Assembly (NCBI RefSeq): GCF_964355755.1
Contig: NC_092672.1
Location: 3,658,001 to 3,722,000, forward strand
DNA from: Antedon mediterranea
Lineage: Eukaryota > Echinodermata > Crinoidea > Comatulida > Antedonidae
Reading direction: 5' to 3'
Length of the DNA: 64,000 nt
Shown here: positions 1 to 64,000 of the stretch, one piece after another
How the letters are laid out: the number at the start of each line of letters is the position of its first letter
Position numbering within the stretch: the first letter of the stretch is position 1
Translations under genes and position numbers: made by a program
Notes under the pieces: model-generated
Database searches by the model: none
The model's input: only the letters and a program-made list of their open reading frames with translations
Told to the model about the DNA's origin: nothing

Positions 1-1031
1 TTGTTTAAAAAAAGGTATAATTTTGACAAATGTTTGAACTTTTTCCTCAAAAACGCACATAAATTATCCAATTCGACGTGCCCGTATGACGTAATTTGAA
101 GTCGAAATTGTTTCAAAGTTGGTAAAATTACTATAAAAGGCTTGAAAACATAAATCACGAGAGAAAAATGGTTTTCAACGCTACGTTCGCACCGCGCGCG
201 TAAAAAAAAGCGCGCGCGTGGGAATTTTTTACATGCTTAAAATGACATGAAACACGTAGAAAGTTGATTAGAAATTGATTTTTCGCATTTTGAATTTTAA
301 ATTAGCGTGCGCGCGTAACTTTGTGTAAAACACGCAATTTTTTATCCACAGAAAGTTAGCGCATGATATAAATTAAACTTTTGCTAAGTTTCAATTTAAA
401 TTGTTATATGGTTTTAAATCTATGTTAAATACGCGAAATTCATAAAATTGTGCGTAAGTCACGTTGCGCATTTCTGACGTCATTCACAATAGGAGGTGCA
501 CAACTTCACGTGAATGCCCATATGTTGACAAAGTTATGAAATGTTATGTTTACACGTTTTTTAGATACGCGAGACACAAAAATAGAGGAGAAATGCGCGT
601 GCGCGCGTAACGTCTTGTAAAACATGCCATTTTTAATCCACAAAAAGTTTTCCCTTGATGTGACTTAAATTTTCACAAAGTGTCAAAACAAATTTATGCT
701 TGGTTTTTAGTCTATGATCAATCATAAAAAATCATAAAATCGCACGTAAGTCACGTTGCGCAACTCTGACGTCATTCAAAAATAGGAGGTGCACAACTTC
801 ACGTAAATGCCCATATGTTGACAAAGTAATGAAATGTTATGTTTACAAGTTTTTGAGATACGCGAGACACAAAAATGAGGGAGAAAGAAATAAGAAAAAA
901 AAAAAAAAAAAGTAACAGGACGATTACAAGCAGTTATCCGCTACTAAGCGGATAACTAATAATACAGAAAAAAACTGTTGATCTCATACAATAACAAGGA
1001 GTTATCCGCTTGGTATACCAAGCGGATAACT
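1..1031 (-). mobile_element. Helentron-like rolling-circle element(s), 5' portion, inverted copy
   Basis: Read on the minus strand from 1031, the sequence starts with a 32-bp perfect palindrome (1000-1031, arms beginning AGTTATCCGC). A second hairpin follows at 932-957, then a T-rich tract and the same body found on the plus strand from about 1960. The body's GTGCACCTCC word and TGACGTCA occur twice (near 475-500 and 770-795), so two 5' portions are stacked. The 3' end lies left of the window. The 5' hairpin matches the GCGGATAAC word just inside the 3' ends at 3063, 4580 and 6110. That is the asymmetric inverted-repeat layout described for Helentrons. No Rep/helicase ORF is visible, so it is non-autonomous. 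Confidence 0.55.
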
Positions 1032-1751
1032 AATTATTATTTCAATTTTTATATGCTACTCACGGTTTTTAACGGTGACGTCATCTGCTATCTGGTAGAG
1101 TGAACAGTTTCCTTAACTCAATCGTCTTGGTTCACAGCTTTGCTTTATTCTTTACAGCTTCTTCTGATTGGACAATGATAATGCAGTGTACCACTCATGC
1201 GTCGATGATATTACACTTTCGGTGTTGAGTCCCACTATTTAGGCAAAGCAAAACTTAGTCTGTAGTAAGTGATGAGCTACAGCAGCTTGCCATGAAAGCT
1301 GAGGAACGAATGAGCTAAATCACGAGTTATATCCAGGTATAGATAGACAAGGCGTTGTGCTGGTTACGAGCAAAATATGACCAAAGGTTACATTTATACC
1401 TGACGTAATATTGTTTGAATATAATAGATAATCACTCACTGAATAAATAACATGTTATCTTTTAGTAGGCCAAATGCACCATTGTATGACTGAGGCCTGC
1501 ACGCAGTCAGTTATATTGATCCCCCACTTCTATCCCATCACACAATCACAACTACAGTATATTCCTGGTGTTAGACTCAATTTGTTCAGTTTTACTTATT
1601 TGGAAGGAATAACATAGCACACATATAAGTATTTTAATCGAAAAACATCCAAATTTGTATTCATTTGTCTGCAAAACGTTGTAACAAAAGTAATAATGTA
1701 GATTGTTGTACAATAAATATATATTACTCGTACAGAAAGATGCATTTAATT
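1032..1751. other. Spacer between two divergent Helentron-like 5' ends
   Basis: These 720 bp lie between mirror-image hairpins. No ORF or RNA gene was recognised. The part at 1320-1560 is related, in inverted orientation, to the interior of the element at 6472-6832. Shared words include the AACATGTTAT stretch and the CCAGGTATA-like stretch. The spacer may therefore be an older, decayed copy of that element. Confidence 0.45.
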
Positions 1752-1924
1752 AGTTATCCGCTTGGTATACCAAGCGGATAACTCCTTGTGATTGTATGAG
1801 ATCAACAGTTTTTTTCTGTATTATTAGTTATCCGCTTAGTAGCGGATAACTCCTTGTAATCGTCCTGTTACTTTTTTTTTTTGGTTATCCGCTCTTGGCG
1901 GATAACCTCTTGTTATTGTCAGGA

Positions 1925-1958
<34 letters not shown>

Positions 1959-3106
1959 CTATGTTATTCTTCTTTCTTTCCCAAAATTTTGTGTCACGTG
2001 TATCTCAAATTCTGATCAACATTACATCGTATAACTTTGTCAGAAGATTTACCGCTATGTGTAGAAGTGCAGGACAGCTCGTTTTTTTACTTTAGAGTCG
2101 CGCAGCGTAAGCTACGCGCGATTTTATGAATTTCGCGTATTTAACATAGACTAAAAAGCAAAAGTCATTTTGTAATGACACTTAGTGAACATTTAAGTCA
2201 TATCAAGGGCAAACTTTCTATGGATTAAAAATGGCATGTTTGACATAAAGTTACGCGCGCACGCGCGTTTAAAATTTCAAATTGCGAAAAATCCATTTCT
2301 AATCAACTTTCTACGCGTTTCAGGTCATTTTAAGCATTTCAAAAATTCCCACGCGTGCGCATATTTTTTACGCGCGCGTGCGCACGTAGCGCAAAAACAT
2401 CTTTTTTTTGCTTGATTTTTGTTTTTTCAGCCTTTTCTAGTAAATTTACCAATTTTCAATCAATTTTGACTTAAAATCACGTCATACGAGCACGTAGAAT
2501 TGAACAATTTGCGCGCGTTTTTGAAGAAAAAGTTCAAAAATTCGTCAAAATTATGCCTTTTTTAAAACAGTCATAGATTGTAAACTACGAGGAGAATTTT
2601 TTTTAAATTACACATTCTGGAAGATAATGAGTTGTAGATATCGAATCATGCATCGATATGGCTAACCGGACATTGTGACGTCATCGTTTGGCCACTCGAA
2701 TATGAAATATAGGATTTTTGTCTCTTTCGTCATAGCTCGTCACATTTAATAGAGCGCATCTCCACTTATCCGTATTCCATTTCCCTCAATTTTTTTATTT
2801 TGTCTAGGTCAATCAATTATCTTTCGCATGATTTACCATTTTTAAAATTGTTATGACGTCATCATGTCCAAAAGCGTCAATAACTTTAGTCACTTCTTTT
2901 CACCTATTCTGCACTGTATGTAGTACGTATACAGTATATAGTGTATACCGTATATACTCAGACGTGACGCAAAATGGAGGGCGCACTAACATTTTTTTCA
3001 ATGGCATAATCGTTTTTCTGCGCGCAATATTCCAACGTATGACGTGCACGTGGCTTTTGCGCTGCGGATAACCTAACTCGTCCGTAGTGACGAGTTCAAA
3101 TCTAGT
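1752..3106 (+). mobile_element. Helentron-like element, unit A
   Basis: Nested 5' hairpins begin at 1752, about 1828 and 1882; each is a GTTATCCGC arm, a short loop and a GCGGATAAC arm. The body follows, with GCGCGTAA-rich stretches and TGACGTCA sites. The 3' end near 3063-3105 reads GCGGATAAC, then a hairpin (AACTCGTC, loop, GACGAGTT), then CTAG. A hairpin a few bases before a terminal CTAG is the standard 3' signature of rolling-circle transposons. It holds no coding potential. Confidence 0.6.
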
Positions 3107-4620
3107 TTTTCTTATTTCTTTCTCCCCCATTTTTGTGTCTCACGTATCTCAAAAACTTGTAAACATAACATTTCATAACTTTGTCAACATATGGGCATAT
3201 ACGTGAAGTTGTGCACCTCCTATTTTTGAATGACGTCAGAGTTGCGCAACGTGACTTACGCACGATTTTATGATTTTTTATGATTGACCATAGATTAAAA
3301 ACCAAGCGTAATTTTGTTTTGACACTTTGTGAAAATTTAAGTCATATCAAGTGCAAATTTTCTATGGATTAAAAATGGCATGTTTTACAAGAAGTTACGC
3401 GGGCACGCGCATTTAAAATTTCAAAATGCGCAAAATTAATTTCTAATCAACTTTCTACGCTGATCATGACATTTTGAGCATGTCAAAAATTCCCACGCGC
3501 GCGAAAAAATTTACGCGTAAGGGGCGCACGGAGTATGAAAACCATGTTTTTTTTCTTGAATTTTGAGTGTCCAGCCTTTCGTAGTCATTTTAAACAAGAT
3601 TGACATCATTTCAAGTTAAAATGACGTCATACGTACACGTTGATTTAGACCATTTGCATGCGTTTTAGTTGCAAAAGTGACAAAATATTGTCAAAATTAT
3701 GCCTATTTTGAATCTATTATAGCTCGTCAGGATCAAAGGTGACCCCAATTTGTTTTAACTTATTATGCAAGAAGATAAATTGTAGATATAAATTCATGCA
3801 GAATTTTTACCTCTCGGAAGTTATGACGTCATCGTATGGCCACACGAATGTAAAAAATAGGATTTTTGTCTCTTTCGTTATTGCTCACCACATTCAATGG
3901 ACCGCATCACGCTTATCCGTTTTCCATTTTCACCCCGATTTTGATATTGTCTAGGTCAATCAACTATCTTTCGCATGAGTTAAAAATATTTTAATTTTTA
4001 TGACGTCATCATGCCAAAAAAATTAAATTACGTGTAGCATTAATTCCATCTTTACAGTAAATTTTAATCTGTTATAGCTCGTAAGAATAAAATGTGATAA
4101 TAACGATTAAAACGTTTTCTAGTAGCTATTAGATTGTAGATAGGAAATCATGTGAAAATTTTGCCAATCGGATGTTGTGACGTCATCATATGACCAGTTA
4201 AATAAAAAATCGTATTTTCATCTTTTGCGTCATAATTCATTACATTTCAAAAAGCGCGCATCAATATTTTACGTATTTAAATTTTTTCTACACATTAATA
4301 TGTTGTTGCCGAGATAATTTCCTTCTGAAATTGCTATCTTAGTGTTTCATTTTGATACCGTCACCATGTTAAAAATTGGAATAAATGGCGGGTCTAGTCA
4401 TTTCACCTATTCTACACTGTATGTAATATGTATACAGATTATACTGTGTATACTATATGACACAAAATAACAGAATTCAGCAATAACAACATATCATATT
4501 CTTCAGGTCAGGTCATAAATGCCATAATCTTTTTCTGTGTGCAATATTCCAACGTATAAAGTGCACGTGGCGTTTGTGGTGCGGATAACTAACTCGTCAA
4601 AGTGACGAGTTACATGTCTA
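3107..4620 (+). mobile_element. Helentron-like element, unit B (tandem)
   Basis: This unit starts right after the CTAG of unit A and ends at its own hairpin plus CTAG near 4585-4620. Its body is about 1.51 kb and aligns throughout with unit C; for example the GTGCACCTCC word lies at about 3211 and 4723. It lacks the 5' GTTATCCGC hairpin, so the unit looks 5'-truncated or joined end to end. Confidence 0.6.
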
Positions 4621-6151
4621 GTTCTTCTTTCCATCCTTCCTTTTTGTGGATCGCGTTTCTCTAAAATGTGTAAACATAACATTTCTTAACTTTGACAACA
4701 TATGGGCATTTACGTGAAGTTGTGCACCTCCTATTTTTGAATGACGTCATAGTTACGCAACGTGACTTACGCGCAATTTTATGAATTTCAATGATTGATC
4801 ATAGATTAAAAACCAAAAGTCATTTAGTATTGACACTTTGACAAAATTTAAGTCATATCAGGGGCAAACTTTCTACGGATTAAAAATGGCATGTTTCACA
4901 AGAAGTTACGCGCGCACGCGCATTTAAAATTTCAAAATGCGCAAAATTAATTTCTAATCAACTTTTTATGCGTTTCTTGTCATTTTGAGCATGTCAAAAA
5001 TTCCCACGGGCGCGCAATTTTTTACGCACGCGGTGCGCACGTAGCGTTAAAAACATATTTTTTTCTCTTGAATTATATTTTTCAAGCCTTTCCTAGTAAT
5101 TTTGAAAACAATTTAGACCTTTTCCAATTTAAATAACGCCATACGAACACGTTGAATTAAACATTTCATGCGCGTTTTTTATGAAAAAGCTTAAAAAATC
5201 ATCAAAATTTTGTCTTTTTTTAAACAGTCATAGTTTCTAAAGTAAACCGTGAACCGTTTATTTTTATTACAAAATCTAGAAGTTGATGAGTTGTAGATAA
5301 CGGATCATGCATCGATAAGGCTAAAAAAACATTGTGACGTCATCGTATGGCCACACGAATGTAAAATATAGGATTTTTGTCTCTTTCGTTATTGCTCATC
5401 ACATTCATTGGAGCGCATCACGCTTATCTGTATTCCTTTTTCTCCTACATTTATATATTGTGTAGGTCAATCAACTTTCTTTAGCATGAGATAAAAATAT
5501 TTTAATTTTTATGACGTCATCATGCCTAAAAATTTCAATTACGTGGGTCATTAATTTCATCTTTACAGTAAATTTTATTCTGTAATAGCTCGTAAGAATA
5601 AAATGTGATAATCACGATTAAAACGTTTTCTGGAAGCTATTGGATTGTAGATACGAATTCATGTAAACATTTTGCCAATCGGATGTTGTGACGTCATCAT
5701 ATGGCCAGTTGAATAAAAAAAGTCGTATTTTCATATTTTGCGTAATAGTTCATCACATTTAAAAGGGTGCGCATCTATATTTTACGTATTCAAATTTCTT
5801 CTACACGTTAATATGTTGTTCCCAAGATAATTTCCTTCTGAAATTGCTATCTAAGTGTTTCATTTTGATACCGTCGCCATGTTAAAAATTGGAATAAATG
5901 GCGGGTCCCGTAATTTCACCTATTCTACACTGTATGTAATATGTATACAGATTATACTGTAGTGTTTGCATGTATATACTATATGACACAAAATTGACAG
6001 AATTCAGCACTAACAGCATATCATATTCTTCAGTTCTTGTCATAATGCCATAATCTTTATCTGTGTGCAATATTCCAACGTATGACGTGCACGTGGCGTT
6101 TATCGTGGTGCGGATAACTAACTCGTCAAACTGACGAGTTTCATGTCTAGT
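4621..6151 (+). mobile_element. Helentron-like element, unit C (tandem)
   Basis: This is the second full-length repeat of the 1.5-kb unit, again ending in GCGGATAAC, the ACTCGTC/GACGAGT hairpin and CTAG at about 6110-6150. It carries TGACGTCA at about 4742, 5336, 5511 and 5690. No ORF of note. Confidence 0.6.
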
Positions 6152-6177
6152 TTACTCTACTTCGGGAAAAGAAGACT

Positions 6178-6470
6178 TTTAATTAAAGATGTATTGTCCC
6201 CCTGAAAAATAATTTGTTACAATTTTTTTTGTTGAATATGCCATTTTAATGTCACATAATAGTTATTTACCTGAAAAATTTGGAATTTAAAGCAAAAAAT
6301 TGTCAAATTGGATTTTTGGTTGAATTTAACCATTTATCATGTTATTTAACATGTTGTTGTTTTTTTTTACGGAAGTGATTCACTTTATTAAACTACAAAA
6401 TTACCTATTCAAAGTCTGATTTAATTAATCTTCATTTTTCATGTTTAACCAAAAAAACATGTATCAGGCG
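6178..6470 (+). mobile_element. Dispersed repeat, TTAAAGATGTATTGTCCCCC family, copy 1
   Basis: The copy begins with the family's end motif and continues through the family interior (GTTGAATATGCCAT, AATTTAAAGCAAAAAA, GAAGTGATTCACTT). It stops where another element starts at 6472. Related copies lie at about 47021-47290, 61100-61432 and 62505-62760. The copy at 61100 carries the end motif at both ends, in inverted orientation. Confidence 0.65.
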
Positions 6471-6471
6471 T

Positions 6472-6832
6472 AACAAATTGAGTGCGATAGTAGAAGTCAA
6501 TTATGATCCTAGATGTGTGATTTGTGTGGTGGGACAGAAGTGGGGGATCAATAGAACTGACTACGTGCAGCTTACAGACAAATTGATGCATTTGACCTAC
6601 TAAAAGATAACATGTTATTTATTCAGTGATTATCTATTTTATTCAAACAATATCACGTCAGGTATGAATGTCATACTTTGCTTGTGACCAGCACAGCGCC
6701 CTCTGTGTATCGGATATACCTGGATATACCTCGTGATTGAGCTCATATTCGACCGCCGAGTTTTGAATCACCACACAAATCACACATCTAGGATCATAAT
6801 TGACTTCTACTATCGCACTCAATTTGTTACGG
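6472..6832. mobile_element. Foldback element with about 60-bp terminal inverted repeats
   Basis: The left end (TAACAAATTGAGTGCGATAG, continuing to about 6530) is repeated in reverse complement at about 6772-6832, almost without mismatch. It is 361 bp long with no ORF, so it is a MITE-type non-autonomous DNA transposon. It abuts or interrupts the repeat at 6178-6470. Confidence 0.75.
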
Positions 6833-8060
6833 TTACGTTTTTATTTTGACATTATCCAACTTTTGTATTCGTTTTTTCAGCAAACATTGTAACAAAAGTA
6901 GTTTGTTACAAAGATTAAAATTAATCGTACAAAACGATGCAATTAATTTTCTTAGGCCTACTTCATAAGAAAAGAAAGCAAAAAATAAAAACATGTTAAA
7001 AATTTTTTAGTGTATTTAAAAAAAATGTTTGACCGATTTTTATGGCTGTTTTTGCAACGCTCTACTTAATTAATAACCTACAACCTCATGTTATTTTTAA
7101 TTTGTAATTTCTTAAAACGTCGTCGGAAGGATTTTTTATACCATTAAAAATACCATTTAAAATCGTCCATATGGTTTAAGTATAGGCCTGTTTATAAACT
7201 CTTTAGATAGGGTTACAAAATCGTCTCTAACTTCTAATATTATTGTCCGATTACGATGGCTGTTTCACTATGCAATAACTGACCAATCAAGCTTTCTAAT
7301 AACCTAAAGTAATTTGATTGGTTCAGAGTGCTCGTCTGAACACCTCTTTCAATGAGACAGAGTGACTTGCCTTGACCGAAAAAGGATAGAAGAAAATTTC
7401 AAAAGTCATCGAACCATTCGCGAGTTCGTCTAGACTCTAAACTAAAATTGTATTTACTCTCCAGAACGACCAGTCCAAAACATTTTATTTTTGTACGAGA
7501 GATAAGAGTTGATTACTTTATATTTGTAATTTGTAAATATATTTTAGAATAAGGTTTGTGTTTTTATATATGAGTAGTTAAAAAACACTCGTGAGTTTTG
7601 CGGTATTTATTGATTCTTCCATTATAAAAGTAGGGAGGCAATGCTGGGCTAGTATACCTGATGTAAAACGTTGACTAATACCATAAATAAAGGTTTTTTT
7701 AAAAGTACTGTAATATTATTTATTCATATTTTTATGTATTATCCAAAGACAATTTACTATGCTACGAGTAACAGTGGCTGGATCTCAATTGAGATATAAC
7801 ACTGTGAAATACAAAACAATTGGCACAATTGACGCCGAACAATAGATTTAAGCCTCAACAAGCCTGGCACACCATAGAGATATTATATCTCTATGGGCAC
7901 ACCCAATCCAACACATTTACTAACACCCCTATAAAAAATAATGGAATAGTCCTATATTCAATACATGCCGAAAACTCCAGTTAATCCATCAATTCATCTT
8001 GTACGTCTCTCTACTTTGATTTATTAGGGTTTAGCCAAAATGCAATAGGTAATAAATATC
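6833..8060. other. Gene-free AT-rich stretch
   Basis: I see no exon, RNA gene or strong repeat here. A short hairpin (AGAGATATTATATCTCT, about 7876-7892) is the only clear structure. Confidence 0.4.
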
Positions 8061-8460
8061 ACGTACGTACGTAATAATCAACACGTACGTACGTATTATT
8101 ATTATATTAACACGTACGTACGTATTAAATAAATATTACGTACGTAATTACGTACGTACGTGTTGATTATTACGTACGTACGTGTTGATTATTACGTACG
8201 TACGTAATAATAATAATAATACGTACGTACGTGTTATTTAATACGTACGTACGTGTTAATATTACGTACGTAATAATAATAATGCGTACGTACCTATTAT
8301 TATTACGTAAGTACGTACTATATTAACACGACGTACGTATTAAATAAATATTGCGTACGTACGTGTTATTTATTACGTACGTACGTGTTGATTATTACGT
8401 ACGTACGTAATATTAACATGTACGTACGTATTAAATAACATGTACGTACGTGATATTAAT
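8061..8460. repeat. Self-complementary (ACGT)n array with AT spacers
   Basis: About 18-20 blocks of ACGTACGTACGT or shorter variants are separated by 3-12 bp AT spacers such as GTGTTGATTATT and AATAATAAT. Each block is its own reverse complement, and blocks plus spacers also form longer palindromes. It is not a simple microsatellite because the spacers are regular and repeat between blocks. Confidence 0.9.
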
Positions 8461-8802
8461 TTTTTCGTGCCGCGGCTCTCGCCAGCTATGTCTCAGGAGG
8501 ACACATTCATTAATAAGCTGTTTCATAGCGGTAGCATTTTTTTTATTTATTCAGGTATAAAACACATATATACAAAACAGCAGCCATTGGCTGATGATAA
8601 CGTTTGATTACAATCAATAAACAAATTTAAAGTAAAAGAGGCACAATTTTGCGAATTTGGAAACTCGACTATAATTTATAGGTAGCTGCTGGACCCAAAA
8701 AACGTCTGGGAGAAGAGAGTCTATGAAAGCCTTTGCTGATAATACAGTATTATTGAGATGCAGGTAGACAGAAATCTGTAAAATCTTGTTCGATAAATAA
8801 TA

Positions 8803-9215
8803 ACTTCGTTTTTATTTTATTTTATTTTATTTTATTTTATTCAATTTCCAGGTAACATACAAAAATCATAAACAAGGTACGGCATCATTCAACAAAACAG
8901 AACAAATTAAGTACTATCAGCACCTGCGGGTAACCAAAAGTGGATCAGTTCAAAAGAACTGCACTGTCGAGTGGCTTTCCCAACTAATAGTACGAAAAAC
9001 GCAATAGACATAAAAACACATTGATAGTCTAGATGAATTCGATATCAGTAATACATTTTTTTCAAATCCCTTCTAAACCCCCCCAAAGTTAAACAGGACT
9101 TTGTTACGAACTTCATGCGGGATACATTCCCATATTCGAGGGAAATTAACAAACAGGGAGTATTTAAATGCATTAGTTCTAGCATACATGTGTTTAAAGG
9201 TGAGGGACTTCGTTT
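8803..9215 (-). mobile_element. LINE-type retrotransposon 3' end fragment
   Basis: On the minus strand, about 9200-9070 encodes ARTNAFKYSLF, then IWECIPHEVRNK. This resembles the C-terminal end of non-LTR retrotransposon reverse-transcriptase ORFs (RTN..K.SFF...WN.LP.EV). An in-frame stop follows, then about 200 bp of 3' sequence with CCTGGAAATTGAAT. The tail at about 8808-8842 is (TAAAA)n on the minus strand. It is 5'-truncated and decayed. Confidence 0.55.
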
Positions 9216-9840
9216 TTGCTGTCAACCAGGCCGGTATTATAATAATTCACTGTCAAATAATCATTCGTTGTCAAAACTTTATTTTGTTGGCTCTGTCAAC
9301 ATAAAGGGAGGTATTTACAATGACTTTCTTTTGACTGTCAATCTAGGCCAATGTTATAATAATACGCCGTCTCAGATATTAAATCATTGAAACAGTCTTG
9401 GTAAAATTTTTTCTTGGTTATCAGATGCCGTGGGGGTCCAATCAATTATCGTCAGAAAGTGAACAATCAGTCTAGGTAGCAGCAGCAGAGTATATTAGGA
9501 ACGCCTGCTCCATAATTAATCCAGAAAAAGGTTTGTACATTATCTATTTGTTTGTTAGCCTTCTCCAAACACAATTATATATTTTGTTTAAATAGGTTTT
9601 ATAAGTGGTTTTTCAACATTTATGATAGTAATGACACAGTTGTATCTGGACGCAAGTTCATAGACCTACTAGTTATATTATTCATATTAACTGATACTAT
9701 ACTCTTCATTTACCGTAGTTCAGTTTTAATGAAATATATAATATAAATTGGCTTCGTAACAATTAAGTAGTGTTGAAAAGGTTAGTTTTTTTGGTGATAG
9801 GTGAAAATGACATGTAACTTCGTAATCAATTTATTTATTA

Positions 9841-9874
9841 CCTCCGCCAAGGAGGTTATGTTTTCACCCCTGTA

Positions 9875-9905
<31 letters not shown>

Positions 9906-10452
9906 TTGTGTTTTTGTGTGTGTGTCTGTGAACAGCCTGGAGGCCACAGTTTTTATCCGATTCTAACCAAATTTGGACACAATGATCTATGCCCAAAAAG
10001 CTCGGACGAGTTCGAATTTGAGGGGGAAAGGTCATAGGTCAAGGTCACAACTAACAAAAAACTATTTTACTGCCTAGAGACCACAGTTTTGATCCGATTC
10101 TCACCAAACTTAGCCACAATGATCAATGACACATCATATAATTGTGGTTAAATTTTGAAGGGTCAGGGTCAAAGATCAAGGTCCACAAAAAAAAAAAAAA
10201 AAAAAAAAGAAATAACAAAATAATAAAAAAAAAACCCCTCAGTGGGACTTGAACCAGCGATCTCAACTGTGAGAGGCTGGACACATAACCATTACACCAC
10301 ACTATCATCCACAACTTTGTAGTGTGCAGTTAACATATTTACACTTAGAACTAATAAAAAAAAAATGTAAAAAAAAAAATATTCAGGGGGCATTTTATGT
10401 AGGGGAATTTTACAGTAGGCGGAGGTTTGTACTCTCGGAGTACCCTCTATAG
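9841..10452 (+). mobile_element. Helentron-like element with CCTCCGCC/GGCGGAGG ends
   Basis: The 5' end is the hairpin CCTCCGCCAAGGAGG followed by GTTATGTTTTCACCCC and a (TG)n tract (about 9879-9930). The interior has two diverged copies of a motif reading CACAGTTTTNATCCGATTC. The 3' end carries the complementary GGCGGAGG, then a hairpin (GTACTC, TCG, GAGTAC) close to a CTATAG terminus (about 10417-10452). This is the same architecture as 1752-6151 in a different family. The open frame through the (TG)n tract is an artefact. Confidence 0.55.
10243..10314 (-). repeat. tRNA-like sequence (pseudo-tRNA or SINE head)
   Basis: The minus strand shows a pol III A box-like TGGTGTAATGGTT and a B box-like GGTTCAAGTCC at tRNA spacing, with a CTC-like anticodon loop. 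The acceptor and anticodon stems pair poorly, so it is not a functional tRNA. It sits inside the element at 9841-10452. Confidence 0.5.
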
Positions 10453-10489
10453 TTTTGTATATACTTTCGTTCAAAATGAAACTCCAACC

Positions 10490-11530
10490 TCTCTAATCAA
10501 AAGATTAAACTCGAAAACGGACCGTTTTATTGAATTGTGTATGTTGAAACATTTCAATATTCATTTAAAAAAGTACATTAATTATGGCATTATCAGTGGC
10601 TATAGAGGCGTAAAAACCCTACAGTCAATATCATGTAAAATGCACCGTGGAAAGGGTCATTATTAAAACTGCAAAATTGGGCTTATCAACAAATAAATCT
10701 TTCATTCAAAATGTAAAATCAAGGCTGGAAAATTGGGCTTATCAACAAAAAAATATTTTGTTATTAGACACGATAACATCAATGACCGTAATATGGTTAG
10801 TTATTAATAATAATTAGTGTTATTTTAATGAACAATGATCATGATTATACTCGCCATTTTAATTAAGAACGGCTTGAAATAGGTACATTATGATTGTGTA
10901 TAAAAATACTGTTACTAGTTTTATTCTACATGCTGAAGTAAATAAAAATCCACTAGAAAACAAGCAAGTCTGAATGTTATATGCTTATTAGCCATGTTAT
11001 GTTACTGTAGGCCTATGATTGTTGGCAATGTCCACATATTATTTCCGTGGGCATATTCATAGTGTATCACTCACAAAAAAGACGTGTGAGGTTCTTTAGA
11101 TTTTGAAGAATGATTTGTGTTGACACTCGAGTCAAATGCTCAAGATATCGGCTAACGCCATGGGACCCTTGGCTTATCCATGAATAATAAATATAGTACT
11201 TTCGTTCAATTGAATCGGAATCTGACAGTTTTATTAAATAATATAATTAAACATATAATAATTCATTAAAAAGGTACAATAAAAACAAATGCATCAGAGG
11301 CGTAAAGAACCCTACGGTCAATATCATGTAAAATGTATATGGTATAAGCACTGTGGAAGGGGTCATTATTATTAAACTGGAAAATTGGGCTTATCAACAA
11401 ATAAATACTTTCGTTGAAAATGTAAAACTAAGACCGGAAAATTGGGCTTATCAACAAATAAAAATAATACTTTTTTTCAAAATGTAAAATTAAGACTGGA
11501 AACAAATAAATACTTCCGTTCAAAATGTAA
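10490..11530. repeat. Diverged direct duplication with GGGCTTATCAACAAATAAA units
   Basis: About 10490-10760 and 11215-11530 align in the same orientation, sharing GAGGCGTAAA, GTCAATATCATGTAAAATG, AAGGGGTCATTATTA-type and AAAATTGGGCTTATCAAC words. The last word is repeated two to three times in each half at about 60-bp spacing. A shorter third match lies at about 11740-11830. No ORF. Confidence 0.6.
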
Positions 11531-11559
11531 GAAAAACATTTTTGAAATATTGACATGCT

Positions 11560-11690
11560 AATCTGTCTATACTATCAAACTAATTATGATGTGCCCATAT
11601 TATATAGACATGAAGATGTCATATCACTACGATATTCGGGCATATCACTACCATATTTGGGCACATCACACTTTTTTTTTAAAACTCGTT
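11560..11690. mobile_element. Foldback MITE family M1, truncated copy
   Basis: The left end (CTGTCTATACTATCAAACTA) and the interior (GATGTGCCCATA, CATATCACTACCATATTTGG) match M1. The right inverted repeat is degraded. Confidence 0.65.
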
Positions 11691-12195
11691 GATGTGATCA
11701 AAATATAAGTCGGAATTATACTGACGCGATTGATTTAATTGGGTATGTTTATTAATATAATATAATTCATTAAAAACTATAATACAATCCGATACGCGTT
11801 ATGGTATTGATCAATGGTGCAAAAAAACCCTGAGAAATAATGTTATAACGCGATTTGGTGATAGCTTACCCATATACTATTATTATAAATACTTATTAAA
11901 AATCCATTCATATAACTTTTCATCGCGAACCGAAAATGACTAAATGTTCTTCTAGAGACAGTAATTATAATTATATTCAAAAGCCATATTATTATTATTA
12001 TCAATACATGCGATCTACATTAAGTAATAACCACATAAACATACATTATTCCCAATACAAGTTTGTGCGTTTAATTCTAGAAAGAAACGACTGTGCTGAC
12101 AGGCCAATGATATAAATCACAAGTAAAGTCCCAATTGTTCACTTGCGTTTTGATTGGCCGACCTATTATATTAGATTAATGAAGCCTACTGTTCT

Positions 12196-12342
12196 TACAA
12201 CAACTGTCCAGTCAAAAAGTTACGCGGCGTTTTTTGTAAGAAATATTTCTTGTTATTATTTATTTATAGGCCTATAAATAAATATAACAAGAAATATTTC
12301 TTACAAAAAACGCCGCGTAACTTTTTGACTGGACAGTTGTTA
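12196..12342. repeat. Near-perfect 147-bp palindrome
   Basis: Arms of about 70 bp, running from CAACAACTGTCCAGTC through GTTACGCGGCG to AAGAAATATTTCTTG, meet at the perfect palindrome TTTATAGGCCTATAAA. Such near-identity of the arms suggests a young foldback MITE. A decayed partial relative (AATATTTCTTACAAAAAATGCCG) is at about 14920-14945. Confidence 0.85.
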
Positions 12343-12476
12343 TAGGCCTAGTATAATATTATTATACTGTTTTGTAACAGGGGGTTTCTACTTAGAAGCT
12401 GTGCTTCAGAGATTCCCCCTTTCCATTCATTTGTTTTGTAATGATTATTTATGTATGTTTGTTTATGTTTGTGTGA

Positions 12477-12773
12477 ATGGAATTTGAAATAAAGAAACAA
12501 ACAAACATAAAATGGCGCTCCGTAGAGAGAAGTAGAGAATGCTTCATCGTCAGAATGGCAAACCGACCGTCAGAATGTGACGCTCTGAATATACCTCCCG
12601 GCCTCTCGCGCATAATCTGGCATAAATTTTGTGCTGCCACCTATCATAATTTAATTTCGATCGCTAGCGCGCGCCACAACTTAACTGGGTACGTACCTAA
12701 AAAACGACATGGTTATAATGATACTGTCATTTCTCATAGTAATAAGTCAGTTTTTGAAAGAAAATGTAAGTAA
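12477..12773 (+). other. Possible 5' leader exon (very uncertain)
   Basis: An open frame with CpG-rich sequence ends at a strong donor (AAAT followed by GTAAGTAA, about 12766). SLF1's first coding exon starts at a splice acceptor (16323), so it needs an upstream non-coding exon. If this donor were used, its frame would stop before the SLF1 ATG, so it could only be leader with an upstream ORF. The encoded peptide resembles nothing I know. The start of the region reads like a LINE tail (AATAAAGAAACAAACAAAC). Confidence 0.2.
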
Positions 12774-13158
12774 ATTTGCCAAATGTTCTTTCATACTTAC
12801 TTAACTGTGTGTTTAATTAATACATTGTGAAGCGTTAGGCCTATATCAGATGATGTTTTATCAAAACCTACTACTACTAGGCCTTAGCCTAGCCATTATT
12901 GACATGATTAATGTCCATGAAGATTGAAGGGTACATTGGAATGCCATCGTGATGACTGGAGGATTGTCGATGTGGATGCGCCCTAAATCAGGAATGGGAG
13001 TTCAAAAGCCAGGCTAGGCTAGGCCTAGATAGACAAATGATATGAATAATGAAATGATAAAAATAAGATTAGGTCTAATTTTTTTTTTTACAGGAAACAC
13101 TTTTGACCTATTTATTTGAATCGCCAATTACAGGATGCCTTGAAACTCTTTTTAGATA

Positions 13159-14266
13159 CGCCGTGGCTAAAGATACGATACCATATTCTAACTTCTGTTT
13201 ACTAAAGATACGGTAAAATTGCATTACGTCATAATGCACTTGTCAATTGTATGACCCACTATACGACCCCCGGGAGAGGTGCGTCATTTGTCCGATGTGC
13301 GTCATACCATTCATTGAATACCATGACGCACCCGTGCGTCAAAAATGTGACTTACCTTAAGGTGACCATGACGCACCCATTTTGACGCACTGTGACCATG
13401 TTGTTTATGATATGGTGGGTGGTAAAGTGACGGACATTGACACACCTTGTTCATTGATGTGACGTACCATCTAGGTTTTTTGACGCACCCCTGCGTCAGT
13501 AATTATTTGTAAATGACGCACCTCTCCCGGGGGTCCTATAGTGGGTCATACAATTGACAAGTGCATTACTAAAAGTAAGCTAAAATTGCATTACGTCATA
13601 ATCAGCCAATGGAGTGCTGGTACGTGTGTGACGTCATCGTATAAGGACTTTTTTTCATATCGCGTCTGTTGTACAGTATATGTAGAGAATTCCTATCGGC
13701 GGCGCCAGGCTGCGTGGATGTGTGTGCGCTGCAGATGAGGGTTTTATTTTTATTCCAAATGGCCTATTTAGGCCATAAACAACAAGCAAATGCGGACAAT
13801 AAAAGGGCCCTCAATTATACTATGATTTAGACAGTAGCCCCAGGGCTGACGAGTCACAGAAATCAGCGCACACATGCAGCTCTGGCCGCGCCCCAGCCTG
13901 GCATCGCTTTCCCTATACACAAACAAACTCATATAATGAGGTTATAGTACGTAGTAAGTAGGCCTAGGCCTCTTTTGAAACGGTTTTCTGTATTCTAGAA
14001 TTAAAATCATGTTTCATGTTTTGGCTTTTCAATAATAATAACAGACGTAGGCTTCATTTAGTTTTTGTCACACACAATGGCGATAATATCGATAAATAAA
14101 GCATAAAGAAAATGCAGTTGATCACTGCTTTTTTTGAAAAAAATCCACAAAGTCCTTATACGATGACATCACACACGTCACGCTGGCTGGTTATGACGTA
14201 ATGCAATTTTACCGTACCTTTAGTAAACAGAAGTTAGAATACGGTACCGTATCTTTAGCCATGGCG
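13159..14266. mobile_element. Mutator-like non-autonomous element with 9-bp target duplication
   Basis: The terminal inverted repeats start CGCCGTGGCTAAAGATACG and extend over more than 100 bp, interrupted on the left by the nested element at 13236-13564. The element is flanked by TTTTAGATA on both sides (13150-13158 and 14267-14275). A 9-bp duplication with long inverted repeats fits the Mutator superfamily. The termini resemble those of the element at 45238-45993. No transposase ORF. Confidence 0.75.
13236..13564. mobile_element. Nested foldback MITE with TGACGCACC repeats
   Basis: The ends GCACTTGTCAATTGTATGAC and their reverse complement enclose CCCCCGGGAGAGGTGCGTCA and its inverted copy, giving arms of about 55 bp. 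The interior repeats TGACGCACC-type words many times on both strands. It interrupts the left arm of the Mutator-like element. A short stretch of that arm (TAAAATTGCATTACGTCATAAT) is present on both sides of the insertion. Confidence 0.75.
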
Positions 14267-14275
14267 TTTTAGATA

Positions 14276-16322
14276 TAGGCCTAGATATAGAATGAAAAGC
14301 ACATTCAAATACAAAACATGAAAACATGTATTTGATTTGGAAACATTTAGTATTCTATTTTTACATTTATTATTGATAAATTGTGAAATCTATTTCTACT
14401 AATCAACTTTTTTAATTTGGATAGTAAACATTAATTAACGTTAACCAGACTTCTAAAGTTTGTTCGTTGAGTACAACTCAACGCTGAAAATAATATAACA
14501 AATTTAGCTAAATACTAAAGAAAAAGTTTTAAATTCCCAAGTTAATGTAATGTAATAGTATTGTAATATAAGAATTGAAAGTTCACCAATTTGCCCCAGA
14601 AACATCAAGTAAGAAACTGACCAGATGTTTTCATAAACATTATCATATCCAATTAGCTGGCTAAAAGAATGTCAGTTTATCTAACCTTAAGACCTTTTCC
14701 ATCATAAAACCATGAATGACAGTTTGTAACCAGAGATTTGGCAGAATTATTTATTCTGTCTTTATACTGAATGACACTTTCAGTGCTAAAGCATTGATTT
14801 CCACATTGGCTCAGTAGAGAACATTAACAATATAATAACAACTAACACATTAAATTACATTAGTACACACACATTTACAAAAAGGTAACTATCTACAAAC
14901 ATACAGTGTATAAACAAAAAATATTTCTTACAAAAAATGCCGCTCAACATTTTAAAATTAATCATTGTTCATTTGATTAATTTATGATTAATTATTAAAA
15001 AGATGTCCTTTAATCGAAAAAATACATACAAATCAAAGATAGTTCTTTAATTATGAATCACATGCCCATTTTTTCACTAGTTAATTGTTAGACTTGCCCC
15101 AAGTCTGTATTATCTTTTTTTTTATTTATTTTTTTTTATTCCGACCGCGATTTTTGTCTGAAAATACAGACTTGTGAAACACGTATAGAAATCGATTTGC
15201 AGACCGCAAACATCCGATAAGAATGACGTAGGTTATCATACCGTATTTGGCTATATGGGGCGGGCGGTATATGGATTTCGAATCGACCAATGATCATTTG
15301 TTTCAAAATTAAAAAGATCGAGTACGTACAGTGCTGAATGTACGATCGAGACTGTTGAAATATAAATCGTAATGCCAAGTTGTTTTGTTTATTAATTGTT
15401 TAGTCCTTGGCCTAGGCCTCCTTCGTAGGTCCTACTCAACTCGCACGTATGACCTGCCAAATAAAACGCCAATAAAGTAGGCCTACATACCACCACCGGC
15501 ACACAACAGGGCTACACCACCACACAGAACAGGACAGGGTCTGGGTGGGAATTAAATCAAAATTATCTCTGCGTAATAAATGATCCATTCAATGTTTGAT
15601 TTGCGGAGAAGCTAGCCTATCATATCAAGACGAGTTTTCATGTTTTTGGGAAAAATCCCATCAAATGTTTACCAGACTACTAGGCATATAAAATAATTTC
15701 TAGCCCTCAGAAACTTTCACCAAGTACACATTTCTAAACGTAACATAGCGCATGCGCATCATCTTAGTTGTTGAGTCTTTGAAATTCTGAAATATGAATA
15801 TTATAAACGGTGTACGAGTGAGTAGCCAATCGCATGCAGTTGAAACTAGTCAACCGGATAATCGTATGCACCAAGAATTCTTGGTGTCAAACCACGTGAC
15901 TTGTGCGTGTTTCCCCAGACGGAGTATCCAAAATCAAGTAGTATACGTATGAAACGCCATTTGTGCCAAAATATTTATCTTTTTACTAATATTAAGACAA
16001 AACTCCGTCTGGAACCCAGACTAGTTAATTGTATACACAGCATTTGAAAGAAGACATGTGTACCAACAATGTATTATTTTCCAACAATTATTAATCTACT
16101 AATTAAAAAATGGCATTTAAAAATGGTCAATTTTAAACTTCTATTTGCTGTAGCCTGTTTGTGTTATTTTGGTGTGTAGAAGTTTACCAAATTAAGGCAT
16201 GTTGTAAATCTCAAATAATAAAGTCTAAAACCTCTCCACAATTATATCACATTCATCGTGTTCAGTAGTAGGCCACAATCAATCTTTAAAAAAAATACAA
16301 ATTAAAATGTCTTTTATTACAG
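14276..16322. other. Upstream region of SLF1
   Basis: No coding exon is recognised. It should contain the SLF1 promoter and at least one non-coding exon, because the first coding exon begins at an acceptor. A small inverted repeat (CCAGACGGAGT at about 15918 and ACTCCGTCTGG at about 16014) could be a short MITE. Confidence 0.35.
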
Positions 16323-16344
16323 GTACTTTTGAGTCACTATAACT

Positions 16345-30337
<13,993 letters not shown>

Positions 30338-30844
30338 CCGATTCATGGATTGGTCGAGGTAACGTCTACACCATTGTAGTTGAACTGAGCTATTAGTTTT
30401 TGGTACCGATGTACCATTACGGTAACTATACTACTCAAGTGGTGTTAACGGTTTCACTGGGACAGTGTTAAAGTGGCATGCAGGAAATGCCTACAAGTTG
30501 TACAAAGTGTAAAATAGACCAACGTTTTTATATTTTAGTTTAGTACGTTTTCATTTGTTTTGTGTAATGAATAATATATCTCCAGCTATGAAAGCATTTA
30601 TGGAAAATCAGCACAACCATCCACAAAACTACAATTATTCACAGGTACCTCCTACAGAAAAAAATCTTTCCTGTAACCCGAGAGTGATGATTAATGGGGT
30701 TGATACAAGACAGACCGAGGTTGATTGTTTAAAACTGTTTTCCATATAAAATTTACAAGATCAATAATAATACTTGCTTCACTGTTGTTTATAGCCTAGT
30801 TATCTTCAATCTTCCAAATGCGATATTAAACATGTTTAATAATA

Positions 30845-30968
30845 CAGTCAACTCTCTTAATATCAGACCAACCAGAACGAATTCATTTTTACCAACCCAT
30901 TCTGAATACCAGACTTTCCAGAAAAAACCAGCCCATCCAAAGGTGTCTGGTATTGGGAGAGTTGACTG
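30845..30968. mobile_element. Short pogo-like MITE
   Basis: The ends CAGTCAACTCTCTTAATATC and GGTATTGGGAGAGTTGACTG match the 22468-23495 element. It is 124 bp long, with TA on the left and CA on the right. Confidence 0.75.
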
Positions 30969-31663
30969 CACTGTTTAAAAAACACAAAAATAACACACAA
31001 GCATTGAAAACTTAACTTTAATTGTTTTTCTCATTTTCTTTTGCATGAGATCTTAGCTCATGTACGAATAATCAACAAAATGCTACCAAGATCACTCAAA
31101 TGTATCTAACAAAAAAGTAACACAGCGAACATTATCTAAATGTATGCTTCTTTGGTAGTCAGTGTATCACATGGGGTGGGGTAAACCATTGAGGTAAGGA
31201 GGGGTGTAAACTACAGTAATTAAAATTATTGATTAAGGTGGGATGGTGAGATATGAAGCAGCATTGCCCAGTCAATACTGCATGAAATATACAGATTGTA
31301 TACTGTACAATAAAAAAATGTCTTTTCAACCAAAAACAATGATATGATACAGTTTTTATACATGATATGTTTAGTGCAGTATTACATCAGTCCATAGTGA
31401 AAAACAAACACTATATAGTATGCTCAACAAATGGGTGTAGCCCACTACTGGACATCCAGTGCCTTTCCAAATTGTATATGATCATTTCCGATTAGAAAGC
31501 CATTGACTGCAAACGGCAACAATGTGAATACCCATGTACTGTATCTTTAAAGAATTCTTTTAAAATAAACATTTATCAAATATGAATACATAAGTCAAAA
31601 TAATAAATAAACCACTTATTTTAGTTTCTGTTTAATAATACTGTACAGTATAGTGTCCTAATA

Positions 31664-31878
31664 CAGTAGAACCTCTAATTTGGAACACCTAAAGAGAGAC
31701 CTCTATTCAGGACCATTCTATGCAACAAGCTAGGGAAAATATGTTTTAATGCTACAACCATATTAAAAGGAGTCTTTTTTGAATACCAAAGGGAGTCTTT
31801 TTTAGTGCCAAAGTCTTTTTTGAGTACCAAAGGGAATCTTTTTGAGTGCCAAAGGTGTCCCTTAATAGAGTTCTACTG
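31664..31878. mobile_element. Pogo-like MITE with CAGTAGAACCTCT ends
   Basis: The inverted ends CAGTAGAACCTCTAATTTGG and CTTAATAGAGTTCTACTG are flanked by TA. The interior repeats a CAAAGGGAGTCTTTTTT-type motif three times. Confidence 0.7.
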
Positions 31879-32490
31879 TACCAGTACTATTTCATCAGTG
31901 TAATGAACAATTGGTTTGTGTAGACTTATGCCTTATTATTTCATTTCAAAACACAAGAATCGCTATCAAGTTTTAAAACAAAGTATGTGTTTCATTTATA
32001 ATGCACCCTATTATTGTATAAAAGTAGGGAGTTGTTAATTACTCCCTGATAAAAGTACAATCTAAAGTATATAAATTAATAAACTAAACATGTTTTAGCA
32101 TGTGACGTGTAAGATTTATATTCATAAAGAAACTTCTTAAAACAATTGTGGAATTGCTAAGAAAATTAAAATATCACTGCATTTAACCAACAAAGAAAAA
32201 GTTAAACAATAACAATGGTAAATAATACATTATGGCAGTTATGGACTGTGATACACTCGAAATAAAGATCAGTCATGCGTAGCCAATCAATGATTAATAC
32301 CACAAAAAAAATGAAACCGTATTCCCTATGTATAGTAAAAAATATCAGAGGAATGACAACATAAGTCACTGTGATTGCATGCAATAGCCTCTCTTACCAA
32401 ATCAATTTTTGAACCTTACAATGAATATCATTACAATAAACGAATTAAAAACGACTTATACGAAAACTTTAACAATACAATGTTTGCCTT

Positions 32491-32676
32491 AAGGCCAATT
32501 TGCACAGACGAGCAGTAACGGTAAGCGGAATACCGCATAGATTGTCCCACGTAGATGCATATCTATCCTGAGCAGAAATCGCCTATCTGCTCTGTGTTGT
32601 GTGTAAATGGTCATAAGGAATAACATAGATTCTATATATTTATTACAGTTACCACTCGTCTGTGTAAACTGGCCTT
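32491..32676. mobile_element. Foldback MITE M9
   Basis: The ends AAGGCCAATTTGCACAGACG and CGTCTGTGTAAACTGGCCTT enclose 186 bp. TTA flanks the AGGCC...GGCCT core on both sides, a PIF/Harbinger-like target duplication. Only one copy was seen. Confidence 0.75.
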
Positions 32677-34819
32677 TAAGCAAAGTTTAAATTTTAAACA
32701 TGTTCAAAAAACATTTGCATCATCACAAATCTGACACTACTATCCAACTCTTATCATGGCTTTCGGTGTAGATTAACAGTATATTGCTTTAATAGAGGCA
32801 TAGCACTTATGTATTGAAATCTCAATCTAATATTCAAAAACTATATTTTTCATAATGTAATAACAATGGTTATACTATAATACAGTGGTTGATAACCAAA
32901 ATATTTATAATCAATTTGCTTACAATGCTTTAGTAAAAGAACCAAAAGTAAAACAAAACAAAAAAAATTGCAAATTCTAAACTGCTTCGAAATGTAGAAA
33001 AACATTTAAAAAATTGCTAAATACTATTATAACTAAGGTAGAGTATTAAAACATACCATACATATTGTATCAACATACTTGCTCAGGTATAAAATGGTGG
33101 ATTTATACCTGAAAACGATTTTCCAAAATAGTGTAAATATTCGTTGTGCAGGGTGGAAAGGTTGAGTAACCTAGTTTAGTTTAGTTATTGTAAAATTGTC
33201 AGAAAGTCAGCCTATCAGCTCGGCTACAATGGTTTAACAACAATGGAAACAGATTATTGGGAATTAATTAATTACTTAAATTAATCAAATTAATGACTAT
33301 TAATAATTGATTTTTATTTTACAATGTTATACATTCAGGTGTGCATAGAAATGAACCACTTACAAAAATTACTGTAATAAAAAAATCATAAAAGTGTTGT
33401 AATAACTATTTAATAACTATTTAATATACTACACCATGTATGTTTTTATCAGAGCAACACTTTTCCGAGTGTGCATCGAAAATCCTTGTTCAAAATTCCT
33501 CAAAATAACTTCTGTTTAAAACAATTTAATTTATGCTAATAAAATATTTAAAATGTTTTATTATAACATATTATAATTTATTAACATTAATTCATGTTTT
33601 TATACTTATTTATAATATGATCATAGTACTCTCTTTAAACAAAACAAATTTTTTTTAAATATTGCCATTTTTAAAGCAAAACAAATATAATTGTTGGCTG
33701 TACAGTGTGTAAATAAAAATGAGACAATTTCATATGCAGGTCATCTACACATATTGTCGGTAAAGATATAGTGTCGGCCTAGTAATGCATCTAATAATTT
33801 GAACATTTGAATTTTTAAACCATGTAAACGCCACTGAATGGAATGCTTATATCTACTGCCCAAGTTTACTCACTAGTACCTATATAGCTGAATGGCTAGC
33901 CCACCAATTCCCCCACATTAGGAAGATACCAGAAAATAGAGTGCACATTGTCTGATGTTCACAGAAATATACATGTTCTGTTGGTCTTGTCATAGAATGA
34001 CATTCTGACATCTGATTGGTCAGTTATAGCTGTTATAAGCTATGGCTGTTCCAAGTTAGGGGACAACTAGAGTGAAATATTGGCACTGTAGTGAATGGTA
34101 AGGTTAACTAAATCTCACTTTTCAGCTTAATAACTTATTGAAAGAATATTTTTTTTGGATATATTATTAACATTGATATCCTTCATTTGTATGTAAAGAA
34201 ATTTAAACTCTATCATGTCAACATTACATTAAAATTGACAAAAAGTATGAGTACACCATAGGCTAGTGCTTGTAAATGTCACTCCAGTCAGAGCAGAGGG
34301 AGTAAGTATGTCATAATCAACCATCCCTGACCAACAGAATACAGTACTCATAATTTCATCAAGCTGCATTAACAAACTTTCTTCTGGATGAACTTACTTA
34401 ATTTTTACTTCATTTAGTAAAAGTGATTACCTTGTATTATTAAAACCCTTTACATAACTTTATACCACAGTTATACCATACATCTGAACATGTATCTCAT
34501 AAATAATTATTCATATATTAATAAATACATTAAGGCTCATGTTAAAAATTATTCTACTGCAGTATTACATTTTTTTACTGCAGTAATGTATGATTGTTTT
34601 AATAAGTGTGTATAATGACTGTAAATACCCAGAAAAAGCCTGACAATTTTAGAAACAAGTAAAAATGTAGTTACTGCAATAACTTAAAATAATTTTTAAA
34701 TGATCCCTCAATTAAATGAATAATATAATAATTATGTTTTAATTAGGTTAAAATAAATTGATATCTCTTTTTGTTATTATGTAATATTAATAAATAATGT
34801 TTTGGGTTCTAGATTCGGA

Positions 34820-34886
34820 AATATGCCCACATATGGTAGTGATATATGACGTCATCATGTCATATGTCCATATATAGGAACATCAT
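34820..34886. mobile_element. Foldback MITE M1, internal fragment
   Basis: Only the middle of M1 remains (CACATATGGTAGTGATAT, GTCCATATATAGGAACATCA); both ends are missing. Confidence 0.5.
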
Positions 34887-36030
34887 ACTGTATACAGTAC
34901 ATCCAAATATTTTAATTACGTATAACAGAATACTATTTTTCTTTTGGAACAATTCTATTATTAATGCGATACCAATATGTCCCATCTACAAGTGCTAAAA
35001 CCAGGGAAAATATACTTTGGAATACCCTATTAAAAGGACACCTGATGAATTTTTAATTTACAAAAAAAAAAACAATTATAAACCTAAAATTTAAACTAAG
35101 AAAATAAAATACTGATAAAATGTATTTAAAAAATTGAAAAATAATTTGTTGCTAAATCAAACGAAAATACAATTGAAACAAAAATTGATATGTTTAAAGA
35201 TTTTAAATCTGGTATTTTTTTGTACATAATAATTTGTATCTAAATTAAACACAAAGAGATAGGGTATACGATGTAAAACTATATATCATTATATAGTCTT
35301 CTAATATATTATACAGTATATTTTTTTGTGGAAATTATATTTAGTAGAAACATCCAAAAACTACAAAAAAAACTAAAAACACCAAAGAAACATCACAAAT
35401 ATAATTTTCTTCTTTTAACTAGAAATAAGAAGCCATTTTTTTTTAACAACTTGGAATTTTGTTTTCATGAGGCAAAATTCTACCCTTAATTACACTTTTA
35501 ATTAGAAGCAAATTGCACAACAAATCTTTTATTCTGCATTATCGTAGCTAACACTTCCAATTTATATACAATTTTCTTCTATCAATCCTTTTCGAGAATT
35601 CAGTCCCTATATCTACACATTTTGAAGTACAAAATAATTGAGAATAATTACAAATTATATAAAAAACAATCCGTTTGAAATGTATATTTCAAATTGTCTC
35701 TATAGTTTTTCACCTAAATCCTCCTATTCTGCATAGGTTCAACACAGGTTAATGGACATCAAATATTTTACTAGAAAAAATACATCCTATGATCAACTCA
35801 TTTTATAACTAAACTATAATTTAACTATAAGGCCTTTGAGTTGATAAACTGTACTGTACATCTCGATAAGTTCACTTACACGAAAAGATCAAATTTAGTT
35901 GGTTTTTCTCTAACTCCAAAGATACACTGTTAACAATCGAGTGATTTGCCTGTACCAGACATATTTGGAAATGGACTTGTAATCAAGGTTTGACTTGTAC
36001 ACAAAGGTACATTGTACCAACCAAGTCTGA

Positions 36031-36172
36031 AGCTATGTCTACACTATAAAATTGTATGCGACAACAAAATGTGATGAGCCCATATATGGACATGATGATG
36101 TCATATCACTGCCATATTTGGGCACATCACACTTCTTTTGTCAAACTAGTTTGATAGTGTAGACAGAGCTTA
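36031..36172. mobile_element. Foldback MITE M1, complete copy
   Basis: Both ends are intact. The left interior has GTGATGAGCCCATATATGG and the right has GTCAAACTAGTTTGATAGTG. It lies in the intergenic region right of SLF1. Confidence 0.85.
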
Positions 36173-37522
36173 AGCCTAACACAGACATTACACCAGCAAT
36201 TACTGCAGCAGGCTCCACAACAAAATCACCAGCTGAAGATTAGTACAGCAGGTTGTTGCCTGTTTTTTTTTCCATTACCAATACAAAGGAGTTACTGTAA
36301 CAATACATAGTTTGCTATTACAAACTATTGTAGCATTTTATGCGATTTAGCATGTTTTTTGTATGAAGACACAAGATGAAACTGTTGACTCATAATTGAT
36401 CCCATACATTTTTCATATGTTATCTAAACACAATCGGTGCATTCTTATTTTTAAAAACTATTTTTAAGTTTATCACACAAAATACTATTAAGGTGTTTTG
36501 AAAAGTTCTAACTGATTTCTTCTATTTAAAATGACTGTAGCAGAAAGATGTAGAAAATAGTTTGTGTCTAAAATTTGAAAATGCAATATTTAGCACCATC
36601 AGGCTGGAGGGTAGGCACATTGATGCAGATACTGGCACCAAGCCTCAATTAATACATTTTACTATGGTAAAGATGACAAGATGGATTTAAATTGATATCA
36701 AAGGAAAGAAGATGGAAATCTATTATTCAGCAGTTCGGCCATATAAATAATTATCAATGGTTCAACACATTATATTTTTGGGCTTTTAAAAAGGCGGTTT
36801 AACGGTGTGAAACAATACTACTATGGCGTCATTATGTTGGTAAACATCTTCAAAACTTACTTACGAATAGTGTTTAATATATAAAATTGGCCTGTATTCA
36901 ATAATTAATATCACACATTTTGTGATAATCACAGCTTTTATCCATACAAGTGAGGTTAACATTTGTCTTCTTTGGGTGGGGATAGATTTTCCTTTTTATT
37001 ATAAAAAAAATCTCCATCTAAAATTTCTCTCCTATCTTGTGAACTATAATTTTATAGTTGTATATTTTTTAAGTCTATTGATGTTGAAAAAAGTGAAAAT
37101 AATTGAGAGTATTTCTAATTATGTGTCTTCTTAAATTTGAAAATCCTAGTCTGAACCTGTAATAAACAAAGCACCTCTTTCTTGCACTGATCACTAAAAA
37201 TGTTTGAGGTATACAGATGAATCGATTTGATTGTCCTGGTGGGGTAAGCAAACAAAACATATGCTAACATTTTAAAGGGAAAGAAAAAATTAAAGCTGTG
37301 TGGATAATAACATTTTAATAAATTTGTGAACTGAAACTTATTATTGCAATCTTAATACCATATGCAAAGTACCATCTATTTTCCTATAGAACTATTGTAA
37401 ATATAAGCCCCTATTTAACATACTTCTCGAGGGGATATAATTTATAAACAAAATGAAGAAGTTGCACAATATTTCACTGTAAACAGGCACTTTATATGGA
37501 ATTATTCCAATGGTTTTTCTCT

Positions 37523-40500
37523 TTAGTTTGTTTTCAAGTACACAACACGTCCTGGATTCTTGGCGTCCTCTTCCAGAACCTTCTGCCACTCTGTTAAAAA
37601 ATAAAATATACGAGTTACTGTATAAAAGAGAACTAGTGTACAGTATAAGTTTTATCTTTGTGTTTTTAAATGCATCAACATGTAATTGGTGCCTTGCACT
37701 GTTTGTTGTAAGAATAGAGAATAAAAAGAAAATACTACATAGACGGAACATATCTGTATCAGTGGTACTTTAAAAAACAAGATTAGAAAACATATTAAAC
37801 AACTCACCTTTTTGTAGAAACTTTGCAATAGTCAGATGATTGAACAAGCCGCTATTATTTAACGATAAAACCTCTCTAACAGAACGTCCTCTCTTGGGTG
37901 CTTCAGTCTGTACTATTGAATTCTCAAGAGCGGAACAAGTGATTACTTTAGATGGTTGAGTACGATACGCAGTAGCATTTTGTACACTCGCCATTAACTT
38001 GTCTACAGGGCTAGCAGAGCCTGGGTTAACACCCTCAGACAATTTAGAATTACTTGCCGCTTTATCATCATCTTCTAATGAAAATGAATTATCATTATAA
38101 AAGACGATAGATCCAAACGTGATACCAATACCACCGGTACAGTCGGAATTAATGCCTGGCAATTTGGAAGACTTATCACCCATGCTACCTATTAATTCGG
38201 TGTTGATGCCATTTACAAGAAGATCTTTCTGTTTATCACCCTTTTTAACTGGGTTACAGGCTATCTCTGGTTCTGCTTCATTCTTTGATAAAACTCTAGG
38301 ACTAACAGAATTCTTAACCTTTTCCATATCTGCTGGTTCATTATGTAAAGTTAAGGTTGTCTGCAAGGAATCATTAACATTTTCTTTGGCTGGGTTAGGC
38401 TGTTCTGTACACTGTACAACAGGCATTGATTCACCAGCGAGTTCTACTACGCTATCAATATCCTGTGAACTTTGACCTTGATCAATATCCTCCGATGCCA
38501 ATTTGTTGGCTATTGTTTGTTCATTCTTTGGACTAGCACCTTTTACTTTACTTGCGTACGAGAATTCAAATTGGGGGGATGGTTCCGTATTAGGTTGTGG
38601 AACTGCAGTCATTTCTATATATGACTGCGAACTTGGAGGGTCAGTACTGATAGAGGAGGCAGAGGACTGACTGCCACTGCTGGTGCCAGCTCCCCCAAAA
38701 TGTGTGCAAACGGCTTCAGCATCATCTTGCACTAGAGTCATATTATTTGGTTCACTTTTACACTTTCTCAAATTACCACATGCTAAATAAGACGAGACCT
38801 TTTCTTTTGGATACGTCGGGATCGTGTTGCGTGGAAAAGAAGCGGACTTATCCTCAAAGATTACGCGCTTTTTCGCAGCTTTCTTTTTCTTCGATTCGAC
38901 AACTTGGAACTCTTTTTCATCATTGTTTTCATCTGATGAAGATGCATTCTCATCTACATCAAAACTAGCTGATTTTCTTATTACATTACCAGTTTGTTTT
39001 TGTGCATCAGATTGCTTAGCTTTTAAATCCTTAACATCACTATCACTGTGAGTCACATCTTCGTTACACATATTCTTCTTTTCATCTACATTTTTACGTT
39101 TCTTTTTCGGATTCTTTTTATCTTTGTTGTTGTTATTTATCAAACCAAGTACACACAAAGCTTCTGGATCTTTAATCCAGTCAAATTCATTTGCGTCATT
39201 ACCAGATTTTCTCTCTTCATCTTTCTTTTTGTTATTTTCATTGATATTAGTAACTACTCTACTCGTTATAATGTGATCCATTTTTGGATTTGTGTCATTG
39301 TGTCTATCTATTGCACTCTGTGATTTCGCATTACATTTTTCTTGAAGTCTCTTTTTAATATTTTCATGATTTTGAGTACGACCATGTGTATGTGTATTGC
39401 GGTTAGTAGTAATAATGCTTGGAGTTGCAGTAGTCTCGCGTTTTTTTTTCGTTCGACAATTTTTACTTCCTATATCAATGTTGCGAATGTCATCAGCTCT
39501 TAGATAGGGTTCGTTTTCTTGGTCTATAGGGTAATCTCTTAAAAGAGGGTCAAAAGTCGTGTCTTTCCTGGAAGCCAATGCAGATTTAAGTTTGCGTTCT
39601 GGTTCCCTGCCATTCGAATCCTCTTCAGCAGTATCATCTTCTGACAAAACCAATTAATGAATATTAATATATTATTATTATTATGAATATATTATTATTA
39701 TTGATGAAGTAAATACCATAAAAACAACATGATTTTAAAACAATACATTTAACTACTCTAATTTCCAAGTGTTTTCAAACCAGTTATCTCTGTCCAGTTT
39801 TGTTGCACTTCTGCTAAATACTTGTAAATCCTTCACTATTTTTGGAGTTTATTTTTATCATTCTAGATTACCACCTGCTGAAATTGCAAAGATATGAAAA
39901 TTATCATATTAATTAGTAAATAAATTACCTTTTTTCTTTTTCTTTTTAGATTTTTTCTTCTTTTTGTTTCCTTCTGTATCGGCGGTAAGTTCATCCGACA
40001 ATTTGTGATGGTTATTGCTTAGAGACCTGACATCGTCGTGGCGCCCTTTAAGCGAGGCCGCAGGAATTTTAGCATTATCATCACAAACGCCACTACTTGT
40101 GGATTTTAGAATGGATTTCAAATCTCTTGAATTTCCAGTTGTGCTAGAGTAATACTCGGTTTGTACTTTACGCCTGGGATCTTCCTGAATGGGCGTTTCA
40201 AGCGACGATGACATTATTTGCATTTCAATCTCCTTGCTGCCTTTATCATCAATCAACGACATAGCGGATTTTGTGAGTTTGTCAGGGTTTGGCGGATAGT
40301 CAAATGGAGGTTGTTGAAACGTGTCGTAACGTCGATTTAACGTATCGTCACGACATAAACTACTTCTTTCTGTGCAGTTGTTTACTACAGGAATTTTATC
40401 TATAACAATCTCCCGCAACTCATCAGAATCAGAATCACAGTTTTGAAGCGGTTGAATATTATTAACATGCTTCATCGCATCAATACCGATTTCAACGCCA

Positions 40501-43500
40501 TTATTATCAATCTTCTTTAAACCGAATTCAGTAAGTAATGTCTCATCAGTAAACGATTCTTTTTGCTCATTATTAGTACCCTTATTGTTCACATTATTTT
40601 GTGTGAAGACATCAAACACAATACCTGTAGATACATCATCCTTGACCTTTGACGTTTTCCCAGAACGGTCATCCATCTTGGCAATTTTTGATTTCTTTTT
40701 CTTTTTTTTCTTTTTCCTGGTATTTTCAGGAATGTTTTTTACCTGTTCATTGTCAATGCCAACTTTGTTTTTAGGATTTCTGTTTACGTCAGTAACCAAC
40801 GCAAAGGAGGATTGCTGATAGCGACTCTTTTGCGCTTGACGATTCCTCTGAGATAATTTAGCCGAGATTGTTAATTCTTCAGAATCATGTCCATAACAGT
40901 TAGTATATGGTGACTCTGAATCACTAAAGTCATCTAAGCTTGACCGCTCTCTAAATGTCAAGCTGTCTCCAGATTCATCTGAGGTAAAATTAATTGCATT
41001 TTGACAATCTCCATGATTCACAAATGGAACCTTATTATATGCCTCTGTCAAATGATGTTCATCATCGTCCAAACTTTCACTAGAAAGTAAAAAATTAAGT
41101 CTATCCGTAAGCGATATTTCACTAGGTTCTGATGCAACAAATTGCGGACCTGGTATGCTTGATCGAACCTCAGTCGGTTTGCGTCGTTCGCGAGCACTCA
41201 AATCAAGAGAGTTTTTAAGATCGAGAGACGACTTCTTGTGATTTATGCGAATATCATTCTCAACGATGGGTTTGTCAGATATTGGAACAGTTTTAGGGCC
41301 CAGAGGCTCTGAAGCATCCAAGATGTTACTACTGCAAGATTTACTCAGAGGTTGGATAGGTTCTCCGGGTGAATCAGGTGTACCGATATAACTTTGAACC
41401 TGCAATTCAAATTGATGGAAGTCCACATCAGGAAGACTAGCTAATTCTCTAGCTTTCTCTTTAACTTCTTCAACCTAAAGAAAAAAAAAACAATTTCATT
41501 CAAAACTTTCATGTTTGGCATTATTTGCTGTTCTATAAAATTATAAAGTGAATAAATGTCAAAATTTAAATGTTACTAAAACCAAACAACAAAAAAAACA
41601 TTGAATTAAAAAAAACATAAAAAAAAAAAAAAACTGTTTACATAATAAATAATTAGTAACAAAAATCCATGATTAGTTTATTAAGTTAATGAACATTTGT
41701 GAAAAGATTTAAGTAAAAATTGGTAAAATTAAAAAATGTATGTCATCAGTGAAAATTGATGTTAAGGCTCTACAGTATATTTAGTCAACTCTCACAGACA
41801 ACCTGGGGTTATTTTTTTCAGAATACATTTAATAAAGATAAACAAATTTAAGACCTTTTAGACTCTAAACAATTCTAGTATTGGGAAAGGGTTTCTAAAT
41901 TCTATACAGGATGAGTAGACAGTACCGGTATACTATATAAACGCATGCGAGTACATCAACATTACACAATCTGTGAAATCAAACTTTGTCATGTAATTCA
42001 AGTTGCAAAACAGCTTTAAATTTGACTATGTTTATTATCAGGAATAAATAAACAATAGTTGAGTTGTTGTGGTTTAAAGTGTAGCCTGGATTCAGACAGG
42101 CTTTATGAAAATGATTGTGCTCAATCAGGCAAAAAAAAGTTAGTATTAGCATGGAGGTATACAGTAGTAGTATTAGGATAGTATGCAACTAAAATGAACT
42201 TACAAATTAATTTACTGAAAACATAATCAATTTAGCTATAAGAACCAAATTATAAATAGGACATGAGTTACTGTACAAGATCTTTACAACCAAATACAAT
42301 AGAGTGCATCTGACAGATCCATGATTTTGAAATGGGCCTAAATATGGTGAAATGAAGGGTACAGCTTCATTTGGTGTCCTATTACAATGCCGGCTGCCCC
42401 CTCCCCTTGGATTCGCCCATGTGGAGATAACGAAGGTGCATGAAAGGGTCTTAAAATAGGGTGCAGGTCAAGTCGGCCCCAAACCGTCTCGGCCAAAGTC
42501 AAGTCGGCCCCACGTCAAGTCGGCCCCAAGTCAACTCGGCCTCAAGTCAACTCGGCCTCAAGTCAACTCGGCCTCACGTCAACTCGGCCAAAAACTAATC
42601 GGTCAACTCGGCCATAATAAAGTATGGAACGCAAAAAGTGCTTAATATTATTACGATTCTTACTATCCACGTTTAAAAAAAAATGAAGAAATAAAAAATA
42701 TAATATCATATAAAAAAATGAACTCATTGCCGATATGAATAGAAGTACCCGCGTGTTACAAAATACACGTGCAGGTACCGTATTTTAGGAAATCGAAGAC
42801 GGAGGGCCTACGTTCCACCGTTTTTGTGCATGATTTGCGTTTTTAAAAAAGGGGAAACCCCCGGTCAGCGAAAACACGTAGCAGTTGTAGATATCGAAAA
42901 AGCTGGCAAACGCGCAGGGAGGCTCAGCTACGAAATTTTATTAAACGTAAATAAAGGAAAGTTGATGAAATCATTCCTATTTTTTTGCTAAATATATTAT
43001 TGTCTAAATAATAATATTCATTAAAAGTTAGAATTAGGCCTATTCATAGTTAAAATATTGTGAAGAAATATTATTTTATCAATTCCCTTCATTTGCACTT
43101 TTTGCGTCCCATACTTTAACGGGGCCGAGTTGACCGATTATATTTTGGCCGAGTTGACGTGAGGCCGAGTTGACTTGAGGCCGAGTTGACTTGAGGCCGA
43201 GTTGACTTGAGGCCGACTTGACTTGGGGCCGACTTGACTTTGGCCGAGACGGTTTAGGGCCGACTTGGATCGAAACCCTTAAAATATTAAACTACTGTAG
43301 AAAGTTTGGGTGCCTTTGGCTCCATCTTAGCCCCATACAACAGCATGCATACCCTAAAAACAAAGATAACATTCTGGCAATGACTATACTGTATATACAG
43401 TGTAATAGACAAGTTTCTTTCAACCAAGCCAAGCTGAAATGGAAAAATGAAGATTAATAGTTTATAAAGGTGCAAGCCTAACCTTTGTTTCTAAAGACCG

Positions 43501-46484
43501 ATGTCTAGTCGCATTCCGTTCCATGCTATACAAAGAAACAATATTCACAAACCTGGGCCGGCCCCCTCGCAAGCTTAACCTCCCTGCAGGCACACGGGCG
43601 ATTCCCCCAGACGACAGACGAATAGATGGAAAGATCAAGGAGAGTGAGTACAGCAACAAGAACCTAAAGCCGGAGGAGAGTCTGCAAATTGGAATAAAAA
43701 CCCAATGTAATTTAACACTTAACATATAATTTTAAGAAATTATTCAAATTACTGTATATTATATTTTGGAACATCATCATAATAAAAATGGTATGTTTTC
43801 CAATATTTCTTTTTCCCCCAAGTTTGGTTGTTTGCAACTCTGCTAATGTATATTGAGAATTGCCAAACAGTAGATAACTCTTTAATTTTTTTTCGTTGTC
43901 GTTTTGATTTGGTTTTAAATTCTTAGACAGCAAACTGTATGAACCTTATAACACCAGCAGATGTTGTGCATATATCATAACTAACTGGATGATAGCCAAT
44001 GAACATCAAATTATCAGACTTCATGTCACACTAAATCGACATACAATAACTTTATATTATAGTATGATTTTAAATAAATTGGTTTACAGTACTCTAAAAA
44101 GTAAAAATGACACAACCATAATTAAATAAATTGATATCCCTTGTTCAACACATGACTAAAATGCACTATATAATCATAATGACATTCAATGTTATAAATA
44201 TAAATTATAATTAAATCTAAGCCTAGGCTAGGATAATACTGCAGATTACCATAGTTTGTGTAAATCATGTGTTTTGGTTCTATTTTGTCTATAATATCAT
44301 ACTTTCAGATGTATAAAACATAAATTAAAATGCTGGAAATAGTGGAATTTAGAGTCTAAAACAAAAACAGGTACTGTACTATACAGTATGTTGTGAAATA
44401 TAAAACATAGGAACAAACAACAAAAATGAAAGCATCAAATAACTGTAAATAGTATTGTCCTCTAAAACACAAACAAATCAAATAAACTAACTTTGAATTT
44501 TGTAGTTAATAAAGTTACTTTTGAGGATTTCAAATTTAAAGACACAAAAAAACACAATTACATTAACACATATGGTGTACTGCAAACTGTGTATAAACAT
44601 ATTGATTTTGTCACACATACCTTCAAACAATAAATTACATTTAAGAAACCCATCACTTTCAGACAATGGGCTTTCGGTTGCCTATTTTTTTCTCCTTAAA
44701 AATACCGTTTTATAAGGTAAATATTAATTTTCAATCCAATTTTTGGTAAACTAAAAGTAAATTTATGTTAATGTGTCATTAAAATGGCCTATTTAACAAA
44801 AAAGGTTTAACAAATTATTCTTTCATGGAGAAAATAAAGTAAACCAAAAGTTAATAAAAAGTCAAGTAAAAAAAAAACATCACAAATCTCCATAATTAAA
44901 AAATACTTGAATTACGTAAAGAAATGGCAAACAAAAAACCAACAATGGCAGTGTTTTATCGGTAACAGGACGATTCGGCCCTGAGACAATTCAGCACACT
45001 TAAATTTATCGGGCCGAATCGTCCCACCAAAAGCGGGCCGAATAGTCTCGGGCCGAATCGTCTCAGGGCCAAATCGTCCTGGAACCGTTATATCACGTCA
45101 AATAAATTAAAATAACATAGGATGGTAGACCTAGTAGGATTCTTTCTGTAGCAAACAATTATTTATAAATAACTGTGGTAGGTAGGTGATCAGTTCAGCA
45201 AATACTTTTTTATAACAAAAAAATTATATTAAATTTACGCCGTGGTTAGGATTCCGGCACCGGAACTCAACTGCCCGCCGTTAGGGAATCCGACACGCTA
45301 TTGCGCATGCTCATAGCTCTGGGAAGTGAATTATAGCTTGCACTTATAGAGTGCCACACACACCACACCACCGAGAGTCGGAGTGTTATAGGGATTTACT
45401 GTAGCCTAGATAGTCGTTGCGCGAGCGAGAGAGCGATGGATGAAACTTGGCCTATGCCATACATGAATTAATAATTAAAATACGACTACGCCACGCGTTA
45501 AAATAATTATAATGATATTAATAAGTATCAGTATCTATCTAAGAATCGTAATGCTGTTTTTAGCGTTGCGACCCTGACTTTCCAAACAGTTTTCACATCC
45601 ACGCGGGTGGCTGCCGTCAACAAATCAACTTGTGATTGCATGTTGTTATGTACAGTATAATGCGTTATGAAAAATCATAAAACTAGTCATGTAATTATAT
45701 AATTCATAATGATATGAAGTTTATATATGAATGAAGCAACCACTATTTAATTAAAAAATAAATAGGCCCACTGGTCACGTCTAACTGGTAACCCTAGCCT
45801 AGATTAGTGGATACCGTATTAGTAGGCATCTAGACTAGTTTGCCGTGTGTGGCGCAGCTATGAAATGATCCATCGCTGTTGTTGATAGGTGGTATAGAGT
45901 CGCCGATTACCTCGCTCTGGGCATGCGCAATAGCGTGTCGGATTCCCTAACGCTGGGCAGTTGAGTTCCGGTGCCGGAATCCTAACCACGGCGTTAAATT
46001 TAACCTTGGATTGCAACCAACAACGACCCTTGCCTTGTCCTTGTCTTGATTGAATTAATCAAAACAGATGTTTAGATTCATTTTAAAATAACAACAGTTT
46101 AATTATAGATGAATAGACTTATAAAAGCTAGCCACACAATCTACCATCCACCCAAAGTCCTTCCGATCATCTCCCACTCACTTTACACCAGAACTACCAC
46201 TACCAAACGTCCAAAAGCAGCAGCAGCACCGCCCTTCTTTCTCCAACTGAATGAACGCCCCTGCCCGGGTGGCTCAACCAAATACAAACCTCTTCAGTGG
46301 TCAAATTCTTTGGCATAACGTCATCATATATTTCTATAAATTGTTCAGCATCTTCGTTTTTTATTGCAACAGCTAATTGCAGAGACAGATGGCTAAATTT
46401 CCACCAATTATTAGAAATTCGCCAACCTTCCATTTCACAGAAGAACGGCCATTTTTTAAAGATGTTGTTATGCACACTACGCAT
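37523..46484 (-). CDS. Unrecognised lysine/serine-rich, largely disordered protein
   Basis: Minus-strand exons 46484-46290, 41474-39929, 39640-37808 and 37590-37523 join in phase (0, 1, 1) to about 1213 aa. I do not recognise the family. The first 65 residues are aromatic-rich and look folded (KKWPFF, ISNNWWKFSHLSLQLAVA, QFIEIYDDV) and continue as VEEVKEKARELASLPDVDF at the start of exon 2. The middle 1000 residues are polar and low-complexity, with several poly-lysine runs that could be nuclear or nucleolar signals and acidic serine patches (SDSD, SSSDEN). The last 45 residues look conserved again (SVREVLSLNN, LFNHLTIAKFLQKEWQKVL, NPGRVVYL). The ATG at 46484 has A at -3 and is the first in frame after a stop near 46593. 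An additional upstream exon is not excluded. The gene is head to head with CDIPT. Intron 1 (4.8 kb) holds three transposons. Confidence 0.8.
42459..43278. mobile_element. hAT-like element with tandem subterminal repeats
   Basis: Inverted ends of about 140 bp consist of repeated CAAGTCGGCCCC and CAACTCGGCCTC words on the left and their complements on the right. Symmetric GGGT...ACCC termini are flanked by TTAAAATA (42451-42458 and 43279-43286). An 8-bp duplication is typical of hAT elements. It is 820 bp, has no transposase, and lies in intron 1 of the minus-strand gene. Confidence 0.7.
43483..43681 (-). other. Exon-like GC-rich island of uncertain coding status
   Basis: Within AT-rich intron 1, about 200 bp of higher GC content are bounded on the minus strand by a good acceptor (TTTTTATTCCAATTTGCAG) and a donor (AAAG then GTTAGG). 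One minus frame is open throughout. Its 199-bp length would shift the frame of the host gene if included. The plus strand also has an open frame (LGRPPRKLNLPAG, AIPPDDRRIDGKIKESEYSN) that looks more protein-like. I recognise neither product. It could be a cassette exon, a retrocopy fragment or an exon of another gene. Confidence 0.3.
44961..45088. mobile_element. Short foldback element with GGACGATTCGGCCC ends
   Basis: The inverted ends GGTAACAGGACGATTCGGCC and CCAAATCGTCCTGGAACC flank three internal GGGCCGAATCGTC-type words. It is about 128 bp with imperfect 8-bp flanks (GTTTTATC / GTTATATC). Its design is similar to 42459-43278. Confidence 0.65.
45238..45993. mobile_element. Mutator-like non-autonomous element with perfect 9-bp target duplication
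   Basis: Inverted repeats of about 85 bp begin CGCCGTGGTTAGGATTCCGG and end in the complement. They are flanked by TTAAATTTA on both sides (45229-45237 and 45994-46002). It is 756 bp with no transposase ORF. The termini share CGCC(G/A)TGG with the element at 13159-14266, so both may have been moved by one Mutator-type enzyme. Confidence 0.85.
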
Positions 46485-46810
46485 GCTCGGAATGCATTCA
46501 GGCAAAGAACTTGATTCTGTTTTTTCGATTTGGTATTTAAAACTTTGATGGTTTGATTTATAAATAGATCTGTATTCATATTTTGTTGTTATAAAACTTT
46601 AATTGAATTTATAACTTGAAGATAGCATGAATTAGATTGCAAAAAATACTTAAATTTCGTTTTTAAGCACTTTACGTTTGGGTTGTAAAGTCTACCACCT
46701 ATATCGTTCAACATGTGGGACGTTGAGGGCGAACTATTTTGATTACGACAAATTTTATGTTGAGAAAGATAGAAGATTTTGTGTTTTTGTCAGCAACAAA
46801 CCAATAAAAA
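46485..46810. promoter_or_regulatory. Putative bidirectional promoter
   Basis: Only about 326 bp separate the start codons of the minus-strand Lys/Ser-rich gene (46484) and CDIPT (46811), so both 5' UTRs and promoters must lie here unless an unseen upstream exon exists. No TATA box is convincing. CCAAT occurs in the sense direction at about 46800, next to the CDIPT start. Confidence 0.55.
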
Positions 46811-49800
46811 ATGGCTGAAAACGTGTTTTTATTCATACCAAATATCATTGGTAGGTAGATGTATTATAGCTATGTAATCTTGATAAGTAATTCGACAAAA
46901 GATATATTTGAAATGCTATAAAAAGCTTGAATCTAGGCTCCTAGCAAGAGCTAGGCTAGGGCCTAGGCCTAGGCCTTCTTGCCCTTGCTTGCTTGTTTGT
47001 TATGTTAGGATAATTTATTAAAGATGTATTGTCCCCCAGAAAAAAATAATTCTTAAACACTTTTTTGTTGAATATGCCATTTAATGTCACTAATATTAAT
47101 CCACTTTGACCAAAAATTGGGTGAGAAAAAAAATTAATTTACCTAAAATACTGTAATTTAAAGCAAAAAATAGTCAAATTGGCTGCCAGCCAACAATGCG
47201 GCATGCCAGGTTTTGGTTTTGATTTAATTTAAATAACCATTTATTTTGTCACTTTATAAGTGAAAACATTATTTTTTTTCATTTTTTCATCTAATAATGC
47301 CATGCAGTGACCGTTATAACATGTATGGCTATATTAAACTAACAGAAAATTATTTTTTCTACTTGTGTTTAGGTTACATGAGAATCGTTCTTGCTTTGGC
47401 GGCTTTTTACTTCATGAGAACGAACTACATATTAACAGCTTTTTGTTATCTGCTCAGTGGCTTCCTTGATGCTTTTGATGGGCATGCAGCCAGACATTAT
47501 AATCAAAGTATATCTTAAATATATTTCTTTTTTGTTTCTTGTGTTGGACCTCTTATTCGTCAGTTTTTCATTCATCAGTGAAAAATTATTTCCATTTATT
47601 GTCATTTGCAAATAAATAAATATACACAAAATGTATGTACATAGAAATTAATTAATAAATCAAAATAAAACCTACTGTACAAAAAATTAAAATAAACCCA
47701 CAAATTCTACTTCCACACACAAAAAACTAAATTTCCTCAAAATGCTTTTTTTCAGGTACAAAATTTGGAGCAATGTTGGATCAGCTAACAGATCGTTTAG
47801 CGTTGATGTGTTTCTGTATTGGGCTCTCGGTTCTCTATCCCGATTATTACTTCTTCTTCCAGCTTAACTGTGCCTTGGATATTGCAAGCCATTGGCTTCA
47901 TCTACATCAGTAAGTTTGTCTTAGATAAACCCTGGGCATAACAACAGCAGCTAAACCTAATCTACTTGATCTATTTGATAGTGTGGAGCAGTTGACAAAC
48001 TGTGACCTCAATAAATCAAATTGTTGTCATGATGCACAAAATTAAACCCTATTTCCTAATGCAGTGGCGGATCCAGCATTTCGAAATAGGGGAGGCCCAG
48101 GGCCTGGCAATGGTGTAATGAAGGGCTGAGCTTAATTTGATTGATTGCGAAATTTAGGGCCCCCCCTTGAATCCACCCCTATAGTGTAGATATGCATGAG
48201 ATAAAACTTCTCCAAATATTAGCAATTTCCGTGTTTACAAAGAAAAGTTTATAGTGTAGACTACTGTAGGCCTTACTCTTTAGTGGAGTCTTGTGAGACT
48301 GCTGACTCTTGTAGTTACAGTAATCAACGTATTACTTTAGCAGTCCCTGACCTATTCATCTTTGTACAATGTATGTTTTGTTGGTCAAATAAATAAATGA
48401 AATGGTTAAACAAACCATTGTTGCAGTCGTATAGTGTTGTATATAATCCAAGGCAACCAATAATATCATAATGTCATCTTGTTTTCATACTGTTTCATTA
48501 ATTATCATTACTCATTCATACCAATGTATTCAAATGTTAATATCTTTGTAAAAAATATATGAAATTAATAATATGTTTTTGTTATTTTAAAGGTCAAACC
48601 TGTCGGGAAGGACGAGCCACAAGTTGATTGACCTTTCTGGTAATCCTATTCTACGCATTTACTATACATCAAAGGTATTGTGATAATTTATTCTAACAAA
48701 TAAAATAATAACAATGAGAATGATTGTAAAAATATCGGAATCACTAAAATGAAAGATTTTTGTCATTTATTCATAAATTACCATAAAATAAAAATGACGA
48801 TGTTCTTTGTAGTCACTAAAACACAATACCAAAATAAAGGATTTTGATAAATGTTCATATAAAAGGACATCTTTGATCAGTTTAATTTTAATCAATTAAT
48901 ATAAATAATCAATTAACAATCAATAATCTATTACCAATCAGTCAATTGCCGATCAATTTGTTTTTTTTAGCCGGTTTTGTTCATAATGTGCTGTGGAAAC
49001 GAAATGTTCTTTGGAATGCTCTATCTTCTCTACTTTGCTGAAGGACCGAAGCGTAAGTACCGGACACCTTTCTTCAAACACAAATTGTCTGGTTTTTCCA
49101 TTAGCAATCAAATAATAATAATACAGGACCAAGTATAATTCCATGCTAATTTTGGCTAAATTTGAACATAAGACTATAAATAAATTCCATTGTTAATACA
49201 ATTCAAGTACAGTATAATTCCACCACCTAATTTCCCTAATTTTCATACCCATGACCCATGGGATTATATACTATATTATACTATATAGAATTTTACAGGA
49301 AACAAGAGTCCATGCCATTTGAGAAAAAGATGCCATGCACCCTTAATACAATTCAAGTATAATCCCACCACCTAATTTCCCAAATTTCATACCCCTATGG
49401 GATTATATAATACTGTTTATATAACACCTATATAAATTCCTGTCATTTGATTGGACGAATGTGGGTCACATGGCGTGCAATAGTACGCACTATTCAACGA
49501 TCGTTAAATAGTACTTTTTGAAACATTTTTGTGTACAAAAAAAAAACGTCTAGATGTTATATAAAACAAATAATGAATGTTTTGTATTCGTGTAATGGTA
49601 CAAATAATGGCACTTGGTGAATGATGAAAGGTTATATCAACTCGGCTTTGCCTCGTTGATATAACCTTTCATCATTGCACTCATAAACATTCATTATTTG
49701 TATAATATACTATAGAGAATTCTACAGGAAACAAAAGTCCATGCCATTTGAGAAAAAGATGGTCACCATGCACCCGAACCATTCACTCTCGATATGCCAC

Positions 49801-50010
49801 TGTCTTATGTGTGTAAGACCTCATTTTTTTGTAACACAATCAGTTTTTATTTTCTTTTCAGTACTACTTGACATGGGTCTCTATCGTTTACTGATGTACA
49901 TCTCTCTACCCATCATGCTTTTGAAAGCGCTCATCAGTCTCATCCACCTAATAACTGCATCCAAAAACATGGTTGCCATCGATATGGCAGAACGCAGCAA
50001 GTCAAAGTGA
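46811..50010 (+). CDS. CDIPT: CDP-diacylglycerol--inositol 3-phosphatidyltransferase (PI synthase)
   Basis: This enzyme makes phosphatidylinositol from CDP-diacylglycerol and myo-inositol in the ER membrane. Exons 46811-46850, 47373-47507, 47756-47909, 48593-48674, 48971-49052 and 49862-50010 join in phase to 213 aa, the same length as human CDIPT. The CDP-alcohol phosphatidyltransferase signature is complete: D46, D49-G50, A53-R54, G63, D67 and D71 with the canonical spacing; these aspartates bind metal and act in catalysis. The N-terminus MAENVFLFIPNIIGYMRIVL and several hydrophobic segments (about 5-28, 33-45, 75-90, 135-155, 165-190) fit the six-helix fold. The tail is Lys/Ser-rich (ERSKSK). 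It shares its upstream region with the divergent gene on the left. An alternative 3' splice form is possible. Confidence 0.97.
47021..47290 (+). mobile_element. TTAAAGATGTATTGTCCCCC family, copy 2 (CDIPT intron 1)
   Basis: Same orientation as copy 1. The start (TTAAAGATGTATTGTCCCCC) and interior (GTTGAATATGCCATTTAATG, AATTTAAAGCAAAAAATAG) match. The far end is indistinct. Confidence 0.65.
48060..48185. repeat. GC-richer dispersed-repeat fragment
   Basis: The words AGTGGCGGATCCAGCATTTC and GGGCCCCCCCTTGAATCC look like the edges of a transposable element. A related phrase (CTTGGATTCGCCCATGTGG) is near 42410. It lies in CDIPT intron 3. Confidence 0.4.
49410..49715. mobile_element. Dispersed element M12, copy 1 (CDIPT intron 5)
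   Basis: It contains a long internal palindrome (GAAAGGTTATATCAAC, short loop, GTTGATATAACCTTTC) inside larger inverted words (AAATAATGAATGTTTTGTAT and CATTCATTATTTGTATAA). The left part (GTGGGTCACATGGCGTGCAA, GATCGTTAAATAGTACTTTT) recurs inverted at about 60900-60975. No ORF. Confidence 0.75.
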
Positions 50011-51166
50011 GGAAAACATTTTGTTAGGTAAAACGATAATATATGAGGGCGCCATTTGTAGACCAGTAGATTTTGTGCGTCCTACGGTAAAATTTCATCA
50101 TACATTTTTTTTAATATAGATTTTCAAACATCTGTACTGTATGAATGAATGGTATTTACAATGTTAAAAATTAATTTGATTTTAGAATGTATCTACACGT
50201 ATCAAAAATATGTTTATGATTATTATGTTAATTTATGTTAATTTATGCATGATTAGAATTAGAATTCATGATTGTTGTCTTTTTAAATATCATTCTTGGT
50301 CACCTAAATTTATTTATTTCCTCCACACTATTTTTTTCTTTACGTTTTAATTATCACGCCATCTATATTGATAGAGATGAATTTTAGACCAATCACTTGT
50401 GCTCTTGGTGTGCAAAACGTTAAAGGTAAATGAAAAAAAAAATGGGTGCATGACATAATTTTCTTGTGTTAAATGCACAAAAATTGTGAAAACAAAAAAT
50501 TAGCATGCAAAATATGCAATATACAATTGTGGTGGTTTCCCCATATTTCATAAATAATATTTTATATCCATCTTTTGAATTTTCTAATAACTGTTAATAT
50601 TTCTCTTTTTAGTGTAGATAGTGCTGAGGAAAATTTAATGTAAGAAATACAACGTAAGTATAGGAGTGTTGATATTGATGTTACATATCATATCATATTC
50701 AAATTAGCTTTTAACAAAGGCCAAATAAAAATGTATAGCTTGTCTGTAGATTTTACCATATAAGGAAGTATATTAACTATACATATGTTTCATTTAAATA
50801 ATAGAGCATAGATGTTTTTAATGTTTTGTTATTATTATTATTATTAAAGATCTTTCTTCAAATATTTAAAAATATTGCTTCATTTGTTTTAAAACTATAG
50901 CCAATGCTTATTCACTAGATATCCATATTAAAGGGACGCTTCTTTTGGCCTCTTTAATAAAGTTTCTACTGTGTTAAATACAATTTGTATATTGCCTCCT
51001 ATATAAATTTAAGCGCCTTGAGCACTTTGTGGATATGTGCGCTCAATAAATCTTATTATTATTATTAAAATACAATAACATACACTATTTAGATATCTCT
51101 TTGTTTAAAGTAAGTTGTTTTGCTACAATTACTTACTTACTAATCCAAATATTTTCTTTACTACAG
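50007..51166 (+). other. CDIPT: Possible alternative 3' exons of CDIPT
   Basis: A GTGAGG donor overlaps the CDIPT stop codon (after 50006). A good acceptor opens a mini-exon at 50613-50653, which ends at a strong GTAAGT donor. The matching acceptor (TTTCTTTACTACAG) is before 51167. Using these, the last residue would be replaced by NVDSAEENLM and a stop, giving a 222-aa form with a spliced 3' UTR. This is inferred from splice signals only. Confidence 0.4.
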
Positions 51167-52078
51167 GCTGTGCAGTTGCACATTGACTACCTTAGATGTT
51201 CTGCATTCACTGCACTCAATTCAACACATTAATTGGTATGCAGGGTCACTTAGCATGTCAAAGTTCAAAGGTCATCATTGAAATAAGCACTTGTAGATGT
51301 GTAGCATTCCGAATGAAAGCCCACCTTGCAATTTCAACCTTATATATAGTGATATTATAATGCCAATAGTATGCCCATATTTGGTATATTATCATCTGGC
51401 CAACCGATATCAATTTTTAAAAATATCTGAACAGTAATGTTACAGTTCATAAAATATTATATTCTATTTTACTAAAATACGATTTTTAACATCATAAATA
51501 ATTTTGCGAAAGCTAGTTAATTCATTTAATAAAATAATATGATAATTACTTTACAATATTTTTATTCATGAAGTTCAGCTGAATACAATAATTTGATTTC
51601 GGAATTAATCTGAAATCAGCAGATGTTGCATACACAAAATGTTTTTTTTTATTCTGACAATTTCACAATCATGTTTATTAAGCTACCCTGTATATTAATA
51701 GCTTTCCCTCTCAAAATTTGAAAAGAAACGATGTACTGTAGTTTTAAATCGTTTTAAATATTTATATATAAACTTACCACCATCTATGTTTTATTAGTAT
51801 AATGTTGCAATATGTGTTAGTGTTAGTGGTGTAATGCAGGGGGCAAAAGCCCTTGGTGTAACACTCCAATGCTGGGTAGGAGTGCCCATGCTCTGGGGTC
51901 CCTAAAACCAGTGGCCGCACATAGCCACTGCTACAGACTACAGTAATTTGACAATAAGTTAAGTGTTTGTGAAATGTTTGGTGCTTAATAACTGTAAAAT
52001 TGATAGTATATAGTTGATCACACTCCTTATAAGGAGACATGCATCTGTATATAGGGGACACCCAGTACACCCCTATTA

Positions 52079-52259
52079 AAGCTTGGTTCCCACTAGAACG
52101 TAACGCAAGCACGTAAACGCAACGCAAGCGTTTTAACCAATGACAAACAAAGTTATAGACAGTTAGCAATCACAAGCGAATAAGCCATCGCTTGTGATTG
52201 GTCAATTCACTTGCGTTGCGTTTCGTCCTTGCGTTGCGTCGCTAGTGGGAACCAAGCTT
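52079..52259. mobile_element. Foldback MITE M7, copy 2
   Basis: The ends AAGCTTGGTTCCCACTAG and CTAGTGGGAACCAAGCTT are intact. The interior has repeated CGCAACGCAAGCG-type words and the inverted pair CAATCACAAGCG / CGCTTGTGATTG. At 181 bp it is longer than copy 1. Confidence 0.85.
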
Positions 52260-52639
52260 TAGCCATACCCCTATAAAAGGTTACATTCCGATAGAATTTA
52301 AAGGGAACTTTTTTCTTCCAAAAGTGTTTCCATTATTTATGTTCTTACTTTCCTAAGTATAAAATTATTGCATTCTGTTATGTTTTTTAAATTTACTATT
52401 TAATAATAAATATATAAGTATATTATAATTATTTTGTAGCATTGTGTTGATACCAGCTCATTGTATACAATTGTCGGAAATTAATAAATGGTGGTTTGCC
52501 ACACATAAGAAAACAAAATTGTATTATTTAAATAAATTGGTATTTATTTTTACAAAGTTGTATAAAAATGTACAATAAATGGCCACTATTTTATTTGGGA
52601 TTTAATTCTAATGGACTAACGAATAGTCCTTAATTTAAT

Positions 52640-52772
52640 TGGGATTTACACTATCAAACTAATGTGACCAAAAATATGATGTGACCATATATTGACAGGA
52701 TGATGTCATTTCACTACCATATCACATCACACTTTTTTGTCACATAAAGTTTGATAGTGTAGACAGATCTAA
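52640..52772. mobile_element. Foldback MITE M1, complete copy upstream of the transporter
   Basis: Diverged left end (TTTACACTATCAAACTAATG) and good right end (TTTGATAGTGTAGACAGATC), with CATTTCACTACCATATCACA inside. Confidence 0.8.
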
Positions 52773-53679
52773 AGATTAATTGGGACAAAAGAGAGTGAGT
52801 GAATTTGAACAAAGAAGTGGCTTTCGGTAAAAGAGATTTTTTTGATAAATTACATTTTTAAAAGTATTTAGTTTAGAGCACAGCATTTTGAAACGGAGAG
52901 CATTTATACAACATAAAGCTCTGTCATCACACTTGTTCATTCTACCACCATCTACACAGTCACAGGTTTCTTTTACACAACCGCTAGGTGGCAGCATTTC
53001 AGTTGGAGTGAGTAGTCAAGAATACAGCAGCTGCAGTGTGTAACTTAAACTGAGAACAATAAATAATAACAATTAAACTTTTTATTACATTAGGAGGTTT
53101 GTATAATGAACTAAAATATATTTATAATACTAGTAGTGGATATCAGCTAGACTTGAGCAGTTGTAGGCCTTTTAAACAAGTGAATACGCAGTTTCTAGTT
53201 TAGGGCCTAGTTAGTACTAGTACTACCAATCAATAGCAATACCATCCATGGATGGTACAACTAGCCTACAATGCAAACAGTCGAGTGTAGTTTCCAGCCA
53301 CTTTACTTAGTGGTGGTGACTCACTAACATTTTCACAAAAAGAAAGTTAGTGTCCTCCTTAGCAACAAATTTCAGGTTTATGTATTTTTCAAGGGAAGAA
53401 AGAGTTACATTACACTTTTCCCTGTGTATTTATTATGGGTGTAAGCACAATATACCGTACTCTATGAAAGCTGGTGACGATTTAATTTTTTTTAATCAGT
53501 TTTTAATTCGTTTATTTATTTGAGTATATTAGGCCTATCATATTACCATCACCAAAAAATTATGCCTGCCGCCCTCAAATAAATACCCCACAAATCCCTC
53601 AAACAATAAAATAACTCCCGAACAATAAAATAATTGTTTCATTTTGTTTTTCAGAAACCTTTTCAGTAAATGTTCCAGT

Positions 53680-56600
53680 ATGCATATAAAAGTTCTATGC
53701 GTCGCGTTTTTGGCAGTTGTCGACATTTTCCTGACAATAGTCCTATACTCTCATGGATTCCACAAATTTGATACATATCCAGGCTACTCATTCAGTACCA
53801 ACTTCTTTGATTTATGCCTATTAGGCATACTGCGTGGGACCATCATCATTGGTGGTTCTATCGGTCTCTTATGCAATCCTAAAGATGGCCAACAAAGATT
53901 AATTAAATCTCAACCATTCATAAATGCGATTGCGGGATCAATAATATTTTACGCTGGCATTAAACTTATTTTGTATTCTATGAAAGTCCCAGATATGTCA
54001 CATCATGTATGGTTTTGGACACTATTTTCATGGACAATTTTTGGATCAATTTTACTGTATGTATTTTGGAATTTATTACAAATTGCAGCAAAAACACCGC
54101 GGAATAATATAAAACTTCTTGTTATTAATTCTGATACAAATCCACATACAAGCCTTATAGAGGAGAATGGGACCGAAGAAGACGATGTATCATCATCCTC
54201 CTCCGATTCATCATCATCGGATAAAGATACAGAAGAGGGATCCAAAGCGTCGTTACTTCGTCTTTTCTCTTACTCAAAACCTGATTTACCAATTATTGTG
54301 ATTGCGTTTGTTGCATTGGTTGGAGCATCAGTAGGTAATGCATGCTATATAATATTAATTGAATCAAAACCATTCATAAATGTAATTTCAGGCTCTATAT
54401 TTTGAAGGCCATGTCCACACTGTCAAACTTAATGTGACAAAAAAATGTGATATATGGACATGACGATGTCATATCACTACCATATTTGGGCGTATCACTA
54501 CCTTATCAGGGCACACCACACTAATTTTTGTCAAACTAGTTTGATAGTGTAGACAGAACGTTAGTTGCTATCAAATCAAATTTGAACAATACCATGAAAG
54601 CCCTAGTGGTCTAATGATTTGGACATCTGCATTTCAAGCAGAAGTTCAGGGTTCGAATCTCTGTTTGATCATCACACATATTTAATCCTTTTTTTTCAGC
54701 TGAAATTTATCTACCATTCTACACTGGTGAAGTCATCAATGGAATTGTCGTTGATGGTAACGTGTCAGAGTTCACGAATGCCATCATCATCATGGCTGTT
54801 ATATCATTTGCAGGGTACGGTCCGTATTAAATAATTAATTAAAAATTTAATTATACTATAAATCTTGATACAGTAGACCCCTTTTTAATGGTACACTCAG
54901 GTAATAATTTCACCAGTGCAGCATAGCAAAAAGCTATACAAAACAACCTTTTTGCTACACATTTCTACAATTGTGTAGCAAAAAATATACAATACAAAAC
55001 TATGTTTCTTGATCAGTTTGATTAGCAATTTTGCTAAACAAAATTTTCAAATGAATTTTTTCCCTGCCAACCCTCGTAGATGGAAACATAAATACGTATT
55101 TGCCTATGAGTGAAAATAAGCTTAAGGACATTTTCCTGTAAAGCTTTGTCTACACTATCAAACTTTATTTAAAAACAAAATGTGATGTGCCCAAACATGT
55201 GATATGTCATATCACAACCATATATGTGTACATTACACTTTCTTTGTCAAACTAGTTTGACAGTAGTAAACAGAGCTTAAAACCAATAAGGATCAATATT
55301 CAACACAGTCAACTTCAGGGAACACCCCTATTAAGGGGAAACTTAGTTGGGTCCTAAAGGTGTCCTTTTAACAGGTGTTCTACCATATCTTGAACTTCAC
55401 ATAATTTGTATATTGTTAGTGCAATTGCTTCGGGGATACGTGGTGGATTGTTTAAGGTTGCCATGGCGAGACTAAACATACGTGTTCGTAATCTACTTTT
55501 CTCTTCAATCACAAAGCAAGATATTGGTTTCTTTGATCTTACTAACACTGGTAAGAAATGTTTTATTTATTTTATTACCATATATTACTGTATAACACAC
55601 CCACCCCACCATAATTTAGTCTAAATTAAGATGCTGATTAGTCCAATGTTATGTTACATGTAATCTTGCCCCTGGGACTATACTCATCATATACAGAATA
55701 TTGATTGATTTTTAATTTCTTTTATAATTTGTGTATGGAACTGTGCAATTTGTTTTTCCGTGTTCTGCATCCCGATCCCCAATTTTACTTTTTTTGGAAT
55801 ATCGTTTTAACTTTAAGTCTTGTTGTACTGATAATTGTTTTATATGTTTATATTGTATGTCTCTTTGTATTTATGGTGAAATTGCAAAATTTAATCTGAT
55901 AATAACAGAAATGAAAATATGAATTACTTTTATATATTTGTGATATGTCGAAATATATATTATTTATTTATTTTTATTTCTAGGAGATATCACTTCTCGT
56001 CTGACCTCCGACACATCGACAATGAGCGATACCGTTTGTTTGAATCTTAATATATTTTTACGGAGTACTGTCAAGATCGCCGGATTTACCGTAATGATGA
56101 TACGGTTGTCATGGCGGCTTACACTAATAACACTTCTTGCAATACCTATAATTGCGTTGGTCTCAGAAATTTATGGAAAATACTACAAGGTATTAAATAA
56201 TTGATTAAAATTCTATTATTTATAATAAATTTTATTTACCTTTATACATGTTAATGAAGCAGATATATAGTAGGAATTGTATTGTATATGTTAATTATTG
56301 TAGACTTATTTTAATGCATTCAAAATATTCTGTAATATTATTATTGCTGGATATAGTGGAAAACAAGCTTAAATTACGTTCTTTTTTATTAGAAATTGTC
56401 AAAAGCAGTTCAGGATTCACTGGCCGTTGCAAACAACGTTGCTGAAGAAGTGATTTCGTCGATGAAAACCGTGCGAAGCTTTGCTTCAGAGAAACAAGAA
56501 AATGAACGTTACGCAAATAAATTGAAAAAAACATACAAGATCAACTTAAAAGAAGCGTTAGCTTACTCAGGGTATATGCTAACAAATGAGGTGAATTATC

Positions 56601-59483
56601 TTAAGCTACAACAAAATATGTGCTCATACAGTATATCGTAGTGATATGTCCAAATATGGTAGTGATATGACATCATTCCATATTTGGGCACATCACATTT
56701 TTTTTGACACATAAAGTTTGATTTTTTGACTTTACAATGTCCTACATAGTAACACAAGTCTACAATGCGAAACGTCTGTGTATAGCATGGTCAACTCTCC
56801 CAATACCGGAAAAAGAGTCCAAAAGGTCCAAATTAAATTTGTATCATTAAAAACACATTCCGAATACAAGCAAATCGCCAATTTATAATTTTTTTCTTTT
56901 CACAGATGTTTGATTTATCCATCACAGTTGTAACTTTGTATCTAGGCGGCCATCTTGTCATAGATGGGTACTTAAAAGCTGGCAACCTTGTCTCATTCAT
57001 TCTTTACCAGATAGAGTTGGCCTTTGCATTTGAGGTACGTAAACACATAGTGCACAGTCTTTTTAAAAGCAATAACAAAATCTCATTCGTAATAACATTA
57101 TAAACTGTATTCTTTATTAGGATATATCTAATGTTTACACCGGCCTAATGCAAGCTGCTGGAGCAGCTGAGAAGGTATTTGAAATGTTGGACAATGTACC
57201 AGACAGAGACATATACAAGGAGGGATGTACATCAGACGAGCTAAAAGGTCACATAGAGTTCAAGAATGTCTCATTTGCATATCCTACAAGAAAAGATGCT
57301 AAGATATTGCAGGTGAATATCAGTGAAACTTGGGATAGATGGATCTACAGTAGAATCCTTTTGGAGGCCCTTTTCGGTGGACACTCCTATTAAGGGTCTT
57401 TTACACCTGTTCCGGTATGATTCTTGCCTGGCAGCAACAAATCAAATCAAACGACAATGTTTGATTGGCGCATAGCCATGTGGAGAATCAAGAAAACAAA
57501 ACATTGATGTTCAATTGATTTGCTGGAGCAGGTGTGAAAGACCATTTAAGGGACGGAAGAGGAACAATATATGTTGTAACACTACCGTACGTCCAACCCC
57601 TATTTCTTCATTATTTTGGGTCCTGAAAGGGGGGGGGTTCTTCATAGTAGAATTTACTTGTTTTTTAAAACTTAATTCGAGGACAAGTTAGTGCAGTATT
57701 CACCGACACATTCTTTAAATCTTTGGCAGGATGTATCTTTTGAAGTAACAGCTGGTGATGTTGTAGCATTGGTAGGATCCAGTGGAAGTGGCAAGAGCTC
57801 TTGTGTGTCACTCATTGAATGCTTCTATCAATCGCTGGAAGGTGAGGTTCTTCTAGATGGAGTTCCTGTACAAGACTATGACCACAGCTTCCTACATTCA
57901 AAGGTATCCAAAGTTGCCTTTTCCTAAGCTCTGTCTACACTATCAAAAAAATTCTGTCTACACTATCAAATATAGTAGTGATATGCCCAAATATGGTAGT
58001 GATATGACCAAATATGGTAGTGATATGACATCATCATGTCCATATTTGGGCACATCACATTTGTTGTCACATACAGTCATTTAAAGTTTGATAGTGTAGA
58101 CTTTGGTTGTAAATCAATTCAAATGTACTAAAATATCAATATAAGTTTATAATTTTTTAATTCTTCTAGATTTCTATGGTTGGACAAGAACCAGTTCTGT
58201 TTGACCGGTCAATCGGAGAGAACATTAGGTACGCTTATTCTGATCATGACTTTGAAGAAGTAAAACTTGCGGCTCAACTTGCCAACGCTCACAAGTTTAT
58301 TACAGATCTTAAACAAGGTTATGAGACTCAAACTGGAGAAAAGGGAACACAACTTTCTGGTGGGTTGATTTCGCTATTGAACTAATTAGCCCTTTTCATC
58401 AAGCTATAACATGACAAGTGCTGGTTCAGACAATGAAGATATGCATTATATAACTTTACATATTTGACCATTTTCCAGAGTGGAAGAGTTTCACAAAATA
58501 ATTCATTAAAACTGTTGGTTAACTCCCTTTCTTTAGTTCCTCCTTATACCCTCTCCATTGTTCAATAAGTGTCTCATCCAAAGCCCTTTCTACACTACTA
58601 CCAACTAGTTTGACAAAATAAGTGTGATCTGCCCAAATATGGTAGTGATATGGCAAAATATGGTAGAGATATGTCATCATCAAGTCCATATATGGTCACA
58701 TCACATTTTTTTCTCACATAAAATTTGATAGTGTAGACAGAGCTGTAGTTTGATAATGCTACTGTACTTCATAACCTCAGACTTGTTTTACTTGTTAGAT
58801 TTATAGATTTTCTGACCATGTATTTGTTTATATTATATCCCCTCTCTTTTGGTTCTTTTAATCAGGTGGCCAAAAGCAAAGAGTAGCCATTGCCAGAGCA
58901 CTGATAAGAAAGCCAAAAGTGATGTTACTGGATGAAGCTACAAGTGCTCTTGATGCTGAGAGTGAACACGTTGTAAGTACTGTAGACCCTAAAAAAGCCA
59001 TGTAATCAATTTCTAACAATGTCACAGGATTAGTGAACCTCTATTTAACAGACACCCATAAAACAAAGATGGGAAATATACTGTGTACAGGCCAACCCAT
59101 ACAGTATGTTGAGGGAACCCATATGCAGGGGCAACCCATATTTACAAGAAACCTTCAGGCTCCAACAAAGTGTTACTGAATAAGGGTGCCTTCCCCTGCT
59201 ATGATTCTAGTTCTACAGTAGTAAAGCAATTTTTTGGTGTTTTTTTTAGGTTCAACAAGCAATTTATGGACATGCGAAAGACACAACAATACTTATAATT
59301 GCCCACAGACTAAGCACAGTAGAAAATGCAGATAAGATCATAGTTATGGAGAATGGAAAAGTAGCGGAACAAGGGACTCACAATCAGCTACTGAAGTTAG
59401 ATGGCAAATACAGCAAGTTAGTACAGAGACAACTAATGGGAGTACAGTCAAAGACAGATGATGATGATGAGGAAAACGGCTAG
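53680..59483 (+). CDS. ABCB9: ABCB9/TAPL-type half ABC transporter
   Basis: A homodimeric half-transporter; vertebrate ABCB9 pumps peptides into lysosomes. Exons 53680-54334, 54700-54814, 55420-55550, 55984-56189, 56393-56590, 56906-57034, 57121-57312, 57730-57903, 58170-58359, 58866-58972 and 59250-59483 join in phase to 776 aa (human ABCB9 766). Four hydrophobic N-terminal segments (about 1-140) form the TMD0 that targets TAPL. An acidic serine linker follows at about 165-195, then the ABC transmembrane core ([29 protein letters not shown]). The nucleotide-binding domain has Walker A GSSGSGKS (about 558-565), Q-loop VGQEPVLF, signature LSGGQKQR (split by an intron), Walker [13 protein letters not shown] and H-loop IIAHRLS. 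All catalytic residues are present. The start ATG lies 25 bp after an acceptor, implying a non-coding exon 1. Six M1 MITE copies lie in its introns. Confidence 0.95.
54410..54563. mobile_element. Foldback MITE M1, complete copy in transporter intron 1
   Basis: Ends CCACACTGTCAAACTTAATG and CTAGTTTGATAGTGTAGACA, with ATATCACTACCATATTTGGG inside. It is directly followed by the tRNA-like sequence. Confidence 0.85.
54599..54673 (+). repeat. tRNA-Glu(UUC)-like pseudogene or SINE head
   Basis: TAGTGGTCTAATGATTTGG (A box region) is followed by a perfect 5-bp anticodon stem (TCTGC/GCAGA) around loop ATTTCAA, which would give anticodon TTC. The T arm CAGGG-TTCGAAT-CTCTG (B box) is also well formed. 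The acceptor stem (GCCCTAG against TTTGATC) fails to pair, so I do not call it a functional tRNA. It lies in transporter intron 1. Confidence 0.55.
55139..55279. mobile_element. Foldback MITE M1, complete copy in transporter intron 2
   Basis: Ends AAGCTTTGTCTACACTATC and AAACTAGTTTGACAGTAG, with TGTGATGTGCCCAAACATG inside. The family's CArG-like words are partly mutated here. Confidence 0.75.
56635..56722. mobile_element. Foldback MITE M1, truncated copy in transporter intron 5
   Basis: The interior (GTGATATGTCCAAATATGGT, CCATATTTGGGCACATCAC) and part of the right end (CACATAAAGTTTGAT) remain. It starts about 45 bp after the exon 5 donor. Confidence 0.7.
57348..57656. mobile_element. Pogo-like MITE remnant interrupted by another MITE
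   Basis: The left end CAGTAGAATCCTTTTGGAGG and the later GGGTCCTGAAAGGGGGG resemble the CAGTAGAACC family at 31664. The two parts are split by the M8 copy at 57392-57547. The right terminus is not clean. It fills most of transporter intron 7. Confidence 0.5.
57392..57547. mobile_element. Foldback MITE M8, copy 2 (nested)
   Basis: AAGGGTCTTTTACACCTGTTC and GAGCAGGTGTGAAAGACCATTT are the inverted ends. The interior (GATTGGCGCATAGCCATGTG) aligns with copy 1 at 23588-23780. Confidence 0.75.
57926..58102. mobile_element. Foldback MITE M1 with duplicated left end, transporter intron 8
   Basis: CTGTCTACACTATCAAA occurs twice at the left (about 57930 and 57955), and the CCAAATATGGTAGTGATATG word is repeated. 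The right end (AAAGTTTGATAGTGTAGAC) is intact. Confidence 0.85.
58579..58745. mobile_element. Foldback MITE M1, complete copy in transporter intron 9
   Basis: Ends AAGCCCTTTCTACACTACTA (diverged) and TTTGATAGTGTAGACAGAGC, with GCCCAAATATGGTAGTGATA and GTCCATATATGGTCACATCA inside. Confidence 0.8.
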
Positions 59484-60113
59484 GTTCTTGGTAACTAGGG
59501 AATGCAAGTACAAATACAGAATACCAAAATAGTCATTAGGAAATGTGGTTAGACCCTTGTTAACGAGGAGATACATTTTATATAACGTTAGTAATGCTTT
59601 GTTAAAATATGCATTTTTCACACCTGAAACAAAAGAAATTAAAAAAGTTTTCTTCCTAGCACTATAGGATAGCCATTTGATGAAAATTATATTTTCACAC
59701 GTCCAATCAAATGACTTCATGATTGGTAAGAGCAATAATATCGTGACAATACAACGATGTTATTGTTTTTACTGATCATGGCGTCATTTGATTAGATTTT
59801 TTTTAAATCATTTTTATCAAAGACAGCATAAATTATTTATTTTATATGACAGAGCTTTACTGTACTGTACAGATTTAAAAATCAAGATCATGTTGAGAAA
59901 TCATCAATTATCTCAAATGTTTCTAGGATACAGTATTTAAGTTGGCATGATGAATTTAGTTTTGTATATTTAGGCGATTGTTAGTGACTAATATGGTTAT
60001 TTTATTTAAATGGCTTTAGTGGCAAAGTTTTAGTACCATTTTATAAATATTTATATTATATATAAAGACAAACAGGTTATATTCTTCAACAAGATCAAAT
60101 ACATTTATTTAGA

Positions 60114-60119
60114 AATAAA
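60114..60119 (+). promoter_or_regulatory. Candidate polyadenylation signal of the transporter gene
   Basis: AATAAA, 630 bp after the transporter stop codon, is one of several AT-rich candidates. No transcript evidence is available. Confidence 0.3.
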
Positions 60120-60143
60120 AGATTTATAAAAATAATTTTTGAA

Positions 60144-60404
60144 TCAGTCTATGATAAAAGTTTGTATTTCCAATCTTTTTCGTCCGATCCCCTCAAAACA
60201 TGGCCGCAATGAAAGACATGCCCATTCAACATGAGCCATTGTTAATATTTTTTCAACGGTGGTGGTATCCGCATCAGTGACGTAACGCAGAGGCCCAGAC
60301 ATATTTTGTTGCTTGTTTTTTCCTCTGGGCACCCCATAATCTCCAGGGCCCCTAGGTTTAGACGGTGAGCGCTCATAGCCATTACTCCACTGATCTACAT
60401 TCAA
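60144..60404 (-). other. Minus-strand ORF of unknown nature
   Basis: An 86-codon open frame (VDQWSNGYERSPSKPRGPGD, SGPLRYVTDADTTTVEK) in locally GC-richer sequence with a stop at its end. A weak acceptor (TGAATGTAG) lies just inside its start. It could be the last exon of an unseen minus-strand gene or a transposon fragment. I recognise no domain, and it is not in line with the ADAR-like gene, which already ends at 61869. Confidence 0.25.
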
Positions 60405-60534
60405 TAAGTGTGTTTATCAATATATACATTCGATTAATACTAAAGGCACATGGAATGGATAGAATATGACTAAACTACGTCTACTAATACATATATACTC
60501 TAAGTATCACACACAAGTCTATTCACACGGTCTA

Positions 60535-60652
60535 AAGCTCTGTCTACACTATCAAACTAGTTTGAAAAAAAAAGTGTAATGTGCCCAAATATGGTAGTGA
60601 TATGACATCATATCCATATATGGGTCACATAAAGTTCGATAGTGTAAACAAA
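60535..60652. mobile_element. Foldback MITE M1, copy downstream of the transporter
   Basis: A perfect left end (AAGCTCTGTCTACACTATC) and a mutated right end (AGTTCGATAGTGTAAACAAA). The ATATGACATCATATCCATAT middle is shortened. Confidence 0.8.
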
Positions 60653-60694
60653 GTTTAAGTTCTAAGAGCACTTTCCTAAGATACAAATTTATCA

Positions 60695-61010
60695 ATTAAA
60701 TATTATACAAATAATGAATGTTTATGAGTGCAATGGTACAAATAATGGCACGAGGTGAATGATGAAAGGTTATATCAACGAGGCAAAGCCGAGTTGATAT
60801 AACCTTTCATCATTCACCAAGTGCCATTATTTGTACCATTACACGAATACAAAACATTCATTATTTGTTTTATAACATCTAAATAACAAACAAAAATGTT
60901 TCAAAAAGTACTATTTAACGATCGTTGAATAGTGTATACTATTGCACGCCATGTGACCCACATTCGTCCAATCAAATGACAGGAATTTATATAGGTGTTA
61001 TATAATATTG
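60695..61010. mobile_element. Dispersed element M12, copy 2 (inverted relative to copy 1)
   Basis: The same internal palindrome (GAAAGGTTATATCAAC / GTTGATATAACCTTTC) and flanking words as 49410-49715, in opposite orientation, ending in GTGACCCACATTCGTCCAAT. Confidence 0.75.
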
Positions 61011-61099
61011 TATATTCATAATATTGTCTTGAAAAAAGCATCCTTCAAATAATTGCTAAATACTCAAAGAATGCTATATTCATGCATCTAATTACAAAA

Positions 61100-61432
61100 C
61101 TATTGTCCCCCAAGAACATGAAGATTAATTAAATCATACTTTGAATAGGTTACACTACAGCTAATCACTTCTGTCGAAAAAAAAAACGGGGAAAAATAAT
61201 GTTTTCACTTATAAAATTACAAAATAAATGGTTAAATTCAACCAAAATCTCACTAGCCCATAGCCAAGTTTACTATTTTTGCTTTAAATTACACTTTTTC
61301 AGGTAAATCAATTTTTTTCAATCAAGTTTTTGGATAACTAATATGTGATATTAAAATGGCATATTCAACAACAAAAATTAACTTTTTTTTTTTTTTTGGG
61401 GGGGGGGGGTGGGGGCAATACATCTTTAACAT
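61100..61432 (-). mobile_element. TTAAAGATGTATTGTCCCCC family, copy 3
   Basis: Both ends are visible (TATTGTCCCCCAAGAACATG at the left and GGGGGCAATACATCTTTAA at the right), giving a full length of about 330 bp with short inverted ends. A T/G homopolymer run (about 61383-61410) sits near the right end. Confidence 0.7.
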
Positions 61433-61868
61433 TTGAACACCACCTCATCTACAATCTACTACAATACTTTAATACTACTGTGTAAAGTGCAATATAACAT
61501 GATGTAAAGTGGTTAGAAATGTATTAGGTGCTATATAATATAATAATTAAAATATAAGAGGGCACTTGCACGATTGTTCCAAATACAAATTACATTGGCA
61601 CTTTGGGCGTGGTATCAATCCTAGTGAAAGATAGAAAGAAGTTCATGGACATCAATCCAAATTTTTAAAATAATCAAACAATTTCACATTCTTCTATTTG
61701 TAACTAAATTTTCTGTGAGAGATAAAAACTGTTAAACAATTACTTTTTTATTTTAACTATAGGTCAGATCACTGTATAAAAATTATGGCTAGAATTTATT
61801 CACATTATTTACATTTACTTGATAAAGAAACTAGGTTATCTTGTCATTTTGAGCCACTTTCCCAGAGT

Positions 61869-63210
61869 TTACTTGTCAAAGACGGTTAGTTCTGTTGGCA
61901 TTTTTAGCCACCTGCCCATTTTGTTTGCCTCAATATAATCGAGTAATGCTGCCTTACACTTCCTGTAATTTTCACTTCCATTCTGAAAATAAAGTGCAGT
62001 ACAAATTAGACACATAAGTTTATGTGACAAAAAAATGTTATGTGTCCATATATGGTATGATGATGTCATATCACTACTATATTTAAGCATATTTGGACAT
62101 ATCACACTTTTTTATCAAACTAATTTGATAGTGTAGACAGAGCTTCTGTCCACGCTATCAAATTAGTTTGCCAAAAATGTTAATAGACACATACATTGTT
62201 CATGTAGGAGATACAAATGTTAGTGTAGACAGAGCTTCTGTCTACACTAACATTTATAGCTCCTAAATGACCAATATGCTCAAAAACAAGTATTTATGAA
62301 AATAAAAACCTCTACTGTACCTTTGCATTTTGATAGTTACTATGGTTAAGAAGGCCAGGTCTGTCAAAAGTCTGACAGATGGATTTGAAACGACTATAGA
62401 ATGCCGCTTTACACAATCTACTTGCACCAGAAGTGGAACTACGAAATGGGGAGCTGAAAAAAAAAAGGATTACCAAGTCAAGTAAATTTAATAACACCAT
62501 ACATTTAAAGATATATTGTCCCCCAAAAACATGAAAAATGAAGATTAATTAAATCAGACATTGAATAGGTTATTTTGTAGTTTTAATAAAGTGAACCACT
62601 TCCGTAGAAAAAAAAAAAAAATAATAATGTTTTCACTTATAAAATAACATGATAAATGGTTAAATTCAACCAAAAATTTGACAATCTTTTGCTTTAAATT
62701 CCATTTTTTTCAGGTAAATAAATTTGTTTTTTCGATCCAATTTCTGGTCGAAGTTCAAAGTTCATACACCTCCAACAGCAAGTAGCTTGGCAATAACAGG
62801 ATGGATAAACTATTTAATAATTTATCGTGCTTATAAACCAAGTCTCATTTGAGGCTAGGGAGTGAAGTTGAAAGAGTTCTAGCTAGCTTGCTAACTAGGT
62901 CAGGATTGAACCCTGGACCTTGGATTGGAAGGCAAGCACGTTAACCACCAAGCTACAGCTCCACTCCTATATTTCACTTACTATTCAGTACTGCAACCCG
63001 TCTTGGCATCTATCACTTCGTACTGGCCGTCCCCAATGCACCAGTTTACACTGGTGAAATCTTTGCTGTCATCTAGATTTGCCGTGTATGTAGTGACTCG
63101 GCCAATCAGAAGATGGTTTATAAAATAATCCGGAGGCAGGTTTACTTGGAAATCGTCGGATAGACGACAGCACATGGCTCTGGAGAGATGGCCATGATGG
63201 AACATATCAC
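61869..63210 (-). CDS. ADAR/ADAD-family adenosine deaminase, C-terminal exons (partial)
   Basis: Minus-strand exons 63210-62982, 62453-62321 and 61982-61869 join in phase (2, 0) and encode the last 158 or so residues of an adenosine-deaminase (A-to-I editase) domain. Recognisable family blocks are DMFHHGHLSRAMCCRLSDDF, LPPDYFINH, TSVNWCIGDGQYEVIDA, SGASRLCKAAFYSRF and GRWLKMPTELTVF. They match ADAR1/ADAR2 and ADAD1 C-termini (HL(S/T)RA, SVNW..(A/G)D, SRLCK, W..KP). The zinc-binding HAE and PCG..C motifs lie in exons beyond 64000, so catalytic ADAR cannot be told from non-catalytic ADAD. The first exon here begins at an acceptor (TCTTTTCAG). AATAAA on the minus strand (61800-61795), about 70 bp past the stop, is a good poly(A) candidate. 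The gene is convergent with the transporter. Confidence 0.88.
61993..62147. mobile_element. Foldback MITE M1, copy in the deaminase-gene last intron
   Basis: The left end is degraded. The interior (GTCCATATATGGTATGATG, CATATCACTACTATATTTAA) and the right end (TTTGATAGTGTAGACAGAGC) are clear. Confidence 0.8.
62148..62245. mobile_element. Second foldback unit with M1-like ends, directly adjoining
   Basis: TTCTGTCCACGCTATCAAAT and GTTAGTGTAGACAGAGCTTC flank a short, different interior (CATACATTGTTCATGTAGGA). A further TTCTGTCTACACTAAC follows. It looks like an M1 derivative or a neighbouring insertion sharing the ends. Confidence 0.6.
62505..62760 (-). mobile_element. TTAAAGATGTATTGTCCCCC family, copy 4
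   Basis: Starts AAAGATATATTGTCCCCCAA and continues GAAGATTAATTAAATCAGAC and GGTTAAATTCAACC, aligning with copy 1 in reverse complement. It lies in the deaminase-gene intron. Confidence 0.7.
62765..62967 (-). mobile_element. tRNA-derived SINE, copy 2
   Basis: The head at 62967 (GAGTGGAGCTGTAGCTTGG), the GGTTCAATCC B box and the tail (CAAGCTACTTGCTGTTGG) align with copy 1. It ends 15 bp from a deaminase exon (62982), immediately downstream of its donor. Confidence 0.8.
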
Positions 63211-64000
63211 CTGAAAAGATATAATATTATGAGAACTTATCAACATCATTATTGTAATATGTAAGCATATACGAATGAAGCATCAGATGTTTATTCTCAA
63301 CTAAAATAAGGACAAAGAAATGAGAGTGAGGTGTCTTTGATTTTTTGTTTTGTTTTTATATATTTAGGAAAATTGCCAAGGATAACCATAAGCAAAATCA
63401 TTCACTATCCTCCTTAAAGGTGACAAGCCTGTTGTTCACAAGACAAACATACACAAGATGCTCTACATAAACAAAGTCTTACTACAAGTCTTTGGGAATG
63501 GAGTTGTAAATTGTCATGGTCATTAGAAAAAATTCTGACATGACAGGACTTGAACCCAGGATCCTTGGATATCGTACTACCTATCTTAGATGGCCTGTTC
63601 TTCCTTCATAAATTGTGAAAACTAAAGTGCAAAAGATATGACATATAGCCGAAGTTAACACTTTATTTAACCATTTTTAGGCCCCCTTACCCTTTTAATA
63701 AATGAAACTTGTACAGCGCCGGTGTCCCCCACCCATGTGGAGCTTATGGCGCTTTGTAACGTGCGAGTACATCAGCGAATAGCGATGTCTTCAGGTTTAT
63801 AACAATATTTATTTTATTTTATTTATTCTTTCTTTTGACTGGATTGCATTTGAACGCAGTACTGCTTTCCAAAATGGTCCAGTTACAAATTTAAAAGTAA
63901 AGGAAAATTATAACATATAAAATACTGAAAGATAAAAGCATAGTAGGCCTAATTTAAAAGATATATACAGAGAAGTTAAAAACAATTTTTGTTTCTATAA
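63211..64000. other. Intron or upstream part of the deaminase gene
   Basis: No further minus-strand exon could be recognised. A tRNA-like B box (GGGTTCAAGTCC on the minus strand, about 63545-63556) with poorly formed flanks hints at another tRNA-derived repeat at about 63535-63602. TGTACAGCGCCGGTGTCCCC (about 63713-63732) and the TTTATTTTATTTTATTTATT run (about 63810-63830) look like retroelement pieces. Confidence 0.35.

What the first reader, a model, noticed from the sequence alone, without database searches (positions are those of the whole stretch)
1752..6151. Head-to-tail array of Helentron-like elements with hairpins at both ends
Three units each end in GCGGATAAC, an ACTCGTC/GACGAGT hairpin and CTAG. 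The 5' side carries hairpins built on the complementary GTTATCCGC. This asymmetric inverted-repeat plan is what is known for Helentrons (Helitron2). Two units are about 1.5 kb and abut exactly after CTAG, as expected for tandem rolling-circle products. No Rep/helicase is present, so the autonomous partner is elsewhere.
Basis: partly seen in the sequence, partly recalled or inferred. Interest (0 to 1): 0.65.

Follow-up and report, generated by a model that had tools for sequence, protein, structure and literature searches.

The report
Helentron arrays grown by nested self-insertion
A family of rolling-circle jumping genes (Helentrons) repeatedly lands in a short T-rich strip just inside its own left end, so copies pile up inside one another like nested brackets and look like tandem arrays, some nearly 100 kb long.

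Summary
At 1750-6150 there are three units, each ending GCGGATAAC + ACTCGTC/GACGAGT hairpin + CTAG, and three GTTATCCGC hairpins at the 5' side (0 expected by chance). The Helentron/Helitron2 reading is supported: genome-wide there are about 2,900 such 3' ends, about 2,600 5' hairpin caps, and dozens of ~3,100-aa RepHel-endonuclease-OTU ORFs with the same ends. Both window arrays have clean A^T empty sites without target duplication at paralogous loci.

The tandem rolling-circle reading is not supported. Only the first unit carries 5' ends, three stacked; units 2 and 3 are headless. The array is nested: each new copy landed in the T-rich strip 20-54 nt behind the 5' hairpin of an older copy, giving caps C-B-A then bodies A-B-C. 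The bracket pattern predicted unfetched DNA correctly. Nested pairing restores an intact strip exactly in 12/19 split elements versus 1/72 mispairings. Split halves lie up to 93 kb apart with linked alleles. One 13-unit array is a perfectly balanced bracket string. Segmental duplication adds some units. Helitron self-insertion is known in fungi; growth at this scale appears undescribed in the papers searched.

The parts
1750..6150 (+). Right-hand nested array of three non-autonomous Helentrons (HINEs): C( B( A ) )
   Evidence: empty site at paralogous loci
1750..1789 (+). 5' cap (hairpin GTTATCCGC..GCGGATAAC) of outermost element C
1790..1823 (+). left half of the T-rich landing strip of element C (ends CTGTATTA); its right half is at 4622
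   Evidence: 36 uninterrupted copies of this strip elsewhere in the genome; pairing
1824..1857 (+). 5' cap of middle element B
1858..1880 (+). left half of the landing strip of element B; its right half is at 3106
1881..1913 (+). 5' cap of innermost element A
1914..3105 (+). uninterrupted strip and body of element A, ending in GCGGATAAC-hairpin-CTAG
   Evidence: 99.3% identical to a separate copy at C1:1013-1014 kb
3106..4621 (+). headless body of element B with its 3' end
   Evidence: 99.5% identical to the B body of the 95-kb array on C1
4622..6150 (+). headless body of element C with its 3' end
   Evidence: 98.1% identical to the C body of the left array
1..1033 (-). start of a second, divergent nested array C( B() F() ) that continues out of the window to C3:3653979
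   Evidence: empty site
1034..1749 (.). 716 bp of host repeat DNA between the two arrays; two paralogous loci on C3 lack both arrays

Best explanation
The units are non-autonomous Helentrons (HINEs) of a large family mobilised by RepHel-endonuclease Helentrons in the same genome. Shown by sequence: elements read 5'-TT[A/G]GTTATCCGC(hairpin)...GCGGATAAC-hairpin-CTAG-3' and enter between A (or T) and T without target duplication. Shown by sequence: the array arose by successive insertion of new copies into a T-rich strip 20-54 nt behind the 5' hairpin of an older copy. Each event parks the old 5' cap in front and leaves the old body headless behind, so the array reads like nested brackets and grows from inside. 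Inferred: the movement uses a rolling-circle, single-strand intermediate made by RepHel. Inferred: each new copy brings a fresh landing strip, so arrays grow by positive feedback. Inferred: segmental duplication then adds or removes units in some arrays.
For: (1) Bracket parse: window right (()), window left (), C9 ((())), C2 (); the last bodies of the window-left and C9 arrays were predicted before the DNA was fetched. (2) Cap order mirrors body order: C-B-A then A-B-C in the window; C-B-A-D then D-A-B-C on C9. (3) Joining nested halves restores a known intact strip exactly in 12/19 cases against 1/72 mispairings, Fisher p 2e-9. (4) 36 intact C strips exist; of 46 left half-junctions, 35 have a right half-junction downstream on the same strand within 100 kb (random 0.3), and linked variants pair correctly in 30/35, p 2e-5; the widest pair is 92.9 kb apart. 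(5) All 35 headless bodies start with T and begin in the landing strip. (6) C1:919.6-939.9 kb: 13 caps, 13 ends, depth never negative and ending at 0. (7) Two C elements 98.1% identical hold inner elements that are not each other's close relatives (each matches other loci at over 99%), so the nests formed independently. (8) Exact empty sites for both window arrays. (9) Autonomous partner: RepHel + PIF1 helicase + endonuclease + OTU ORF of about 3,091 aa behind two A-type caps, and a related locus with eight caps and the A-type 3' end.
Against: Some arrays have one close too many: C1:1010-1015 kb ), C4:25.34-25.35 Mb with one capless C body, and the 95-kb array at 28 versus 29. These need cap loss, duplication or caps missed by the exact patterns. 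A duplicated stretch in C3:20.317-20.322 Mb, 100% identical over 1,446 bp, shows that segmental duplication also occurs. In 7 of 19 nested joins the strip is off by 1-2 bases, as drifting T-runs would give. Bracket order alone is weak for the two long arrays (7% of shuffles). No transposition was observed.
Confidence: 0.93

Rival explanations
1. Tandem rolling-circle products: one long concatemer of units was made by continued rolling-circle replication and inserted at once.
For: Units abut exactly after CTAG and the elements are rolling-circle transposons; tandem Helitrons have been explained this way (cited in PMC5148889).
Against: Internal units lack 5' ends, units in one array belong to different subfamilies, caps are stacked at the front in mirror order to the bodies, and split halves are linked by allele across the inserted copies.
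Confidence: 0.03
2. Unequal crossing-over or segmental duplication made the arrays from a single inserted element, as for satellite DNA.
For: A duplicated stretch 100% identical over 1,446 bp within C3:20.317-20.322 Mb and two 100% identical neighbouring bodies in the C1:919 kb array; extra closes in some arrays.
Against: Neighbouring units are usually different subfamilies; split positions differ; nested joins restore intact strips. It explains extra units, not the main structure.
Confidence: 0.04
3. Composite elements: a nest C(B) once formed moves as a whole or as a multi-cap element with one 3' end, as proposed for Fusarium Helitrons.
For: The same C/B junction TATTA|TT occurs at 46 dispersed loci; eight stacked A caps stand in front of one autonomous element; 11 of 46 left junctions have no matching right junction.
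Against: Near-identical C elements contain different B subtypes, and 98.9% identical B copies lie in C elements only about 95% identical, so most nests formed in place. Not excluded for some multi-cap copies.
Confidence: 0.15

Closest known systems
Helentrons and their non-autonomous HINEs / DINE-1 (Thomas et al. 2014, PMC4067079)
   Same: Palindromic sub-terminal inverted repeats, 3' hairpin, T-rich/TT targets without TSD, RepHel with a C-terminal endonuclease domain, OTU domain
   Different: Here RepHel is antisense to the cap-to-CTAG axis, and HINEs build nested arrays of tens of units through a landing strip behind their own 5' end
Helitron2 (Bao and Jurka 2013, PMC3627910)
   Same: Asymmetric terminal inverted repeats, hairpins at both ends, 3' inverted repeat just upstream of the 3' hairpin; opposite RepHel orientation noted there for Helitron-1_DR and Helitron-2_CRe
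   Different: Helitron2 as described has no endonuclease domain (per PMC4067079); no nested arrays were reported in the passages read
FoHeli elements of Fusarium oxysporum and Metarhizium (2016, PMC5148889)
   Same: Self-insertion near the 5' end, multiple 5' termini with one 3' terminus, one three-copy case in which two insertions into a 5' end were one of two readings offered
   Different: Isolated cases there; here thousands of ends, one landing strip, and the nesting is tested by pairing halves
Cg_HINE elements of the Pacific oyster (PMC7492417)
   Same: HINEs linked to array-like repeats, insertion into T-rich/TT sites, no TSD
   Different: There the tandem repeats are short satellite units carried inside each element; here whole elements are nested

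Membership tests
Helentron / HINE | Palindromic inverted repeat near the 5' end, its partner sub-terminal at the 3' end, followed by a 3' hairpin | tested here: met
   GTTATCCGC hairpin 2-3 nt from the 5' end; GCGGATAAC about 33 nt before the 3' end, then ACTCGTC hairpin and CTAG
Helentron / HINE | Insertion into T-rich/TT-type sites without target duplication | tested here: met
   Empty paralogous sites AATAATAA^TATTACC and GATGCATTTAA^TTTACTC; internal splits W^T. A^T with a 5'-TT end and T^T with a shared T cannot be told apart.
Helentron / HINE | Autonomous partner with Rep, helicase and C-terminal endonuclease sharing the ends | tested here: met
   3,091-aa ORF: PF14214 3.8e-37, PIF1 4.8e-29, Exo_endo_phos 3.6e-9, OTU 4e-8; A-type caps in front; same caps and 3' end at the related 14.50-14.52 Mb locus. 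No single autonomous copy was read from end to end.
Helitron2 | Hairpins at both ends with asymmetric inverted repeats | tested here: met
Helitron2 | RepHel without endonuclease domain (as stated in PMC4067079) | tested here: not met
   Endonuclease domain present; hence filed as Helentron
Canonical Helitron (Helitron1) | 5'-TC, no 5' hairpin, 3'-CTRR, A^T insertion | tested here: not met
   5'-TT[A/G]GTTATCC with a hairpin; the 3' CTAG does fit CTRR and A^T insertion is seen
Helentron / HINE | RepHel phylogeny placing the protein in the Helentron clade | not tested
   No tree was built; assignment rests on domain order
Helentron / HINE | Movement by rolling-circle / peel-and-paste replication | not testable with these tools
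   Needs an activity assay

The most novel reading that the evidence does not exclude
The landing strip is an actively used self-target: RepHel bound to the 5' hairpin of a resident copy, or the hairpin itself when extruded, directs incoming copies to the strip beside it, a self-addressing system that builds safe-harbour arrays. Evidence beyond base composition: all 35 self-insertions fall in a ~35-nt zone although about half of the T6 runs in the bodies lie elsewhere. But a long TTCTTCTTTC pyrimidine motif occurs only in the zone, so plain sequence preference is not excluded.
Probability: 0.35. Interest if true: 0.75.

Novelty: new variant of a known kind. Interest (0 to 1): 0.52.

Why it matters
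The arrays keep a readable record of insertion order, so each is a relative clock for Helentron bursts. They show how a dispersed transposon can make long satellite-like arrays without unequal crossing-over or rolling-circle concatemers, a question open for HINE-derived satellites. The 36 empty and dozens of filled strips give a natural experiment on Helentron target choice. Repeat-annotation software that treats such arrays as tandem repeats would misread them.

Tried and rejected
Tandem rolling-circle concatemer: rejected because internal units lack caps and cap order mirrors body order. Composite C(B) moving as one: rejected for the cases read, because near-identical outer copies hold different inner subtypes. 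The first automatic mapping of headless starts gave apparent offsets of 324-327, 542 and -845. Four come from a 293-bp duplication inside the reference body, one from an internal deletion and one from a fused 2.4-kb unit; all six units start with strip sequence. A first reconstitution test used C reference strings partly copied from the window; it was rerun with only independently observed strings. Bracket-order shuffles for the two longest arrays were weak (7%), so count balance and half-pairing are used instead. Joined flanks of the C9 array found no empty paralogue. Species not identified; the assembly is unnamed.

Full report
WHAT IS THERE. The window is C3:3658001-3722000 of a 354-Mb, 18-contig eukaryotic assembly. 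At 1750-6150 three units end in GCGGATAAC, an ACTCGTC/GACGAGT hairpin and CTAG. In front of the first unit stand three hairpins built on GTTATCCGC. Neither motif is expected by chance, and the hairpins fold strongly as single strands. It missed that units 2 and 3 have no 5' hairpin, that unit 1 is another subfamily, and that a second array runs leftwards from 1033.

FAMILY. An exact pattern for the 3' end occurs 2,905 times in the genome, 0 in the reversed control. Two exact patterns for the 5' hairpin occur 1,940 and 654 times, so ends and caps are near parity. Pfam PF14214 finds 87 Rep matches, dozens in open frames of about 3,000-3,100 aa. One such locus, C1:22660301-22673400, starts with two A-type caps and carries a 3,091-aa frame on the other strand. 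It has Rep (3.8e-37), PIF1 helicase (4.8e-29), a C-terminal endonuclease/exonuclease/phosphatase domain (3.6e-9) and OTU (4e-8). The window's unit 1 aligns with the first 1.2 kb behind those caps at 87%. At a related locus, eight caps (C1:14500150-14500590), a Rep frame (14509036) and an A-type 3' end (14519 kb) are in line. At ten RepHel loci on C1, listed cap and Rep coordinates put the cap on the C-terminal side of the frame and on the opposite strand (my reading). Opposite RepHel orientation is described for some Helitron2 elements (PMC3627910) and FoHelis (PMC5148889). These ends match the published Helentron/Helitron2 plan; the endonuclease domain places the family with Helentrons.

EMPTY SITES. 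Joined flanks of the left array match C3:3071695-3071879 at 96% straight across the junction, and those of the right array match C3:1665978-1666114 at 91%. Both paralogous loci lack both arrays. Aligned, the insertions are AATAATAA^TATTACC and GATGCATTTAA^TTTACTC with nothing lost or duplicated, if the element is TTAGTTATCC...CTAG. Insertion between T and T with one T shared is equally compatible.

THE ARRAYS ARE NESTED, NOT TANDEM. Writing each 5' cap as (and each 3' end as ), the right array is (()). After the left array was fetched it read (), and C9:7570187-7576486 read ((())), each with host DNA after the last end. The missing ends had been predicted. Cap subfamilies mirror body subfamilies: C-B-A/A-B-C in the window, C-B-A-D/D-A-B-C on C9. 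The outermost E-type cap at C4:25351430 was predicted to end in an E-type body; one starts there at C4:25338187, though that array also holds a C body without a cap.

SPLIT HALVES REJOIN. The strip of subfamily C is found uninterrupted in 36 copies (GATCAACA[T/G]TTTTTTTCTGTATTATTCTTCTTTC), exactly what joining the window's two halves gives. It is split at TATTA^TT in 46 left half-junctions and 52 right half-junctions. Of the left ones, 35 have a right partner downstream on the same strand within 100 kb, against 0.3 for random placement. Two diagnostic variants, one on each half, agree in 30 of 35 pairs (Fisher p 2e-5). The longest pair spans 92.9 kb on C1. That array starts with caps C, B and others and ends with bodies B and C followed by host DNA, so it grew inside one element. 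For six arrays, nested pairing restores a known intact strip exactly in 12 of 19 split elements; other pairings within the same arrays do so in 1 of 72 (p 2e-9). The C1:919.6-939.9 kb array has 13 caps and 13 ends, never dips below zero and closes at zero; the 95-kb array has 28 and 29 by exact patterns.

LANDING STRIP. All 35 headless bodies start with T. Twenty-nine map 20-54 nt behind a cap directly, and the other six do so once an internal duplication, a deletion or a fused unit is allowed for. T-runs of six or more are as common in the rest of the bodies as in the zone (225 versus 254), yet none was used; a longer TTCTTCTTTC stretch is confined to the zone. So either a pyrimidine-strip preference or something local to the 5' hairpin picks the site; this is unresolved.

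INDEPENDENT EVENTS. The C bodies of the two window arrays are 98.1% identical, but their next-inner elements differ (each is over 99% identical to copies at other loci, not to each other). B copies 98.9% identical lie in C copies only about 95% identical. Nests therefore formed in place rather than travelling as composites, at least here. Some multi-cap copies may still be composites of the Fusarium type. Duplication adds units in C3:20.317-20.322 Mb and perhaps C1:919 kb.

MECHANISM. Shown: precise ends, clean insertion, nested growth, shared ends with RepHel elements. Inferred: RepHel makes a single-strand copy from cap to CTAG and inserts it at W^T; every copy brings a new strip, so a locus once hit becomes a better target. 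Whether RepHel or the extruded hairpin tethers the incoming copy is open.

NOVELTY. Self-insertion and multiple 5' termini are published for FoHelis as isolated cases, with a three-copy Metarhizium case left undecided between double 5' insertion and rolling-circle replication. HINE-linked satellite repeats are published for oyster. I found no paper in the searched library describing bracket-like Helentron arrays of tens of units or a dedicated landing strip; subscription papers are not covered. I rate it a new variant of a known kind.

Noticed in passing
window 1034-1749 and 6151-6970: Both flanks of the right array belong to a repeat with internal inverted copies (arms 6469-6549/6751-6831, 90%; 1390-1446/6615-6671, 89%); two paralogous copies of the locus lie on the same contig at 1.665 and 3.071 Mb.
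   Followed up: partly
window 8046-8465: About 400 bp of palindromic ACGTACGTACGT-type units with a ~22-bp period and many inverted arms.
   Followed up: no
G000:C1:14500150-14500590: Eight nearly identical A-type 5' caps stacked directly in front of an autonomous Helentron; some may come from slippage or multi-cap transposition rather than eight insertions.
   Followed up: partly
G000:C1:14.50-14.56 Mb: Three ~3,100-aa RepHel Helentrons lie head to tail about 21-24 kb apart; at one junction CTAG runs directly into the next cap.
   Followed up: partly
G000:C1:3166479-3169670: A small nest in the opposite orientation inside the 95-kb array, a rare insertion against the main direction.
   Followed up: no
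L051-L055: A second Helitron lineage, several copies with ORFs of up to ~1,450 aa and the highest PF14214 scores, without these caps within 1.5 kb of the Rep domain.
   Followed up: no
L075:3-3398 (minus): The Helentron ORF N-terminus matches the Herpes_teg_N cysteine-protease-like family (9e-9) in addition to OTU.
   Followed up: no
winL_b1, L083, C9_b3 bodies (C3:3657.1-3658.9 kb; L083; C9:7573.1-7574.9 kb): The B-type body carries an internal 293-bp direct duplication in the 1.8-kb versions, absent from the 1.5-kb versions.
   Followed up: no
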